64,000 nucleotides of DNA. Source: Albidovulum sediminicola (lineage in GTDB: Bacteria > Pseudomonadota > Alphaproteobacteria > Rhodobacterales > Rhodobacteraceae). Below the pieces are notes generated by a model, which did no database searches, had not been told where the DNA came from, and worked only from the letters and a program-made list of their open reading frames with translations. Of the stretch, positions 1 through 64,000 are shown one piece after another. Both the position numbers and the translations under genes were made by a program. The DNA lies in NCBI RefSeq assembly GCF_025751575.1, contig NZ_JAOWLA010000013.1:1-64000 (forward strand). The letters are read 5' to 3'. Numbering within the stretch: the first letter of the stretch is position 1; every line of letters starts with the position of its first letter.

Positions 1-133
1 CCTCGATATGCACGCCCGAGGCCGTCCGGATCACCCGGTTCGGACTTTCGCCGCGCGCATGCTGCGCCAGATGCGTCGAGGGATGAAAGAAGGACGCCCG
101 GTCCCACTGGTCAAGTTGGTCGTTCTTCAGCAT
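1..133 (-). CDS. Class III aminotransferase, N-terminal fragment (window edge)
   Basis: The gene starts at an ATG at 133 and runs off the left edge; 44 codons are visible. The N-terminus (MLKNDQLDQWDR, then FFHPSTHLAQHARGE) is typical of PLP-dependent class III aminotransferases of the aspartate aminotransferase family. The catalytic lysine lies outside the window. It begins 14 nt after the aldehyde dehydrogenase stop codon, so it is the last visible gene of the ectoine operon. By position it fits the diaminobutyrate transaminase step (DoeD/Atf type), which turns 2,4-diaminobutyrate into aspartate semialdehyde. The family call is fairly sure; the substrate is inferred from neighbours. Confidence 0.75.
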   Translation of the reverse strand, partial: MLKNDQLDQWDRASFFHPSTHLAQHARGESPNRVIRTASGVHIE

Positions 134-147
134 GTGTCTTCTCCCTC

Positions 148-1623
148 TTATGCCCAGTCGCGGCAGACGTACTTGATTTCGGTGAATTCCTCCATCCCCA
201 GCCGCGCCCCTTCGCGGCCAAGTCCGGACTGCTTGGTGCCCCCGAACGGGATCGGCGCGCCGGTGACCTTGGTCCGGTTCACCGCGACCATACCGAACTG
301 GAGCGCCCGTGACAGCCGGTAGATCCGGCGCGGGTCCTGGGTGTGGATATAGGCGACAAGCCCGTATTCGGTGGCGTTGGCCTGGGCGATCACCGCGTCC
401 TCGGCGTCAAAGGGCAGGATCGGCGCCACCGGGCCGAAGGTTTCCTCCGACAGGATCCGGGCGTCGGCCGGCACATCCACGAGCACCGTCGGCTCGTAGA
501 AGAGCGGGCCAAGCGCGTGACGCTTGCCGCCGCAGGCCAGCTTTGCGCCCTTTGCCAGCGCGTCGGCCACATGCTCCTCCTGCTTGGCCACGGCCTTTTC
601 GTTCATCAGCGGGCCGATATCGCGGTCCTCCATCCCCGGCCCGATCGTCAGGGCCGCAGTCGCCTCGGTGAAGCGCTTGCAGAACGCGTCGTAAATGGGG
701 CGTTCGACGTAGATCCGGTTGGCGCCAAGGCAGTCCTGGCCAGAGGTCGCCCATTTGGCCTTCATCGTCTCGGCCACCGCGTTGTCGAGATCGGCATCCG
801 CGAAGACCAGGACGGGGGCGTGGCCGCCAAGCTCCATCACTAGGCGCTTCACGGTGTCGGCCGACTGCCGGTAAAGGAGCCGCCCGACCTCGGTCGAGCC
901 GGTGAAGGACAGGGCGCGCACGCGGGTGTCCCTGGTCCAGGGTTCCACGATGACGGGGGCGAGGCCGGTGACGACGTTGAAGACACCGGCCGGAACGCCT
1001 GCGCGTTCCGCCAGTTCCGCCAGCGCCAGCGCCGAGAAGGGCGTTTCCGCCGAGGGATGGCAGACGACCGTGCAGCCCGCCGCGAGCGCCGCCGCGGCCT
1101 TGCGGGTCAGCATGGCCGAGGGGAAGTTCCAGGGGGTGATCAGTGCCGCGACGCCGACCGGCTCGCGCCAAAGCTCGACCTCGGCGTCGGGCAGGTGGCT
1201 GGTGACGCCTTCGATGTTCGGGCGCTTCGCCTCTTCGGCGTAGAACTCGACGAAGGCCGCGCCGTAGTCGATCTCGCCCACGGCTTCGGAAAGCGGCTTG
1301 CCCTGTTCCAGCACCATGATCCGCGCGAGGTCGTCCTTGTGGGCAAGGATCAGTTCGAACCAGCGGCGCAGGATCGCGGAGCGTTCCTGCGGCAGAAGCG
1401 CGGCCCAGCCCGCGAAGGCGGCCTGCGCGGCATCGACCGCCTGGGTGGCCTCGGCTGCGGAGAGGCTCGCAACCTCGCCCACGGCCTCGCCGGTCGCGGG
1501 ATCGGTCACGGTGAGCGTATCACCCGTCGCGGCGGCGCACCATTTGCCGCCGATATAGGAAAAGCTGCGGAACAGCTTCTTGTCCGTGATGTGCGCAAGC
1601 GCCGGGGGCGCGGTATCCAGCAT
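148..1623 (-). CDS. NAD(P)-dependent succinate/aspartate-semialdehyde dehydrogenase
   Basis: This 491-residue protein is full length for the aldehyde dehydrogenase superfamily. Seen: the cofactor and substrate region ITPWNFPSAMLTRK, the MELGGHAPVLVF motif with the general-base glutamate, and SGQDCLGANRIYV with the catalytic cysteine. The overall pattern is that of succinate-semialdehyde dehydrogenases (GabD type). In ectoine catabolic clusters a dehydrogenase of this kind (called Ssd or DoeC) oxidises aspartate semialdehyde to aspartate, and its position between the AsnC regulator and the aminotransferase supports that role. Gamma-aminobutyrate breakdown is the main alternative. A 115-nt gap separates it from the upstream regulator. 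Confidence 0.85.
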   Translation of the reverse strand: MLDTAPPALAHITDKKLFRSFSYIGGKWCAAATGDTLTVTDPATGEAVGEVASLSAAEATQAVDAAQAAFAGWAALLPQERSAILRRWFELILAHKDDLARIMVLEQGKPLSEAVGEIDYGAAFVEFYAEEAKRPNIEGVTSHLPDAEVELWREPVGVAALITPWNFPSAMLTRKAAAALAAGCTVVCHPSAETPFSALALAELAERAGVPAGVFNVVTGLAPVIVEPWTRDTRVRALSFTGSTEVGRLLYRQSADTVKRLVMELGGHAPVLVFADADLDNAVAETMKAKWATSGQDCLGANRIYVERPIYDAFCKRFTEATAALTIGPGMEDRDIGPLMNEKAVAKQEEHVADALAKGAKLACGGKRHALGPLFYEPTVLVDVPADARILSEETFGPVAPILPFDAEDAVIAQANATEYGLVAYIHTQDPRRIYRLSRALQFGMVAVNRTKVTGAPIPFGGTKQSGLGREGARLGMEEFTEIKYVCRDWA

Positions 1624-1738
1624 CTGATCCTCCTGCTCGAAGTCCCCGGCATCATGGCCGTCACGGGCAGTCAGGGAGACCGAAGTTGGATCTATCGGCA
1701 GAAGAATCCTCTGCCGCAGGCGCGCCTGGCAGACCGGA

Positions 1739-2218
1739 TCAGCCGGCGCCCAGCAGAACGTCGAAGGGTGGCGCGCCGTACCCCTTCACCGGCTTGGTGA
1801 CGATGTAGGTGAAATAGCGCGCAAGTCCGATGCGGGCGTCCAGCATCTGGTCGATCAGCCGCTGGTAGGCGTCGATGTCGCGGGTGACGATCTGCAACAG
1901 ATAGTCGTAGCCGCCCCCGAGCGCCCAGCAGGCCACGACCTCCTCGTAGCGCCTCACAGCATCCTCGAAGGCGCGGAAGCTGGCGGCGGTGTGATCGGCC
2001 AGTTCCGCCGCGACGAAGACGGTGACATGGGGGCCGAGTTTTCGCAGGCTGATTTCGGCGCGGTAGCCCTCGATCAGTCCCGCCTTTTCGAGTTTCTTCA
2101 GCCGGTCCCAGCACGGTGTCGGCGACAGGCCGATCCGCTCGGCCAGAGCCGCCTTGGTGATGCGCCCCTCGGTCGAGAGGACGCGCAGGATCTGAATATC
2201 GCGATCGTCGAGCTTCAT
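1739..2218 (-). CDS. doeX: Lrp/AsnC-family regulator of the ectoine operon
   Basis: A 159-residue Lrp/AsnC protein. The N-terminal winged helix (about residues 1-60: LDDRDIQILRVLSTEGRITK, then LAERIGLSPTPCWDRLKKLE) is followed by a RAM effector domain with the EVVACWALGGGYDYLLQI pattern. It starts 3 nt after the M24 hydrolase stop. An AsnC gene in this place is a known feature of ectoine catabolic clusters (DoeX/AsnC), where it binds pathway intermediates such as acetyl-diaminobutyrate and controls the operon. Symbol given by synteny and family; binding specificity is inferred. Confidence 0.8.
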   Translation of the reverse strand: MKLDDRDIQILRVLSTEGRITKAALAERIGLSPTPCWDRLKKLEKAGLIEGYRAEISLRKLGPHVTVFVAAELADHTAASFRAFEDAVRRYEEVVACWALGGGYDYLLQIVTRDIDAYQRLIDQMLDARIGLARYFTYIVTKPVKGYGAPPFDVLLGAG

Positions 2219-2221
2219 GGT

Positions 2222-3367
2222 TCAGAGCACCGTCGGCCCCATCGGCGCCGTCGTCAACAGCTCTGGTCCGTTCGGACCCAGAAGTGCGCAGTTGGAGACG
2301 AAGAAATCCCCTCGCCCGGTCTCGGTGAACCAGGAAAGCAGGTGGAAGCTCATGCCCTCCCTGATCTCAAGATCGCTGTCGTGGCGCAGGCCGGTGACCT
2401 TGTTGCCGCCCGTCCAGGAGGGCGGAAAGCCCAGGCCGACAAGATAGCCGCAATGATGGCGGCGGTAGTGGGGCATCCCGGCATCGTCCACGACGGCCTG
2501 CCAGTCGGCGTAGACATCGCGCGCGCGGCGGCCCGGGCGGAGGCCCTGCAGGCTCGCCTCGAACGCGCGCTTGGCGATTTCGGCCATCGCGGCATCCTCG
2601 TCGCGGATATGGCCCAGATGGATCAGGCGGCCCATCGGCGCGTGATAGCGCGAGACGCAGCCAGCAAGCTCCAGCATGACACGCCCGCCGTCCTTGTAGG
2701 TGCCGTTGCCCCATGTCGTGTGTTCTTCCGCGATGCGGTGGTCGGGGCGGATGAAGGGGCCGAAGCCGGGCGGGTTCGAGCCCGCGCGGATCATCGCGGC
2801 GGTGCATTCGGCCGCCACGTCCGCTTCGCGCGCGCCATCGCGGATCGCGGCGATGGCAGCCATTGTGCCTGCGTCGGAGGCCTTGGCGGCCGCGCGCATC
2901 AGCGCCTGTTCTTCGGGCGATTTCACCAGCCGCAGCGCGTCGGTCAGGTCCGAGATGTCGGACCATGCCGATCCACCCAGCATGACCGTCAGTTCCTTGC
3001 CCGCCGCGAAGGTGAAGCCGGAGGAGGCGGTTTCGAAGCCCACCCGCTTGCCGGTCAGGTTGCCCAGTTCCCGCGCAAGGTGGCTGGCTGGGGTCACGCT
3101 GTCGGAGTGGCCGGAGAAGCGCGCGTTCCTGACCTGGTTCTCGATTGTCACCCGCTCCATCTGGCGGGTGACCAGAACCAATTCACCCTCGGCGGGCACG
3201 ATCAGGTGATGCGGCGCGAAATAGCCCCAGTGGTCAAGCCCGGTCAGGTAAAAGACGCTCTCGGGCGCCGAGAAGACCGCGAGGTCAAGGCCGCGCGCGG
3301 CCATCTCGCCGCGAACGGCGGCGATGCGCCGGGAAAGTTCCTTGTCGGAGAAGGGGTTCCTGAACAT
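2222..3367 (-). CDS. M24-family (creatinase/prolidase-like) hydrolase of the ectoine operon
   Basis: A 381-residue pita-bread-fold protein with an N-terminal creatinase-like domain (about 1-150) and a C-terminal M24 domain. Where metal-dependent aminopeptidases carry their first Asp ligands it has an LELAGCVSRYHAPMGRLIHLG-type stretch, so it is probably metal-free like creatinase. The same signature (ELxGCxxRYHAPxxRxxHLG) occurs in the divergent doeA at 8619-9803, so the two are paralogues. The place after eutC is where EutD/DoeA sits in known clusters, but the other copy resembles characterised ectoine hydrolases more closely. It may open hydroxyectoine or a related cyclic amidine. It is spaced 3 nt from eutC and from the AsnC gene, so it is co-transcribed. 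Confidence 0.8.
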   Translation of the reverse strand: MFRNPFSDKELSRRIAAVRGEMAARGLDLAVFSAPESVFYLTGLDHWGYFAPHHLIVPAEGELVLVTRQMERVTIENQVRNARFSGHSDSVTPASHLARELGNLTGKRVGFETASSGFTFAAGKELTVMLGGSAWSDISDLTDALRLVKSPEEQALMRAAAKASDAGTMAAIAAIRDGAREADVAAECTAAMIRAGSNPPGFGPFIRPDHRIAEEHTTWGNGTYKDGGRVMLELAGCVSRYHAPMGRLIHLGHIRDEDAAMAEIAKRAFEASLQGLRPGRRARDVYADWQAVVDDAGMPHYRRHHCGYLVGLGFPPSWTGGNKVTGLRHDSDLEIREGMSFHLLSWFTETGRGDFFVSNCALLGPNGPELLTTAPMGPTVL

Positions 3368-3370
3368 CGT

Positions 3371-4357
3371 TCATGCCTGGATGATCGTCCCCGCCTTGCC
3401 GAACCGGGCGCGGACATGGGTGGCGATGGCAGTATCCTGAACGCCGGTCCCGGTCAGGTCGCAGATGGTGATGTCGTCGGGCGCTGTGCGGCCGGGCTTC
3501 TGGCCGGCAATGACCTCGCCCAGTTCGGCGGGGGTGCCCTTGGTCCAGACGCCGGCGGCCAGCGCGGCCTCCAGCTCACCCGAAACCTCGCACTGGCTGA
3601 CGCGGTCGCAGACATAGGCGTCGGCGGCCATGAGCGCCGCGGGCTCGATCTCGTTCTTGCCGGTCTGGTCCGAGCCCATCGCAGTGATGTGGAGCCCGGG
3701 GTGCAGCCATTCGGCCCTGATCAGCGGCGCGCGCGCGGGCGTGGTCGTCACGACCAGCTGGCTTTCAGCGACCAGCGCGGCGGGGTCCGCAACGGCCTCG
3801 GCCACGATGTTCAGCGAGGCCGCCAGGTCGGCGGCGCAGGCGCGGGCCTTGCCCATGTCGCGGCCATGGACGAGGACGCGGGTGAAGGGGCGGACCAGAT
3901 GCGCGGCCTCGATCTGAAGCCGTGCCTGGACGCCGGTGCCAATCACGCCCGCCGTCTCGACCGTTTCCGGGGCAAGGTGCCGCGCGGCGACGGCGCCTGC
4001 GGCGGCAGTGCGGATGTCGGTCAGGTAGCCGTTGTCGAGGAAGAGCGACTCCACCAGCCCGGTCTTGGCTGAAAAGAGGATCATCAGACCGTTGAGGCTG
4101 GGCAGGCCGATCTTCGGGTTGTCGAAGAAACCCGGGCTGACCTTGATCGCGAAACCGTCGAAGCCGGGGATATAGGCGGTCTTCACATCGACCTCGCCGT
4201 TCACCTCGTGCAGGTCCATGGACATGATCGGCGGCATCACCACACCGCCACGGGCCAGCGCGGCGAAGGCGGCCTCGATCACATCGACCGTGGTCAGGTC
4301 CAGATGAACGACCTGCCGCAGTTCCGCCTCGGTGACGATCTGGATGTCATGCGCCAT
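3371..4357 (-). CDS. eutC: Ornithine cyclodeaminase-family protein EutC
   Basis: 328 residues of the ornithine cyclodeaminase/mu-crystallin family. Seen: the substrate-binding stretch GFAIKVSPGF, the conserved LTDIRTAAAGAVAARHLA region, and the Rossmann motif GVIGTGVQARLQ (about 130-142). In (hydroxy)ectoine utilisation clusters this family is called EutC and acts with EutA and EutB in converting hydroxyectoine to ectoine. It overlaps the 3' end of eutB by 11 nt, so translation is probably coupled. No eutA is found in the window. Confidence 0.85.
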   Translation of the reverse strand: MAHDIQIVTEAELRQVVHLDLTTVDVIEAAFAALARGGVVMPPIMSMDLHEVNGEVDVKTAYIPGFDGFAIKVSPGFFDNPKIGLPSLNGLMILFSAKTGLVESLFLDNGYLTDIRTAAAGAVAARHLAPETVETAGVIGTGVQARLQIEAAHLVRPFTRVLVHGRDMGKARACAADLAASLNIVAEAVADPAALVAESQLVVTTTPARAPLIRAEWLHPGLHITAMGSDQTGKNEIEPAALMAADAYVCDRVSQCEVSGELEAALAAGVWTKGTPAELGEVIAGQKPGRTAPDDITICDLTGTGVQDTAIATHVRARFGKAGTIIQA

Positions 4358-5351
4358 AGTGTTTTCCTTTCACGCTCAGATCGCCGATCTGCACATCCTC
4401 GCCCGCCATGATCCGGGTAAAGGCGGCCATGTCGAGGTTGCGCCCGGTGACGATCGTGCCGATCGGGCCATCCGATGCAACCTTGCCCGCCAGCACCGCC
4501 GCGAGGCCCACGACCGAGGCGCCCTCGGCCACGATCCGGTCCTCGTAGTAAAGGACCTGCATGGCGTGGCGGATCTCTTCCTCGGTCACCAGCACCACAT
4601 CATCAAGATTGTCACGGCAGAGCGGGAAAGACAGCCGGTTCTCCAGCCCGATCCCGCCGCCGAGGCTGTCGGCGAGCGAGGCGTATTCCGGCACCTCGAC
4701 CGGGTGCCCCGCGCGGATCGAGGCATACATCGCCGCGCCCCGGTCCATCGTGATGCCGACGACCCGGATCTTCGGACTGATCGCCTTCGCGGCGACCGAA
4801 ACCCCCGCGGCAAGCCCGCCGCCCGAAAGGGGCACGAGCAGCGTCGCGAGGTCCGGCCGCGCCTCCAGCATCTCAAGCCCGATGGTGCCCTGGCCCGCGA
4901 TCACCTTCGGATCGTCGAAGGGGGAGATCTCCACCAGCCCCTCGGTCTCGCACAAGCGCTGGCTTTCGTACATCGCCTCGTCCTGCGTGGTGCCGATGAT
5001 GCGCACATCGGCGCCGAGCGCGCGGATGCCGTCGACCTTGGCCTGTGGCACCAGCTTCGACATGCAGATCACCGCCTTCATCCCGCGCCGGGCCGCCGCG
5101 AAGGCGACGCCGCGCCCATGGTTCCCGGTCGAGCAGCAGGTGACCCCGCCGACGGTATCGGGCAGCGTCATGACCGCGTTGACCGCGCCGCGCAGCTTGA
5201 ACGCGCCGATCGGCTGCATGTTTTCGAGCTTCAGAAGGAAGTCCTGCCCAGAGGCCCGCGTCATGAAGGGGGAGGGGACGAAGGGCGTCGCGTCCGCCAC
5301 GCCCCGGATGACCCGCCGCGCGGCGAGGATATCGGCCAGCGAGAAGTCCAT
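4347..5351 (-). CDS. eutB: Threonine dehydratase-like PLP enzyme EutB
   Basis: 334 residues of fold-type II PLP enzyme related to threonine/serine dehydratases. The PLP lysine lies in GAFKLRGA (about residues 48-55), the phosphate-side motif in STGNHGRG, and a glycine-rich PLP-phosphate loop in PLSGGGLAAG. It lacks the regulatory domain of biosynthetic IlvA. The family in this context is EutB, thought to dehydrate the 3-hydroxy group during hydroxyectoine use. The start codon directly abuts the stop of ehuA (0-nt gap). A plain threonine dehydratase is the alternative, made less likely by the eutC and ehu neighbours. Confidence 0.85.
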   Translation of the reverse strand: MDFSLADILAARRVIRGVADATPFVPSPFMTRASGQDFLLKLENMQPIGAFKLRGAVNAVMTLPDTVGGVTCCSTGNHGRGVAFAAARRGMKAVICMSKLVPQAKVDGIRALGADVRIIGTTQDEAMYESQRLCETEGLVEISPFDDPKVIAGQGTIGLEMLEARPDLATLLVPLSGGGLAAGVSVAAKAISPKIRVVGITMDRGAAMYASIRAGHPVEVPEYASLADSLGGGIGLENRLSFPLCRDNLDDVVLVTEEEIRHAMQVLYYEDRIVAEGASVVGLAAVLAGKVASDGPIGTIVTGRNLDMAAFTRIMAGEDVQIGDLSVKGKHYGA

Positions 5352-6170
5352 TCAATCCGCTTCCTTGACGGCAGAGAGGAACTGCTTGGTGCGGTCCCGC
5401 TGCGGGTTTCCGAACAGCGCGTCGGGCGGCCCCTGTTCCTCGATCCTGCCGCCGAAGAAGAAGCAGATCCGGTCCGAGATGTCGCGCGCGAAGCCCATCT
5501 GGTGGGTGACCATCAGCATGGTCAGGTTGTGTTCGGAAACAAGCCTGCGGATGACGTTCGTCACCTCGCCGATGACCTCGGGGTCGAGGGCGGAGGTGAC
5601 CTCGTCGAACAACATGACCTTGGGGCGCATGGCGAGCGCGCGGGCGATCGCCACGCGCTGCTGCTGGCCGCCCGACAGGCGGGACGGGTGCTGGTCCTTC
5701 TTGTCGATCATGCCGACCATTTCCAGAAGCTCCTCGGACCGCTCGCGGGCTTCCCGCTTGGACAGGCCCAGCACTTGCACCGGCCCCTCCATGCAGTTTT
5801 CAAGCGCCGTCATATGCGGGAAGAGGTTGAAATGCTGGAAGCACATCCCGATCGAGGCACGGGCGCGGCGCAGGTATTTCGCATCCGCCGGAACCAGCAC
5901 ACCGTTCTTCGGCATGTGGGTCAGCGGCTTGCCATCCACGTAGATCACGCCGCTGTTGATCGTCTCAAGCGTCATCAGCATGCGCAGCACCGTCGTCTTG
6001 CCGGAGCCGGACGGGCCGATGATCGTCACCATCTCCCCCTCGGTTACGTCGAGGTTGAGATCGTCGAGCACGGTCAGCGCGCCATAGCGCTTGGTGACGT
6101 TCATGAAGCGGACCATGGGCACGTCGGGCCCGGTCAGTTCCAGCGGATAGTGCGACATGTCTTCCATCAT
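5352..6170 (-). CDS. ehuA: Ectoine/hydroxyectoine ABC transporter ATP-binding protein EhuA
   Basis: A 272-residue polar-amino-acid-type ABC ATPase. Walker A GPSGSGKTT is near residue 50, the signature [17 protein letters not shown] follows, and Walker B is MLFDEVTSALDPE. The frame stays open far upstream into ehuD and ehuC, but homology begins only at MMEDMSHYPLELTG. I chose the ATG at 6170, which overlaps the ehuD stop and has GGGA upstream; 6158 is a possible later start. It energises the EhuCD permease pair and is cytoplasmic, on the inner face of the membrane. Confidence 0.88.
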   Translation of the reverse strand: MMEDMSHYPLELTGPDVPMVRFMNVTKRYGALTVLDDLNLDVTEGEMVTIIGPSGSGKTTVLRMLMTLETINSGVIYVDGKPLTHMPKNGVLVPADAKYLRRARASIGMCFQHFNLFPHMTALENCMEGPVQVLGLSKREARERSEELLEMVGMIDKKDQHPSRLSGGQQQRVAIARALAMRPKVMLFDEVTSALDPEVIGEVTNVIRRLVSEHNLTMLMVTHQMGFARDISDRICFFFGGRIEEQGPPDALFGNPQRDRTKQFLSAVKEAD

Positions 6171-6832
6171 CTCATTCCCAGTTTGCGGCGCACCCAGGCC
6201 TCGAATGCGCGGATCAGACCGGCCGAGGGCAGCGAGATCATCAGGAAAACCACGCCGACGATCGTATAGGGCTCCAGGTAGCGGTAGTGCTGACCGCCGA
6301 TCGCATTGGCGGCATGCATGAGTTCGGCGACCCCGATCACCGACAGCATCGGCGTGTCCTTGAAGATCCCGACAAGGTAGTTGCCCATTCCGGCGACCGA
6401 GGGCGGCAGCGCCTGCGGGATGATCACGCGGAAGTAGGTCTTCACCGGCGTCATGTTGAGGGCGATGCAGGCCTCCCACTGGCCCTTGGGAACGGACTCG
6501 ATGCCGCCCCTGTAAACTTCCGACAGGTAGGAGGCATAGTGGAGCCCGATGGCGATCATGCCCGCCACCCAGGGGCTGAGGTTCAGCCCGTATTGCGGGC
6601 CAACGTAGTAGACAAAGAAGATCTGCAGGACGAGGGGGGTGGAGCGGATGAACTCCACCACCTCGCGCACGACGAGTGTCAGGCCGCGGTAGGGCGTGCG
6701 CTGCGCCAGTGCGAGGGCAAGGCCCAGAACCACCGCGATCGCATAGCCGACGCCCGCCGCCATCAGCGTGTTGAGCGTCGCCCAAAGCATGCGGGGCATG
6801 ATCTCGTAGGTGAATTCCCAGTTCCACTGCAT
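6167..6832 (-). CDS. ehuD: Ectoine/hydroxyectoine ABC transporter permease EhuD
   Basis: 221 residues of a HisMQ-type inner-membrane permease with about five transmembrane segments. Seen: FIRSTPLVLQIFFVYYV, typical of polar amino acid permeases, and the EAA loop YRGGIESVPKGQWEA that contacts the ATPase. It pairs with EhuC (3 nt upstream) to form the channel of the ectoine importer. Assignment rests on this pattern plus the eut genes downstream; a generic amino acid permease is the fallback. Confidence 0.88.
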   Translation of the reverse strand: MQWNWEFTYEIMPRMLWATLNTLMAAGVGYAIAVVLGLALALAQRTPYRGLTLVVREVVEFIRSTPLVLQIFFVYYVGPQYGLNLSPWVAGMIAIGLHYASYLSEVYRGGIESVPKGQWEACIALNMTPVKTYFRVIIPQALPPSVAGMGNYLVGIFKDTPMLSVIGVAELMHAANAIGGQHYRYLEPYTIVGVVFLMISLPSAGLIRAFEAWVRRKLGMR

Positions 6833-6835
6833 GGC

Positions 6836-7501
6836 TCAACCCCTCCCCAGGCGGCGCGCCATGGCCCGTTCGAGCCAGCGCATGAAAGGCGTGATCAGGA
6901 AGCGGGCGAAGATGTAATAGATGATCAGCGCCGTGCCGAAGGCCTGGGCCGAGAGATAGGTGGAGCCGTTGATCTGCCGCGCCTCGAACATCAGGTCCGA
7001 GACCGCGATCAGCGCGACGAGCGCGGTGCCCTTCAGCAACTCGATGATCAGGTTGCCCCAGGGCGGCAGCATCGCGACGAAGGCCTGCGGCAGGATGATC
7101 CGGCGCATCTGGGTGGCTGGCGACATCGAGAGCGCATAGGACGCCTCCCACTGGCCCTTCGGAACGGACTGGATCGCGCCACGGACCAGTTCGGCCCCAT
7201 AGGCGCCGAGGTTCAGCCCGACGGCAACGAAGCCCGTTGTGAACTTATCGAACGTCAGCCCGAACAGCGGCAGCACGTAGAACAGCCAGAACAGCTGGAC
7301 CAGCAGCGACGTGCCGCGAAAGAACTCGATATAGACGACGGCGATGCCCTTGGAGACCGGGTTCGCGGACAGCTTCATCACGCCCATGATCAGGGCCATC
7401 ACGACCGCCAGCGCCGCCGCGAGCAGGAATTGCGCCGCCGTGATCAGCGCGCCGTCGATGTAGCGGCCGCCATACTGGGCCAGGAACTCCGGATAAGACA
7501 T
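6836..7501 (-). CDS. ehuC: Ectoine/hydroxyectoine ABC transporter permease EhuC
   Basis: 221 residues, HisMQ-type permease. Motifs seen: YIEFFRGTSLLVQLFWLFYVLP and the EAA loop VRGAIQSVPKGQWEASYA. Its own C-terminus reads RWLERAMARRLGRG. It lies 79 nt downstream of ehuB, after a hairpin that probably sets the binding protein level above the permeases, and 3 nt before ehuD. Membrane partner of EhuD. Confidence 0.88.
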   Translation of the reverse strand: MSYPEFLAQYGGRYIDGALITAAQFLLAAALAVVMALIMGVMKLSANPVSKGIAVVYIEFFRGTSLLVQLFWLFYVLPLFGLTFDKFTTGFVAVGLNLGAYGAELVRGAIQSVPKGQWEASYALSMSPATQMRRIILPQAFVAMLPPWGNLIIELLKGTALVALIAVSDLMFEARQINGSTYLSAQAFGTALIIYYIFARFLITPFMRWLERAMARRLGRG

Positions 7502-7528
7502 ATGGCCGCTCCGATCGATTGAGGCGCC

Positions 7529-7557
7529 GCGACGGGCCCTTTGCCGGGGCCCGCCGC
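7529..7557 (-). other. Hairpin between ehuB and ehuC
   Basis: An 11-bp stem (arms 7529-7539 and 7547-7557, one G-U pair when read as RNA) with a 7-nt loop lies in the 79-nt gap between ehuB and ehuC. No T-run follows, so it looks like an mRNA-stabilising or partly terminating element rather than a full terminator. Such elements are common after the highly expressed binding-protein gene of ABC operons. Confidence 0.5.
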
Positions 7558-7580
7558 GCGGTCAGGTCAGAAAATAGCGA

Positions 7581-8426
7581 TCAGCGGTTCGCGCAGACCC
7601 ATTCGGTGCTTTCTTCGCCCGGCAGGACCTTTTCGTCATAGCCGTACTCGGCCACCGCGGCGAGCATCTCGGGCGAGCCGAGGTACTTCGCCTGCGCCTC
7701 GTTGAAGGCGGCGACGAAATCGGCGTCCTCGTCACGGAAGCCGATGCCGACCCAGTTCTGCGTCCAGTCGGGAAGCGCGCCGGGATCGGTCACCTCGATC
7801 TCGCCACCGGAGTTCTTGGCAAGCTCCTGCGCGGTGAAAAAGGTGACGGCGCCGGCGGCGGCGCGGCCGGCCTTAACGGCGGCCAGGATTTCGGTCGGGC
7901 CGGGGACCTGCATGATCTGCGCTTCCGGCACGCCTTCCTTCAGCGCGGCCTCGACCGTGTTGAAGCCCGCGCCGGTCACCATGGTGGCGTTCTTCGCGAC
8001 GAAGTCGGTGTAGGTCGAAATGCCCTCGGGGTTGCCGGTCTTGACGATGAAGGCGTCGGACACCTTCGCCATCGGCTCGGAGAAGGTCACGTTCTCGCAA
8101 CGGCTTCCGAGGATGTACATGCCGCCGGTGATAAGGTCGAAGCGGCTGGCCTGAAGGCCCGGGATCAGCCCGCCCCAGTCGGTCACGACCGGCTCGATGT
8201 TGTCATGGCCCATCTCGTGCAGCACGCCGAGCACATAGGCGTTCACGAAGCCGAGCGGGGCATTGTTTTCGCCCGGATAGGCCCAGGGAACCTCGTTCGC
8301 GAAGCCCAGGCGGACGGTTTCCCCGGCGTTGATGCGGTCCATCAGCGGACCGGCGAGGGCCGCGACGGTAGACGCGCCAAGCGCGATCCCGGCGGCGAGT
8401 GTGGTCAAGAAAGTAGATCTAAGCAT
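7581..8426 (-). CDS. ehuB: Ectoine/hydroxyectoine-binding periplasmic protein EhuB
   Basis: 281 residues. A Sec signal peptide (about residues 1-25, cleavage near AALAGP) is followed by a family 3 solute-binding fold. Features shared with EhuB: VRLGFANEVPWAYP at the mature N-terminus, WGGLIPGLQASRFDLITGGMY, and RCENVTFSEPM. It would capture ectoines in the periplasm for EhuCDA. It is the first gene of the minus-strand operon and faces a promoter with a perfect TTGACA box. Confidence 0.88.
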   Translation of the reverse strand: MLRSTFLTTLAAGIALGASTVAALAGPLMDRINAGETVRLGFANEVPWAYPGENNAPLGFVNAYVLGVLHEMGHDNIEPVVTDWGGLIPGLQASRFDLITGGMYILGSRCENVTFSEPMAKVSDAFIVKTGNPEGISTYTDFVAKNATMVTGAGFNTVEAALKEGVPEAQIMQVPGPTEILAAVKAGRAAAGAVTFFTAQELAKNSGGEIEVTDPGALPDWTQNWVGIGFRDEDADFVAAFNEAQAKYLGSPEMLAAVAEYGYDEKVLPGEESTEWVCANR

Positions 8427-8476
8427 GCCGTTCTCCCTGATGGTTGCCCGCGATCCGCAGAGTCGGGGACGTTAGG

Positions 8477-8486
8477 TTGTGCACAT
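8477..8486 (-). promoter_or_regulatory. Operator-like site ahead of ehuB (TTGTGCACAT)
   Basis: A TTGTGCACAT decamer lies directly downstream of the presumed -10 of the ehuB promoter. It matches the second site at 8582-8591 in nine of ten bases. The GT-N-AC-type core is typical of FadR-subfamily GntR operators, and such a regulator is encoded at 9976-10677. A protein bound here would block transcription start. Confidence 0.6.
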
Positions 8487-8512
8487 CATTGCTTTCGAAC
8501 TTCATGTGTCAA
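8485..8512 (-). promoter_or_regulatory. Promoter of the ehuB operon
   Basis: On the minus strand a perfect -35 TTGACA (8507-8512) is separated by 16 nt from AATGAT (8485-8490), which matches four of six bases of the -10 consensus. The ehuB start codon is about 58 nt further on. This is the only strong promoter-like sequence in the 192-nt divergent gap on this strand. Confidence 0.55.
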
Positions 8513-8553
8513 GAAAATTTCTGGCAATAAGCGGACATATCTGAGCATTTATC

Positions 8554-8582
8554 TTGCGGGGGTTCGTGAATCTGCCTAGCGT
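8554..8582 (+). promoter_or_regulatory. Candidate doeA promoter
   Basis: TTGCGG (8554-8559), a 17-nt spacer and TAGCGT (8577-8582). The -10 is poor (three of six), so this is tentative. It is supported by symmetry: the operator-like TTGTGCACAA begins at the end of the -10, the same geometry as on the ehuB side. Confidence 0.35.
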
Positions 8583-8591
8583 TGTGCACAA
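8582..8591 (+). promoter_or_regulatory. Operator-like palindrome ahead of doeA (TTGTGCACAA)
   Basis: A perfect 10-bp palindrome 27 nt before the doeA start codon, near-identical to the site at 8477-8486. The pair suggests that one dimeric regulator controls both divergent promoters. The FadR-type GntR protein two genes away is the best candidate; the AsnC-type protein usually prefers longer AT-rich sites. Confidence 0.6.
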
Positions 8592-8618
8592 ATAACCCAG
8601 AACCTTAGTGAGGAACGC

Positions 8619-9803
8619 ATGGGATTGGAGAACGCACCCTTCAGCGCGGCCGAATATGCGCGGCGTCTGGCGAAGACGCGTGCCGCGATGGAAAAGGCCG
8701 GCATCGACGTCCTGTTCGTGACCGACCCGTCGAATCAGGCCTGGCTGACTGGCTACGACGGATGGTCCTTTTACGTGCACCAGGGTGTGATCCTGCCGAT
8801 GGAGGGCGATCCGGTTTGGTGGGGGCGCAACCAGGACGCCAACGGCGCGCTGCGCACGGTCTGGATGGATGACGACAAGGTCATCGGCTATGACGACCGC
8901 TACATCCAGTCCACCACCTGCCACCCGATGGAGGACCTTGCCAAGCGCCTCGGCGACATGGGGCTGGAGCGCGCGCGGGTCGGCGTGGAACTGGAGAACT
9001 ACTATTTCTCCGCCAAGGCCTATCTGGCGCTTGTGGCGGAACTGCCCAATGCCCGGCTCGTCGATGCGACGGCGCTTGTGAACTGGCAGCGCCTCGTGAA
9101 ATCGCCCGAGGAGATCGCGTTCATGCGCAACGCGGCGAAGATCTCGGAGCGGATCGTGCGGCTCGGGATCGAGCTGGCCCGTCCGGGCCTGCGCAAGAAC
9201 GAGCTTGTGGCCGAAATCAGCCGCGCGGGCATCCTCGGTGTGGATGAGGCCTGGGGCGACTACCCCGCGATCGTGCCGCTGACCCCGTCGGGCGTGGATG
9301 CCACCGCCCCGCACCTGACCTGGAACGGCGAGCCGATGAAGGCGGGGGAGGCCACGTTCTTCGAACTCTCCGGCTGCTACCGGCGTTACCACGCGCCGCT
9401 TTGCCGGACCGTGCATCTTGGCAAGCCGCCGCAGGACATGATCGACGCCGCAGAGGCGCTGAACGCCGGGCTGGAGGCCGGGCTGGAGGCCGCGCGCGCG
9501 GGCAACCGGACCCGTGATGTGGCTAACGCGCTGGGCGCCGAGCTTGAGAAGATCGGGATCAAGCGCGCGGGCCGCTGTGGCTATCCGATCGGGCTTTCCT
9601 ATCCGCCCGACTGGGGCGAGCGCACGGCCTCGTTCCGCGCGACGGATGAAACCGTGCTGGAGCCCGGGATGACCTTCCACTTCATGCCCGGCCTGTGGCT
9701 GAAGGACTGGGGGCTGGAGACGACCGAGTCGATCCTGATCACGGAAAGCGGCCCGGCGGAGCCCTTCTGCTCGGTCGAGCGCCAGCTTTTCGTGAAGGAC
9801 TGA
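8619..9803 (+). CDS. doeA: Ectoine hydrolase DoeA
   Basis: 394 residues of the M24 creatinase-like family. The N-terminal region TDPSNQAWLTGYDGWSFYVHQ and GRNQDANGALRT is the recognisable signature of ectoine hydrolases (DoeA/EutD), which open the ectoine ring to N-acetyl-diaminobutyrate. The C-terminal domain has ELSGCYRRYHAP and CGYPIGLSYPPDWGE and lacks the classic metal-binding aspartates. RBS: GAGG 5 nt before the ATG. It is divergent from ehuB, so it sits outside the main operon but probably under the same regulator. No doeB deacetylase follows it. Confidence 0.87.
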   Translation: MGLENAPFSAAEYARRLAKTRAAMEKAGIDVLFVTDPSNQAWLTGYDGWSFYVHQGVILPMEGDPVWWGRNQDANGALRTVWMDDDKVIGYDDRYIQSTTCHPMEDLAKRLGDMGLERARVGVELENYYFSAKAYLALVAELPNARLVDATALVNWQRLVKSPEEIAFMRNAAKISERIVRLGIELARPGLRKNELVAEISRAGILGVDEAWGDYPAIVPLTPSGVDATAPHLTWNGEPMKAGEATFFELSGCYRRYHAPLCRTVHLGKPPQDMIDAAEALNAGLEAGLEAARAGNRTRDVANALGAELEKIGIKRAGRCGYPIGLSYPPDWGERTASFRATDETVLEPGMTFHFMPGLWLKDWGLETTESILITESGPAEPFCSVERQLFVKD

Positions 9804-9975
9804 GCGCGCGGGGCGGTTCGGGCACAGGCATGCTCTGGGTGGCGAGGTTTCGCTTGACCCGCCCAGGAAATGCCGGAACGGTCCCGCTAGACCGGGTGGG
9901 CGTGGACCGGGCGGACAGTGCGCCGCCCGGCTGTGAGCGTCCCCAACGCCAACAACCGCGAGAGGCCCCGACACC

Positions 9976-10677
9976 GTGAACGTAGAGGTAGCCGATATCA
10001 CCCGGAGCGCCCGCGACCGGTTCGAGCGGATGCACAGCGAGATCCGCGACCGGATCTGCCTTCTGGATTACGCGCCGGGAACCCGCCTGTCCGAGGAGGC
10101 GTTGGCCGCCGAATTCGGCACCAGCCGGACGCCGCTGCGCCGTGTGCTTGCGCGCCTGGAGGGGGAGGGCCTTGTCCAGTCGGTCCACGGGGTCGGGACC
10201 TTCGTGACCGATGTCGAGATCGAGGAGCTTGTCCAGACCTACCGGCTGCGGCTGGAGCTTGCCGAGTTGACGGGGAAGCTCGACCCGGTGGCGCCCGACG
10301 CCGCCCTCTGGGCGGAGTTCGACCGGCTGGCCGAGCAGTCCCACGCGCTGGTCGCCGATCCCGACCCGCGCCGGTTCGCCAAGATCAACGTCGATTTCTT
10401 TCTGGCGCTGCTGCGGCTGACGACGAACGAGCCGCTGCGCGAGGTCTCCGAGCGGCTCTATTTCAGGACGACGCGAATTTGGCTGAAATCCGTCTTCGCC
10501 TCCCGCATCGACCTGATCGACGAGGTGGAGGTATTCTGCCGCGAGGTCGATGACATCCTGCGGGCGCTCAGGATCGGAGATCTTCATGCTGCCTCGCTCA
10601 TCCAGCGCGCCCATATCTCGATGAGCTTCGAAAGAATGCGCAAGGGTGTGCTGGCGGACCCGCCCGAACCGGCCTGA
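9976..10677 (+). CDS. GntR-family (FadR subfamily) transcriptional regulator
   Basis: 233 residues, GTG start. The N-terminal winged helix (about 15-80) contains IRDRICLLDYAPGTRLSEEAL and GTSRTPLRRVLARLE; the C-terminal all-helical ligand domain is FCD-like (about 95-220). It follows doeA by 172 nt on the same strand. Known ectoine clusters are usually controlled by EnuR, a MocR-type GntR fused to an aminotransferase domain; this protein has no such domain. It is the likely reader of the TTGTGCACA sites at 8477 and 8582. Confidence 0.82.
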   Translation: MNVEVADITRSARDRFERMHSEIRDRICLLDYAPGTRLSEEALAAEFGTSRTPLRRVLARLEGEGLVQSVHGVGTFVTDVEIEELVQTYRLRLELAELTGKLDPVAPDAALWAEFDRLAEQSHALVADPDPRRFAKINVDFFLALLRLTTNEPLREVSERLYFRTTRIWLKSVFASRIDLIDEVEVFCREVDDILRALRIGDLHAASLIQRAHISMSFERMRKGVLADPPEPA

Positions 10678-10719
10678 GCGGGAAGGGTCCGGCGACGGGG
10701 CAGGGCGCCCGGCTGGCCG

Positions 10720-10980
10720 CTATCCCTCTTCGGCCTCACGGATCAGGCTTCGCACCCAGCGCGCGGCGGCCCAAGTCGCGGGCACAGATAGCGGCAGCGC
10801 CCAGAGAAGGGCCGTGACCGGCGCGATCGCCTCGGCCCAGCCGGCGGCGTGGAAGATCAGCCCCAGGAGGAACAGGTTGATCGCGACCGCCCCGGCAACG
10901 AAGGGCCAGAGGATCGCGCCAAGCTTCCAGAGACTCTCAGTGGCTGGTGCCGTCTTCGAAGGTGATCTTGTTCCAGACAT
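10720..10980 (-). CDS. Small two-helix membrane protein at the end of the nir operon
   Basis: 86 residues. Two hydrophobic stretches are seen (about 24-46 and 51-74), with a charged C-terminus ending LIREAEEG. The only in-frame start (ATG at 10980) lies inside nirN, giving a 44-nt overlap. Its reading frame is kept open with membrane-protein composition beyond the overlap, which argues that it is real. It does not match a named Nir protein that I can recognise. By position it could help anchor or assemble the NirN or cd1 system. Confidence 0.55.
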   Translation of the reverse strand: MSGTRSPSKTAPATESLWKLGAILWPFVAGAVAINLFLLGLIFHAAGWAEAIAPVTALLWALPLSVPATWAAARWVRSLIREAEEG

Positions 10981-12481
10981 TGTATTTCCCCGAGGGTTTC
11001 ACCATCGGCAGGCGCCGGACCTCCTCGAAGGTCGTCGCGTCAAAGACGATCACCGCGCCGTCCTGTTCCCAGACCGAGACCAGCGCGTGGCGACCGTCCT
11101 TGGTGAATTCGGTGTGGGCCACGGTCTTCCCAGGCTCCGGGGTCAGAACCTTCACGACCTCGAGCGTTTCCTTGTCGATGATATGCATCTGGCCCTTGTT
11201 CGGCCCGGTGAAGACATCGGCCCAGAAGTAGGGCGAGCCGTCGTGTGAACGCAGGAAGAAGCCCGGGCCCGAGGTTTCGATCGTCTTGACGAGGCTCCAG
11301 TCCGTCATGTCGATGACGCTGATGCGGCCCTCGTTCAGGTGCGGCACCGCCATCACCCGGCGTCCGTCGCGCATCCAGCTGATGCCGGAGCCCAGATGCG
11401 GCATGCCCGGCAGCGGCAGATCCGCGATTTCCCGGCCCACGTCGAGGTTGACGACAACGCCCGTCTCCCCCTCGCGGTTGGCGCCGATCAGGTTGCGGTA
11501 GCCGTGGTCGAAGAAGAAATCGTCCAAGGGGGCCGAGACATCGATCCGGCGGCGGGCGAACAGGCCCTTTTCCGCGGCCAGCGATTCCTCCATCCCCGCC
11601 TCATGGCTGTGGACGAAGCCGTCGTGATAGGGGCCCGCGTCGGGGTCGGTTGCGACCTCCCAGATCTCGGGCACGTCCTTCAGGGCGAGGATGAAGGACT
11701 CGCGGTCAGGCGCCTGGTAGACGGCGGAGACGCGGCTGGGCGTGCCCTTGCGCCCCGTCACCTCGATCACCTTGGCGACGGACAGGTCCCCGGTCGAGAG
11801 GATCGTCAGCGTCATGGGCAGGTAGTTCGCGACCGCGATCCACTTGCCATCGTGGCTCATCGCGATGTTGCGGCTGTTGAGGCCCGCCCGGACGCGACCC
11901 ACCTCCTGCAGCGACCAGATGTCGTACTTCTGGACCCAGCCATCGCGCGACATGACGAAGACATAGCGCCCGTCGGGCGAGAACTTCGGGCCGCCATGGA
12001 CGGCGAAGGGGGTTTCGAACCGGTCGAGCACCTCGAAGGTATCGCCGTCGAGAACCGAGATGTGGCTGTCCCCGGTTTCCACGACCAGCGTGATGTTCAT
12101 CGGGTCGGCGGCAAAGACCGGCGCTGTGGCCGGGCTGTAGCCGGGGTTCAGGTCTCGGCTGGCGGCGATCTCGGCCTCGGTCCAGAGCGGCGCTTCGGCA
12201 AGCGGGGCCGAGACGTAGGATGCGACGGCCGCGATTTCGCCGGGCGTCAGCGTGGCCTTGAACGCGGGCATCTGGGTCATCGCCCGGCCCTCGGCAATGA
12301 CGGCCTCAAGCTTGTCGCCCTTGAGGCGCCCCAGGCTTTCGGGGATCAGCGCCGGGCCTGTCCCGCCAAGCCGCGTTTGCGCGTGGCATGAGGAACAGAG
12401 ATCGGCGTAGATCGTGGCCCCATCGGGTGCTGCAAGCGCGGCCGAGGCAAGAAGGCTAAACGAAGCGATGAGCCGGATCAT
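10937..12481 (-). CDS. nirN: NirN, heme d1 biosynthesis c-type/d1 cytochrome
   Basis: 514 residues. A signal peptide (1-18) is followed by a small cytochrome c domain with CSSCH at 29-33 and then a cd1-type eight-bladed propeller. NirN is a periplasmic paralogue of NirS that performs the last step of heme d1 synthesis, oxidising dihydro-d1 to d1 and handing it to Nir[12 protein letters not shown] at the C-terminus resembles the NirS ending. It overlaps nirJ by 26 nt. Confidence 0.92.
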
Positions 12482-13664
12482 GGCTTTTCCCGCGGAAGGG
12501 CGTGACGGTCAGCCGGTCGGCCTCCTCGACGCCGATTTCGGCATTGGTCAGGTAGCAGGCGGGGTCCTCTGCCCAGGGGTCGCCTGTGACCTGAAGGGCG
12601 CGGATGCGTGTGTTCCCACCGCAGACCGCCTTGAAGGCACAGTCCCCGCAGCGCCCTTTCAGCGGGCGCGGACGGGTGCGCAGCGTCGCCAGCATCGGGT
12701 CGTCGCCGGTCCAGAGCTGGCTGAAGGGCGTCTGTTTCACCGATCCGATGGTGTAGTCCGACCAGTAGGTGTCGGGGTGAACCTTGCCCTGCGGGTCGAT
12801 ATTGGCGACGCCAAGGCCGGAGGAGTTGCCGCCCCAGGCCTCCAGATGCGCGCGCACATGCGCGGCCTTCGCGGGTCCGAAGTTCCGCTCCACCCAGGCC
12901 AGGAAGTAGACCGCGTCGGCGTCGTTGTTGCCGGTCACCACCTCTAGCGGATGCCCGTTCGACACGGCGGTCCAGGCGCGGTCCAGCAGCAGGTCGAGCG
13001 CCGAGCGGCTGAGCGCGTGTTCGGTGTCCTCGCCCCGGTGCTTGTCGCCGCGCCCGGCGTAGACAAGATGGCTGAGGTAGAACTTGTCCACGCCCTCGGC
13101 CTCGCAAAGGTCAAGCATGCCGGGAAGGAAGCTCGCGTTCGCATCGGTGATGGTGAAGCGCAGGCCCACCTTGACGCCACGCGCCTTGCAGGCGCGCACG
13201 CCCGCCAGCGCCTCATCGAACGCGCCCTCGACGCCGCGGAACCAGTCGTTCGTGGCGCCCAGGCCGTCGACGGAGATTCCGACATAGTCGAAGCCGATCG
13301 CCGCGATGCGGTCGATGTTCTCCGCGATCCGCGTGCCGTTGGTGGAGAGCGACAGGTGGCGGAAGCCCAGGGCCTTGGCGCGTTCCGCGAGCTCGAAGAA
13401 ATCGAAGCGGCTGAGCGGTTCGCCACCCGAAAGGATCAGTGCGGGGATGCAGAAGCCCTTGAGGTCGTCAAGCACGCCCATCGCCTGTTCATGCGTCAAC
13501 TCACCCGGGAACGCCACATCGGCCGAGGTCGTGTAGCAATGCCGGCACCGCAGGTTGCAGCGCCGCGTCAGGTTCCAGATCACCACCGGCTTGACCGGCC
13601 CGTTGCGCCGGCGGACCGGCGTCGGCGTGACAAGCTCGTGCATGTATTGCGTCAGGCGGAACAT
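12456..13664 (-). CDS. nirJ: Radical SAM protein NirJ (heme d1 biosynthesis)
   Basis: 402 residues. The radical SAM cluster motif CNLRCRHC is at residues 36-43. A C-terminal auxiliary cluster region contains [12 protein letters not shown] and a further cysteine at DPACYL. NirJ replaces two propionate side chains of didecarboxysiroheme by oxo groups. It starts 1 nt after nirH ends. A SPASM-type cysteine-rich tail is consistent with the family. Confidence 0.93.
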
Positions 13665-13665
13665 C

Positions 13666-14151
13666 TCAGCCCTCCCCGGAAAGCCGCATCCCGGTCTTTT
13701 TCAGGATGCGGGTGGAATAAAGAATGTCGTGACCACGGCAGGCCGGGCCGAGAAGCGCGGCGACGGTTTCGCGCTTGGCCGCGACCTCTTCTCGGGTGCT
13801 GCCGTGCAGCATGGCGAAGAGGTTGTAGGGCCAGCCGGGCAGGGCGCGGGGGCGGCGGTAGCAGTGGCTGACGAAGTCGAGCGCGCCGACCTTGGGGCCC
13901 AGCAGGTCCACCTGGGCGTCATCGACGTCCCAGACGCTCATCCCGTTGGCGACCATGCCAAGCGCGTAGTGGTTGGGGGCGACCGCGATGCGCCGGATGA
14001 CGCCCGCCGCCTGCATCGCCGCGACCCGTGCCAAGACCTCGTCCTCGCTCAGGCCCAGCCAGTTGGCGACCTCGGCGAAGGGCGCCGGCGCCAGCGGCAG
14101 CCCGCCCGAGGTGGCGGCGATGATCCGGCGATCTGTGGCGTCGATGTTCAT
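13666..14151 (-). CDS. nirH: Siroheme decarboxylase subunit NirH
   Basis: 161 residues from the ATG at 14151, whose ATGA overlaps the nirG stop; a longer in-frame start lies inside nirG and is unlikely. AsnC/Lrp-like fold: a winged helix followed by a RAM-like domain ([47 protein letters not shown]). NirD, L, G and H together decarboxylate siroheme at C12 and C18. The YRRP and WPYNL elements are the strand of this family that resembles NirL. G versus H assignment follows gene order. Confidence 0.87.
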
Positions 14152-14621
14152 GCGGTGACCCGGAACCCGATGAAGAACTCTTTTTCCTTGGGGAAGCACA
14201 GGACCTTCAGCCCCGTTTCCCGCTCGATGCGCTGGGCGGCCCTTGTGACCCCGTCCGGCTTTTCACAAGCCAGGACGAACCACATGTTCAGCCTGTGCGT
14301 GCGCTCATAATTGTGCGCCACCTCGGGCAAGGCATTGACCAAAGTCACGACTTCCTCGAAACGCGCGGGCGGGACCTCCATCGCGCAAAGGCAGAAGGCG
14401 CCGCCCATGGCCTCGGCGTCGTAGAACGGCCCAAAGCGCGTGATCGCGCCGATTTCTCGCAGGCGCGCGATCCGATCGATCAGTTCTGCCTCGGACAGGC
14501 TCAGGCTCTCGGCGGCCTCCGCGAAGGGACGGTGGGTGATGGGCAGCCCCTCTTGCAGGCGGTTGAGAACGGCGCGGTCGGTCGCATCGAGCGTATCGGG
14601 GGGAAGGGGCGCGCGTCTCAT
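14148..14621 (-). CDS. nirG: Siroheme decarboxylase subunit NirG
   Basis: 157 residues from the ATG at 14621, which forms an ATGA overlap with the nirDL stop. AsnC/Lrp-like protein with LPITHRPFAEAAESLSLSE (winged helix) and HNYERTHRLNMWFVLAC, the NirD/G-type active-site strand. Partner in the siroheme decarboxylase complex with NirH and NirDL. The upstream extension of the open frame overlaps nirDL and is not coding. Confidence 0.87.
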   Translation of the reverse strand: MRRAPLPPDTLDATDRAVLNRLQEGLPITHRPFAEAAESLSLSEAELIDRIARLREIGAITRFGPFYDAEAMGGAFCLCAMEVPPARFEEVVTLVNALPEVAHNYERTHRLNMWFVLACEKPDGVTRAAQRIERETGLKVLCFPKEKEFFIGFRVTA

Positions 14622-15589
14622 GCCGCCACCGCGATCAAAGCCCCGGTCTGCTTGAAACAGCGGGTGGAAAAGAGCGGCCTGGCGCTGGCGCCCGCCAGCT
14701 CGGGAAGCGCGCGCGCCTGGTCGAGAACGGCCAGCGCCTCTGCCCGGCTGCGCCCGTGGATCATCGAGTAGAGCGCGAAGGGCCAGAGGTCCGGCGCCGT
14801 CCGGCGTTGGTAGCAAAGCGTCACGCCCGGCAGGGCCGAAAGCGCGGCTCCCGCTGCCGGGATCTGGGGTTCCGGCAGGTCCCAGACCACCATGGCATTT
14901 GCCGTCCAGCCGAGCGGGCGGTGGCGCACGATGACGCCGAGCCGGGTGATGACGCGCGCATGAAGCAGCGTCGCGATCCGCGACAGCGCCTCCGCCTCGG
15001 CAAGGCCCAGAGCGGCGAAGGGGCGGGGGACCAGCGGCAAGCCCCGTGAAAGATTGGCCAAAAGCGCGCGGTCCTCCTCCGTCAGGGCGAGCGGCCGGGC
15101 GCCAGCGTCAGGCGCCATCGCCCGGCGCGCGCCCGACAGGCGGAAACCGAGGTCGATGTTGAAGGCCCGCACCAGCCTGAGGTCGAGGACCTTCAGGCCC
15201 GTGTCTGTCTCCAGCCGCCTCAGGCTAGCCTCCAACGCGACGGCATCGGGCGCGGTGGCGACGAACCACAGGTTCCAGTCGTCCTCGCGCAGGTAGGAGT
15301 GGTTGACCCCCGGTTCGGCGTTGACGATCGCTGCGACCTCCTCGATCCGGGCCGTGGGCACGCTCACCGCCGCCAAGGTTGAAGCGCCCGCGGTGTTGGG
15401 CCGGACCGTCGCGCCAACGCGCGCGACCGCGCCTTCGGCCTTGAGCCGCGCGAGGCGTTCGATCACGTCCCCTTCGGGGATGGCGAGCGCCGCGGCCATT
15501 GCCGCGAAGGGACGTTCCACCAGCGGCAGATCGCGTTGGAATTCATCCAGAAGGCGGGTATCGATCGGATCACGGCCCTGCATGGTCAC
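14618..15589 (-). CDS. nirD: Fused siroheme decarboxylase NirDL
   Basis: 323 residues, twice the usual subunit size: a NirD-like half (about 1-155, NHSYLREDDWNLWFVATA) is joined to a NirL-like half (about 165-323, CYQRRTAPDLWPFALYSMIHG). Such a NirDL fusion is known in Paracoccus-type denitrifiers. It converts siroheme to didecarboxysiroheme together with NirG and NirH. The start overlaps the nirF stop by 4 nt. Symbol nirD stands for the nirDL fusion. Confidence 0.88.
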   Translation of the reverse strand: MTMQGRDPIDTRLLDEFQRDLPLVERPFAAMAAALAIPEGDVIERLARLKAEGAVARVGATVRPNTAGASTLAAVSVPTARIEEVAAIVNAEPGVNHSYLREDDWNLWFVATAPDAVALEASLRRLETDTGLKVLDLRLVRAFNIDLGFRLSGARRAMAPDAGARPLALTEEDRALLANLSRGLPLVPRPFAALGLAEAEALSRIATLLHARVITRLGVIVRHRPLGWTANAMVVWDLPEPQIPAAGAALSALPGVTLCYQRRTAPDLWPFALYSMIHGRSRAEALAVLDQARALPELAGASARPLFSTRCFKQTGALIAVAA

Positions 15590-16734
15590 AGCCCCGGTTG
15601 GTGCGCGCGCGCGGTGAAGAAGATGCCGCTGGGCGCGTCGGCGGCGATCTCGGCAACCTTTTCGCGCGTGCGGGTGTCGTAGATCAGGACTTTGTTATCG
15701 TCGCGCGAACTGATCCAGACCTCGGCGCCGCGCGGGGCGAACTCCATGTGCAGCACGGCTTTGCCGGGGTTCAGGGTCGCGACGACCGTGTGGGTGCGGG
15801 AATCCACCACCTGAACGGTGTCGTTGAGCGGCGTGGCGAAGTTCACCCAGACATAGGGGGAGGCCGGCTGCGCGATGACGAAGACCGGCTGGCCATGGAC
15901 CGGCGTGGTGGCGACTTCCTCAAGGCTCGCACGGTCCACCCAGAGGAGCTCGTGATGTCCGACGGCGGGCAGCGCGTACTGACCCTCGGTGAAGGCCCAG
16001 CCCTGAAGGTGCGGCATCTTGTAGACCGGCATGTCCTCTTCGGTCTTGCCGTAGTCGGTCAGGAACTTGCGCGGTTCGGGTTGGTCCGACCAGAGGTCAT
16101 AGGCCGTCACGCCCTTTTCGCCGAAAAGCCCCACGAGGTAGGTATGCGCGTCATCGGTGATGACCGCGTCGAAGGGGTTCTTGCCGGCATTGCCGAGCGC
16201 GGTGATCTGCGGCTCCGCCCCCGCGAAATCACCGAGGAAGACCTCGCCCGTGTCCCAGACCGTCCAGGCGAAGCGGCGGCCGGGCACATCGACCAGACCG
16301 ATGGTCTTGCCCTCCGCCGGGATGTCGGCGACGAGGCCGAGGGTTCCGGCGTCGAAGACCTTGACGCCGCCGGGCTCGTAGTTCGACACCGCGACCAGCG
16401 ATCCGTCATCCGAGATCGCCCCGCCGATGGAGTTGCCCGCCTGGACCGTCCGGGCGACAACCGTCCGTTCCAGCATGTCCACCTTGCTCAGCCCGCCATC
16501 GCGGCCGAAGACATAGGCGAAGCGTTCATCGGGGCTGTAGGTCAGGCTGGCGTGCGACAGGTCGCCCAAGCCCTCGACCCGGCCGACTGCGGCATGGTCG
16601 GAGCGGTCGATCACCAAGAGGCTGCCGGTCGCGCGCTCGATCACCAGGCCAAGATCGCCGGTCGCGTCCGCCAGAGCCGGGGAGGTGAATAGGGGAGAGG
16701 CACAAAGGGCGAGCATCACGAATGCGCGTTTCAT
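15586..16734 (-). CDS. nirF: NirF, periplasmic heme d1 biosynthesis protein
   Basis: 382 residues. A signal peptide (about 1-22, ending SPALADA) is followed by a d1-type beta-propeller without a cytochrome c domain. GWAFTEGQYALPAVGHHELLW and related blades match NirF. It is needed for heme d1 maturation, acting in the periplasm before NirN. The cysteine in the signal region (LALC) does not form a good lipobox. It starts 3 nt after nirC. Confidence 0.9.
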   Translation of the reverse strand: MKRAFVMLALCASPLFTSPALADATGDLGLVIERATGSLLVIDRSDHAAVGRVEGLGDLSHASLTYSPDERFAYVFGRDGGLSKVDMLERTVVARTVQAGNSIGGAISDDGSLVAVSNYEPGGVKVFDAGTLGLVADIPAEGKTIGLVDVPGRRFAWTVWDTGEVFLGDFAGAEPQITALGNAGKNPFDAVITDDAHTYLVGLFGEKGVTAYDLWSDQPEPRKFLTDYGKTEEDMPVYKMPHLQGWAFTEGQYALPAVGHHELLWVDRASLEEVATTPVHGQPVFVIAQPASPYVWVNFATPLNDTVQVVDSRTHTVVATLNPGKAVLHMEFAPRGAEVWISSRDDNKVLIYDTRTREKVAEIAADAPSGIFFTARAHQPGL

Positions 16735-16737
16735 CGG

Positions 16738-17034
16738 TCAGTCCTGTTTCAGGTAGCGGGCGATCCAGGTCGCCTCTTCTTCGGTCAAGAGCGGCCGCCA
16801 GGGCGGCATCGCGGTCTCGGGGATGCCGTCTAAGATGATCGTCGCAAGGCCTTCCGCTTCGGCGCCGGCCAGCGCCTCGGGCGTCAGCGGACTGCCGAGC
16901 CCGCCCTTGCGCGTCAGCCCGTGGCACGACCCGCAGTCCTGCGTGACCATGTGCTCAAGCTCCGCCGCGCGGTCGGGGGCGACCTCGGCGGCGGCCGGCC
17001 AGGCCAGCGCCAGGAGCAGCAGCAGGCTACGCAT
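16738..17034 (-). CDS. nirC: Cytochrome c NirC
   Basis: 98 residues from the ATG at 17034, which overlaps the nirE stop by 8 nt; the signal peptide MRSLLLLLALAWPAAAE supports this start. One heme c motif CGSCH at 34-38 and a distal methionine in ETAMPPWRP. NirC is a small periplasmic electron carrier that can donate to cd1 nitrite reductase or take part in its maturation. Confidence 0.9.
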   Translation of the reverse strand: MRSLLLLLALAWPAAAEVAPDRAAELEHMVTQDCGSCHGLTRKGGLGSPLTPEALAGAEAEGLATIILDGIPETAMPPWRPLLTEEEATWIARYLKQD

Positions 17035-17830
17035 AGGCCGCCATGCCCGCGCCCTCGCACAGGCCCGCATCGGCAAGCGCGATGGACGGGTACATGCCCG
17101 CGACACGCCCGATCACGAAAAGCACCGGCGCCTCGGGCTGGGCCGCCGCGATATCGGCCCCGATGGCGCCGAGCGTGGAGAGAAGCCGCGTCTCCCGCGG
17201 GGTCGTCGCGGCGGAAACGGCCAGCACCGGGATCTTCGCGGAAAGGCCGTGGCGGATCAGTTGCAGCGCGATCTCGGCGATGTTGGAAACGCCCATGTAG
17301 ACGACAAGCGTGGTTTCCTCGCTGGCAAGCGACGCCCAGTCGAGGTCGAGCGCGGCGTCCTTGGCCCGGTGGCCGGTCACGTAGCGCACCCCGGTCGAAA
17401 GCCCGCGATGGGTCAGCGGCACGCCGGTGGAGGCCGCCGCGCCCTGGGCGGAGGTGATGCCGGGCACATAGCTCACGGGCAGCCCGGCGGCGCGCAGGGC
17501 CTCCGCCTCTTCGCTGCCGCGGCCGAAGATCAGGGGGTCGCCCCCCTTCAGCCGCGCGACATTTAGCCCCTCGCGTGCGAGGTCGATCAGAAGCGCATTG
17601 ATCGCTTCCTGGGGAATCTTGTGGAATTTCGGAAGCTTGCCCACATCGATCCGCCGCGTGGCGGGTGGCACCAGCGCCATGATCTCAGGGCTGACAAGCC
17701 GGTCATGGACCACCACGTCGGCCTTCTGGATGGTGCGCAGCGCCTTGATCGTCAGAAGGTCGGGATCGCCCGGTCCGGCGCCGATGAGATGGACATGGCC
17801 CCTGATGGGCCCGTCGCAATGGTCTTTCAT
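17027..17830 (-). CDS. nirE: Uroporphyrinogen-III C-methyltransferase NirE
   Basis: 267 residues, SUMT family. VHLIGAGPGDPDLLTIKAL at the N-terminus and VARLKGGDPLIFGRGSEE are the classic SAM-binding motifs. It makes precorrin-2 from uroporphyrinogen III, the entry step to siroheme and then heme d1. Being inside the nir operon identifies it as NirE rather than CobA or CysG. It is separated from nirS by an 82-nt gap holding a strong hairpin. Confidence 0.9.
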   Translation of the reverse strand: MKDHCDGPIRGHVHLIGAGPGDPDLLTIKALRTIQKADVVVHDRLVSPEIMALVPPATRRIDVGKLPKFHKIPQEAINALLIDLAREGLNVARLKGGDPLIFGRGSEEAEALRAAGLPVSYVPGITSAQGAAASTGVPLTHRGLSTGVRYVTGHRAKDAALDLDWASLASEETTLVVYMGVSNIAEIALQLIRHGLSAKIPVLAVSAATTPRETRLLSTLGAIGADIAAAQPEAPVLFVIGRVAGMYPSIALADAGLCEGAGMAAYA

Positions 17831-17865
17831 GGCTCACCCGTTCGGCTGGCGGTTCTAGGAAAGGG

Positions 17866-17900
17866 CCCGGCGGGGGGCATGTGGGGTATCCCCCGCCGGG
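17866..17900 (-). other. Strong hairpin between nirS and nirE
   Basis: Inverted repeat of 11 bp (arms 17866-17876 and 17890-17900), very GC-rich, in the only sizeable gap of the nir operon. No T-run follows on the minus strand. It is placed where nirS, needed in large amounts, would be protected from 3' decay or partly separated from the heme d1 genes. Confidence 0.5.
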
Positions 17901-17912
17901 AACGCGCAGGCG

Positions 17913-19724
<1,812 letters not shown>

Positions 19725-19739
19725 TCACGCAACCGTGCC

Positions 19740-19753
19740 TTGACTTTCGTTAA
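19740..19753 (-). promoter_or_regulatory. NNR/Dnr box between nirS and nirI
   Basis: TTGAC-TTTC-GTTAA, which reads TTAAC-GAAA-GTCAA on the nirS strand, a full match to the two half-sites bound by NNR/Dnr. With the usual -41.5 placement the nirS transcript would start about 29 nt before its ATG. The same geometry on the other side would put a start almost at the nirI ATG, so nirS is the more likely target. Confidence 0.8.
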
Positions 19754-19788
19754 GGCTGGCCCGCGACGGATTGCGCAATGGGGGAAGT

Positions 19789-21840
19789 ATGTTCCGCATC
19801 CTGCGCCTTCTGAGCCTCAACTGCCTTCTGGCCCTGCCTGCTCTGGCGGGCGGGCCGCTGGCCGAGGACGCGCCGGATCTGCGCCCGCCAAGCCCTGAAG
19901 AGGCGGCCCTGATGCTTGGCCTTTCCGGCCCCGTCCAGATCATGCGCGAAGAGGGCGGCGTGCCGGGTTGGACCGTCGCCGCCGGTGGTGCCGCCGGTGG
20001 TGCCGCCGGTGGTGCCGCTGTGGGCCATGTGGGGTCCACCTGGGAAATCGCGGGGTCGGTCGGCTATTCCGGCCGCCCGCTCGACGTGCTCGTGGCGGTG
20101 ACGCCCGAGGGCCGTATCGGCGGCGCGCTTTTGGTGCGCCACGACGAACCGGTGCTGACGCTCGGGATCTCGGACGCCGACATCGCGGCCTACGTCGCGG
20201 GGTTCGCGGGCTACGATCTGAACGCTGCCGGACCGGCGGCCGCGCCGCAGGGGCTTCCTGACGTGATCAGCCGCGCCACGGTTTCGACCGGCGTGATCCG
20301 AGACGGCATCCTGCGCACCGCGCGCACGCTCGCCATCGCGCGCGGCGTCATCGCCGGCAGTGGCGGTGTAGACCGCCTGAGCTACGCGCCCGCCACCTGG
20401 GACGACCTTTTGGCGATGGGCGCGCTTGCCGAAACGCGGGTGACGATGGCCGAGGCGTCCCGTGCGCTTGCCGGGGCGAAGGTGCCGGTGGAGGCTGGGC
20501 CGGGCGACTTCCTGCACCTCTGGGCGGGGATCATCGACACGCCCACCGTGGGGCGCAACCTGCTGGGGCAGCAGGATTTCACCAAGGCGGTCGGCAACCT
20601 GGGTGCGGGCGGCGCGGCGCTGGCTGTCATGTCCTCGGGCGTGCAGTCGCATCGCGGCACGGACTGGAAACGAACCGGTGTTTTCGACCGGCTGACCGTG
20701 GTCCAGGGCGGCACCCGCTGGCAGCCGACCGAGGACCGCTACCAGATGCAGAAGCGGCTGGCGGCGTATGGCGCCCCGAAGATGAAGGAGATCAGCCTTT
20801 TCGCCCTACCGGTCGAAATCGACCCCACCCGGCCCTTCACGCTGGAGGTGCGGGCGACCCGGCCGACCGCCACGGGCGAGGTTTCGATGGTCGTCGCACT
20901 TCCCTATGCGCTGCCCGAGGCCTTCCGCCTTGCCCCGCCGCCGGAGGCCGAGCCGCTCTGGGTCTCCGCCTGGCAGGTCAAGCGGCCGCAGATCGCCATC
21001 GTCGCGCTGATGCTGACCCTGCTGACGCTAATCCTGTTTGCGCAGGAATGGATCACGCGCCGCCCGCGGCTGTGGCGGACCGGACGGCTCACCTTCCTTG
21101 CTGCGACGTTCATTGTCCTGGGCATGGGGCTGAACGGCCAGCTTTCGGTGGTTCAGGTCGTGGCCTTCATCCATTCGCTGCTGACCGGCTTCCGCTGGGA
21201 AACCTTCCTGATCGAGCCGGTGATCTTCATCCTCTGGGGCTTCACCGCGCTTGGCATGCTCTTCTGGGGGCGTGGGGTCTATTGCGGCTGGCTTTGCCCC
21301 TTTGGCGCCTTGCAGGAACTGACCAATGCTGCCGCCCAGAAGCTGGCGGTGAAACAGATCGCCGTGCCGCAAGCGCTGCACGAGCGGCTCTGGGTCATCA
21401 AGTACACGGCCTTCGTCGGCATCCTCGCCCTGTCCTTCTATTCCATGCACGACGCGCTGATCGCGGCGGAGGTGGAACCCTTCAAGACCGCCATCTCGCT
21501 GCGCTTCCTGCGCGCCTGGCCCTTTGTCCTGTTCGCGCTTTCGCTCCTCTTCGCGGGGCTTTTCGTCGAGCGGTTCTTCTGCCGCTATCTCTGCCCGCTG
21601 GGCGCGGGACTTGCGATTCCGGCGAAGCTGAAGATCTTCGACTGGCTGAAGCGGCGCCCGCAATGCGGCCGCGAATGCCGGATGTGCGAGACCAAATGCA
21701 CGGTCGGCGCGATCGATGCGATCGGCCGGATCAACCCCAACGAATGCGTCCTTTGCCTGCGCTGCCAGGTGATCATGAACGACGGGACGCAATGCCCGGT
21801 GCTCAAGCGCCGGGCGCGGGCGGAGGCCGCGTCCCAATGA
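19789..21840 (+). CDS. nirI: NirI (NosR-type) flavin/Fe-S membrane protein
   Basis: 683 residues from the ATG at 19789 (GGGGGA just upstream; an earlier TTG at 19771 is possible). A signal peptide is followed by a periplasmic FMN-binding domain with a flavinylation-type threonine in VISRATVSTG. Several transmembrane helices follow, with cysteine motifs CGWLCPFGALQE and CRYLCPLGAG. The C-terminus carries ferredoxin-like clusters (CRMCETKC, CVLCLRC). NirI/NosR proteins move electrons across the membrane for nitrite or N2O reductase function. A 12-bp tandem repeat lies in the periplasmic domain. It overlaps nnrS by 4 nt. Confidence 0.9.
   Translation: MFRILRLLSLNCLLALPALAGGPLAEDAPDLRPPSPEEAALMLGLSGPVQIMREEGGVPGWTVAAGGAAGGAAGGAAVGHVGSTWEIAGSVGYSGRPLDVLVAVTPEGRIGGALLVRHDEPVLTLGISDADIAAYVAGFAGYDLNAAGPAAAPQGLPDVISRATVSTGVIRDGILRTARTLAIARGVIAGSGGVDRLSYAPATWDDLLAMGALAETRVTMAEASRALAGAKVPVEAGPGDFLHLWAGIIDTPTVGRNLLGQQDFTKAVGNLGAGGAALAVMSSGVQSHRGTDWKRTGVFDRLTVVQGGTRWQPTEDRYQMQKRLAAYGAPKMKEISLFALPVEIDPTRPFTLEVRATRPTATGEVSMVVALPYALPEAFRLAPPPEAEPLWVSAWQVKRPQIAIVALMLTLLTLILFAQEWITRRPRLWRTGRLTFLAATFIVLGMGLNGQLSVVQVVAFIHSLLTGFRWETFLIEPVIFILWGFTALGMLFWGRGVYCGWLCPFGALQELTNAAAQKLAVKQIAVPQALHERLWVIKYTAFVGILALSFYSMHDALIAAEVEPFKTAISLRFLRAWPFVLFALSLLFAGLFVERFFCRYLCPLGAGLAIPAKLKIFDWLKRRPQCGRECRMCETKCTVGAIDAIGRINPNECVLCLRCQVIMNDGTQCPVLKRRARAEAASQ
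19978..20019 (+). repeat. 12-bp tandem repeat inside nirI
   Basis: Three perfect copies of GCCGCCGGTGGT (19978-19989, 19990-20001, 20002-20013) and a partial fourth. In frame it encodes an Ala-Ala-Gly-Gly run. A copy-number change adds or removes four residues and keeps the frame. It lies between two strands of the FMN-binding domain. Confidence 0.85.
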
Positions 21841-23027
21841 TCAAGCGCCTGTTCTCGGAAGGCTTCCGGATCTTCTTTCTTGCCGCCTGCCTCTTCGCCC
21901 TTGCCGCGATGGGGCAGTGGGAGGCCTATCTTGGCGTCGAGGCCGCCGGCGGCTGGGGCGCGCTGCCCGCCGCGCAAGCCCCCCATATCTGGCATGCGCA
22001 TGAGATGATCTTCGGCTATGGCGCGGCGACGCTGGGCGGGTTCTTCCTGACGGCGGTGCCGAACTGGACCGGCGCCAAGGGGGCGGCACAGCGCTTCATC
22101 GCGCTCGCGTTCCTGGTCTGGCTGGCCGGGCGGCTGGCGATGTGGGGGGGCGCGTCGCTGCCGCCGGTCCTGGTCGCGGCGGCGGATCTGGCGTTCCTTC
22201 CGGTGTTGGCCGCGAAGATCGCCGCGCAACTCCTGGCGCGCCCAAAGCCGCAGCAGTTGATCTTCCTGCTTGCGCTGGGGTTCCTCTGGACCGCCAACCT
22301 GTTTTGCCATCTCGAATGGCTTGGCCTGCTGTCCGACGGGGTTGAGCAGGGGTTGCGCGCGGGCCTGCTGACGCTGATCGCGATGATCGTCATCCTCGGC
22401 GGACGGGTGACGCCGGGCTTCACGCGCAATGCCATGGCCGCCTCGGGGCGAGAGGATCGGTTGCCGCAGAATCCGAAGGCCCTTGCGATCCTGTCCATCG
22501 CCCCCGCTCTGGCGCTGCCGCCCGTTGTCCTTGTAGGGCTTCCCGAGTTGATCATTGGTGCGCTAGCAATCCTCGCGGGGGCTGCGGCGCTGGCCCGCCT
22601 GACGCTCTGGCGCAGTGCCTGGACGGTGCGGCGGCCGATCCTCTGGACGCTGCACCTGTCCTACGGTCTGACCGGGGCGGGGCTTCTGGCCTTTGGCCTC
22701 GCAAGCCTGAACATCGGGTCAGAGATCGCGGCGCTGCATCTTCTGGGCATCGGCGCGGTCGGGGGCATGACGCTGTCGGTCCTGTCGCGCGCAACGCTGG
22801 GCCACACCGGGCGGCCTCTGGTTGCGCCCACCGCTGTCACCGTCGCCTATGTGCTGATGCCGCTTGCCGCGCTGCTGCGCTATCTGGGCGGGGCGCTGCC
22901 CGCGCTGCACACGCCCGCCACGCTGGTCGCGGGCGGGCTCTGGATCGCGGCCTTCGCGCTCGTACTTGCGGCGCTGATCCCGGCCTGGCTCCTGCCGCGC
23001 GCGCCGGTTGGGAGGCCCGCACCGTGA
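21837..23027 (+). CDS. nnrS: NnrS family membrane protein
   Basis: 396 residues, about 12 transmembrane segments. Seen: FSEGFRIFFLAAC at the N-terminus, the heme-ligand-like HIWHAHEMIFGY, and GGRVTPGFTRN, all typical of NnrS. NnrS proteins are heme- and copper-containing membrane proteins that ease nitrosative stress and are found with denitrification genes. The ATG overlaps the nirI stop (ATGA), and the 3' end overlaps the GTG of the next gene. Confidence 0.9.
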   Translation: MIKRLFSEGFRIFFLAACLFALAAMGQWEAYLGVEAAGGWGALPAAQAPHIWHAHEMIFGYGAATLGGFFLTAVPNWTGAKGAAQRFIALAFLVWLAGRLAMWGGASLPPVLVAAADLAFLPVLAAKIAAQLLARPKPQQLIFLLALGFLWTANLFCHLEWLGLLSDGVEQGLRAGLLTLIAMIVILGGRVTPGFTRNAMAASGREDRLPQNPKALAILSIAPALALPPVVLVGLPELIIGALAILAGAAALARLTLWRSAWTVRRPILWTLHLSYGLTGAGLLAFGLASLNIGSEIAALHLLGIGAVGGMTLSVLSRATLGHTGRPLVAPTAVTVAYVLMPLAALLRYLGGALPALHTPATLVAGGLWIAAFALVLAALIPAWLLPRAPVGRPAP

Positions 23028-23893
23028 ACCGCCGCCGCTTCCTGATGATGACCGCATGCCTGTGTGCCGCCCGTGCCGAGGCCGCGCCGACGGTCGAATG
23101 GCAAGGGGCCGGATTTGGTACGGCGCTGTCGCTGCGCCTTGTCGGTGCCGATCCGCTGCGCGCCCGCCGGACGCTGCGCCGCGTCGAGGCCGAGATCGAG
23201 CGGATCGAGGCCAGCTTTTCGCTCCGCCGCGATTCGGCGCTGACGCGGCTCAACCGGGACGGGCACCTGGCCTGGCCATCGCCGGAGTTTCGCGCGCTGA
23301 TGGGGCTGTGCGCGCGGGCCCACGCCGCGACCGATGGCGCGTTCGATCCGACGGTCCAGCCGCTTTGGCGCGCGAGGGCCGAGGGCGGCGATACGGAGGC
23401 TGCCCGCGCCGCGATCGGCTGGAACCGGGTCAGGGTGGAGGAGCGGGAGATACGTCTGGCGCCCGGTCAGGCCCTGACCTTCAACGGGATCGCGCAGGGC
23501 TGGGCCGCAGACCGGATCGCCGCGCTCTTGCGGGCGGAGGGCTACGGCGATGCGCTCATCGACATGGGCGAGGTGCAGGCGCTGGGCCACCGTCAGGACG
23601 GCGGCGACTGGATCGCTGCGATCGCCGCGCCGTCCGGGTCGCGCCTGGCCGAAAGCCGGCTCTTGAACCGGGCGCTCGCCACGTCTTCGCCCCTGGGCAC
23701 GGTGATCGGCGGGGGACAGGCGCATATCCTCGGCCCCGCCGGGCAAGCGCCGCTTTGGTCCACCGTTTCGGTCAGCGCGCCGGAGGCAGCGGTGGCGGAC
23801 GCGCTCTCCACGGCGTTTTGCCTGATGGAGCGCCCGGCCATGGACGCCGCACTGCGGGCATTTCCCGGCGCACGGATCGAAATTGCCGCCTGA
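23024..23893 (+). CDS. nirX: FAD:protein FMN transferase NirX (ApbE family)
   Basis: 289 residues, GTG start overlapping the nnrS stop. The N-terminus MNRRRFLMMTACLCAARAEA looks like a Tat-type signal. ApbE elements seen: FGTALSLRL, IDASFS-like IEASFSLRRDS, FDPTVQPLW, TFNGIAQGWAADRI and DMGEVQALG. It would attach FMN to the threonine of NirI in the periplasm. The place in an apparent nirI-nnrS-nirX operon supports the NirX name. Confidence 0.88.
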   Translation: MNRRRFLMMTACLCAARAEAAPTVEWQGAGFGTALSLRLVGADPLRARRTLRRVEAEIERIEASFSLRRDSALTRLNRDGHLAWPSPEFRALMGLCARAHAATDGAFDPTVQPLWRARAEGGDTEAARAAIGWNRVRVEEREIRLAPGQALTFNGIAQGWAADRIAALLRAEGYGDALIDMGEVQALGHRQDGGDWIAAIAAPSGSRLAESRLLNRALATSSPLGTVIGGGQAHILGPAGQAPLWSTVSVSAPEAAVADALSTAFCLMERPAMDAALRAFPGARIEIAA

Positions 23894-23914
23894 CAACAGA
23901 ACCGGAGCCTCGGG

Positions 23915-23928
23915 TTGACTTTTGTTAA
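23915..23928 (+). promoter_or_regulatory. NNR/Dnr box ahead of norC
   Basis: TTGAC-TTTT-GTTAA, differing from the nirS box only in one spacer base. It is centred 71 nt before the norC ATG, which allows a start site about 30 nt before the gene at standard -41.5 spacing. It indicates shared control of nitrite and nitric oxide reductases. Confidence 0.8.
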
Positions 23929-23992
23929 GGCCCTGCGCCGCCGCTTCGATCACACCAGCGTTACCTGAAACCGCTCCGGGAAGGATTCCGCC

Positions 23993-24445
23993 ATGCGCGA
24001 AGTCATGACCAAGAGCATGGCCCGCAACATCTTCTACGGCGGGTCGCTGTTCTTCATCATCATCTTCGTGGGCCTCACGGTTCACTCGCACAACTACATA
24101 ACCTCCACATCCACCGATGAAGCGTCGCTGACCGACAGCGTCGCCGCAGGCAAGCGCGTCTGGGAAGAGAAGGCCTGCATCAACTGCCACACGATCCTGG
24201 GCGAGGGCGCCTATTTCGCCCCGGAACTGGCGAACGTCATGACCCGCTGGGGCGTGGCGGACGACCCCGAGGCGGCCTTCGACACGCTGAAGGGCTGGAT
24301 GGACGCCATGCCCACGGGCATCGAGGGGCGCCGGCAGATGCCCCAGTTCAACCTGACCGACCAGCAATACCGCGACCTTGCCGACTTCCTGCTGTGGACC
24401 AACAAGATCCGCGCCCAGGACTGGCCGCCGAACGACGCGGGCTGA
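23993..24445 (+). CDS. norC: Nitric oxide reductase cytochrome c subunit NorC
   Basis: 150 residues. One N-terminal membrane anchor (about 12-32), then a periplasmic cytochrome c domain with CINCH at 62-66 and the distal methionine in RRQMPQFNLT. It receives electrons from periplasmic carriers and passes them to NorB. It starts the norCBQDEF operon; norB follows after 12 nt. Confidence 0.95.
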   Translation: MREVMTKSMARNIFYGGSLFFIIIFVGLTVHSHNYITSTSTDEASLTDSVAAGKRVWEEKACINCHTILGEGAYFAPELANVMTRWGVADDPEAAFDTLKGWMDAMPTGIEGRRQMPQFNLTDQQYRDLADFLLWTNKIRAQDWPPNDAG

Positions 24446-24457
24446 GGAGACAGAACC

Positions 24458-25855
24458 ATGAAATATCAATCGCAAAAGATCGCGCTGGCCTACTTCCTGG
24501 TCGCGATGGTGCTTTTCGCCGTCCAGGTCTCGCTGGGGCTGGTCCTCGGCTGGATCTATGTCGATGGCACCTTCCTGTCCGAGATCCTGCCGTTCAACGT
24601 TGGCCGGATGCTGCACACGAACAGCCTGATCGTCTGGCTCCTGCTGGGCTTCTTCGGCGCCGCCTACTACCTCATCCCCGAGGAATCGGAGCGGGAGATC
24701 CACTCCCCCAAGCTCGCCTATCTGCAGCTGGCGATTTTCGTGCTGGGCACCGCGGGCGTGGTCGTCACCTATTTCTTCAACCTCTTCGAGGGCAACTTCC
24801 TTCTGGGGCGTGAGGGGCGCGAGTTCCTGGAACAGCCGCGTTGGGTCAAGGCCGGCATCGTCGTCGCGGCGCTCATCTTCCTCTACAACGTCTCGATGAC
24901 GGTGCTTTCGGGCAAGAAGACCGCGATCACGAACATCTTGCTTCTGGGCCTCTGGGGCCTGGCGCTGCTGTTCCTCTTTGCCTTCGTGAACCCGGCGAAC
25001 CTCGCGCTCGACAAGATGTACTGGTGGTATGTCGTCCATCTGTGGGTCGAAGGCACCTGGGAACTGGTGATGGCCTCGATCCTCGCCTTCCTGATGCTGA
25101 AGCTGACGGGCGTCGACCGCGAAGTGGTGGAAAAGTGGCTCTACGTCATCGCCGCGCTCGCGCTCTTCTCGGGTATCCTCGGAACCGGGCACCACTACTA
25201 CTGGATCGGCACGCCGGGTTACTGGCAGTGGATCGGCTCGATCTTCTCGTCTCTGGAAGTCGTTCCGTTCTTCGCGATGATGGCCTTTGCCTTCGTAATG
25301 GTCTGGAAGGGCCGCCGCGACCACCCGAACAAGGCGGCGCTTCTCTGGTCGCTCGGCTGTGCGACGCTGGCGTTCTTCGGCGCGGGTGTCTGGGGCTTCC
25401 TGCACACGCTGCACGGGGTGAACTTCTACACCCACGGCACGCAGATCACCGCCGCGCACGGGCACCTCGCCTTCTACGGCGCCTATGTCTGCCTCAACCT
25501 CGCGATCATCAGCTACGCAATGCCGCACCTGAAGGGGCGGGACCCCTATAACCAGGTGCTCAACATGGCCGCGTTCTGGCTGATGTCGGGTGGCGTGGTG
25601 TTCATGACCTTCACGCTGACCTTCGCGGGCACGGTTCAGACGCACCTGCAACGCGTCCTGGGCATGAGCTACATGGAGGTCCAGGACCAGCTCTGGGTGT
25701 TCTACGCGATGCGCTTCGGCTCCGGCGTGGCCGTGGTTCTGGGCGCGGTGCTCTTCATCTACGCGATCCTTGTGCCGCGGCGCGAAGTCGTCACCCCCGG
25801 CCCGCTTGAGCGCGACCGGCTGGCGCATGACGCCGACCACGTTGCGGCGGAGTGA
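24458..25855 (+). CDS. norB: Nitric oxide reductase catalytic subunit NorB
   Basis: 465 residues, about 12 transmembrane helices, heme-copper oxidase superfamily. Metal-ligand motifs seen: VVHLWVEGTWELVMAS (His and Glu of the FeB site), GTGHHYYWIG (two histidines), and AAHGHLAFYGAYV. It reduces two NO to N2O with electrons from NorC. No quinol-oxidising N-terminal extension is present, so it is cNOR type. The stop overlaps the norQ start by 4 nt. Confidence 0.96.
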   Translation: MKYQSQKIALAYFLVAMVLFAVQVSLGLVLGWIYVDGTFLSEILPFNVGRMLHTNSLIVWLLLGFFGAAYYLIPEESEREIHSPKLAYLQLAIFVLGTAGVVVTYFFNLFEGNFLLGREGREFLEQPRWVKAGIVVAALIFLYNVSMTVLSGKKTAITNILLLGLWGLALLFLFAFVNPANLALDKMYWWYVVHLWVEGTWELVMASILAFLMLKLTGVDREVVEKWLYVIAALALFSGILGTGHHYYWIGTPGYWQWIGSIFSSLEVVPFFAMMAFAFVMVWKGRRDHPNKAALLWSLGCATLAFFGAGVWGFLHTLHGVNFYTHGTQITAAHGHLAFYGAYVCLNLAIISYAMPHLKGRDPYNQVLNMAAFWLMSGGVVFMTFTLTFAGTVQTHLQRVLGMSYMEVQDQLWVFYAMRFGSGVAVVLGAVLFIYAILVPRREVVTPGPLERDRLAHDADHVAAE

Positions 25856-26667
25856 TGGAGATGGACGGAACCCTCAACCTGAAGGGGGCGGCTGACGCCC
25901 CCTTCTACCTGCCGCAGGGCGACGAATGCGAAGTCTTCCTCGCCGCCGCGGCGCGTGACCTGCCGATCCTGCTCAAGGGCCCGACGGGCTGCGGCAAGAC
26001 CCGCTTCGTCGCCGCGATGGCGCACCGGCTGGGCCGCCCGCTTTACACCGTGGCCTGCCATGACGACCTCTCAGCTGCCGACCTGATCGGGCGTTACCTG
26101 CTCAAGGGCGGAGAGACGGTCTGGGTCGATGGCCCGCTGACGCGTGCGGTGCGCGAAGGCGCGATCTGCTACCTCGACGAGGTGGTGGAGGCGCGCAAGG
26201 ACGTGACCGTTGTCCTTCACCCGCTGACCGACGACCGGCGCATCCTGCCGATCGACCGCACGGGCGAGGAGCTTGAGGCCGCGCCCGGCTTCCTTCTGGT
26301 CGCCTCCTACAACCCCGGCTATCAGAACATCCTCAAGACGCTGAAACCCTCGACCCGGCAGCGCTTCGTCTCGCTCGAATTCGGCTTCCCGAAGCCCGAG
26401 CATGAAATCCCGGTCGTCGCGCGTGAATCGGGCCTTTCCGAGGACCGGGTCAAGCCTCTGGTCCGGCTCGCGGGCAAGCTTCGCGCGATGAAGGGCCAGG
26501 ATCTGGAGGAAGGGATCTCCACCCGGCTGGTGGTCTATGCCGCGACGCTGATCGCGCATGGCATGCCCGTCGACCGAGCCATCCGCGCGGCGATGATCGA
26601 GCCGCTGACCGACGATGCGGATGTGAAGAATGGGCTCCGCGATCTCGTGACCGCCGTATTCGGGTGA
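25852..26667 (+). CDS. norQ: MoxR-type AAA ATPase NorQ
   Basis: 271 residues. Walker A GPTGCGKTRF (about 43-52), Walker B CYLDEVVEARKD, and LVASYNPGYQN in sensor 1. NorQ and NorD are needed to activate NorBC, probably by inserting the non-heme iron. The frame opens with an ATG that overlaps norB. Confidence 0.93.
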   Translation: MMEMDGTLNLKGAADAPFYLPQGDECEVFLAAAARDLPILLKGPTGCGKTRFVAAMAHRLGRPLYTVACHDDLSAADLIGRYLLKGGETVWVDGPLTRAVREGAICYLDEVVEARKDVTVVLHPLTDDRRILPIDRTGEELEAAPGFLLVASYNPGYQNILKTLKPSTRQRFVSLEFGFPKPEHEIPVVARESGLSEDRVKPLVRLAGKLRAMKGQDLEEGISTRLVVYAATLIAHGMPVDRAIRAAMIEPLTDDADVKNGLRDLVTAVFG

Positions 26668-26675
26668 GGCCGGCA

Positions 26676-28601
26676 ATGTCACGGATCGACTTCGAGCCAT
26701 GGGAACCCGAAGAAACGGTCGGGAAACTGTGGCACGCCCTTGCCAGCCGTCTGGACGGGACACCCGTCCACAACGGAGCCCGTGTCCACCTTTCCGAGGT
26801 GGGGGGACGGCTGGCAGTTCTATTTCGCGGTCTCGGCGGCGATCCCGCGGTCGAGGTCAAGCCGGTGGCCGACGAGATCAGCCATCACCGGCTGTCGGCG
26901 CTGCGCCGTCTGGGAACCTGGCGCGAGGCGCTGCCGCGCGCAAGCTTCGACGGCGCGAGCCTCAGGCTACCCGAAAGCCTGGCGGTCTTTCCGGCGCGCG
27001 AGGCGAATGCGGCGCTTTACATCTGGCTTGCCGTGATGGCCTCGGCCGCAGGTCAGGCCGTCCCGCCCGCCACCGATGACCCGCTGCTTGCGGATATCGC
27101 GGCCATCGAGGCCGCCCGCGCCATGACCGAGGCGGCGCTGGCAGAGGCCCCCGGCTACCGGCGCCTTTACCGCGATCTGTCCGAGGCCACGCTTCTTTTC
27201 CGCCGCACCGCGCAGCTTCCGGCCGTTGAAGCGGCGGTCGAGGCGCGCGTCCGGCAGGCGCTGGGCGATCCCGCGCCGTTGCCCACGACGGACCTTCCGC
27301 CGAAGGCCCCGCGCGGCTATCGCCCCTTCCGCCCGGTCCCGCTCTGGCCCGATCTGCGCGACCTGTCGCGATCCGAGGCGACGGCCGTAGAAACCCGCGC
27401 CACCGAGGGCACGCCCGAGGAGGCCGAGGAACGCACCGCCCGCCGCGCCCGTCGCCGCAAGGCCGACCAGGCCGATCGCAATGACAGTTTCATCCTCCAC
27501 AAGTTCGAGGCGATTCTGTCGATGACGGAGTTCCTTAACCTCAACCGCCGGGTCGAGGACGACGACGAGGATACCGCCCGCAAGGCCGCCGACGACCAGG
27601 AGGAGATCGGGCTCGCCCAGGTTTCCAAGGCGCCGGCGACGCGGCTGAAGCTGCACCTCGACCTCGCGCCCGAGGATGTTGACCGGGAAGCCCTGTCGGG
27701 CCAGTGCCTGTACCCCGAGTGGGATGTGCGCACGGGTGCCTACCTTGCCGCCCACGCCCGCGTGCTCCATTCGCGCGCCGAGGCGAGCGAGGACATCCCC
27801 TCCTTCCGCAGCGATCCGCGCGCAAGCGCGCGCATCCGCGCCGTCCGCCGCCAGTTCGAGGCGCTGCGCCCCAGCCTCATCTCGACGCCGGGCCACCCGG
27901 ACGGTGACGAGCTAGACACCGAGCGGGCGGTGCGCGCGCGGGTCGATCTTCTGGCCTGCGGCGAGGGGACCGACCGCGTCTGGCGTCAGACCCGGCCCGA
28001 ACGGCGCGATCTTGCCGTCTCGATCCTGCTGGACGTGTCGCGCTCGACCGAAAGCGCGATCCCCGGCCACGGCCACGACGGGCGCAGCGTCATCGACATC
28101 GAGCGCGAGGCGCTGGCCGCGCTGGCCTGGGGGCTTGACGCCTGCGGTGACGATTTCGCGATCCACGCCTTTTCCTCGCTGAAGCGCCAGCGCGTCTTCG
28201 TGCAGACCGTCAAGGACTTTGGCGAGCCAATGACGACGGGGACGGAGCAGCGCATCGCCGCGTTGAAACCGGGCCACTACACGCGCCTTGGCGCCGCGAT
28301 CCGGCATGTCTCCTCCGAGCTTGCCGCGCAGGCCCGCAAGCGCCGGTTGCTTCTGGTCCTGACCGACGGTAAGCCCAACGACCTCGACCACTACGAGGGC
28401 CGCCACGGGATCGAGGACAGCCGCATGGCAATCCTAGAGGCGCGCCGGGCCGGGCATTCGGTCTTCGGCATCACCGTGGACCGGGACGGCAAGACCTGGT
28501 TCCCGCGGCTCTTCGGGCAGGGGGCCTTCGCGCTGATCCCGCACCCCGAGAAGCTGACGCAGGCACTGCCGCAGATCTACCGGCAGCTTGTGACCGGATG
28601 A
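26676..28601 (+). CDS. norD: NorD, von Willebrand factor A protein for NO reductase activation
   Basis: 641 residues from the ATG at 26676, which has GAGG at a proper distance; a GTG at 26664 is less likely. The C-terminal third carries a VWA/MIDAS domain: ILLDVSRSTES (DxSxS) and LTDGKPNDLDHYEG. The middle is rich in charged residues. It pairs with NorQ as MoxR-VWA chaperone partners. It overlaps norE by 4 nt. Confidence 0.92.
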   Translation: MSRIDFEPWEPEETVGKLWHALASRLDGTPVHNGARVHLSEVGGRLAVLFRGLGGDPAVEVKPVADEISHHRLSALRRLGTWREALPRASFDGASLRLPESLAVFPAREANAALYIWLAVMASAAGQAVPPATDDPLLADIAAIEAARAMTEAALAEAPGYRRLYRDLSEATLLFRRTAQLPAVEAAVEARVRQALGDPAPLPTTDLPPKAPRGYRPFRPVPLWPDLRDLSRSEATAVETRATEGTPEEAEERTARRARRRKADQADRNDSFILHKFEAILSMTEFLNLNRRVEDDDEDTARKAADDQEEIGLAQVSKAPATRLKLHLDLAPEDVDREALSGQCLYPEWDVRTGAYLAAHARVLHSRAEASEDIPSFRSDPRASARIRAVRRQFEALRPSLISTPGHPDGDELDTERAVRARVDLLACGEGTDRVWRQTRPERRDLAVSILLDVSRSTESAIPGHGHDGRSVIDIEREALAALAWGLDACGDDFAIHAFSSLKRQRVFVQTVKDFGEPMTTGTEQRIAALKPGHYTRLGAAIRHVSSELAAQARKRRLLLVLTDGKPNDLDHYEGRHGIEDSRMAILEARRAGHSVFGITVDRDGKTWFPRLFGQGAFALIPHPEKLTQALPQIYRQLVTG

Positions 28602-29158
28602 CGGAGCAAGCTGGAGAACGACCGTCGGTGCTCGACCAGTTGCCGGGCGAGTTGATGATGTGGGTTCTGATCGTGTCCGAACTGCTGGTGTTCGGCGCGG
28701 GTCTCGCCGCCTTCCTTGCCGTGCGTATCACCGACCCGGCGGGATTTTCCGAGGCGCAGTCGCATCTTCACCGCGCAGGGGCGGGCGTGAACACCATCGT
28801 TCTTGTCACCTCGGGCTGGCTCGCGGCGCATGCGGTGTGTGCGGCGGAAGCCGGGCGGGCGCGCCGGTTGCGCGGGCTGATCGCGGGCGCCATCGCGCTT
28901 GGCGCGGTGTTCCTGGTGCTGAAGGGCATGGAATACGCGGATCTCGCGGCCGCGGGCATTAGCTTTGAAACCCACGCCTTCTTCACCTTCTCTTACCTGC
29001 TAACCGGGTTTCACGCGGCGCATGTGGTCGCGGGGATGGTCCTGCTGGCTGTCGTCGCGGTCCCGGCGAGCCCCCGCGCGGTCGAGACCGGGGCTGCCTT
29101 CTGGCACATGGTGGACCTTGTCTGGGTGCTGCTTTTCCCGGTGATCTACCTGCTATGA
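28598..29158 (+). CDS. norE: NorE, cytochrome oxidase subunit III-like protein
   Basis: 186 residues with about five transmembrane helices. PGELMMWVLIVSELLVFG and LTGFHAAHVVAGMVLL are the subunit III pattern, and FWHMVDLVWVLLFPVIYLL is the usual C-terminus. NorE and NorF are accessory proteins that improve NO reductase activity or assembly. It overlaps both neighbours by 4 nt. Confidence 0.9.
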   Translation: MTEQAGERPSVLDQLPGELMMWVLIVSELLVFGAGLAAFLAVRITDPAGFSEAQSHLHRAGAGVNTIVLVTSGWLAAHAVCAAEAGRARRLRGLIAGAIALGAVFLVLKGMEYADLAAAGISFETHAFFTFSYLLTGFHAAHVVAGMVLLAVVAVPASPRAVETGAAFWHMVDLVWVLLFPVIYLL

Positions 29159-29397
29159 CGATCACGCGCGCCTGGATGATGCTTCTGGTCTTGTCCACCG
29201 CCTCCACGGCGCTCGCGGCCAGCGGGATGCACGGCGCGCCGTTCGTGGTGGCGGTGCTGGCGCTTGCGGGGGCGAAAGCGCACATAATCCTGGCGCGCTA
29301 CCTTGGCCTTGCCGCCGCCCCGTCGATCCTGGCCGGATTCGACCTGTCGCTGGCGGTGGTCCTGATCCTGTTCATGGGGCTTGCGCTGGCCGCCTGA
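29155..29397 (+). CDS. norF: NorF, small membrane protein
   Basis: 80 residues with three hydrophobic segments, cytochrome oxidase subunit IV-like (GAKAHIILARYLGLAAAP is the family element). Last gene of norCBQDEF. It ends 17 nt before the convergent dnr-type gene. Confidence 0.86.
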   Translation: MTITRAWMMLLVLSTASTALAASGMHGAPFVVAVLALAGAKAHIILARYLGLAAAPSILAGFDLSLAVVLILFMGLALAA

Positions 29398-29414
29398 CAG
29401 ACGGTGGGGTGCTC

Positions 29415-30116
29415 TCAGGGCTTGGACCAGGCCAGCGCGGGGTCTTCCTCGACATACTCGCGCAGGGTTTCGATATCCTCGATCCGCGCCATGTTCTGAC
29501 GGACGCTGACGCCATGCGCCTTGAGCCGCGCAAAGGCCCGGCTCAGGCTTTCCGGCTTCATGCCGAGCCGGCCGGCGATCAGCACCTTGTCATAGGGCAG
29601 CGTCACCTCGCAGGGGCCCTCGGTGCAGCCCGATAGTTCCAGCAGGAACTCCGCCACCCGCTGCGCGCCGGTCTGGGCCTTCAGCTGCTCGACCTGCGCG
29701 ACGAGCGAATGCAGATGCGCGAAGGTGGCCGAAAGGATCGATATCGCGACCTCCGGGCTTTCGCGGATCATTCGCAAGAAGATCTCCGCCTCGATGCGGA
29801 TCAGCGTACAGTCGGTGACGGCTTCGGCCGAGACCGGATAGGTGTCGTGGCGGAAGGCGACCGCCTCGCCGAAGCTCGACCCCTTGGTGAAGGTGCCAAC
29901 GATCGCCTCGGCGCCGTTCGGGGCGATGCGGTACAGCTTCACCCAGCCTTCCGCGACGATGTAGATCGCCGTTGCCCGCTCGCCCTGAAGGAAGATGGTG
30001 GCGCCGCGGTCGAAGGACCGGCTGTGGGCGCCCGCCAGAAGTTGTCCGCGGATCTCCTGCGGGACCGAGGCCAGGAGCAAGGAGCGCCCCGCGATCGTCT
30101 GGAATTCGGTTTTCAT
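29415..30116 (-). CDS. Crp/Fnr-family regulator, Dnr/NNR type
   Basis: 233 residues. An N-terminal cyclic-nucleotide-like beta-barrel (about 15-130), a dimer helix, and a C-terminal winged helix with LIAGRLGMKPESLSRAFARLK. The KPESLSR recognition helix suits TTGAC/GTCAA half-sites. It lacks the N-terminal cysteine cluster of oxygen-sensing FNR, so it belongs to the NO-responsive Dnr/NNR group. It is the likely activator for the boxes at 19740 and 23915, and it is convergent with norF. Confidence 0.85.
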   Translation of the reverse strand: MKTEFQTIAGRSLLLASVPQEIRGQLLAGAHSRSFDRGATIFLQGERATAIYIVAEGWVKLYRIAPNGAEAIVGTFTKGSSFGEAVAFRHDTYPVSAEAVTDCTLIRIEAEIFLRMIRESPEVAISILSATFAHLHSLVAQVEQLKAQTGAQRVAEFLLELSGCTEGPCEVTLPYDKVLIAGRLGMKPESLSRAFARLKAHGVSVRQNMARIEDIETLREYVEEDPALAWSKP

Positions 30117-30404
30117 TCACATGCCCCTTTTCGGCAGAGCCATATCAAATCGCGATCGGGCCGTCAGCACCCGGTATGCCTTGTGCGGCAGATTTGCGTG
30201 GCATGCCGTCGCGCGCAGGGCGTCGCGCCCTGGGGTGCCGAGACGAATCGGCTGCGGGTCATTGCGACTCGGTGCGCCACAAACAGACATGGCGAAAGTC
30301 CGTGCGCGGTCGGTCGCTTTGGCAGGATTCGTCCGCAATCCCGATGTCTTATGCGCCCGCGCTGTTCGCGCTTGACACTTCAGACCATCGATCAAGTGAT
30401 GTTT

Positions 30405-30479
30405 TGGAGCGGGCGATGAGATTCGAACTCACGACCCTAACCTTGGCAAGGTTATGCTCTACCCCTGAGCTACGCCCGC
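30405..30479 (-). tRNA. tRNA-Gly (GCC)
   Basis: A 75-nt gene with encoded CCA. Acceptor stem GCGGGCG/CGCCCGC, D-loop GTAGCTCAGGGGTAGAGC, anticodon GCC in CTTGCCAAG, T-arm GTGAGTTCGAATCTCAT. Identical over all 75 nt to the copy at 30591-30665. It has its own promoter at 30493-30521. No clear terminator was found downstream. Confidence 0.97.
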
Positions 30480-30492
30480 ACTCCGTGACCGT

Positions 30493-30521
30493 CTGATAGC
30501 GCCGCCGCACGAGGAGTGCAA
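30493..30521 (-). promoter_or_regulatory. Promoter of the first tRNA-Gly gene
   Basis: On the minus strand, TTGCAC (30516-30521), a 17-nt spacer and TATCAG (30493-30498). The -10 lies about 14 nt from the mature 5' end, so a short leader is expected. Confidence 0.6.
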
Positions 30522-30554
30522 GGCGAATTCACGCGCTTTTTCATGGTCTTGCAT

Positions 30555-30584
30555 CAAAAACAAAAAGGCACCCGAAGGTGCCTT
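30555..30584 (-). terminator. Rho-independent terminator of the second tRNA-Gly gene
   Basis: An 8-bp stem (AAGGCACC/GGTGCCTT, 30565-30572 and 30577-30584) with a CGAA loop, followed on the minus strand by TTTTTGTTTTT. It lies directly after the 3' end of the tRNA at 30591, which makes the two tRNA genes separate transcripts. Confidence 0.88.
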
Positions 30585-30590
30585 GTTTGT

Positions 30591-30665
30591 TGGAGCGGGC
30601 GATGAGATTCGAACTCACGACCCTAACCTTGGCAAGGTTATGCTCTACCCCTGAGCTACGCCCGC
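30591..30665 (-). tRNA. tRNA-Gly (GCC), second copy
   Basis: 75 nt, identical to 30405-30479, with anticodon GCC. The duplication extends 9 nt into the 5' flank (GTCACGGAG in both). Promoter at 30682-30708 and terminator at 30555-30584 show it is an independent unit. Confidence 0.97.
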
Positions 30666-30681
30666 GCTCCGTGACGGGCGA

Positions 30682-30708
30682 TTTATAAACTTCGCCGGGG
30701 GGGTGCAA
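30682..30708 (-). promoter_or_regulatory. Promoter of the second tRNA-Gly gene
   Basis: TTGCAC (30703-30708) and TATAAA (30682-30687) on the minus strand with a 15-nt spacer. The same -35 hexamer is used by the other tRNA-Gly copy. The spacer is short, so the exact -10 may be shifted by one base. Confidence 0.5.
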
Positions 30709-30761
30709 GGGGAAAACGATAGGAAAGGCGAGAAATTTGCGCGGCGGGGCACTTGAACGTG

Positions 30762-30789
30762 AAAGGGGCGGACGAACGTCCGCCCCTTT
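30762..30789 (-). terminator. Hairpin downstream of pyc
   Basis: A perfect 12-bp stem (30762-30773 and 30778-30789) with a GAAC loop, 36 nt after the pyc stop. On the pyc strand only three T residues end the stem; on the plus strand TTTGGGTTTTT follows. It is probably the pyc terminator and could also insulate from plus-strand transcription. Confidence 0.6.
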
Positions 30790-30824
30790 GGGTTTTTCGC
30801 GCGGCGATCTTGCCGTGGCGCGTG

Positions 30825-33800
30825 TCACTCCAGCTCGATCAGCAGGTCCTTGGCCTCGATCTGGCTGCCGGGATGGACGAGGACGGCCCGCACGGTCGCG
30901 TCGCGTTCGGCATGCAGGCCGGTTTCCATCTTCATCGCCTCGATCGTCAGCAGCAGGTCGCCCGCATTGACCTTCTGGCCCGGAGCGACCGCGACGGAAG
31001 CGACAGAGCCCGGCATCGGCGCGCCGATATGGTTGGGGTTGCCGTCCTGCGCCTTGGGCTTGGCCGCGGTCTTGGCTTTCACCAGCCGGTTCGGCACGCG
31101 GATCACGCGGGGCTGGCCGTTGAGTTCGAAGAAGACCTTGACCTCCCCCATGTCGTCGGTCTCGCCCACGGCCTGGAGGCGGATCTCCAGCGTCTTGCCG
31201 GGGTCGATTTCGGCCGCGATCTGTTCGCCGGGAACCATCCCGTAGAAGAAGGTGCGGGTCGGCAGGGTGCGGACGGGGCCATAGATGCGGTGACGGCCCA
31301 TGTAGTCCAGGAAGACCTTGGGATACATGATGTAGCCGTTCAGGTCCTCGTCATCGACGGCAAAGCCCAGCAGTTCCTTCGAGACCATGCTGCGGGTGGC
31401 TTCCAGGTCCACCGGCGGCAGGTGCTTGCCCGGCCGCTCGGTATTGGGCGCTTCGCCCTTCAGGACCTTCTTGACGATGCCTTCGGGGAAACCGCCCGGC
31501 GGCTGGCCAAGGTTGCCGCGCATCATGTCCACGACCGAGTCGGGGAAGGCCACGTCGACGGCCGGGTCCTCGACCTCGGACCGGGTCAGGTTCTGCGCGA
31601 CCATCATCAGCGCCATGTCGCCCACGACCTTGGAGGACGGCGTGACCTTGACGATATCGCCGAACATCCGGTTGGAGTCGGCATAGGCCTGCGCGACCTC
31701 GTGCCAGCGCTCCTCAAGCCCCAGCGAACGCGCCTGGGCCTTGAGGTTGGTGAACTGGCCGCCCGGCATCTCGTGCAGGTAAACCTCGGACGCGGGCGCC
31801 TCCAGGCCGGATTCGAAGGCGCGGTACTGGTGGCGTACCGCTTCCCAGTAGTTGGAGATCTGCCGGATGGCGGAGATGTCGAGGCCGGTGTCGCGTTCGG
31901 TATGGGCCATCGCCTCGACGATGGAGCCGAGGCATGGCTGCGAGGTCCCGCCCGAGAAGGCGTCCATCGCCGCGTCCACGGCCGAGACGCCCGCGTCGGC
32001 GGCGGCAAGGATGGTGGCCCCGGCGATGCCGGAGGTGTCGTGGGTGTGGAAGTGGATCGGCAGGCCGACCTCTTCCTTCAGCGCCTTGAAGAGGACGCGG
32101 GCGGCGGCGGGTTTCAGGAGGCCCGCCATGTCCTTGAGCCCCAGCACATGGGCGCCCGCATCCCGCAGCGCCTTACCCATGGAGACGTAGTAGTTCAGAT
32201 CGTACTTCGCCCGGTCGGGGTTCAGGATGTCGCCGGTGTAGCAGATCGCCGCTTCGCAGACCTTGTTGTTCTCCACCACCGCGTCCATCGCGACGCGCAT
32301 GTTCTCGACCCAGTTCAGGCTGTCGAAGACCCGGAACACGTCGATGCCGGTCGTCGCGGCCTGGCGGACGAACTCCTGCACCACGTTGTCGGGGTAGTTG
32401 GTGTAGCCGACCCCGTTCGAGGCCCTGAGCAGCATCTGCGTCATCAGGTTCGGCATGGCGCGGCGAAGGTCGCGCAGGCGCTGCCAGGGGCATTCCTGCA
32501 AGAAGCGGTAGGCCACGTCGAAGGTGGCCCCCCCCCAGCATTCGACGCTGAAAAGCTGCGGCAGGTTCGCGGCGTAGGCGGGCGCGACCTTGATCATGTC
32601 GATCGAGCGCATGCGCGTCGCCAGAAGGCTCTGGTGCCCGTCGCGCATCGTGGTGTCGGTCAGGAGGAGCTTCTTCTGGCTGGCCATCCAGTCGGCGACC
32701 GCCTGCGGGCCCTGCTCCTCAAGCAGGTTGCGGGTGCCCTTCACGGGCGCGGCCTTGAGCGCGGGCACCTTCGGCGCGCGCGCCTCGGCGGCGGGCTTGG
32801 GGCGGCCGGCGGTTTCGGGATGCCCGTTGACCGTGATGTCCGCGACATAGGTCAGGATCTTGGTCGCGCGGTCACGGCGCTTCTTGAACTGGAAGAGCCC
32901 CGGCGTCGTGTCGATGAACTTGGTCGTATAGGTGTTGTCGAGGAAGGTCGGGTGCTTCAGCAGGTTCTCGACGAAGGCGATGTTGGTGGACACGCCCCGG
33001 ATGCGGAATTCGCGTAGCGCGCGGTCCATCCGCGCGATCGCCTGTTCCGGGGTCGGCGCCCAGGCCGTCACCTTCACCAGGAGCGAGTCGTAATAGCGGG
33101 TGATCACCCCGCCCGAATAGGCCGTGCCGCCGTCCAGGCGGATACCCATGCCGGTCGCGGAGCGGTAGGCGGTGATGCGGCCGTAATCGGGGATGAAGTT
33201 GTTCTGCGGGTCCTCGGTCGTCACCCGGCACTGGAGCGCGTGGCCCTTGAGCACCACGTCCTCCTGCCGCGCGACGCCGGTCGCCTCGGCCAAGGTCTTA
33301 CCCTCGGCGATCTTGATCTGGGCCTGGACGATGTCGATGCCGGTCACCTCCTCGGTGACGGTGTGTTCGACCTGGACGCGGGGGTTCACCTCGATGAAGT
33401 AGAACTTGCCCGACTCCATATCCATCAGGAACTCGACCGTGCCCGCGCACTCGTAGTTCACATGGGCGCAGATGCGGCGGCCAAGCTCGCAGATCTCGGC
33501 GCGCTGCGCCTCGCTCAGGTAGGGGGCGGGGGCGCGTTCGACGACCTTCTGGTTGCGGCGCTGGACCGTGCAGTCGCGTTCATAGAGGTGGAAGATGTTC
33601 CCGTGGCTGTCGCCAAGGATCTGCACCTCGACGTGGCGGGCGCGGATGATCATCTTTTCCAGATAGCCCTCGCCGTTGCCAAAGGCGGCTTCGGCCTCGC
33701 GTCGGCCCTCGCGGACCTTCTCGACCAGTTCTTCGGGGCCGTTGATCGGGCGCATGCCCCGGCCGCCGCCGCCCCAGCTGGCCTTCAGCATCAGGGGATA

Positions 33801-34265
33801 GCCGATCTCGGCGGCCTCTTTCTTTATCGCGTCGAAGTCGTCGCCCAGGACCTCGGTCGCCGGGATGACCGGGACGCCTGCCGCGATCGCCACGCGCCGG
33901 GCGCTGGCCTTGTCGCCAAGGGCGCGCATGGTCTCGGCCTTGGGGCCGATGAAGGTGATGCCGTTGGTCGCGCAGGCCTCTACGAACTCCGGGTTCTCGG
34001 ACAAGAGGCCATAGCCCGGATGGATCGCGTCGGCGCCGCATTCCTTGGCGACCCGGATGATCTCGGGGATCGAGAGATAGGCCGCGACCGGCCCCATGCC
34101 TTCGCCGATGCGGTAGGCTTCGTCCGCCTTGAAACGGTGGAGGGAGAGCTTGTCTTCCTCGGCGTAGACCGCGACGGTCTTCTTGCCGAGCTCGGTCGCC
34201 GCCCGCATGACGCGAATGGCGATTTCACCCCGGTTGGCCACAAGGATCTTCTTGAATTCGGTCAT
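30825..34265 (-). CDS. pyc: Pyruvate carboxylase
   Basis: 1146 residues from the ATG at 34265, which is preceded by GGGAGG. Domains in order: biotin carboxylase (about 1-450; FKKILVANRGEIAIRV, LMKASWGGGGRGM, FIEVNPRVQVEHTVTEE), carboxyltransferase (about 540-810; DTTMRDGHQSL, FHTHDTSGIA), and the biotin carrier at the C-terminus (EAMKMETG). It carboxylates pyruvate to oxaloacetate to refill the TCA cycle, a single-chain alpha4-type enzyme. Full length; monocistronic by its spacing. Confidence 0.96.
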   Translation of the reverse strand: MTEFKKILVANRGEIAIRVMRAATELGKKTVAVYAEEDKLSLHRFKADEAYRIGEGMGPVAAYLSIPEIIRVAKECGADAIHPGYGLLSENPEFVEACATNGITFIGPKAETMRALGDKASARRVAIAAGVPVIPATEVLGDDFDAIKKEAAEIGYPLMLKASWGGGGRGMRPINGPEELVEKVREGRREAEAAFGNGEGYLEKMIIRARHVEVQILGDSHGNIFHLYERDCTVQRRNQKVVERAPAPYLSEAQRAEICELGRRICAHVNYECAGTVEFLMDMESGKFYFIEVNPRVQVEHTVTEEVTGIDIVQAQIKIAEGKTLAEATGVARQEDVVLKGHALQCRVTTEDPQNNFIPDYGRITAYRSATGMGIRLDGGTAYSGGVITRYYDSLLVKVTAWAPTPEQAIARMDRALREFRIRGVSTNIAFVENLLKHPTFLDNTYTTKFIDTTPGLFQFKKRRDRATKILTYVADITVNGHPETAGRPKPAAEARAPKVPALKAAPVKGTRNLLEEQGPQAVADWMASQKKLLLTDTTMRDGHQSLLATRMRSIDMIKVAPAYAANLPQLFSVECWGGATFDVAYRFLQECPWQRLRDLRRAMPNLMTQMLLRASNGVGYTNYPDNVVQEFVRQAATTGIDVFRVFDSLNWVENMRVAMDAVVENNKVCEAAICYTGDILNPDRAKYDLNYYVSMGKALRDAGAHVLGLKDMAGLLKPAAARVLFKALKEEVGLPIHFHTHDTSGIAGATILAAADAGVSAVDAAMDAFSGGTSQPCLGSIVEAMAHTERDTGLDISAIRQISNYWEAVRHQYRAFESGLEAPASEVYLHEMPGGQFTNLKAQARSLGLEERWHEVAQAYADSNRMFGDIVKVTPSSKVVGDMALMMVAQNLTRSEVEDPAVDVAFPDSVVDMMRGNLGQPPGGFPEGIVKKVLKGEAPNTERPGKHLPPVDLEATRSMVSKELLGFAVDDEDLNGYIMYPKVFLDYMGRHRIYGPVRTLPTRTFFYGMVPGEQIAAEIDPGKTLEIRLQAVGETDDMGEVKVFFELNGQPRVIRVPNRLVKAKTAAKPKAQDGNPNHIGAPMPGSVASVAVAPGQKVNAGDLLLTIEAMKMETGLHAERDATVRAVLVHPGSQIEAKDLLIELE

Positions 34266-34427
34266 CGGCGGTCCTCCCAAGCGACGGTGCGGACTTTAGG
34301 CACGCTGCGCTGCGGCGCAAGCCCCGGAATCGGCGGACCGTCAGGATTCGGTAACGTTTCGTTCTGCATATTCCCCCCAGCCCGGCACTCTGACGCGCAA
34401 ACGAAGCAAAGCGAGCAAAACGCGACC

Positions 34428-35564
34428 TCAGCGCGGAAGAAGGCGGGCGGGCAGATCCGAAAGACGCCGTGCGCCAAGCTGGCCCATGTTCGCGGCCATG
34501 TCCTTCGCCAGAAGGTCCGCCAGATGCGCGGGGCCGAGGTCCCCCAGCGCGGCCAGCGCATAGTGCCAGGCACGCCCCAGCATCACGAAATCGGCCCCCA
34601 GCGCCAATGCGCGCAGGATGTCGAGCCCGCCTTCGATGCCGCTGTCGAAGATCACCGGCAGCGATGTGGCCGCGCGGATCGCGGGCAGGACCTCGACCGT
34701 CGCGGGGGCCGCGTCGAACTGCCGGCCTGCGTGGTTCGACACCCAGATCGCGTCCACCCCCGCGGCCTCCAGCCGTGCGGCGTCCTCAGGGGTCAGGACC
34801 CCCTTGACGATCAGCGGCCCCGCCCAGGCATCGCGCAGCGTGCGCAGGTAATCCCAGTCAGGGGAGGTCCGCAGCAGGTAGCCGATATGGGCGGTCGACG
34901 ACAGGCTGACCTTCGTGTCCGCATACCCGTCCATGAGCCGCATTCGAGGCATGCCCATGCGCAGCGTCCCCAGCGCCCAGGCGGGACGGAGCGCGACCTG
35001 CGCGAAAAGCCGGGGCGTCAGGCGCGGCGGCTGCGTCAGGCCCGAGCGTGTCTGGCGCTCGCGCCGACTTGCCACGGGAACATCGGCCGTCAGGATCAGT
35101 GTCGAAAAGCCCGCTGCCCGCGCCCGGTTGAGCATGTCGGCCCGGATCGCCGGATCGCGTGGCGGATAAAGCTGGAACCAGCCGTGCTGGCCCAGCGCCG
35201 GCGCGACATCCTCGGGCGTGCGGCTGGCGACGGTGGACAGGCAGAAGGGCAGGCCCGCCGTGGCGGCCGCGCGGGCCAGCCGGCGTTCGGCATCGGGCCA
35301 GATCAAACCCGACATGCCAACCGGCGCCATGCCGAAGGGCAGGGGGAAGTTCTGCCCTAAAAGGCGCGCGCCCAGATCCGGCGTCATCTCTCCATGCAGG
35401 ATCGAGGGGCGGAACAGGACCTTGTCCAACTCCGCCCGGTTGCGCCGCTGCGTCGCCTCGTTTCCCGTCGCGCTGTCGAGATAATCCCAGACGAAGCGCG
35501 GAAGCCGCGCGCGGGCGCGGTTCCTAAGGTCCGAGATTGCGGGATAGCGCTGGTGAAGGTCCAT
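34428..35564 (-). CDS. lldD: FMN-dependent alpha-hydroxy-acid dehydrogenase (L-lactate dehydrogenase type)
   Basis: 378 residues, TIM-barrel FMN enzyme. Seen: PFGMAPVGMSGLIWPDAE, LILTADVPVASRRERQTRSG, the FMN lysine in LIVKGVLTPEDA, the catalytic His in WVSNHAGRQFD, and FDSGIEGGLDILRALALGADFVMLGR. The usual SNHGGRQ motif has Ala for the second-position Gly, seen in part of the family. It oxidises L-lactate or a related 2-hydroxy acid and passes electrons to the respiratory chain. Its place next to pyc would fit lactate feeding pyruvate carboxylation; substrate not certain. Confidence 0.82.
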   Translation of the reverse strand: MDLHQRYPAISDLRNRARARLPRFVWDYLDSATGNEATQRRNRAELDKVLFRPSILHGEMTPDLGARLLGQNFPLPFGMAPVGMSGLIWPDAERRLARAAATAGLPFCLSTVASRTPEDVAPALGQHGWFQLYPPRDPAIRADMLNRARAAGFSTLILTADVPVASRRERQTRSGLTQPPRLTPRLFAQVALRPAWALGTLRMGMPRMRLMDGYADTKVSLSSTAHIGYLLRTSPDWDYLRTLRDAWAGPLIVKGVLTPEDAARLEAAGVDAIWVSNHAGRQFDAAPATVEVLPAIRAATSLPVIFDSGIEGGLDILRALALGADFVMLGRAWHYALAALGDLGPAHLADLLAKDMAANMGQLGARRLSDLPARLLPR

Positions 35565-35628
35565 GTTTCCGGTCCAATGGCGAGGCTGCGGAGATTTCCG
35601 GCGCCGGGGTCCGAAGCGCCCCGGCCTC

Positions 35629-36237
35629 TCAGGTCATTGCGGCCAGGCGTTCCACGTCGATCTGCTTCTGTTCGGGGCCCGCCTTCTGCGCGAGCGCCCA
35701 GGCCATCACCGGCCAGCGCGGCTGATTGGCCAGAGAGCTTTTGCCCGGCTCGTAAATCGCCCACTTCGGCTCCATGTCCCCCAGCGCGCATTCCTTGTTG
35801 CCCCATTGCCGGGCCACGATACGGTCCTCGTCGAACCCGCACTCGATCAGCAGGTTCTTGAGCCCCCGCGCGGTCCAGCGCGAACAGTCCACGGGGACGC
35901 CATGGATACGGCAGAAAAACGGTGCGGCGAGCCAGAAGTATCCGCCCGGATTGAGCATCTCGTACACGTTTCGGGTGGCGCGGTAGGGCCGATCCAGGTG
36001 CTCCCAGACCTGTTCGGCCAGGATGATGTCGGCCCGGACCGGCGTGCCGTCGGGATCGATGAAGGGGGTGTCACAGATATCATAGTCCGGAAAGGCATAG
36101 TTGCGATGCGACCGGAAACCGTAGCGCATCGACCGCGTCCCAGAGATCTCCACCGCGTCCAGGTCCTGCGCGCCGATCTCCCGCATCCAGGCCCCGGTTA
36201 CCTGCTGATAGACCATGCGGTTCAGATACTGGACCAA
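35629..36237 (-). CDS. Class I SAM-dependent methyltransferase-like protein
   Basis: 202 residues from a TTG at 36237, chosen because GGGAGG lies 9 nt upstream; an ATG at 36216 is the alternative. Methyltransferase features: DAVEISGTRS (motif I region, with an unusual ISG in place of GxG), ADIILAEQVWEHLDRPYRATRNVYEMLNPGGYF is the motif II-III region, in which LAEQVWEH and the LNPGG turn are the key elements. Substrate unknown. It is divergent from uvrD and shares the 138-nt promoter gap with its LexA box, so SOS control is possible. A longer open frame reaching into uvrD is not coding. Confidence 0.7.
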   Translation of the reverse strand: MVQYLNRMVYQQVTGAWMREIGAQDLDAVEISGTRSMRYGFRSHRNYAFPDYDICDTPFIDPDGTPVRADIILAEQVWEHLDRPYRATRNVYEMLNPGGYFWLAAPFFCRIHGVPVDCSRWTARGLKNLLIECGFDEDRIVARQWGNKECALGDMEPKWAIYEPGKSSLANQPRWPVMAWALAQKAGPEQKQIDVERLAAMT

Positions 36238-36320
36238 ACGAATGTCCCTCCCTTTAAATTGATCCGGATTAGTAAGGATTTGCGGGGGCGTTGCAAGGCT
36301 GGTGCCCGCGTGGGGCCTGC

Positions 36321-36335
36321 GAACGGAATGTGAAC
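36321..36335. promoter_or_regulatory. LexA (SOS) box, GAAC-N7-GAAC
   Basis: A direct repeat GAAC GGAATGT GAAC, the exact architecture of the alphaproteobacterial LexA box (GTTC-N7-GTTC on the other strand). It lies 41 nt before the uvrD ATG and 84 nt before the methyltransferase start, in the divergent gap. uvrD is a standard SOS gene. Confidence 0.75.
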
Positions 36336-36375
36336 GTATCTTTAATTTCCGTCCGCGCCCGGTTAGATTGCCGCC

Positions 36376-38730
36376 ATGAGCAGTTCCGACGATTTCGACG
36401 CCCTCGAAGGCGCTTCGCTGTCCGCCCGCGCCATGGCCGCGCGGCCCATGCCCTATCTGGAGGGCCTGAACCCCGCGCAGCGCGACGCGGTGGAGGCGTT
36501 GGAGGGGCCGGTCCTGATGCTGGCCGGTGCGGGGACGGGCAAGACGCGCGCGCTGACGGCGCGCATCGCCCATCTTTTGGCCTGCGGTCTCGCGCGCCCG
36601 AACGAGATCCTCGCCGTCACCTTCACCAACAAGGCGGCGCGCGAGATGAAAGAACGCGTCGGCCGCCTGACCGGCGGCACAGTCGAGGGGATGCCCTGGA
36701 TGGGCACCTTCCACTCGATCAGCGTCAAGATCCTGCGCCGCCATGCCGAACTGGTTGGGTTGAAGTCGAACTTCACGATCCTCGACACCGACGACCAGAT
36801 CCGGCTGTTGAAACAGGTCATCGCCGCCGCGAACATCGACGAAAAGCGCTGGCCCGCCCGCCAACTGGCCGGGTTCATCGACCATTGGAAGAACCGCGCC
36901 TGGGGCCCCGAGCAGGTCCCTTCGTCAGAGGCCTCGGCCTTCAACAACATGGGAACGGAGCTTTACGCCGCCTATCAGGCGCGCCTTCTGGCGCTCAACG
37001 CCTGCGATTTCGGAGACCTCCTCCTCCACGTCGTCACGATCTTCCAGAAGCACCCGGACGTGTTGGAGCAGTACCAGCGCTGGCTGCGCTATATCCTCGT
37101 GGACGAATATCAGGACACCAACGTCGCCCAGTATCTCTGGCTGCGCCTTTTGGCAGCGGGGCACAAGAACATCTGCTGCGTCGGCGACGACGACCAGTCG
37201 ATCTATGGCTGGCGCGGCGCCGAGGTGGGTAACATCCTGCGCTTCGAAAAGGATTTCCCGGGCGCCAAGGTCATCCGGCTGGAACAGAACTACCGCTCGA
37301 CCGAACATATCCTGGCCGCCGCCTCGGGGCTGATTTCAGCCAATGCCGGACGCCTGGGCAAGACCCTCTGGACCGAGATGACGGGGGGCGAGAAGGTCCG
37401 CCTGATCGGCCACTGGGACGGCGAGGAAGAGGCCCGCTGGATCGGTGAGGAGGCCGAGGCGCTGCAACGCGGCACCCGTGGCCTCGGCCCGTTCAGCCTC
37501 GACCGGCAGGCGATCCTCGTGCGCGCCTCCCACCAGATGCGCGCGTTCGAGGACCGGTTCCTGACCATCGGCCTTCCCTACCGGGTCATCGGCGGCCCGC
37601 GGTTCTACGAACGGCTCGAGATTCGCGACGCCATGGCCTATTTCCGCCTTGCCGTTTCGCCGGGCGACGACCTCGCCTTTGAGCGGATCGTGAACACCCC
37701 GAAACGCGGTCTGGGCGACAAGGCTCAGCAGGTCATCCAGCGCCAGGCGCGCGAAGACGGGGTCAGCCTGCTGGAAGGCGCGCGCTACGTCGTCGCCTCC
37801 GGCCAGATCGGCGGCAAGGGCGGCGCGCGGCTGAGGCTGCTGGTCGAACAGATCGACCGCTGGCACCGTCAGGTGCAGGCGCCAGACTGTGATCATATCC
37901 GCCTGGCCGAAACCATCCTTGACGATTCGGGCTACACGGAGATGTGGCAGAACGACAAGACGCCGGAGGCGCCAGGGCGGCTCGAAAACCTCAAGGAACT
38001 CGTGGGGGCGCTCAATAACTTCGAGAACCTTCAGGGATTCCTCGAACATGTCTCGCTGATCATGGACAACGAGAGCGAGGATGCCGAGGAAAAGATCACC
38101 ATCATGACGCTGCACGCGGCAAAGGGGTTGGAGTTCCCCGTGGTCTTTTTGCCAGGATGGGAAGAAGGCTTCTTGCCGTCGCAGAGGTCTATGGACGAAA
38201 GTGGCGTTCGCGGGCTCGAGGAAGAGCGGCGTCTTGCCTATGTTGGTATCACCCGGGCCGAAGAGATTTGCACGATCTCGTTCGTTGCGAACAGGCTATA
38301 CTTCGGCCGCTGGCAAAGCCAGCTTCCCTCCCGCTTCATAGATGAGCTTCCGGCCCGCCATGTGGAGGTGCTGACCCCGCCCGGCCTTTATGGCGGCGGA
38401 TTCGGCGCGGCGGCCCCGCGCGCCAGTGCGATGGAAGACCGCGCCACCCGCGCCGATGTCTACAATTCCCCCGGCTGGAAGCGCATGCAGGACCGGGTCG
38501 GGCAAAGGGGCCTCTCGCAGCCGCGTGAGCAGCGCCACCAGGTCATCGACCTCGACGCGGTGTCCGCCTTCACCGAAGGCGACCGGGTCTTCCACCAGAA
38601 GTTCGGCTACGGCACCGTGGAGGGAATCGAGGGCGACAAGCTCGAGGTCTCCTTCGACAAGGCGGGCGTGAAACATGTTGTGGCGAGCTTCGTGACAACC
38701 GCCGAATCCGCGGACGACATCCCGTTCTAA
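36376..38730 (+). CDS. uvrD: ATP-dependent DNA helicase UvrD/PcrA
   Basis: 784 residues, superfamily 1 helicase. Walker A AGAGTGKTRALTARI, motif II VDEYQDTN, motif III GDDDQSIYGWRGA, motif IV LEQNYRST, motif V TLHAAKGLEFPVVF, motif VI RRLAYVGITRAEE. The C-terminal Tudor-like domain GDRVFHQKFGYGTVEGIEGDKLEV can bind RNA polymerase. It unwinds DNA in nucleotide excision and mismatch repair. A LexA box lies upstream. Confidence 0.95.
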   Translation: MSSSDDFDALEGASLSARAMAARPMPYLEGLNPAQRDAVEALEGPVLMLAGAGTGKTRALTARIAHLLACGLARPNEILAVTFTNKAAREMKERVGRLTGGTVEGMPWMGTFHSISVKILRRHAELVGLKSNFTILDTDDQIRLLKQVIAAANIDEKRWPARQLAGFIDHWKNRAWGPEQVPSSEASAFNNMGTELYAAYQARLLALNACDFGDLLLHVVTIFQKHPDVLEQYQRWLRYILVDEYQDTNVAQYLWLRLLAAGHKNICCVGDDDQSIYGWRGAEVGNILRFEKDFPGAKVIRLEQNYRSTEHILAAASGLISANAGRLGKTLWTEMTGGEKVRLIGHWDGEEEARWIGEEAEALQRGTRGLGPFSLDRQAILVRASHQMRAFEDRFLTIGLPYRVIGGPRFYERLEIRDAMAYFRLAVSPGDDLAFERIVNTPKRGLGDKAQQVIQRQAREDGVSLLEGARYVVASGQIGGKGGARLRLLVEQIDRWHRQVQAPDCDHIRLAETILDDSGYTEMWQNDKTPEAPGRLENLKELVGALNNFENLQGFLEHVSLIMDNESEDAEEKITIMTLHAAKGLEFPVVFLPGWEEGFLPSQRSMDESGVRGLEEERRLAYVGITRAEEICTISFVANRLYFGRWQSQLPSRFIDELPARHVEVLTPPGLYGGGFGAAAPRASAMEDRATRADVYNSPGWKRMQDRVGQRGLSQPREQRHQVIDLDAVSAFTEGDRVFHQKFGYGTVEGIEGDKLEVSFDKAGVKHVVASFVTTAESADDIPF

Positions 38731-38902
38731 GCGCGCCGCGCGACCGCGCCGCTTCTTCATTGCCGGAAATACCCCCGCCGGATGCCTGCTGAGCCCGCGC
38801 GCCTTGGCGCGGGCGAGGGGAATGGCTTGGCCCGCCTTGCGGGCCGCCGCCCAGATCCCTGTCGGATGACCCCGAAAACACGGGGGACCCATAAAAGCAA
38901 AA

Positions 38903-38932
38903 CGGCGGCCCCCGGGAGGATGGGAGCCGCCG
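38903..38932 (-). terminator. Degenerate eighth CcsR hairpin acting as terminator
   Basis: Stem CGGCGGC/GCCGCCG (38903-38909 and 38926-38932) whose loop has CCCATCCTCCC instead of CCTCCTCCC. On the minus strand it is followed by GTTTTGCTTTT. It therefore looks like the last unit of the array turned into a rho-independent terminator. Confidence 0.65.
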
Positions 38933-39271
38933 CCTTGTCGCGAACCCCAGGGAGGAGGAAGGGGTTCTCGCGTCTGGGTGAAGGTCCGGTGGCAGCTCCG
39001 GGAGGAGGAGGAGCTGCCACCGTCTTCACAGCGCCGCCCCAGGGAGGAGGAGGGGGCGGGCGCATCACCTTGGGCCCATGCGGCCCGAATTCGGTCCGGC
39101 TTTGCGCCGGGGGTGGAAGTCGCGGCGGTGGCAGGGAGGAGGACGCCACCGCCGCGCTTCTTGACGGAACCTCCAGGGAGGAGGACGGAGGTTCCGCGTG
39201 TCTTGCGGCGGCATCAGGGAGGAGGAAGATGCCGCCGCTGGTCTCCGGGCCTGGGAGGAGGAGTGGCCCGG
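38903..39271 (-). ncRNA. CcsR/'cuckoo'-type sRNA array, seven to eight hairpins
   Basis: On the minus strand, directly after the DUF1127 stop codon, eight hairpins follow each other: 39245-39271, 39205-39238, 39165-39196, 39121-39156, 39031-39063, 38987-39022, 38940-38971 and 38903-38932. Stems differ in sequence (7-13 bp, several perfect), but seven loops share CCTCCTCCC, complementary to Shine-Dalgarno sequences. In Rhodobacter sphaeroides four such RNAs (CcsR1-4) are processed from the transcript of a DUF1127 gene and act in stress responses. A 57-nt spacer (39064-39120) holds one stem-loop without the motif, perhaps a decayed unit. Copy number here is twice that of R. sphaeroides. Confidence 0.85.
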
Positions 39272-39279
39272 GGAGTTCC

Positions 39280-39495
39280 TTATTGGCCGTAGGCCGCCTC
39301 GGTCGCGATCGCGTTGATCGACGCGCGGCTGATCCCCAGGTCGTAAAGATCGCGATCGCTCAGCGCGTTCAGCTCCTTCACGGTCTGGCGATAGACCTTG
39401 TAGCGGCCACGGGCGTCCTGCAGATTGCGCAGGAATGCGCCGATGCGCTCCGCAAGGCCAAGGTCCGTTCCGCTGATCACCGATACGTTTGCCAT
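39280..39495 (-). CDS. DUF1127 small protein (CcaF1-like)
   Basis: 71 residues. The C-terminal part has the DUF1127 pattern: RYKVYRQTVKELNALSDRDLYDLGISRASI. In R. sphaeroides the 71-residue homologue heading the CcsR operon is an RNA-binding protein called CcaF1 that affects CcsR maturation. Here it ends 8 nt before the first hairpin, so protein and sRNAs share one transcript. RBS: GGTGACGAA region upstream, weak. Confidence 0.87.
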   Translation of the reverse strand: MANVSVISGTDLGLAERIGAFLRNLQDARGRYKVYRQTVKELNALSDRDLYDLGISRASINAIATEAAYGQ

Positions 39496-39739
39496 TTCGT
39501 CACCTATTCGTCTCTGTCGGCGCCGTCAGTAGCGCTGTTGGGGCTAACATGCGCCTCATGCTGCAGCTGCACAATACCGCTTCGGATCAATGCCGCCATG
39601 CAGCAAATGCATAACGTATTCTGACGTATTTTCGGGCGTTTGCCTTGACGCAGCGTCATTTTTTTCGGCGGCCGGACCGTTGGGCCTTGCTCTTGTCATG
39701 CGGGCGTCACAACTGTGTCGCCAAACGAAGGAGCCGAAG

Positions 39740-40810
39740 ATGAGCCTGACCCGCGACGCCGTACTCGATGCCCTCAAGCGCGTGCTCCTGCCCGATGGAC
39801 GGGATGTCGTGACCGGCGACCTTGTTCGGGCGCTCACGATCGAAGGCGACCACATCCGCTTCGTGCTGGAGGCGCCGGACCCCGATGCGGCCCGGCAGAT
39901 GGAACCCGTCCGCCAGGCGGCCGAGGCGGCCGTGCGCGCGCTGCCGGGTGCGGCAGCCGTGTCGGCGGTGCTGACCGCCCATGGGCCAGCGCCCAAGGCC
40001 CCGGCGCCGAGCCTTAAGATCGGCGGCCACCCGACACCTCAGGCCGGTCCGCAGCCGGTCGCGGGCGTGAACCGGATCATCGCCGTCGCCTCGGGAAAGG
40101 GCGGCGTGGGGAAATCCACGCTGTCGGCGAACCTCGCCGTCGCGTTGGCGCGGCAGGGCCGCCGTGTTGGCCTTCTGGATGCCGATATCTATGGACCCTC
40201 GCAGCCCCGCATGATGGGCGTATCGAAGCGCCCCGCCTCGCCGGATGGCAAGACGATCATCCCCCTGACCGCCCACGGCGTGACCATGATGTCGATCGGC
40301 CTCATGCTGAAAGAGGATGAGGCGGTCGTGTGGCGGGGGCCGATGCTCATGGGTGCGTTGCAGCAAATGCTGGGGCAGGTCGCTTGGGGGGAGCTTGACG
40401 TGCTGATCGTCGATCTGCCGCCGGGAACCGGGGACGTGCAGCTGACGCTCTGCCAGCGCACGCATCTGACGGGCGCGATCGTTGTCTCCACACCGCAGGA
40501 CATCGCGCTTCTGGACGCGCGGCGCGCCATCGACATGTTCGGCAAGCTCAAGACCCCGATCCTGGGGCTGGTGGAGAACATGTCGACCTATGTCTGCCCT
40601 AACTGCGGGCACGAGGCGCATCTGTTCGGCCACGGCGGCGTCGCGGCCGAGGCGCAGAAGCTGGGCGTGCCGTTCCTGGGGGAAATCCCCTTGAACCTCG
40701 ACATTCGCTTGGCGGCTGACGCGGGAACGCCCGTGGCGGCGGGCGACGGCGCTGTCGCGGAAGCCTATGCGCGGCTTGCCCACCGGCTGGTCGCGGGCGG
40801 CATGGCCTGA
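39740..40810 (+). CDS. apbC: Iron-sulfur cluster carrier ATPase Mrp/ApbC
   Basis: 356 residues from the ATG at 39740 (AGGAG upstream); an open frame extending upstream has no homology. An N-terminal DUF59/MIP18-like domain (about 1-80) is followed by a P-loop ATPase: [18 protein letters not shown] (deviant Walker A), [16 protein letters not shown], and [14 protein letters not shown]. The cluster-binding CPNC motif is in [13 protein letters not shown]. It binds and transfers [4Fe-4S] clusters in the cytosol. Confidence 0.93.
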
Positions 40811-41059
40811 TCCGCGTCGCGAGGGCCGCCGCAACAGGCTTTCCATCAGTGTGGCCCTGAGGGCCTCGGGGGCAGGCGCGTTGGCCCACCCGACGATGCG
40901 GCTATGGTCCTGGGCGGAAGGCTCAGGGTCTTGCGATACATGCCTGGGTTTCCCGCGGCCGCGCTGCCGATGAGGCCCGTTGCCAGCGACATCACAACCG
41001 CGTCGGCCGCCCAAGGGGGATTGGCCTTTCGGGATATTGCGGGAACACGCGCCCGGGGA

Positions 41060-41084
41060 TGGGAATTTCTGGGACGAGCTGGGC
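41060..41084 (+). promoter_or_regulatory. MraZ-box-like array 1 (TGGGN x3, period 10)
   Basis: TGGGA at 41060, TGGGA at 41070 and TGGGC at 41080, each separated by 5 nt. E. coli MraZ binds TGGGN repeats with 5-nt spacers upstream of its own gene. In-phase GGGA also occurs at 41031 and 41041. Confidence 0.6.
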
Positions 41085-41185
41085 TTCAGGCGCCCTGATC
41101 GCGGGCGAATCATGCGTTTTCTTAAAGCTTCAGCATGGTTTATTGAGGGCCTGACGCTTCTCAATGTCTCGGCGTGAAGATTTCT

Positions 41186-41200
41186 TGGGATTTTCTGGGA
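41186..41200 (+). promoter_or_regulatory. MraZ-box-like array 2 (TGGGA x2, period 10)
   Basis: TGGGA at 41186-41190 and at 41196-41200 with a 5-nt spacer, just upstream of the AT-rich island that holds the best -10-like sequence. This is where an autorepressor would interfere with RNA polymerase. Confidence 0.6.
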
Positions 41201-41354
41201 CTGCAATTTTTCTCGGCGTAATCTATATATAGTGGAAAAATTTGTGTTGAGCGCAATTTGTGCCGATGATCTGCCGTAATGCACTCGTTTTCCGTACTTT
41301 GTGGCGAGTTCGGTCGCGCCCTTCCTGGCTCCATCGCCACAGTTTTTTCTTGCT

Positions 41355-41379
41355 TCCCATGAATTCCCATGTCATCCCT
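41355..41379 (-). promoter_or_regulatory. MraZ-box-like array 3 (reverse strand, period 10)
   Basis: TCCCA at 41355, TCCCA at 41365 and TCCCT at 41375. On the minus strand this reads as three (T/A)GGGA repeats with 5-nt spacers, the same spacing as arrays 1 and 2 but in the opposite direction. Confidence 0.55.
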
Positions 41380-41536
41380 TAACTACAGATGAGGACGGGC
41401 TCTCAAGGGCATCAAGACCCAAAACGGCAGAAGTCAGGTTTCATACAGGCACCCGCTTTCATCGAACGACGAGATCCGGCGCTCATGCGAGCAGACATCC
41501 CCCCAGGTGGCAGGGCAGTCGGACAAACCCAGTGAT

Positions 41537-41594
41537 GGGAACGAGGGCGGCGGATCGGGCAGTGGCAGCAGCCCGATCCGCCGTTGTCGTTCCC
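41537..41594 (+). other. Large hairpin in the mraZ 5' leader
   Basis: An inverted repeat with an outer 8-bp arm pair (41537-41544 and 41587-41594), a 3-nt internal mismatch (two possible G-U), and an inner perfect 13-bp pair (41548-41560 and 41571-41583) around a 10-nt loop. It ends 70 nt before the mraZ start. A second stem, 41592-41598 with 41609-41615, would compete with the outer arm, so two alternative structures are possible. No T-run follows. Confidence 0.6.
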
Positions 41595-41664
41595 GGGGGC
41601 CGCAAACGCCCCGGGCACTGGCGGAACGGACTGGGGACGGGGACAGGTACGGGAGCGCGGGCCA

Positions 41665-42171
41665 GTGGCACGCAGGTTCAGAGGGTCGGATACGTTCAAG
41701 GTGGACGCGAAGGGTCGCGTTTCCATCCCGGCGCCCTTCCGCCGCGTGATCGAGGCCTCGGACCCCGACTGGAAAGAAGGTCTGCGTCCCAACATCGTCA
41801 TCGTCTATGGCCCCGACAATCAGGATTGGCTGGAGGTCTATTCTATGGAGGCCGTCCACGAGATGGACGAGCAGATCGCCCTGATGCAGCGCGGCTCGCC
41901 CGAACGCCTCATGGTCGAGGAGCGGATGTATGGCCAGTCGCTGGAAACCCAGATCGACGACGACGGCCGACTGACCATTCCCCAGAAGCTGCGCGAGAAG
42001 GTCGGCCTTTCGGGCGAGGCGTTCTTCATCTCCGCCGGCGACTATTTCCGCATCTGGAATCCCGGTGCCTATGAGGCGAAAGCCACGCGCCGCAGCCAGA
42101 AGCTCGCCGATCAGTATCCGGAGGACTTCGACCCCAGAAGCCTCCTTCCGCCCCTTCCGCAGAAGGGGTGA
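41665..42171 (+). CDS. mraZ: Transcriptional regulator MraZ
   Basis: 168 residues from the GTG at 41665. This start is chosen because family members begin at (M)ARRFRG; the frame stays open upstream but overlaps the leader hairpin. Two SpoVT/AbrB-like halves: FKVDAKGRVSIPAPFR and TQIDDDGRLTIPQKLREKVGL. MraZ is the DNA-binding autorepressor of the division and cell-wall cluster. TGGG arrays at 41060-41379 are likely targets. rsmH follows after 3 nt. Confidence 0.9.
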   Translation: MARRFRGSDTFKVDAKGRVSIPAPFRRVIEASDPDWKEGLRPNIVIVYGPDNQDWLEVYSMEAVHEMDEQIALMQRGSPERLMVEERMYGQSLETQIDDDGRLTIPQKLREKVGLSGEAFFISAGDYFRIWNPGAYEAKATRRSQKLADQYPEDFDPRSLLPPLPQKG

Positions 42172-42174
42172 CGC

Positions 42175-43161
42175 ATGGCCAATGCACCCTCGCCCGGCGA
42201 CGCCCCCCACACCCCCGTTCTGCTGCGGCCGCTGCTAAAGGCGGTCGCACCTGTCTCTGGGGTCTGGGTTGACGGCACCTTCGGTGCGGGCGGATATGCG
42301 CGCGGCCTGCTGGAGTCGGGCGCCGACAGGGTCATTGGCATCGACCGCGACCCGAGCGTGTTCGCGCTGGCGGCACCTTGGGCGGGCGCCTATGGCGACC
42401 GGCTGACGCTGGCGGAGGGCACGTTCTCCGACCTCGACGACATCGCGGGCGGGCCGGTCGATGGCGTTGTCCTCGATCTCGGCGTGTCCTCGATGCAGCT
42501 TGATCAGGCCGAACGCGGGTTTTCCTTCCAGAAGGACGGCCCCCTGGACATGCGGATGGCCGATACCGGGCCGACCGCCGCCGATCTTGTGAACAGCGCG
42601 ACCGAGGCGGAGATCGCGGACATTCTTTATCACTACGGAGAGGAACGCGCCTCCCGCCGGATCGCGCGGGCGATCGTGGCCGCGCGTCCCTTCGCCCGCA
42701 CACTGGAGCTTGTGGCGGTCATTGAACGCTGCCTGCCCCGCCCGAAGCCGGGCCAGAGCCACCCGGCCACGCGCAGCTTTCAGGCGCTCCGCATCGCTGT
42801 GAACGACGAATTCGGCCAATTGGTCAAAGGCTTGGAGGCGGCGGAGCGGGCGTTGCGGCCCGGCGGCAAGCTGGCCGTCGTCAGCTTCCATTCGCTTGAG
42901 GACCGCATCGTCAAGCGTTTCTTCCAGCAACGCTCCGGGGGCGAGGGGCAGGGCAGCCGATACGCCCCCGCGCGCGAAGCCAGGGCGCCTGCCTTCACGC
43001 TGCTTACCCGCCGGGCTATCGGTCCGGATGACGAGGAGCTGGCCGCCAACCCGCGTGCCCGTTCCGCCCTCTTGCGCGTCGGGATTCGCACCGACATCCC
43101 CGCCGAACCCGCCGACCGCACCGCGCTTGGCCTTCCGAAACCCGCGCTGATGGGGCTTTGA
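42175..43161 (+). CDS. rsmH: 16S rRNA m4C1402 methyltransferase RsmH (MraW)
   Basis: 328 residues. [13 protein letters not shown] at the N-terminus, SAM motif [36 protein letters not shown], and [13 protein letters not shown] near the end. It N4-methylates C1402 in the 30S decoding site. Usual length for the family. The stop overlaps the region just before the ftsL ATG. Confidence 0.95.
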
Positions 43162-43163
43162 CG

Positions 43164-43511
43164 ATGCGCAGCCTGCTTTACGTCCTGACCGCCTTCGCCG
43201 TGATGGGCCTCGCTTTCTGGGCCTATCACGAGAACTACCGCACGCAGGCAGAGCTGTCGGAGGCGCGCAAGCTTCAGTCCGAGATCGCGGACCTGCGTGA
43301 GCGTCTGGGCGTCCTGAAGGCCGAGTGGGCCTATCTGAACCGCCCCGACCGCCTGCGGGAACTGGCAGACATCAACTTCGCACGACTCGGGCTCCTGCCG
43401 ATGGAGCCGCGCCAGTTCGGTGACGCGCGCGAGGTGCCCTATCCGGGTCTTGCGCTGCTGCCGGTCAGCGACGCCGTGGACACCATCGCCATCACGGGGG
43501 ACAACCAGTGA
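43164..43511 (+). CDS. ftsL: Cell division protein FtsL
   Basis: 115 residues from the ATG at 43164. Bitopic: a short cytoplasmic N-terminus, one transmembrane helix (about 3-20) and a periplasmic coiled coil (RTQAELSEARKLQSEIADLRE region). Low sequence conservation is normal for FtsL; the position between rsmH and ftsI makes the call. It acts with FtsB and FtsQ to recruit and activate FtsWI at the septum. The stop overlaps the ftsI GTG. Confidence 0.85.
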   Translation: MRSLLYVLTAFAVMGLAFWAYHENYRTQAELSEARKLQSEIADLRERLGVLKAEWAYLNRPDRLRELADINFARLGLLPMEPRQFGDAREVPYPGLALLPVSDAVDTIAITGDNQ

Positions 43512-45292
43512 TCCGCACGCCGCTCCGCCCGCTTGCCCGCATCCTGTCCGCCCGTGCCAAGGGCGAGAATCCCGACGAGATTGAGCGCGCCAACGTGCGC
43601 GAACGCCACGAGGCGATGCGCGACCGCGCCCGGGCGCGGGCCGAAGGGCGGCTCCTGCTTCTGGGCGCGGCCTTCTTCGCGGTCTACTGCGTGGTGGGCA
43701 TGCGCATGGGCGTACTCGCGACGACCGAGCCGGAAGAACCGCAGGCGGTGGCTTCGGGCGCCTCGATCCTCGCGCAGCGGGCCGATATCGTCGATCGGCG
43801 CGGGCGGGTGCTGGCCACCAACCTCGTGACCCATGCGCTTTACGCCCAACCGCAGATGATGGTCGATCCGGAGCGGGCCGCCAAGGGCTTGGCGATGATC
43901 TTCCCGGACCTGTCGGAGAAGGACCTGCTGAAGGACTTCACCGGCGCGCGCAAGTTCTTGTGGATCAAGAAGAAGATCTCACCCGAGCAGATGCAGCTTG
44001 TGCATGAGATCGGCGATCCCGGCCTGATGTTCGGCCCGCGCGAGATGCGGCTTTATCCCAACGGCGCGGTCGCGGCCCATGTCCTTGGCGGCGCGAGCTT
44101 CGGGCGCGAGGGCGTGGCCTCTGCCGAGGTGATCGGCACCGCCGGGGTGGAGCGCACCTTCGACGGCTGGCTGCGCGATCCGGCCAATGGCGGTGCGCCC
44201 TTGGAGCTGTCGCTCGATCTTACCGTGCAGTCCACGGTCGAGGAGGTGCTGGACGGCGGCATGAAGCTGATGAACGCCAAGGGCGCGACGGCGGTCCTGA
44301 TGAAGGTTGACAGCGGAGAGGTCATCGCGCTGGCCTCGCTGCCCGATTTCGATCCGAACGACCGGCCCGCGCCCCTGACCAAGGGTGACGCGGGCGACAG
44401 CCCGCTGTTCAACCGGGCGGTGCAGGGGGTCTATGAACTTGGCTCCACCTTCAAGATCTTCGCGGTGGGACAGGCGCTCGACATCGGGCTGGTGCGCCCG
44501 GATACGATGGTCGAAACCAAGGGCCCGATGGTTTGGGGCAAGTTCAAGATCCGTGACTTCCACAACTACGGCCCCGCGCTTTCGGTGCGCGACGTGATCG
44601 TGAAATCCTCCAACATCGGCACCGCGCATATTGCCCAACAACTCGGCGCCGCGCGCCAGCAGGATTTTCTGAAATCCCTAGGCTTCTTCGAACCGACGGC
44701 CGTCGAACTGGCCGAGGCGGCCTCCGCCCGTCCGATCGTGCCGAAGAAATGGCCCGAGATCACGACGATGACGGTGTCCTATGGCCATGGCCTCTCGGCG
44801 AGCCCCCTGCATCTTGCCGCCGCCTACGCGAGCATGGTGAACGGCGGCACGCGGGTAATACCGACGCTCCTGCGGGCCAAGGCGCCCAAGTCCGGGACGC
44901 GGATCGTGTCCGAGGCGACCTCCTCCGAGATCCGCGATTTCCTGCGCGCCGTGGTCAAGCGCGGCACCGCGACCTTCGCGGAGGTCCCGGGCTACGAGGT
45001 CGGGGGAAAGACCGGCACGGCCGACAAGCCGCTGCCGAACGGCGGCGGCTATTACAAGGACAAGGTGATCGCGACCTTCGCCTCTGTCTTCCCGGCGAAC
45101 GATCCGAAATATGTGCTGGTGGTGTCGCTTGACGAGCCGGTCGAAACCTCCGGCGCGGAACCCCGGCGCACTGCGGGCTGGACGGCGGTTCCGGTCGCGG
45201 CCGAGATCATCCGGCGCGTCGCACCGCTCATGGGGCTCAGACCCGAGGTTGAACCTTCCCCCGCGGGCGGAGTAACACTCGTCAGCAACTGA
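43508..45292 (+). CDS. ftsI: Peptidoglycan D,D-transpeptidase FtsI (PBP3)
   Basis: 594 residues, GTG start overlapping ftsL. One transmembrane helix (about 47-68), a PBP dimerisation domain, and a transpeptidase domain with ELGSTFKIF (SxxK), VKSSNIGT (SxN) and GGKTGTA (KTG). Septal cross-linking enzyme, inner membrane with periplasmic active site. Confidence 0.95.
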   Translation: MIRTPLRPLARILSARAKGENPDEIERANVRERHEAMRDRARARAEGRLLLLGAAFFAVYCVVGMRMGVLATTEPEEPQAVASGASILAQRADIVDRRGRVLATNLVTHALYAQPQMMVDPERAAKGLAMIFPDLSEKDLLKDFTGARKFLWIKKKISPEQMQLVHEIGDPGLMFGPREMRLYPNGAVAAHVLGGASFGREGVASAEVIGTAGVERTFDGWLRDPANGGAPLELSLDLTVQSTVEEVLDGGMKLMNAKGATAVLMKVDSGEVIALASLPDFDPNDRPAPLTKGDAGDSPLFNRAVQGVYELGSTFKIFAVGQALDIGLVRPDTMVETKGPMVWGKFKIRDFHNYGPALSVRDVIVKSSNIGTAHIAQQLGAARQQDFLKSLGFFEPTAVELAEAASARPIVPKKWPEITTMTVSYGHGLSASPLHLAAAYASMVNGGTRVIPTLLRAKAPKSGTRIVSEATSSEIRDFLRAVVKRGTATFAEVPGYEVGGKTGTADKPLPNGGGYYKDKVIATFASVFPANDPKYVLVVSLDEPVETSGAEPRRTAGWTAVPVAAEIIRRVAPLMGLRPEVEPSPAGGVTLVSN

Positions 45293-45315
45293 ACGGGGCG
45301 CGGGGGCCCAGCACG

Positions 45316-46797
45316 ATGACGAGCGCGACGAAATCGCTGACCGAACTGGGGCTGACGGCGCAGGGCGGACGCGAGGCGCGGGTGACGGGCCTTGCTGTCG
45401 ACAGCCGGCTGGTCAAGCCGGGGTTCCTTTTCGCCGCGCTGCCTGGCAGCCAGGTCCATGGCGGAGAGTTCATCCAATACGCCCTGCGCATGGGCGCGGC
45501 GGCGGTTCTGACCGACCGCAAGGGGGCGGAGATTGCTGCGGCCGAGCTTTCCGCCTCGAACGCGGCGGTCGTGCTGACGGAAGATCCAAGGCAGGCGCTG
45601 GCCTTCGCCGCGGCGCTCTGGTTCGGGCGTCAGCCCGAAACCGTGGTCGCAGTGACGGGCACCTCGGGCAAGACCTCGGTCGCGACCTTCACGCGGCAGA
45701 TCTGGCAGGCGCTGGGGCTTTCGGCGGCAAACCTCGGGACGATGGGGGTCCTGGGCGACTTCACCGCGCCGCTTGCGCATACGACGCCCGAGCCGATCAC
45801 GCTGCATCGCCTGCTGGCCGAGATGACGGATGCCGGTGTCACCCATGCGGCGATGGAGGCATCGTCCCACGGGCTCGACCAGGGGCGGCTTGACGGGGTG
45901 CGGCTGACGGCCGGGGCCTTCACCAACTTCAGCCAGGACCACCTGGATTACCACGCGAACTTCGAGGAGTATTTCGCCGCCAAGGCGGGGCTCTTCAACC
46001 GCGTGCTGCCTGACGACGCGACCGCCGTCATCAATATCGACGAGGCGCGCGGGCGCGAAATGGCCAGGATCGCGGGCGAACGCGGGCTTGACCTCACGAC
46101 GGTCGGGCGCGCGCCGGTCGCCGATCTGTGCATCACCTCGCAGCGGTTCGACGCAACCGGGCAGGACCTGCGCTTCACCTGGAAGGGGGTGCCGCATCTG
46201 GTGCGCCTGGCGCTGATCGGCGGTTTCCAGGCCGAGAACGTGCTGGCGGCGGCGGGGCTTGCCATCGCCGGGGGGGAGGAGCCGGAGGCGGTCTTCAAGA
46301 CGCTGCACGACCTGACAACCGTGCGCGGGCGGATGGAGCTGGCGGCCAAGCGCGACAATGGCGCGACGGTCTTCGTGGACTATTCGCACAAGCCCGGGGC
46401 GCTCGCCTCGGCGCTGCAATCGCTCAGGCCGCACGTTATGGGGCGGATCGTCTGCGTCTTCGGCGCGGGCGGGGATCGTGACCGGCTGAAGCGGCCGCTG
46501 ATGGGGCAGGCGGCGGCACAGTTCGCCGATGTGGTGATCGTGACCGACGACAACCCCCGCAGCGAGGACCCGGCGGCGATCCGCGCCGAGGTCCTGGCGG
46601 GTTGCCCCGAAGCGACCGAGGTCGGCGACCGGGCGGAGGCCATCCTGCGCGGCGTGGATGCGCTTCAGCCGGGCGATGCGCTTTTGATCGCGGGCAAGGG
46701 ACACGAGACGGGGCAGATCATCGGTAACGACATCTACCCCTTCGATGACGCGGAACAGGCAAGCGTGGCGGTGGCCGCGCTGGACGGGAAGATCTGA
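45316..46797 (+). CDS. murE: UDP-MurNAc-L-Ala-D-Glu:meso-DAP ligase MurE
   Basis: 493 residues, Mur ligase family. ATP site VTGTSGKTSVATF, NFSQDHLDYH, YSHKPGAL, and DNPRSEDPAAI, the motif that selects meso-diaminopimelate over lysine. Adds meso-DAP to the peptidoglycan precursor in the cytosol. 23 nt after ftsI; the stop overlaps the murF start. Confidence 0.95.
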   Translation: MTSATKSLTELGLTAQGGREARVTGLAVDSRLVKPGFLFAALPGSQVHGGEFIQYALRMGAAAVLTDRKGAEIAAAELSASNAAVVLTEDPRQALAFAAALWFGRQPETVVAVTGTSGKTSVATFTRQIWQALGLSAANLGTMGVLGDFTAPLAHTTPEPITLHRLLAEMTDAGVTHAAMEASSHGLDQGRLDGVRLTAGAFTNFSQDHLDYHANFEEYFAAKAGLFNRVLPDDATAVINIDEARGREMARIAGERGLDLTTVGRAPVADLCITSQRFDATGQDLRFTWKGVPHLVRLALIGGFQAENVLAAAGLAIAGGEEPEAVFKTLHDLTTVRGRMELAAKRDNGATVFVDYSHKPGALASALQSLRPHVMGRIVCVFGAGGDRDRLKRPLMGQAAAQFADVVIVTDDNPRSEDPAAIRAEVLAGCPEATEVGDRAEAILRGVDALQPGDALLIAGKGHETGQIIGNDIYPFDDAEQASVAVAALDGKI

Positions 46798-48242
46798 TGG
46801 AACCGCTCTGGACATCGGCAGAGGCCGAAGCCGCCACTGGCGGCCGCGCGACGCGGGCCTTCGTGGCCACGGGCGTTTCGATCGACACGCGGACGATCCA
46901 GCCGGGCGATCTGTTCGTCGCGCTGAAGGATATCCGTGACGGCCATGACTTCGTGGCGGATGCGCTCCGCAGGGGGGCGGCGGGGGCGCTGGTGTCGCGC
47001 CTGCCCGAGGGCTGTAGCGATGGCGATCCGTTGCTGATCGTCCCCGACGTTCTGGACGCGCTTGCGGCGCTGGGCCGCGCGGGCCGGGCGCGGGCACGGG
47101 CCCGCGTCGTTGCTGTAACCGGGTCGGTCGGCAAGACCTCCACCAAGGAGATGCTGCGTGCGGTGCTGACCGCGCAGGGCGCGGTCCACGCGGCCGAGGC
47201 CAGCTACAACAACCACTGGGGCGTGCCGCTGACGCTCGCGCGGCTGCCGCGTGCGGCCGATTTCGCCGTCATCGAGATCGGCATGAACCATCCCGGCGAG
47301 ATCGCGCCGCTTGCGCGCCTCGCGCGCCCGCATGTGGCGATGATCACCACCGTCGCGCCCGTGCATCTGGAGGCATTCGACGGGATCGAGGGCATCGCGC
47401 AGGAAAAGGCCGCGATCTTCGATGGGCTGGAACCGGACGGCATCGCGGTGATCCCCTCGGGCCTCTCGGTGACCCCGATCCTTGAGGCCGCGGCCCGGCG
47501 CGCGGCGCGTGTCCTGCGCTTTGGACCGGAGGCGGGCGATGACTGGCGGCTGGTTTCGGTCACGCTGTCGCAGGATGCGACCGTGGTGAAGGCCGAGTAT
47601 GACGGGCAGCCCATGCTTTTCAAGTTGCGGACGCCGGGACGGCACTTCGCGGCGAACGCGCTGGGCGTCCTGGCCGCGGCTTCGGCGCTGGGCGCCGATC
47701 CGGCGGTGGCGGCCTGCGACCTCGGCCTCTGGACCCCGCCCGAGGGGCGCGGGACGCGCGAGCGCATCTATCTGGATATCGTGGACCCGGCGCAGTCCTT
47801 CGATCTGATCGACGATGCCTTCAACGCCAATCCCGCCTCGATGGCGGCGGCCTTTGACGTGCTTGGCGCAACCGAGCCCCGCGACGGCGTGGGCCGCCGC
47901 CACGAGGGCCGGCGCATCGCCATCCTTGGCGACATGCTGGAACTGGGCCCGACGGAGGCGGCGCTGCACGCGGATCTGGCCACCCACCCGATGATCGCCC
48001 GCATCCATCTTGTTCATTGCGTGGGCCCGCGCATGCGCCACCTCTGGCAGGCGCTTCCCGAAGGCCGTCGCGGCGAATGGCACGAGACGGCCGCAGAGCT
48101 TTCCGGGCGGGTGCATCTGCTGGCCGACGCGGGCGACGTGGTGCTTGTGAAGGGCTCGAAAGGATCAAAAGTCAGCATGGTTGTTGACGGGCTGCGCAAA
48201 CTCAGGCAACCGGGCGCGGGCGAAACGCGGGGCACGGACTAG
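46797..48242 (+). CDS. murF: UDP-MurNAc-tripeptide:D-Ala-D-Ala ligase MurF
   Basis: 481 residues. ATP site VAVTGSVGKTSTKEML, NNHWGVPLTLARL, EIGMNHPGEI and DDAFNANPASM. Adds D-Ala-D-Ala to finish the UDP-MurNAc-pentapeptide. It starts on the murE stop codon (ATG overlapping TGA), and mraY begins on the next base after its own stop. Confidence 0.95.
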   Translation: MEPLWTSAEAEAATGGRATRAFVATGVSIDTRTIQPGDLFVALKDIRDGHDFVADALRRGAAGALVSRLPEGCSDGDPLLIVPDVLDALAALGRAGRARARARVVAVTGSVGKTSTKEMLRAVLTAQGAVHAAEASYNNHWGVPLTLARLPRAADFAVIEIGMNHPGEIAPLARLARPHVAMITTVAPVHLEAFDGIEGIAQEKAAIFDGLEPDGIAVIPSGLSVTPILEAAARRAARVLRFGPEAGDDWRLVSVTLSQDATVVKAEYDGQPMLFKLRTPGRHFAANALGVLAAASALGADPAVAACDLGLWTPPEGRGTRERIYLDIVDPAQSFDLIDDAFNANPASMAAAFDVLGATEPRDGVGRRHEGRRIAILGDMLELGPTEAALHADLATHPMIARIHLVHCVGPRMRHLWQALPEGRRGEWHETAAELSGRVHLLADAGDVVLVKGSKGSKVSMVVDGLRKLRQPGAGETRGTD

Positions 48243-49325
48243 ATGCTATACTGGCTTGAACGCTTCTCGGACGGGGGCGATCTCTTCAACCTCTTCCGCT
48301 ACATCACCTTCCGTGCGGGCGGGGCGTTCTTCACGGCGCTGCTTTTCGGGTTCATCTTCGGAAGACCGCTGATCAACCTTCTCCGGCGCAAGCAGAAGAA
48401 GGGGCAGCCGATCCGAAGCGACGGCCCCCAGGGCCATTTCGTCAAGGCCGGGACGCCGACGATGGGGGGCTTGCTGATCCTGTCGGCGATCCTGGTGGCA
48501 ACGCTTCTTTGGGCAAGGCTCGACAATGCCTATGTCTGGATCGTGCTGTTCGTGACCTACGCCTTCGGGCTGATCGGCTTTGCGGACGACTACGCCAAGG
48601 TGACGAAGCAGAACACCAAGGGGGTGTCCTCGCGCGTCCGTTTCGCGATCGGTCTGGTGATCGCCGCGCTGGCGGGGGCGGCGGCGGCCTGGGCCCATCC
48701 GGCCGACCTGGCCAACCAGCTGGCCGTGCCGGTTTTCAAGAACCTTCTGATCAACCTCGGGATTCTCTTCGTACCCTTCGCGATGATCGTGATCGTGGGG
48801 GCGGCGAACGCGGTCAACCTGACCGACGGGCTCGACGGGCTGGCGGTCATGCCGGTGATGATCGCGGCGGCCACGCTGGGGGTGATCGCCTATGCGGTGG
48901 GTCGCGTAGACTTCACCCAGTACCTTGAGGTCCACTACGTCCCCGGCACGGGCGAGATCCTGATCTTCTGCGCCGCGCTGATCGGGGGCGGGCTTGGCTT
49001 CCTGTGGTACAACGCGCCCCCTGCCGCAGTCTTCATGGGCGACACCGGATCGCTTGCACTGGGCGGGGCGCTGGGCGCCATCGCCGTCGTGACCAAGCAC
49101 GAGATCGTACTGGCCATCGTCGGCGGGCTTTTCGTGGTAGAGGCGCTGAGCGTCATCATCCAGGTCGCCTACTTCAAGCGCACCGGAAAGCGTGTGTTCC
49201 TGATGGCGCCGATCCACCACCACTTCGAAAAGAAGGGCTGGGCGGAGCCGCAGATCGTGATCCGCTTCTGGATCATCTCGCTCATCCTCGCGCTGATCGG
49301 GCTGGCGACGCTGAAACTGCGCTAG
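48243..49325 (+). CDS. mraY: Phospho-MurNAc-pentapeptide translocase MraY
   Basis: 360 residues, ten-helix membrane protein. [11 protein letters not shown], the catalytic [25 protein letters not shown] and [11 protein letters not shown] are the family hallmarks. It transfers phospho-MurNAc-pentapeptide to undecaprenyl phosphate, giving lipid I. Last gene of this cluster: murD does not follow. Confidence 0.96.
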
Positions 49326-49401
49326 GCGACGGTTTTCCGGCTGTTGCGCGCAGGCGCCGTGCGTCTATGATCGGGGCAACGAACCCTGGGGATGGCGGCT
49401 C

Positions 49402-50193
49402 TTGCACGTTCCAACTTCCTTTCCCACCGTCACCTCGGAAGAGGCGCTGGCCGATGCCATCGACGCCGTCGGTCGGCCTGAATTCGTGCCGGCGACCCTC
49501 GATTACCTGCGGCTGGCGGCGCCTTTCCACGGCTGCCTTGCGCTGATCTTCGAAAGCGGCAAGCGGCCGGTCCATGTCTATGACAACGTGCGCGCCGAAC
49601 GCCGGGCGGTGGTCATAGACCGTTACCTGGATGGCGCCTATCTGCTGGACCCGTTCCGGGAATACTTCCAAAGCAGCCGGGGCGACGCGGTCGCGCGGTT
49701 GCGCGACGTGGCCCCGGACCGCTTCCGCAACTCGACCTACTACCAGAGTTACTACAGCCACATCCGCCTGAAGGACGAAATCGGCATCTTCGTCGCCCTG
49801 GCCAGTGGCAAGACGCTGTTCTTCTCGATCGGCCCGATGGGGCCGGAGCGCGACTTCTCGGCCGCCGACGCGCGGGGGCTCCGGCGCGTGCTCCCGGTGC
49901 TTTCGGCGCTGTGCCGGCGCCATTTCGACCGCTACGACCCGGGTGAGACAGGATCGCTTGCCGTCAACATCGAGGAGGTCCTGACACAAGGACCGGGCGC
50001 CTGTCTCACGCCGCGCGAAAGCCAGATCGCAGGGCTGATCCTGAAGGGCCACTCGACCGAGGCGATCGCGCGGATGATCGGTATCTCCGGCGGCACGGTC
50101 AAACTCCACCGCAAGAACATCTACCGCAAGCTCGGCATTTCCTCTCAGGGCGAGCTTTTCAACCTTCTGCTGTCAGAGATGACCAAAGCCTGA
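49402..50193 (+). CDS. LuxR-family transcriptional regulator
   Basis: 263 residues from a TTG at 49402; no ATG or GTG lies early in the homologous part, and GGGG is a plausible RBS. The C-terminal GerE helix-turn-helix is clear: [19 protein letters not shown] with [18 protein letters not shown]. The N-terminal 180 residues look like a sensory domain ([17 protein letters not shown]) that I cannot assign; it does not show a typical acyl-homoserine-lactone pocket by eye. It lies 154 nt before potA on the same strand and may control it. Confidence 0.8.
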
Positions 50194-50224
50194 GCGGTGC
50201 CCGGTTTCGCGCGCCTCCCCCGGG

Positions 50225-50247
50225 AATATACCCCCAGAGGGATATTT
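50225..50247. promoter_or_regulatory. Inverted repeat upstream of potA
   Basis: AATATACCC followed a few bases later by GGGATATT forms an imperfect inverted repeat in the 154-nt gap between the LuxR gene and potA. It could be an operator for the neighbouring regulator. Similar CCCC-GGGATATTT phrases are frequent between genes in this bacterial group, so it may be only a common intergenic element. Confidence 0.35.
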
Positions 50248-50347
50248 ACACCTCCCGGCCTCCCCCTCACTCTCACCTCACGACGGGCCGCCTGACCATG
50301 CCGGGCAACAAAAGCCCGCGCAGGGACGGACAAACGGAGGACGGGAC

Positions 50348-51418
50348 TTGAGCTCGGACGACGCACTGATCGAAATCGTCGATGTCACCAAGGCCTTTGG
50401 CGCGGGGGAGCGACGGTTCCTGGCCCTTGGCGGTGTGAACGCAACCATCCGGAAGGGGGAGTTCTTCACTCTGCTCGGCCCCTCGGGATGCGGCAAGACC
50501 ACGCTTCTGCGGCTGATCGCCGGGTTCGAATTGCCCAGTTCGGGCGAGATCCGGCTGGACGGCCAGGAGATCGGGCATCTTCCGCCCTTCCGCCGTCCGG
50601 TGAACACGGTCTTCCAGAACTACGCGCTGTTTCCGCATATGACGGTGGCGCAGAACATCGCCTTCGGGCTGGAGATGCTGGGCAAGCCCAAGGCCGAAAT
50701 CGCGGCCACGGTCGAACGCATGCTGACGCTGGTGAAGATGACGGAGCTTGCCGGGCGCCGCACCGACCAGCTTTCGGGCGGGCAGCAGCAGCGCGTCGCG
50801 CTGGCCCGCGCGCTGGCCCCACAGCCCAAGCTTCTGCTTCTCGACGAACCGCTCTCGGCGCTCGACCTCAAGCTGCGTAAGGAGATGCAGGTTGAACTCA
50901 AGCGCATCCAGCACGAAACGGGGATCACCTTCATTTTCGTCACCCATGACCAGGAGGAGGCGCTGACGATGTCGGACCGCATCGCGGTCATGTCGCGCGG
51001 GCAGATCCTCCAGATCGGCACGCCGAGGGAGATTTACGCCCATCCGACGAACCGCTTCGTCGCCGATTTCATCGGCGAGACGAACTTCCTCCGGGCCGCA
51101 GTGAAGGGCGGCCGGGCGGTGCTGGGTCCGGGCGTCGAACTGCCGCTTGCCGCGGGCACGGCGGATGGCGAGGTGACGCTGGCGATCCGGCCCGAGCATA
51201 TCCGCCTTGTCCCGGAAGGGGCGGCGGGTGCGCTTTCCGCGACCGTAGGCGATGCCACCTATTTCGGCACCGACAGCCATGTACACCTGACCCTTGCGGA
51301 CGGCACCGGGATCGTCGCGCGTCAGCAGACCGACCCCGAGGGCACCCAGGGCCCGCAGGCGGGCGCCGTCCTCGGCGTCACCTTCCCGCCGAGCGCGGTC
51401 CAGGTGCTGGAGGACTGA
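50348..51418 (+). CDS. potA: Polyamine ABC transporter ATP-binding protein (PotA type)
   Basis: 356 residues, TTG start with GGAGG 7 nt upstream. Walker [14 protein letters not shown], signature [17 protein letters not shown], Walker [14 protein letters not shown]-loop [10 protein letters not shown], then a TOBE domain at the C-terminus. First gene of potABCD. The NTPase drives uptake of spermidine, putrescine or a similar amine. Confidence 0.88.
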
Positions 51419-51420
51419 GG

Positions 51421-52329
51421 ATGCAGGAGACCGAAGCCACACGCGAGGCGGCCCAGGTCCGGCGCAACTGGCTCCTGAGCCTGCCCGCGCTATGCCTGCT
51501 TGCCGCGGGCGCGATCGGCCCCTTGTTCATCATGCTCGTCTATTCGTTCCTCACGCCGGGGAAATATGGCAATGTCGAATGGATCTTCTCGCTCGACGCC
51601 TGGCGGGGCATCTTGTTCACGCGCGATATCTTCGACGACACGTTGAAGCTTGCGGACGCGCATCTGACGATCTTCTGGCGATCCGTCCGGCTTTCGTTCA
51701 TGACCACGGTCTTCACCTTCGTGGTGGGCTTCCCGACCGCCTGGTTCATCGCCACCCGGGCGCCGCGCTGGCGCGCGTTCTGGCTGTTCCTGATCACCAT
51801 TCCGTTCTGGACGAACCTGCTGATCCGGACCTTCGCGATCAACCAGATCATCCGTAACGAGGGGTTCCTGAACACGGCCCTGATCAAGATCGGCGTGATC
51901 TCCGAGCCGCTGAACCTGCTTTACACCGATCTGGCGGTGTTCGTGGGCATGACCTATGTCTACCTGCCCTTGATGGTGCTGCCGCTTTACGCCGCGATCG
52001 AGCGTTTCGACCACCGCCTGCTGGAAGCCGGCTACGACCTTTACGCAAGCCGCTTGGCCGTCCTGCGCCGGATCATCTTCCCAACCGTCAAGCCGGGGAT
52101 CATCGCCGGGTCCATCCTGGTCTTCATCCCCTCGCTCGGCGCCTATGTGACCCCGCGCATCCTTGGCGGGGGGCGCAACATGATGATCGGCAACTTCATC
52201 GACCTCCAGTTCGGGCAGGGGCGCAACTGGCCGCTGGGCGCGTCGCTTTCGGTCCTGCTGCTGGTGGTCGTAACGGCGGCGCTGCTGATCTACGTGCGCT
52301 TCGCAAACAGGGATGGCGGCCATGGCTAG
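51421..52329 (+). CDS. potB: Polyamine ABC transporter permease (PotB type)
   Basis: 302 residues, about six transmembrane helices, permease with the EAA-type loop EAGYDLYASRLAVLRRIIFP. FWTNLLIRTFAINQIIRNEG is typical for PotB. 2 nt after potA. Forms the channel with the next gene, which it overlaps by 8 nt. Confidence 0.88.
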   Translation: MQETEATREAAQVRRNWLLSLPALCLLAAGAIGPLFIMLVYSFLTPGKYGNVEWIFSLDAWRGILFTRDIFDDTLKLADAHLTIFWRSVRLSFMTTVFTFVVGFPTAWFIATRAPRWRAFWLFLITIPFWTNLLIRTFAINQIIRNEGFLNTALIKIGVISEPLNLLYTDLAVFVGMTYVYLPLMVLPLYAAIERFDHRLLEAGYDLYASRLAVLRRIIFPTVKPGIIAGSILVFIPSLGAYVTPRILGGGRNMMIGNFIDLQFGQGRNWPLGASLSVLLLVVVTAALLIYVRFANRDGGHG

Positions 52330-53125
52330 CAGAACCTTCGTCGCAGCCCGGCTGCCCGGCTTTTCCACCATTGCGATCGCCGTCTTCATCGCGCTCTACC
52401 TGCCGATCGCGATGCTGATGATCTACTCGTTCAACGCGGGCGACTCGATCGCGATCTGGGACGGGTTCTCCTTCCAGTGGTATGAGCGCGCTTGGGAAAA
52501 CGACAAGGTCAAGGAGGTCACGATCCGCTCCCTGATCATCGCGGCCTCCGCGGCCTCGATCTCGACCGTGGCGGCGACGATGGCGGCGCTGGCCACCACG
52601 CGCAAGAAGCCCTTCCGGGGGCAGACGGGCATCTACGTCGCGATCAACCAGCCCCTGATGGTGCCCGAGATCGTGACCGCCGTGGCGCTTCTGATCTTCT
52701 TCGCCTCCGTCAAGGTCGCGACGGGCTACCAGGGCCTGGGCTACCTGATCCTCGCGCATTCGGCCTTCTGCGTCCCCTTCGCCTATCTGCCGATCCGCGC
52801 GCGGCTTGAAGGGATGAACCTGACGCTGGAAACCGCCGCCGCCGATCTTTACGCCACGCCCTGGCGCACGTTCAGATATGTCACGCTGCCCATTCTCGCC
52901 CCCGGCATCGTCGCCGGGATGATGCTGGCCTTCGTCACCTCGCTCGACGACGTGGTGATCACGCTGTTTGTCAAATCGGCCGGCCAAGATACGCTTCCGA
53001 CCTACCTTCTCGCCCAGATTCGGCGACAGGTGACGGGAGAGGTGAATGCCATTTCCACGGTCCTGCTGGCACTCACTGTCATACTGCTCACGACCTTCTT
53101 CCTGCTGACGCGGAAGAGATCGTAG
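52322..53125 (+). CDS. potC: Polyamine ABC transporter permease (PotC type)
   Basis: 267 residues from the ATG at 52322 (an ATG at 52313 is also possible). Six transmembrane helices and the EAA loop ETAAADLYATPWRTFRYVTLP. SLDDVVITLFVKSAG is a PotC-like element. Partner of PotB; inner membrane. Confidence 0.88.
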   Translation: MASRTFVAARLPGFSTIAIAVFIALYLPIAMLMIYSFNAGDSIAIWDGFSFQWYERAWENDKVKEVTIRSLIIAASAASISTVAATMAALATTRKKPFRGQTGIYVAINQPLMVPEIVTAVALLIFFASVKVATGYQGLGYLILAHSAFCVPFAYLPIRARLEGMNLTLETAAADLYATPWRTFRYVTLPILAPGIVAGMMLAFVTSLDDVVITLFVKSAGQDTLPTYLLAQIRRQVTGEVNAISTVLLALTVILLTTFFLLTRKRS

Positions 53126-53150
53126 TGGGACCGCAAACAGGGAGTTAAGA

Positions 53151-54176
53151 ATGAAGAAACACCTTACCGCCATCGCGATGCTGCTGGGCTCTTCGGGTAT
53201 GGCCATGGCAGAGGGCGAGCTGCAGCTCTTCAACTGGGGCGACTACACCAACCCGGAGCTGATCAAGAAGTTCGAGGAAGAAACCGGGATCAAGGTCACG
53301 ATCACCGATTACGACAGCAACGACGCGGCGCTGGCCAAGATCGAGGCTGGCGGCCACGGCTTCGACCTCGTCGTGCCCTCCGCCAACTATGTCCAGATCT
53401 ACGTCGAAAAGGGTCTGGTTCAGGAACTCGACCTCTCCAAGCTGTCCAACCACGGCAACATCGCGCCGCAGTGGATGGAGTCCTCCTACGATCCGGGCCG
53501 CAAGTTCTCGGTTCCCTGGCAATGGGGTTCGACCGGCGTGGCGGTGAACAAGTCCGCCTATTCGGGCGACATCAACACCTCGGCCATCTTCATGGACCCG
53601 CCGGAAGAGCTTGTCGGCAAGGTCAACGTCACGCCCGAGATGAACGACGTGCTGTCGCTCGCGATCATGTATGAGGGGGGCGAGCCCTGCACCGAGGATA
53701 CCGAGGTGCTGAAGAAGGTCCGCGACGCCCTGCTGGAAGCCAAGCCGAAATGGCAGTCGATGGACTACGGCATGACCGAGAAGATGGCGGCCAACGACGT
53801 CATGGCCTCGGTCTACTGGAACGGTGCGATCTTCCGCGCGCGGCTTCAGAACCCCGACGTCGTCTACGGCTACCCGAAGGAAGGCTATCCGCTGTGGATG
53901 GACCAGGTGATGCTGCTGTCGGACGCCAACAACATTGAGGAAGCCTACAAGTTCCTCGACTTCATCATGGTGCCTGAGAACGCGGCGCTGGTCTCGGCCT
54001 TCGCGCGCTACGCGAACGGGATCAGCGGATCGGAAGCCTTCATGCCCGAAGACATGAAGGATGCCCCGGAAATCAACGTGCCCGAGGAATTCGCGGCCGC
54101 CGGGCATTTCCTGCCGACCTGTTCGCCGAAGGCGCAGGAATACTACACGGCCATCTGGACCGAACTGCAAAAGTAA
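53151..54176 (+). CDS. potD: Polyamine-binding periplasmic protein (PotD/PotF type)
   Basis: 341 residues. Signal peptide ends near MAMAEG (about residue 21). The mature start LQLFNWGDYTNPELIKKFEEETGIKV is typical of PotD/PotF proteins, as is YDSNDAALAKIEAGGHGFDLV. It delivers the amine to PotBC. The exact substrate (spermidine, putrescine or other) cannot be told. Tandem hairpins follow the gene. Confidence 0.88.
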   Translation: MKKHLTAIAMLLGSSGMAMAEGELQLFNWGDYTNPELIKKFEEETGIKVTITDYDSNDAALAKIEAGGHGFDLVVPSANYVQIYVEKGLVQELDLSKLSNHGNIAPQWMESSYDPGRKFSVPWQWGSTGVAVNKSAYSGDINTSAIFMDPPEELVGKVNVTPEMNDVLSLAIMYEGGEPCTEDTEVLKKVRDALLEAKPKWQSMDYGMTEKMAANDVMASVYWNGAIFRARLQNPDVVYGYPKEGYPLWMDQVMLLSDANNIEEAYKFLDFIMVPENAALVSAFARYANGISGSEAFMPEDMKDAPEINVPEEFAAAGHFLPTCSPKAQEYYTAIWTELQK

Positions 54177-54181
54177 CGGGC

Positions 54182-54230
54182 CGGGCCGGAATCGGCCCGA
54201 TCTGCCGGGGGGGCGGTGCCGCCCCCCGGG
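54182..54230 (+). terminator. Tandem hairpins after potD
   Basis: A 7-bp stem with GAAT loop (54182-54199) is followed by a second, very GC-rich stem (about 54205-54230). Neither has a T-run, so termination would be weak or factor-dependent. They end the potABCD unit and lie before the serine hydrolase start. Confidence 0.45.
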
Positions 54231-54254
54231 TCCCCCCGCGACCGGAGCCGTGTC

Positions 54255-55478
54255 ATGCGCGATCAGGCCCACAGCCCAATCCCCCGGACCGCCCGCGAGT
54301 TGGGAATCATGCAGGGCCACCCGCCGCGGCCCGAAAAATGCCCGACCCCGTGGAACTGGGACCTGGCCCCGTTCAACCGCTACACCTTCCTCAACGTCCG
54401 CAGCTTCGTGCCCACGGTTGAGGTGCGCGCCGAGCCTGGCGCGAGCCACCCCCTGCCGCGCGCCGAGCGCGATGTCGCGGGCCTCACCTTCAAGGCCGCC
54501 GACGGCACGCTGAAGACCGTCGAACGCATGCTGTGGGAGACCTATACCGACGGCTTCATCGCGATCGCTGGCGGGAAGGTCGTGACCGAACAGTATTTCA
54601 ACGACATGACTGGCGCGACGCTGCACCTGTCGCAATCGGTGTCGAAGTCCATCACCGGCATCCTTGCCGGGGTCCTCTGGGGGGAGGGGTTGATCGACCC
54701 CGCCGCCCCGGTCAGCGACTATGTGCCAGAGCTCGCCTCCTGCGGCTATGCCGGGGCGACGCTGGGCCAGGTGCTGGACATGCAGTCCGGGGTCCGCTTT
54801 ACGGAGGATTACGCCGACCCGGCCTCGGACATGGGGCATCTCGATGTTGCGGCGGGCTGGAAGCCCGCGCCGCCGCACTATTCCGGCCCCTCCACCTTGC
54901 GCGACCAGATCCTTGGACTGCGCCAGGAACGCCCCCACGGAGAGGTCTTTGGCTACCGCTCGATCGAGACCGATGTCCTGGCCTGGGTGCTTGAGCGCGC
55001 CTCGGGCCAGAGGCTTGCCGATCTGCTGAGCGACCGGATCTGGACGCGCATCGGCGCCGAGCGCGATGCGGCCTTCACCGTGGACGGCGCGGGCACGGCG
55101 CTGGCCGATGGCGGCTTTAACGCGACGCTGCGCGATTATGCGCGCTTTGGCCTGATGGTCGCCGCAGGCGGGCGCTGGGAGGGCCGCCAGATCGTGCCGG
55201 AGGCCTGGATCGACGACATAACCCGCACCGAACCGCACAAGTTCACCGGGGTCTACCGGGCGCTGGCGCCGAACGGCGCCTACCGGCGCAAGTGGTGGGT
55301 GATGGACGTGGACCATGGCGATTTCTGCGCGCGCGGCATCTTCGGCCAGATGATCTACATCGACCGCAAGGCCGATTTCGTAGCCGTCAAGCTCTCGACC
55401 TGGCCCGACTACCTGATCCCGGCCTATACCGCCGATGCGCTGGCGGGGATGCGCGCGATCCGCGACGCCTGCGCTTGA
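54255..55478 (+). CDS. Serine hydrolase, beta-lactamase/NylB-like
   Basis: 407 residues from the ATG at 54255 (GGAG upstream). Class C beta-lactamase fold: the catalytic SxxK is S128-V-S-K131 in SQSVSKSITG; FGYRSIETDVLAWVLE holds the Tyr-x-Ser motif. The pattern resembles 6-aminohexanoate-dimer hydrolase (NylB) and related esterases or amidases, not a true beta-lactamase. No signal peptide, so it is cytosolic. Substrate unknown; the spot behind a polyamine transporter hints at an amide substrate, but this is speculative. Confidence 0.8.
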   Translation: MRDQAHSPIPRTARELGIMQGHPPRPEKCPTPWNWDLAPFNRYTFLNVRSFVPTVEVRAEPGASHPLPRAERDVAGLTFKAADGTLKTVERMLWETYTDGFIAIAGGKVVTEQYFNDMTGATLHLSQSVSKSITGILAGVLWGEGLIDPAAPVSDYVPELASCGYAGATLGQVLDMQSGVRFTEDYADPASDMGHLDVAAGWKPAPPHYSGPSTLRDQILGLRQERPHGEVFGYRSIETDVLAWVLERASGQRLADLLSDRIWTRIGAERDAAFTVDGAGTALADGGFNATLRDYARFGLMVAAGGRWEGRQIVPEAWIDDITRTEPHKFTGVYRALAPNGAYRRKWWVMDVDHGDFCARGIFGQMIYIDRKADFVAVKLSTWPDYLIPAYTADALAGMRAIRDACA

Positions 55479-55491
55479 GGCGCCGGCGACC

Positions 55492-55522
55492 TTGACCTTC
55501 CCGCTGCAAGCGCGCTTATAAG
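55492..55522 (+). promoter_or_regulatory. Candidate sodB promoter
   Basis: TTGACC (55492-55497) and TATAAG (55517-55522) upstream of sodB. The spacer is 19 nt (18 if the -10 is read one base earlier), slightly long. No recognisable iron-box was found. Confidence 0.4.
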
Positions 55523-55559
55523 GTGGGCAACAGTTTCCGCGCGAAAAAGGAGCACGACA

Positions 55560-56159
55560 ATGGCTTTCACCCTTCCAGACCTTCCCTATGCGCATGACGC
55601 GCTTGCGTCCCTGGGCATGTCCAAGGAAACGCTCGAATATCACCACGACCTGCACCACAAGGCCTATGTCGATAACGGCAACAAGCTGATCGCCGGAACC
55701 GAGTGGGAGGGCAAGTCGCTTGAGGATATCGTGCGCGGCACCTATCAGGCCGGTGCCGTCGCCCAGAACGGCATCTTCAACAACGCCAGCCAGCACTGGA
55801 ACCACAACCAGTTCTGGGAAATGATGGGGCCGGGCGGCAAATCCATGCCGGGCGAGCTGGAAAAGGCGATCGTCGATAGCTTCGGCTCGGTGCAGAAGTT
55901 CAAGGACGATTTTGCCGCCGCGGGCGCGGGCCAGTTCGGCTCGGGCTGGTGCTGGCTGGTCAAGAACGCCGACGGCGGCCTGGCGGTCACCAAGACCGAA
56001 AACGGCGTCAACCCGCTCTGCTTTGGCCAGACCGCGCTTCTTGGCTGCGACGTTTGGGAACATTCCTACTACATCGACTTCCGCAACAAGCGGCCGGCCT
56101 ACCTCACGAACTTCCTCGACAAGCTCGTGAACTGGGAAAACGTGGCCTCGCGCCTGTGA
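55560..56159 (+). CDS. sodB: Superoxide dismutase (Fe type)
   Basis: 199 residues. Metal ligands sit in EYHHDLHHKAYV, ASQHWNHNQFWEMM and CDVWEHSYYIDF. The Gln in GAGQFGSGWCWLV is the position typical of Fe enzymes. Starts with RBS AAGGAG. Converts superoxide to peroxide in the cytosol. Monocistronic or heading the three-gene run with the next two. Confidence 0.94.
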   Translation: MAFTLPDLPYAHDALASLGMSKETLEYHHDLHHKAYVDNGNKLIAGTEWEGKSLEDIVRGTYQAGAVAQNGIFNNASQHWNHNQFWEMMGPGGKSMPGELEKAIVDSFGSVQKFKDDFAAAGAGQFGSGWCWLVKNADGGLAVTKTENGVNPLCFGQTALLGCDVWEHSYYIDFRNKRPAYLTNFLDKLVNWENVASRL

Positions 56160-56172
56160 TCCGGACGGCTGG

Positions 56173-57057
56173 GTGATCACCCGCCGCGCGATCCTTAAGG
56201 GCCTGTTGGGGGCGACCCTGGCAGGCCTTTTCACGTCTGCCTACGCGTTCTTCGTCGAACCCGCGCTGCGCCTTCGCGTCCGCCGCTGGCGGCTCAGGCC
56301 CGAAGCCTGGCAGGCCGGGCCGCTGAAGATCGCGGTGATCGGGGACCTGCACATGGGCGGCCCCTGGGTGACGCTGCCGCGGTTGGAGCGGATCGTCACG
56401 CGCACCAACGCGCTTGGCGCCGACGTGATCGTGTTTCTGGGCGACCTGGAGGCCGGGCACCGCTTCGTCACCGACCCCGTGCGGCCCGAGGACGCGGCGG
56501 CCGTGATGGCGCGTCTGAGCGCCCCGCTCGGTGTCTGGGCGATCCTGGGCAACCACGACTGGTGGCATGACGGTGAGGCGCAGCGGCACGGGCAGGGTCC
56601 GACCCGCGTCCAGCGCGCGCTTGAGGCCGCAGGCATCCCGGTGCTGGAAAACCGCGCGATCCGGATTGCGCGGGCAGGGCAGCCCTTCTGGCTGGCAGGG
56701 CTTGGCGACCAGCTTGCGCTGGCGCGCGGCGGAGGCTGGGCGGGCGTCGACGACCTGCCCGCCACTTTGGCCGAGGCCACGGGGCCGGAGCCGGTGATCC
56801 TGCTTGCGCATGAGCCCGACATCTTTCCCGCCGTTCCCGACCGCGTCTGTCTGACGCTGAGCGGCCACACGCATGGCGGGCAGGTCCGCCTGTTCGGCTG
56901 GTCGCCGGTGGTTCCCTCCCGCTTCGGGAACCGATATGCCTACGGGCATGTCCGGGAAGGCGGCCGGGACCTTGTCGTGACCGGGGGCGTCGGATGCTCC
57001 ATCCTGCCGATACGACTGGGCGTGGTGCCCGAAATCACGCTGGTGGAGCTTGAATGA
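56173..57057 (+). CDS. Metallophosphoesterase (YaeI-like)
   Basis: 294 residues, GTG start 13 nt after sodB. The N-terminus TRRAILKGLLGATLAGLF is a Tat-like or membrane anchor. Calcineurin-type metal motifs: GDLHMGG, FLGDLEAG, GNHDWWHDG and SGHTHGGQVRLFG. Similar to membrane-facing phosphodiesterases such as YaeI. Substrate unknown. Overlaps the following gene by 4 nt. Confidence 0.85.
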   Translation: MITRRAILKGLLGATLAGLFTSAYAFFVEPALRLRVRRWRLRPEAWQAGPLKIAVIGDLHMGGPWVTLPRLERIVTRTNALGADVIVFLGDLEAGHRFVTDPVRPEDAAAVMARLSAPLGVWAILGNHDWWHDGEAQRHGQGPTRVQRALEAAGIPVLENRAIRIARAGQPFWLAGLGDQLALARGGGWAGVDDLPATLAEATGPEPVILLAHEPDIFPAVPDRVCLTLSGHTHGGQVRLFGWSPVVPSRFGNRYAYGHVREGGRDLVVTGGVGCSILPIRLGVVPEITLVELE

Positions 57058-57935
57058 CGGCAGAGTTTCGTGGAATCGCCGCCCTGCTGGCTGCCTGCAT
57101 CGTCTGGGGCATGTCGCCGGTCTATTACCGCGCGCTGTCGCATGTCCCCCCGTTGGAGGTTCTGACCCATCGCGCGCTCTGGTCGCTTGCCCTTTTTGCG
57201 GTCTGGCTGGGCCTGAAGGGCCGCCTGCGCGAGGTCGGCCAGCTTCTTGCGGGATCGGGGCGCTGGCTGCTGATGCTTGCGGCCTTCACGATCGCGATCA
57301 ACTGGTTTGGCTACATCTCTGCCATCCAGGCCGGGCGGACGGTCGAGGCGAGCCTGGGTTTCTACATCTTTCCGCTGATCGTGGTGCTCTTGGGCGTGGT
57401 GTTCTTTCAGGAACGGCTTGAGCTGGCCAAGATCGTCTCCGTCGCGCTCGCGGCGGCGGCGGTCGTGCTCCTGACCTGGGGCCTCGGGACGGCGCCTTGG
57501 ATCGCGCTTTTCCTCGGCAGCACCTTTGCGATCTACGCCGCGATCAAGAAGCGCCTCGGCGCGGGGCCGGTCGTTTCGATCACGGTCGAGACGCTGCTGC
57601 TGGCGCCGCTCGCGCTGTTCTGGCTCTGGCAGACGGCGCGGACGGGGACCGGTCATTTCGGGGAGGACTTCGCGACCTCGGCTATGCTCGCCTTCAGCGG
57701 GGTCATCACCGCGGTGCCGTTGATGCTTTTTTCCTACGCCTCGCGGCAGGTGTCGATGGCGGCCTTCGGGCTGACGCAATACCTGAACCCGACGCTGCAG
57801 TTCCTTTGCGCGACGGTGATCTTCCGCGAACCCTTCACGGGCTGGCACCTTGGGGCCTTCGCCCTGATCTGGGCCGCCGTTGCCGTCTATTCGCTCGCCG
57901 GGTTGCGCTGGCCCGGGCGGGCTGGAATGACCTGA
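57054..57935 (+). CDS. rarD: EamA-family permease RarD-like
   Basis: 293 residues, about ten transmembrane helices in two EamA repeats. The N-terminal LLAACIVWGMSPVYYRAL with VLTHRALWS and the central LYAAIKKRLGAGP region resemble RarD. Transport substrate unknown (RarD name comes from chloramphenicol sensitivity). Translationally coupled to the phosphoesterase. Confidence 0.82.
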   Translation: MTAEFRGIAALLAACIVWGMSPVYYRALSHVPPLEVLTHRALWSLALFAVWLGLKGRLREVGQLLAGSGRWLLMLAAFTIAINWFGYISAIQAGRTVEASLGFYIFPLIVVLLGVVFFQERLELAKIVSVALAAAAVVLLTWGLGTAPWIALFLGSTFAIYAAIKKRLGAGPVVSITVETLLLAPLALFWLWQTARTGTGHFGEDFATSAMLAFSGVITAVPLMLFSYASRQVSMAAFGLTQYLNPTLQFLCATVIFREPFTGWHLGAFALIWAAVAVYSLAGLRWPGRAGMT

Positions 57936-57945
57936 TCCCCGGCCT

Positions 57946-58503
57946 TTAGCCGAAGGCGGAGCCCAGGGCCTCGGCCATCGCTGCCACATCGGGGACGACC
58001 TGCACGAAGTCGCGAAGCGACGGGTCCGCGAAGCCCTGGTCGACGATCCGGTCGAGCATCGCGACCAGCGGGTCCCAGTAGCCTTCGGTGTTCAGCACAA
58101 TGATGGGCTTGGCGTGCAGGTCAAGCTGGCGCCAGGTCAGCACCTCGAAGAACTCGTCCAGAGAACCGCCGCCTCCGGGCAGCACGACGATCGCGTCGGA
58201 GTTCATGAACATCACCTTCTTGCGTTCGTGCATCGTCTCGGTCACGACGAAGGACGTCAGGTCGCGCTTGCCGACCTCGCGCCGGAAGAGGTGCTCGGGG
58301 ATGACGCCGAAGGTCTGCCCGCCCGCCGCCTGGGTCGCCCGCGCGACCTCTCCCATCAGTCCCACATCGCCCGCGCCGTAGACCAGGCGCCAGCCCTTCG
58401 CGGCCAGCATCGCCCCGGTCTGCTGCGCGGCCGCGCCATATTCGGGCCGCGCCCCGTGACGTGAGCCGCAATAGACACAGACGGATTTGATCGATGCGGT
58501 CAT
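57946..58503 (-). CDS. LOG-family nucleotide 5'-monophosphate phosphoribohydrolase
   Basis: 185 residues, Rossmann-like TIGR00730 family. VCVYCGSRHGARPEY at the start, the MHERKKVMF stretch, and the PGGGGSLDE motif at 109-117 (usual PGGxGTxxE with Ser for Thr). Family members release ribose-5-phosphate from AMP or cytokinin nucleotides. Convergent with rarD (10-nt gap) and divergent from the LysM gene. Confidence 0.87.
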   Translation of the reverse strand: MTASIKSVCVYCGSRHGARPEYGAAAQQTGAMLAAKGWRLVYGAGDVGLMGEVARATQAAGGQTFGVIPEHLFRREVGKRDLTSFVVTETMHERKKVMFMNSDAIVVLPGGGGSLDEFFEVLTWRQLDLHAKPIIVLNTEGYWDPLVAMLDRIVDQGFADPSLRDFVQVVPDVAAMAEALGSAFG

Positions 58504-58551
58504 GGCAGGAGATCCTCAAGGTTCTTTTGACCGGTGATAGCGGGGTTGATA

Positions 58552-60177
58552 ATGTCGCTCAAGCACCGCCCGAGGGAAGGCGGCGAAGGGGATGGGAAAG
58601 ACATGACGGAAGTGAAAGAGGGCGCAGCGTCCGGCAACCGTGCGCTCTGGCTGGCTGTGGCCGCGGGGGTCGTGGTCGCGCTGCTGGTGATCTGGTTTTT
58701 CCTGATGCGCCCGACGCCCGAGCCTGTCATGCCCATCGCTGGCGAAACCGTTTCTGAGCCCGCCGCGACGGAGGCGACGGAAACCGCGACCGCCGAGCCT
58801 TCCCCTGAGCCCTCCGCCGAGCCAGCCGCAGAACCTGCGCCTGAGCCCGCCCCTGAGTCTGCCCCGTCGGCAGCGGCGGCCGATATGCCGCCCGCACCCG
58901 CGTTCGACACCGTGCGGGTGACAGCCGAGGGGTCGGCCCTGGTCGCAGGCCGCGCCGCGCCTGGGACAGAGCTTGCGATCCTGGCCGACGGGGCCGAGGT
59001 CGCACGCGCGGTCGCCGATGGAAATGGCCGGTTTGCGGAGCTTTTCACGCTGGCGCCCTCGGCCGATGCGCGCATCCTTACGCTGATGATGCACCTGCAG
59101 GATGGCACGACGATCGAAAGCGCCGAAAGCGTGATCGTCGCACTCGTGGCGGGCCCAGAGCCCGCGCCGGAGGCCGTGGCCACCGCGGAGCCCTCGGAAC
59201 CCGCTGCCGAACCGGCCACGGCGCCCGAAGTGATCGTCGTTGACGAGGACGGCGTGCGCAAGCTTGCCGCGCCGGCGGCAACCGATGGGATCGCGATCGA
59301 CACGATCAGCTATGACGCGCAGGGGAATGTCATCATTGCCGGGCGTGGCACCGCCGAGCACTTCGTGCGCATCTACCTCGACAACAAGCCGGTCGCGATC
59401 GTCGAGGTGGGCGCGACCGGCACCTGGAGCGCGGGGCTCATCGACATCCCGGCCTCGCTCTATCAGCTGCGGGCGGATGAGATCGACCGCGAGGGCAAGG
59501 TGACCACTCGCGTCGAGATGCCCTTCCAGAGAGAGGCCCCTGAAACCGTTGTGGCGGCGCTTGGCGCGGGCACCGACCCGGCCGCGTCTGAGCCACGGGC
59601 CGAAGAAGCGCCTGCAACTACCGAGCCCGCTACGACCGAGACGGCGACCCCAGGCTCAGCCGCCCCAGAGTCAGCGGCCACGGTGTCTGAAACCAGTGAG
59701 CCTGCGCCCGCCGAGCCCGTCGTAGCGGAACCCGCCAGCGCCGAAACGGCTCCCGCCGAACCTGCGGCCCAACCCGCTGAAGCGGCCTCTGAGGATGAAC
59801 CTGAAACCATGGTCGCTTCGGCTGAGACGCCTGAACCGGCAAGCGCAGAGCCCTCCGATACGCTCGCAACCGGGCAGTCCGTCACTGAGAAGTCCGTCAC
59901 TGAGCAGTCCGACACCGCCGAACCCGCTGCCGCCCAACCCGCTGCCGCCCAACCCGCCGTCGCGCAAACTGCCGCCACGCCCGATGCCCCGGGCAAGGTG
60001 ACGGGGGCGCGGATCGTGACGGTGCAGCCCGGCTTCACGCTTTGGGGGATCGCCACGAAGAACTACGGCGACGGCTTCCTCTATGTGCGCGTGTACGAGG
60101 CCAACCGGGACCAGATCCGCGACCCTGACCTGATTTATCCCGGTCAGATCCTGACGGTGCCCGAGGGCAATCCCTGA
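58552..60177 (+). CDS. LysM-domain envelope protein with Ala/Glu/Pro-rich linkers
   Basis: 541 residues from the ATG at 58552; an ATG at 58603 with a similar RBS is the alternative. One transmembrane helix (about 35-55) anchors it. Two long, low-complexity Ala-Pro-Glu-Ser linkers surround a beta-rich region (about 120-325) with repeated ADG-type turns. The C-terminal LysM domain ([20 protein letters not shown] to [11 protein letters not shown]) binds peptidoglycan. A tether between inner membrane and wall is plausible. A short repeat [10 protein letters not shown] is also seen. Confidence 0.82.
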
Positions 60178-60224
60178 CGCGGCCCAAACCTGGGCGCGGC
60201 GGAACACCCGCGTGCGGCGGCGAC

Positions 60225-60566
60225 TCAGATCCTGCCGTTTTCGGGGGACAGGCGCGGCGTGCAGCAGGCGCAGACCTCGGGGTGCGAGCGGCAGCAGTCG
60301 TTCAGAAGATAGCCGATGACTTGCCCAATGCCCGCCGCATCGACGGCGTAGAACACGTTGCGAGAGGCCTTGCGCCCGGTGATCAGCCCGGCCTGTTCCA
60401 GCTGCGCCAGATGGAACGAAAGCCTGGACGCGGAGATGTCCAGGTCGCGCGCGATGTCGCCCGCGGCCATGCCCTCCGGCCCCTGAGAAATCAGGCGGCG
60501 CACCAGCTCCAGCCGGGTTTCGTTGGCCAGCGCGGAGAGTGCGGCGAGGACTCGACTTTGCTCCAC
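60225..60566 (-). CDS. ArsR-family regulator with a C-terminal cysteine cluster
   Basis: 113 residues. Winged helix: LANETRLELVRRLISQGPEG, then DISASRLSFHLAQLEQAGLI. The C-terminus has five cysteines (91, 92, 99, 101, 102), able to bind a soft metal or metalloid; the usual helix-3 CxC of classic ArsR is absent. It is divergent from the Atm1-type exporter and faces a 24-bp palindrome. Convergent with the LysM gene. Confidence 0.85.
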   Translation of the reverse strand: MEQSRVLAALSALANETRLELVRRLISQGPEGMAAGDIARDLDISASRLSFHLAQLEQAGLITGRKASRNVFYAVDAAGIGQVIGYLLNDCCRSHPEVCACCTPRLSPENGRI

Positions 60567-60568
60567 AG

Positions 60569-60592
60569 TTCAATTACTCATGAATCATTGAA
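60569..60592. promoter_or_regulatory. 24-bp imperfect palindrome, probable ArsR operator
   Basis: Two 12-nt halves (TTCAATTACTCA and its mirror) match in 10 of 12 positions. It begins 2 nt before the ArsR start codon and lies in the 96-nt gap to the ABC exporter. ArsR sites with TTCAAT-type arms are common. Binding would block ArsR's own promoter and could also affect the exporter. Confidence 0.7.
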
Positions 60593-60662
60593 TCGATAGG
60601 CTCTTGATAGGGTAAACCGGCCCTGCGATCAAGCGGCTGGCAAGGGCGGGCGGATCATCACG

Positions 60663-62576
60663 ATGAGCGAACAAAAGTCGGAACGTCGCAGCAACCTGCG
60701 GACCCTCAGGCGCGTGACGCCCTATCTGTGGCCGAAGGACGAAGGCTGGGTGAAGCGGCGGGTCGTCCTGTCGCTTGTGGCGCTTCTCACGGCGCGTCTG
60801 ATTTCGGTCTCCACGCCCTTCTTCTACAAGGCGGCAGTCGATGCCCTGGGCGGCGAAACCCGTGGGGAGGCCTGGCTGCTGGCCATCGGCGCGGTCGGGC
60901 TGACGGTCGCCTACGGCATTGCGCGGCTGAGCGCGGTGGGCTTCAACGAATTGCGCGACGCGATCTTCGTCCGGGTGGGGCAGCGCGCGCTGAGAAAACT
61001 CGCGCTGGAGACGTTCCGCCACATCCACCGCCTGTCGATGCGCTATCACATCACCCGCAAGACCGGCGGGCTGTCGCGGATCATCGAGCGCGGGGTGAAG
61101 GGCGTCGATTTCCTTCTGCGCTTCATGCTGCTGTCGGTCGGTCCGCTGATCCTGGAACTGTCGCTGGTCACGGTGATCTTTGCCGTGGTCTTCGACTGGC
61201 GCTACGCGGTGGTGGTCATGATCACCATCGCGCTTTACGTGACCTATACGTTCAAGATCACCGAATGGCGGGTGAAGATCCGCCGCCAGATGAACGAACA
61301 GGACACCGACGCGAACCAGAAGGCCATCGACAGCCTCCTGAACTTCGAGACGGTCAAGTACTTCGGCGCAGAGACGCGCGAGGCCAACCGCTACGACGCC
61401 TCCATGGCGGGCTACGAACAGGCGGCGATCAAGACCGGTCAGTCCCTGTCGATGCTGAACTTCGGCCAGTCGCTGATCATCACAACTGGGCTCGTGATCG
61501 TCATGGTCATGGCCGCGATCGGGGTGCAGCAGGGCATTCTGACGGTGGGCGATTTCGTCATGGTCAACGCCTACATGATCCAGATCACCATGCCCCTGAA
61601 CTTCCTGGGCACGGTCTATCGCGAGATTCGCCAGGCCCTGGTGGACATGGGGGAGATGTTCGAACTTCTGGGCCAGCCGGCCGAGATCGTGGACAAGCCC
61701 GGCGCACCCGGCCTGAAGGTCAGTGGCGGCGAGGTGGAGCTTGACCGCGTGTCCTTTGCCTACGACCCCGCGCGCCCGATTCTGAAGGACGTGAGCCTGA
61801 AGGTCGCGGCGGGCGAGACGGTGGCGATCGTCGGTCCCTCGGGCTCCGGCAAGTCCACGATCGGGCGGCTCCTGTTCCGGTTCTACGATGTGACGGGCGG
61901 TGCGCTTCGGATCGACGGGCAGGATCTGCGCGACGTGACACAGGATAGCGTTCACCGTCTGATCGGCGTGGTGCCGCAGGATACGGTGCTGTTCAACGAT
62001 ACGGTCCACTACAACATCGCTTATGGCCGTCCCGACGCCCCGAGGGAGGAACAGATCGCCGCCGCCAAGGCTGCGAAAATCCACGATTTCATCATGTCCC
62101 TGCCCGAAGGCTACGAGACCAAGGTGGGCGAGCGCGGCTTGAAGCTGTCGGGGGGCGAAAAGCAGCGGGTCGGCATTGCCCGCACGATCCTCAAGAACCC
62201 GCCGATCCTGCTTCTGGACGAGGCGACCTCGGCGCTCGACACCCAGACCGAACGCGACATTCAGGAAAGCCTGAAGGAAATGGGTCAGGGCCGCACCGTC
62301 CTGACCATCGCGCACCGCCTCTCCACCATCGCCGACGCGGACCGGATCGTCGTGCTGGACAAGGGCGAGATCGTGGAGGAGGGCCGCCACGAGCAACTGC
62401 TGGCGCTGGGTGGGCGCTATGCCGCGATGTGGGCGCGCCAGTCGGCCGAGGAAGACACCCCGCGCGGACCTCGGCTTGTCAATCTGGAGGAGGCCGCAGC
62501 TTCGGGCGGGACTGCGGCAAACGAAGGCGGCGATCTTCCGGCCGACCGCAACTACCGGTTCGCGCCCAAGGTCTGA
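60663..62576 (+). CDS. Atm1/HMT1-type ABC exporter
   Basis: 637 residues, fused half transporter. Membrane domain with about six helices (about 30-330), containing TARLISVSTPFFYK and NFETVKYFGAETRE, the classic Atm1-family mark. NBD: Walker A GPSGSGKSTIGRL, signature LSGGEKQRVGIARTIL, Walker B LLLDEATSALD. Bacterial Atm1 homologues export glutathione-metal or glutathione-persulfide complexes; a metal efflux role would fit the ArsR neighbour. Confidence 0.87.
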   Translation: MSEQKSERRSNLRTLRRVTPYLWPKDEGWVKRRVVLSLVALLTARLISVSTPFFYKAAVDALGGETRGEAWLLAIGAVGLTVAYGIARLSAVGFNELRDAIFVRVGQRALRKLALETFRHIHRLSMRYHITRKTGGLSRIIERGVKGVDFLLRFMLLSVGPLILELSLVTVIFAVVFDWRYAVVVMITIALYVTYTFKITEWRVKIRRQMNEQDTDANQKAIDSLLNFETVKYFGAETREANRYDASMAGYEQAAIKTGQSLSMLNFGQSLIITTGLVIVMVMAAIGVQQGILTVGDFVMVNAYMIQITMPLNFLGTVYREIRQALVDMGEMFELLGQPAEIVDKPGAPGLKVSGGEVELDRVSFAYDPARPILKDVSLKVAAGETVAIVGPSGSGKSTIGRLLFRFYDVTGGALRIDGQDLRDVTQDSVHRLIGVVPQDTVLFNDTVHYNIAYGRPDAPREEQIAAAKAAKIHDFIMSLPEGYETKVGERGLKLSGGEKQRVGIARTILKNPPILLLDEATSALDTQTERDIQESLKEMGQGRTVLTIAHRLSTIADADRIVVLDKGEIVEEGRHEQLLALGGRYAAMWARQSAEEDTPRGPRLVNLEEAAASGGTAANEGGDLPADRNYRFAPKV

Positions 62577-62591
62577 CAGAAGCGCGGGCGG

Positions 62592-64000
62592 CTATTCAGC
62601 CGCCCGCAGCGGACTGGAAGGGGTTTCGGCGTCATTCTCGGTCTCCACGTCCGCCGGGTCGGGGCTTGCTTCGTCCCACAGGATCTCGGGGCTTTCGACC
62701 TTGCGCGCGGCGCTGGCGAGCGCGAGGTCGCGCGCCGCGCGGCTGCCCGCGCCCAGGGACAGCGCCTGCAACCGCCGGGCGGAGCGGAAGGCGCCTGTCT
62801 CGATCCAGACCCTGAGCGCCAGGAGCGAGGGCGTCAGCACCAGCGTCAGCACCGTCGCGATGCCAAGGCCGAAGACCACTGCCGTCGCCAGCTGCTTCCA
62901 CCAGAGCGCGGTGGGACTGTCCACGGAATACCCCCCGCCGAGGAAGTCGAGGCTGAGCCCGAACATCATCGGCGCCAGGCCCGCCATCGTCGTGATCGTA
63001 GTCAGAAGGACAGGGCGGATGCGCGCCTCGGCGGTCCGGGTGATGGCCTCGATCCGGGGCATGTATTGGCTGAACTCCTGATAGGTGTCGATCAGCACGA
63101 TGTTGTTGTTCACCACGATTCCGGCCAGCGCCACGATCCCGGTCCCGGTCATGATGATGGAAAAGCTCTGGTCCATGATCAGCATCCCGATCAGCACGCC
63201 CGTGGTGGACAGGACGACCGCGATCAAGACCAGCGCGGTGTTGTAGAACGAGTTGAACTGCGCCAGCAGGATCACGAACATCAGGCCAAGCGCCCCGGCG
63301 AAGGCCTGCATCAGGAAGGCCTGGCTCTCGGCCTGCTCTTCCTGGTCGCCGGTCCATTGCCAGTCGACACCGGCGGGCAGCGGGCGTTCATCCTCAAGCC
63401 AGCTGGTGACCAGGGCGATACGCTCGTTGGCGTTGATGGGCTGGCCCTCGTCATTGGTGAGATCCGGCGCCACGTCCGCCTTCACGTCGTAGTATCGCTT
63501 CTGGTTGAAGCGGTCGATGCGGCCGAGCTTCGGCACGGGGTGGCGGGTGACGAAGTTCGCCAGCGGTACCAGCCCTTCCGAGGTGCGAACCTTCAGCGTG
63601 TCCAGGGTGGAGAGGAACCGGTCCTCCTCCGGCAGGCGCACGCGGATCTCGATCTCCTCGTCCGAGGTGTCCACGCGCATCGTGTCGAGGAGGATGCCGC
63701 GGGTCACCAGCTGGACCATGCCGCCAACCGTCGCCACATCGGCACCGTAGCGGCCCGCCTTTTCGACATCGACGTCGATCTGCCAGTCGATGCCGGGCAG
63801 GGGGCGGGTGTCCTCGATCCCCTTGACCCCGGTGAGACTGGTGAACTTGGCCTCCACCGTCTCGACTGCGGCTTCCAGCGCGGCGAAATCGTCCCCCGTC
63901 AGGCGCAGGTGCAGGGGCTTGCCCGACGAGGGGCCCCGCGACTGGCTGAGTGACTCGATGCGGATGCCGGGGATCTTTTCCAGCCGCGCGACCAGCCCGT
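62592..64000 (-). CDS. RND efflux transporter permease, C-terminal part (window edge)
   Basis: The frame is open from the stop at 62592 to the right edge (469 codons) and continues outside. It shows RND features: the periplasmic porter region (GIRIESLSQSRGPSSGKP, GIDWQIDVDVEKAGRYG), transmembrane helices 7-12, and GIVVNNNIVLIDTYQEF, close to the D/E-containing helix of HAE1 pumps. The C-terminal tail is long and acidic (SPEILWDEASPDPADV). It would pump drugs or hydrophobic compounds with a membrane-fusion protein, whose gene may lie to the right. Confidence 0.87.
   Translation of the reverse strand, partial: GLVARLEKIPGIRIESLSQSRGPSSGKPLHLRLTGDDFAALEAAVETVEAKFTSLTGVKGIEDTRPLPGIDWQIDVDVEKAGRYGADVATVGGMVQLVTRGILLDTMRVDTSDEEIEIRVRLPEEDRFLSTLDTLKVRTSEGLVPLANFVTRHPVPKLGRIDRFNQKRYYDVKADVAPDLTNDEGQPINANERIALVTSWLEDERPLPAGVDWQWTGDQEEQAESQAFLMQAFAGALGLMFVILLAQFNSFYNTALVLIAVVLSTTGVLIGMLIMDQSFSIIMTGTGIVALAGIVVNNNIVLIDTYQEFSQYMPRIEAITRTAEARIRPVLLTTITTMAGLAPMMFGLSLDFLGGGYSVDSPTALWWKQLATAVVFGLGIATVLTLVLTPSLLALRVWIETGAFRSARRLQALSLGAGSRAARDLALASAARKVESPEILWDEASPDPADVETENDAETPSSPLRAAE

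Follow-up and report, generated by a model that had tools for sequence, protein, structure and literature searches.

The window, which is the whole 64-kb stretch of DNA analysed here, contains a ccaF1-like gene (39280..39495, minus strand) that encodes a 71-aa DUF1127 protein. The match of this ORF (39495-39280) to PF06568 (E = 7.1e-11) confirms the DUF1127 gene that the initial annotation had placed ahead of a hairpin array. A match to the CcaF1 gene was found in 20 of the 22 genomes placed in the same genus, and the nearest named DUF1127 proteins are those of Defluviimonas sediminis FT324 (76%) and Defluviimonas sp. WL0002 (73%), which puts the window in that genus or close to it. The array follows on the minus strand: the first of eight hairpins begins 8 nt past the DUF1127 stop codon, and the last ends at 38898. 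When both strands of the window were scanned, GGGAGGAGG occurred seven times, with every copy within 38950-39261, against 1.05 copies expected by shuffling; a count of seven was reached in 0 of 100 shuffles.

The motif sits in the loop of all eight folded hairpins. Seven loops are exactly CCTCCTCCC, and the eighth, CATCCTCCC, differs by one base. Scan and folding together bear out in full the initial description of seven canonical hairpins and one terminator-like hairpin with a mutated loop and a T-rich tail. The whole 397-nt stretch folds with z = -11.9 relative to shuffles. Folded singly, hairpins 2-8 give z-scores from -2.7 to -6.5; hairpin 1 stands out least from its shuffles (z = -1.4, with 18 of 200 shuffles equally good). 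The contiguous stems of hairpins 1-8 are 7, 11, 12, 13, 7, 13, 7 and 16 bp long.

Folding and spacing suggest that the eight hairpins, all on the minus strand, form four pairs. The weak hairpin 1 (39245..39271, exact CCTCCTCCC loop) and the strong hairpin 2 (39205..39238) would make up pair 1, and hairpins 3 (39164..39197) and 4 (39121..39156), which have exact loops and nearly equal stems, would make up pair 2. Pair 3 would comprise the weak hairpin 5 (39034..39059, exact loop) and the strong hairpin 6 (38987..39022), which carries an outer GTGAAG/CTTCAC helix. The weak hairpin 7 (38942..38967, exact loop) and the terminator-like hairpin 8 (38937-38898, reaching 38891 with its T-rich tail; CATCCTCCC loop) would form pair 4.

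A covariance search supports the CcsR/cuckoo-type identity that had been proposed for the array. The Rfam model ar14 (RF02344) scores 69 bits at 39281-39162, over its gathering cut-off of 58.8 bits, and a second ar14 stretch at 38898-39028 scores 50.2 bits, under the cut-off. The locus also has the features of ccaF1-CcsR (CIN1), namely a small DUF1127 gene directly upstream on the array's strand and CCUCCUCCC loops on variable, covarying stems. At least one hairpin lies behind 77 of the 80 DUF1127 matches sampled in the family. Elsewhere in the window, two tRNA genes (30408-30479 and 30594-30665), whose starts lie 186 bp apart, have identical Rfam scores. A separate small RNA-like locus (L003 1440-1625; G000:C22 about 325045-325230) has loops CTCTCCC and CCTCCC and a terminator-like end, and it matches ar14 weakly, at 31.5 bits and so under the cut-off. 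It carries a TTGACATAGATCAA box, presumably of FNR type, and is possibly an oxygen-controlled anti-Shine-Dalgarno RNA.

The arrangement resembles known systems. As published, the CcsR1-4 locus of R. sphaeroides (RSs0680a-d, with ccaF1, RSP_6037) likewise has a 71-aa DUF1127 gene, followed by 3′ untranslated region RNAs with anti-Shine-Dalgarno loops and a terminator at the end. The window differs in that mature RNAs, RNase E cutting and stress induction are predictions there, and in its one changed loop of eight. The ar14 or cuckoo RNAs of Rfam RF02344 (NfeR1, SmelA075 and SmelA099) share with the window's array a row of adjoining hairpins whose loops are CCUCCUCCC and whose stems vary. The Sinorhizobium ar14 members, however, are described with two to four hairpins and NfeR1 with its own sigma-70 promoter, whereas the window has eight hairpins placed behind a DUF1127 gene.

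The loops and stems of these arrays behave differently across related loci. Hairpins were accepted when their stem had 5 or more contiguous pairs and their motif no more than one mismatch, and 646 of the 705 that passed have exact loops. In the 365 of these that combine an exact loop with the commonest register and sufficient flank, ten stem positions pair at 89.7%, compared with 55.5% when the 3′ arms were re-dealt (largest of 200: 57.2%) and 33-45% when the same set was slid; both the 89.7% and the 646 of 705 are partly built in, because the hairpin test demands motif and stem. In an unfiltered repeat, whose spans still came from arrays found with the hairpin filter, 681 exact motifs at one fixed register pair at 69.3%, compared with 51.8% re-dealt (largest of 200: 53.5%) and 41-53% slid. 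A loop-blind collection of 427 hairpins of at least 9 bp within the array spans contained 388 with the exact motif, 25 with one change, 5 with two and 9 others. As the loci are related, these are not independent events, and the shuffle controls overstate their independence. Even so, the stems plainly covary, and the loops are plainly not free to vary. The constant anti-Shine-Dalgarno loops with varying stems described in the initial annotation are upheld by the loop-blind collection, and the compensatory stem changes in relatives, whose absence it had named as refuting, are present in the unfiltered comparison.

The array had been called expanded, a claim that the counts in its family do not support. 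Counting in the family started from the DUF1127 gene, not from the array, and covered 80 loci, one per genus, outside the window's genus; these were the best 80 by E-value of the 306 genomes that matched at E <= 1e-6 (394 searched), so the sample leans to close relatives. One place per genome was taken, and second places in G381 and G013 were skipped. The number of hairpins in this sample has a median of 8, quartiles of 6 and 9 and a range of 0-17; eight is the commonest value (15 loci), with at least eight hairpins in 41 of the 80 loci and more than eight in 26. Under the same test the reversed sequence gave 567 units against 596 real ones, and the reverse complement gave 3; the reversed control is held uninformative, since reversing keeps C/T-rich motifs within one mismatch together with mirrored stems. 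In the window's own genus, 18 loci have 3-8 hairpins (median 7), and four of them, the window included, reach the top value of eight; this count left out L045 (contig end), L048 (short locus, other coordinates) and the weaker matches L054-L059. The notion of an expanded array was therefore rejected for the family, where eight is the median; within the genus the window ties for the top.

Larger and smaller arrays both occur. No hairpin was found at three of the 80 family loci, L118, L141 and L147, of which L141 has just 697 nt downstream; at least L118 looks like a paralogue, its genome carrying an array elsewhere. Three exact motifs in a row are present in 118 of the 394 family genomes. The locus L195 (650-1820) has 26 exact motifs in one array behind a DUF1127 gene, 18 units of which pass the hairpin test, 17 of them with the exact motif. 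Tandem Repeats Finder resolved most of this array into a 140-bp three-motif block (6.5 copies, 97% matches) and found an 89-bp two-motif block in 5.4 copies at L106; it reported no repeat in the window's array. These block repeats indicate that at least some arrays have grown as blocks were duplicated in tandem, and in those two arrays the duplication is recent and involves two- or three-motif blocks. Copy number spreads widely in the family, from none to 17 in the 80 loci and to 26 motifs in another genome.

The stem lengths within arrays alternate. In 79 arrays of at least five hairpins, odd and even stems differ by 3.39 bp on average, compared with 1.83 bp after shuffling (2.34 being the highest mean among 500 shuffles), and the autocorrelation is -0.54 at lag 1 and +0.32 at lag 2. 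Junctions from a weak hairpin to one at least 3 bp longer (246 of 610) have a median linker of 9 nt, and strong-to-weak junctions (201 of 610) have a median linker of 36 nt; these comparisons used 447 of the 610 junctions, the remainder differing by under 3 bp. Linkers of at least 28 nt come after even-numbered hairpins in 136 of 166 cases in the family and 16 of 22 in the genus. This alternation of stems, combined with short and long linkers, makes a weak-strong pair the most likely repeat. Pairing in the window is imperfect: the stem of hairpin 3 (12 bp) is nearly as long as that of hairpin 4 (13 bp), and only a short link follows hairpin 2.

In R. sphaeroides, the published description gives RSs0680a (CcsR1) two stem loops, each bearing an anti-Shine-Dalgarno motif (PMC3927594). 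The four that the initial annotation gave for R. sphaeroides are RNAs. The annotation had compared hairpins with RNAs, and eight hairpins would correspond to about four RNAs. Judged from the window's sequence and from the published description of the R. sphaeroides RNAs, not from that organism's sequence, the window most likely contains four two-hairpin RNAs, which is the published R. sphaeroides number. Contrary to the notion that the array is exceptional, its eight hairpins, which probably form four pairs, make it normal in size.

A motif-free spacer between hairpins 4 and 5 had been noted and was thought to be a decayed ninth unit. The spacer is real (39120-39060, 61 nt, minus strand) and holds two small hairpins (CCGGC/GCCGG and GGGCC/GGCCC). 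The spacer recurs with two similar small hairpins at the same place in L035, L036, L048, L051 and L053, where CCGGC/GCCGG is followed by GGGCC/GGCCC, or a near form, before an ATGCG/ATACG end; L037 has a longer, different spacer there. In other loci of the genus, linkers that follow an earlier hairpin carry a like stem in the form GGGCC/GGCCC or GGACC/GGTCC, the two differing by a double change that preserves pairing. Long linkers contain a perfect stem of at least 5 bp in 18 of 22 cases in the genus, compared with 4.8 in shuffles (largest 10), and in 89 of 166 cases in the family, compared with 29.5 (largest 48), although part of these stems fall in remains of missed hairpins. With a like spacer at the same place in close relatives, the decayed-unit reading was rejected in favour of a normal, conserved inter-pair linker.

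At the end of the arrays, a T-run follows 60 of 95 last hairpins (48 with the exact loop), compared with 23 of 610 others. The terminator hairpin has the exact CCTCCTCCC loop in the nearest relatives (L035, L036 and L037), which indicates that the terminator is itself a unit there and that the window's loop is the changed one. In some loci of the genus (e.g. L042 and L046) the terminator is a plain, motif-free hairpin. The terminator thus often doubles as an array unit.

How such a locus would work can be proposed from its relatives. The ccaF1-CcsR locus of R. sphaeroides is reported to be co-transcribed from an RpoHI/HII promoter and cut by RNase E, with CcaF1 helping (PMC10253847, PMC8625941, PMC7866481). 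The alpha-r14 anti-Shine-Dalgarno loops are likewise reported to silence ntrB and to act redundantly, and NfeR1 loop mutants to lose ntrB silencing (PMC10746234). At the DNA level, the window's hairpins lie in the would-be 3′ untranslated region of the DUF1127 gene and are spaced like four pairs. By analogy with R. sphaeroides and S. meliloti, one stress-induced transcript would span the DUF1127 gene and the array. RNase E, aided by the DUF1127 protein, may then cut this transcript into about four two-hairpin RNAs, whose CCUCCUCCC loops would block the translation of several mRNAs by pairing with their purine-rich ribosome-binding sites, the repeated loops presumably giving redundancy and dose. 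A target search by exact 9-nt complement was of little use: full complements just before an ATG number six in the genome, one being the array's own antisense, against one in the control, and few of them precede a plausible gene. As 9-nt complements are rare, targets would mostly pair over fewer bases.

Other functions for the hairpins are less probable than this antisense role. Many identical loops per locus, with up to 26 motifs in one genome, would suit a sponge that mainly titrates a protein or another RNA instead of repressing mRNAs; such a role is quite unlikely, because the loop is complementary to ribosome-binding sites and NfeR1 loop mutants are reported to lose ntrB silencing. Stable stems adjoin the coding gene and the last hairpin is often terminator-like (60 of 95), as they would if the hairpins served solely to stabilise or terminate the ccaF1 mRNA, the loops being passengers. 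A pure stem function would nevertheless predict the reverse of fixed loops on varying stems, and with the exact motif in 388 of the 427 loop-blind hairpins this explanation is very improbable. Open frames cross part of the region, and yet a proline/leucine-rich peptide encoded by the repeats is scarcely credible, given that the motif spacings of 36, 41, 42, 92, 42, 50 and 36 keep no single frame and that the stems covary. The locus is very probably a ccaF1-CcsR (cuckoo RNA, alpha-r14) operon in a Defluviimonas relative, of ordinary size and with the mechanism proposed above. This kind of bacterial stress-RNA locus, with hairpins behind the gene of a small RNA-binding protein, is already known, and the striking part is a conserved double box upstream of the gene.

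Motif searches place box I (TGCATTTGCTGCAT), which has the LTTR-type form TGCA-N6-GCAT, at 39598..39611 and box II (TGCAGCTGCAGCAT), 40 bp from box I, at 39558..39571, both on the minus strand. An alignment of 15 upstream regions from the genus shows a conserved block about 60-120 bp ahead of the start codon, which holds both boxes. A pair of TGCR-N6-GCAW boxes 36-44 bp apart occurs in 77 of 98 loci (17 of 18 in the genus and 60 of 80 in the family) and in 0 of 200 shuffles; the spacing is exactly 40 in 65 loci and 39 in 12. The 21 loci that lack the pair include all three hairpin-less loci. A single TGC[AG]-N6-GCAT box, either one, is present in 92 of the 98 loci (control: 1.76). In the 22 genus genomes, a slightly narrower tandem pattern gave 18 matches in 15 genomes, of which 14 lie at ccaF1, one lies in a like sequence at a contig edge and three lie elsewhere. 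Within the genus the double site is thus nearly confined to ccaF1-CcsR, and the window's genome has a single copy, at ccaF1-CcsR. Among the open-access titles and abstracts listed, none concerned the double box or family-wide counts of hairpin pairs, a weak result, as the main cuckoo RNA and CcaF1 papers lay outside the search.

A promoter-like element, TTGTG-N18-CATGTT, overlaps box II (39546..39574, minus strand) and is read against the RpoH-type promoter consensus. Patterns of the TTGTG...CATGTT type with spacers of 16-20 occur in 49 of the 98 loci, against a control mean of 0.2. By analogy with R. sphaeroides, an RpoH-type sigma factor would recognise this putative promoter. Additional DUF1127 genes were also observed. 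One in the window's genome (L181 987-1288; G000:C7 about 84286-84587) encodes a 62-aa protein, lacks anti-Shine-Dalgarno hairpins and carries the upstream element TGCAAATGCTGCATGGCAGCA; of the two boxes it has box I only. Second ccaF1-like genes in relatives (L054, L055 and L056) have one exact anti-Shine-Dalgarno hairpin each; in L054 and L055 this hairpin is preceded by a CCCTCCC-type loop and followed by a terminator-like hairpin, and both boxes are present upstream, 40 bp apart.

The form of the boxes points to a regulator. At the S. meliloti NfeR1 (alpha-r14) promoter, the LsrB site is TGCA-N6-GCAT, as established by EMSA and point mutants (PMC10746234). The LsrB-bound S. meliloti promoters (PnfeR1, and PabcR1 as cited in PMC10746234) thus have this sequence upstream of an anti-Shine-Dalgarno sRNA, as does the window; the window differs in having two such sites (T-N11-A) 40 bp apart and a regulator that is only putative. 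From this likeness in sequence, a LysR-type regulator of the LsrB kind would act on the double box.

Control by PhaR, the regulator linked to the PHB store, was weighed against an LsrB-like regulator. The published R. sphaeroides PhaR site is CTGCN3GCAG (PMC12542648), and a palindrome like this PhaR site CTGCNNNGCAG lies in the conserved upstream block in 58 of the 98 loci, compared with 0.87 in the control. Of the 22 genus genomes, 15 carry the 12-base form of this palindrome between phaC and phaP (17 sites, with phaR seen adjoining in 13 genomes), and seven have it at ccaF1. The TGCTGCNNNGCAGCA palindromes between phaC and phaP at L169 (1501-1543) and L156 (1501-1515) are probably PhaR sites. 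In the window, however, the palindrome is broken (CTGCATGGCGG), and across the 98 loci it is less well kept than TGC[AG]-N6-GCAT. Furthermore, none of 14 phaP palindromes (from 14 of the 15 palindrome genomes, L187 being left out) has a TGC[AG]-N6-GCAT box within 30 nt, and the palindrome is absent from the second copies L054 and L055, which retain the double box. On the broken palindrome, these second copies and the phaP palindromes that lack the other box, PhaR was ranked below an LsrB-like LTTR; with that box better kept, it was rejected as the main regulator, and upstream control by PhaR in place of such an LTTR is unlikely.

For an LsrB-like regulator, a broader proposal is tentative but a serious possibility: an LsrB-related LysR regulator may control cuckoo RNAs with anti-Shine-Dalgarno loops in Rhizobiales and Rhodobacteraceae alike, acting in Rhodobacteraceae through a dedicated double TGCR-N6-GCAW site with a fixed spacing of 39-40 bp. 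The analysis names a likely repeat unit for these arrays, a weak plus a strong hairpin, and the promoter element is sharp and testable and may explain how these RNAs switch on. If the proposal is true, the RNA family would have kept its regulator from one order to another, with wide drift in the number of two-hairpin modules.
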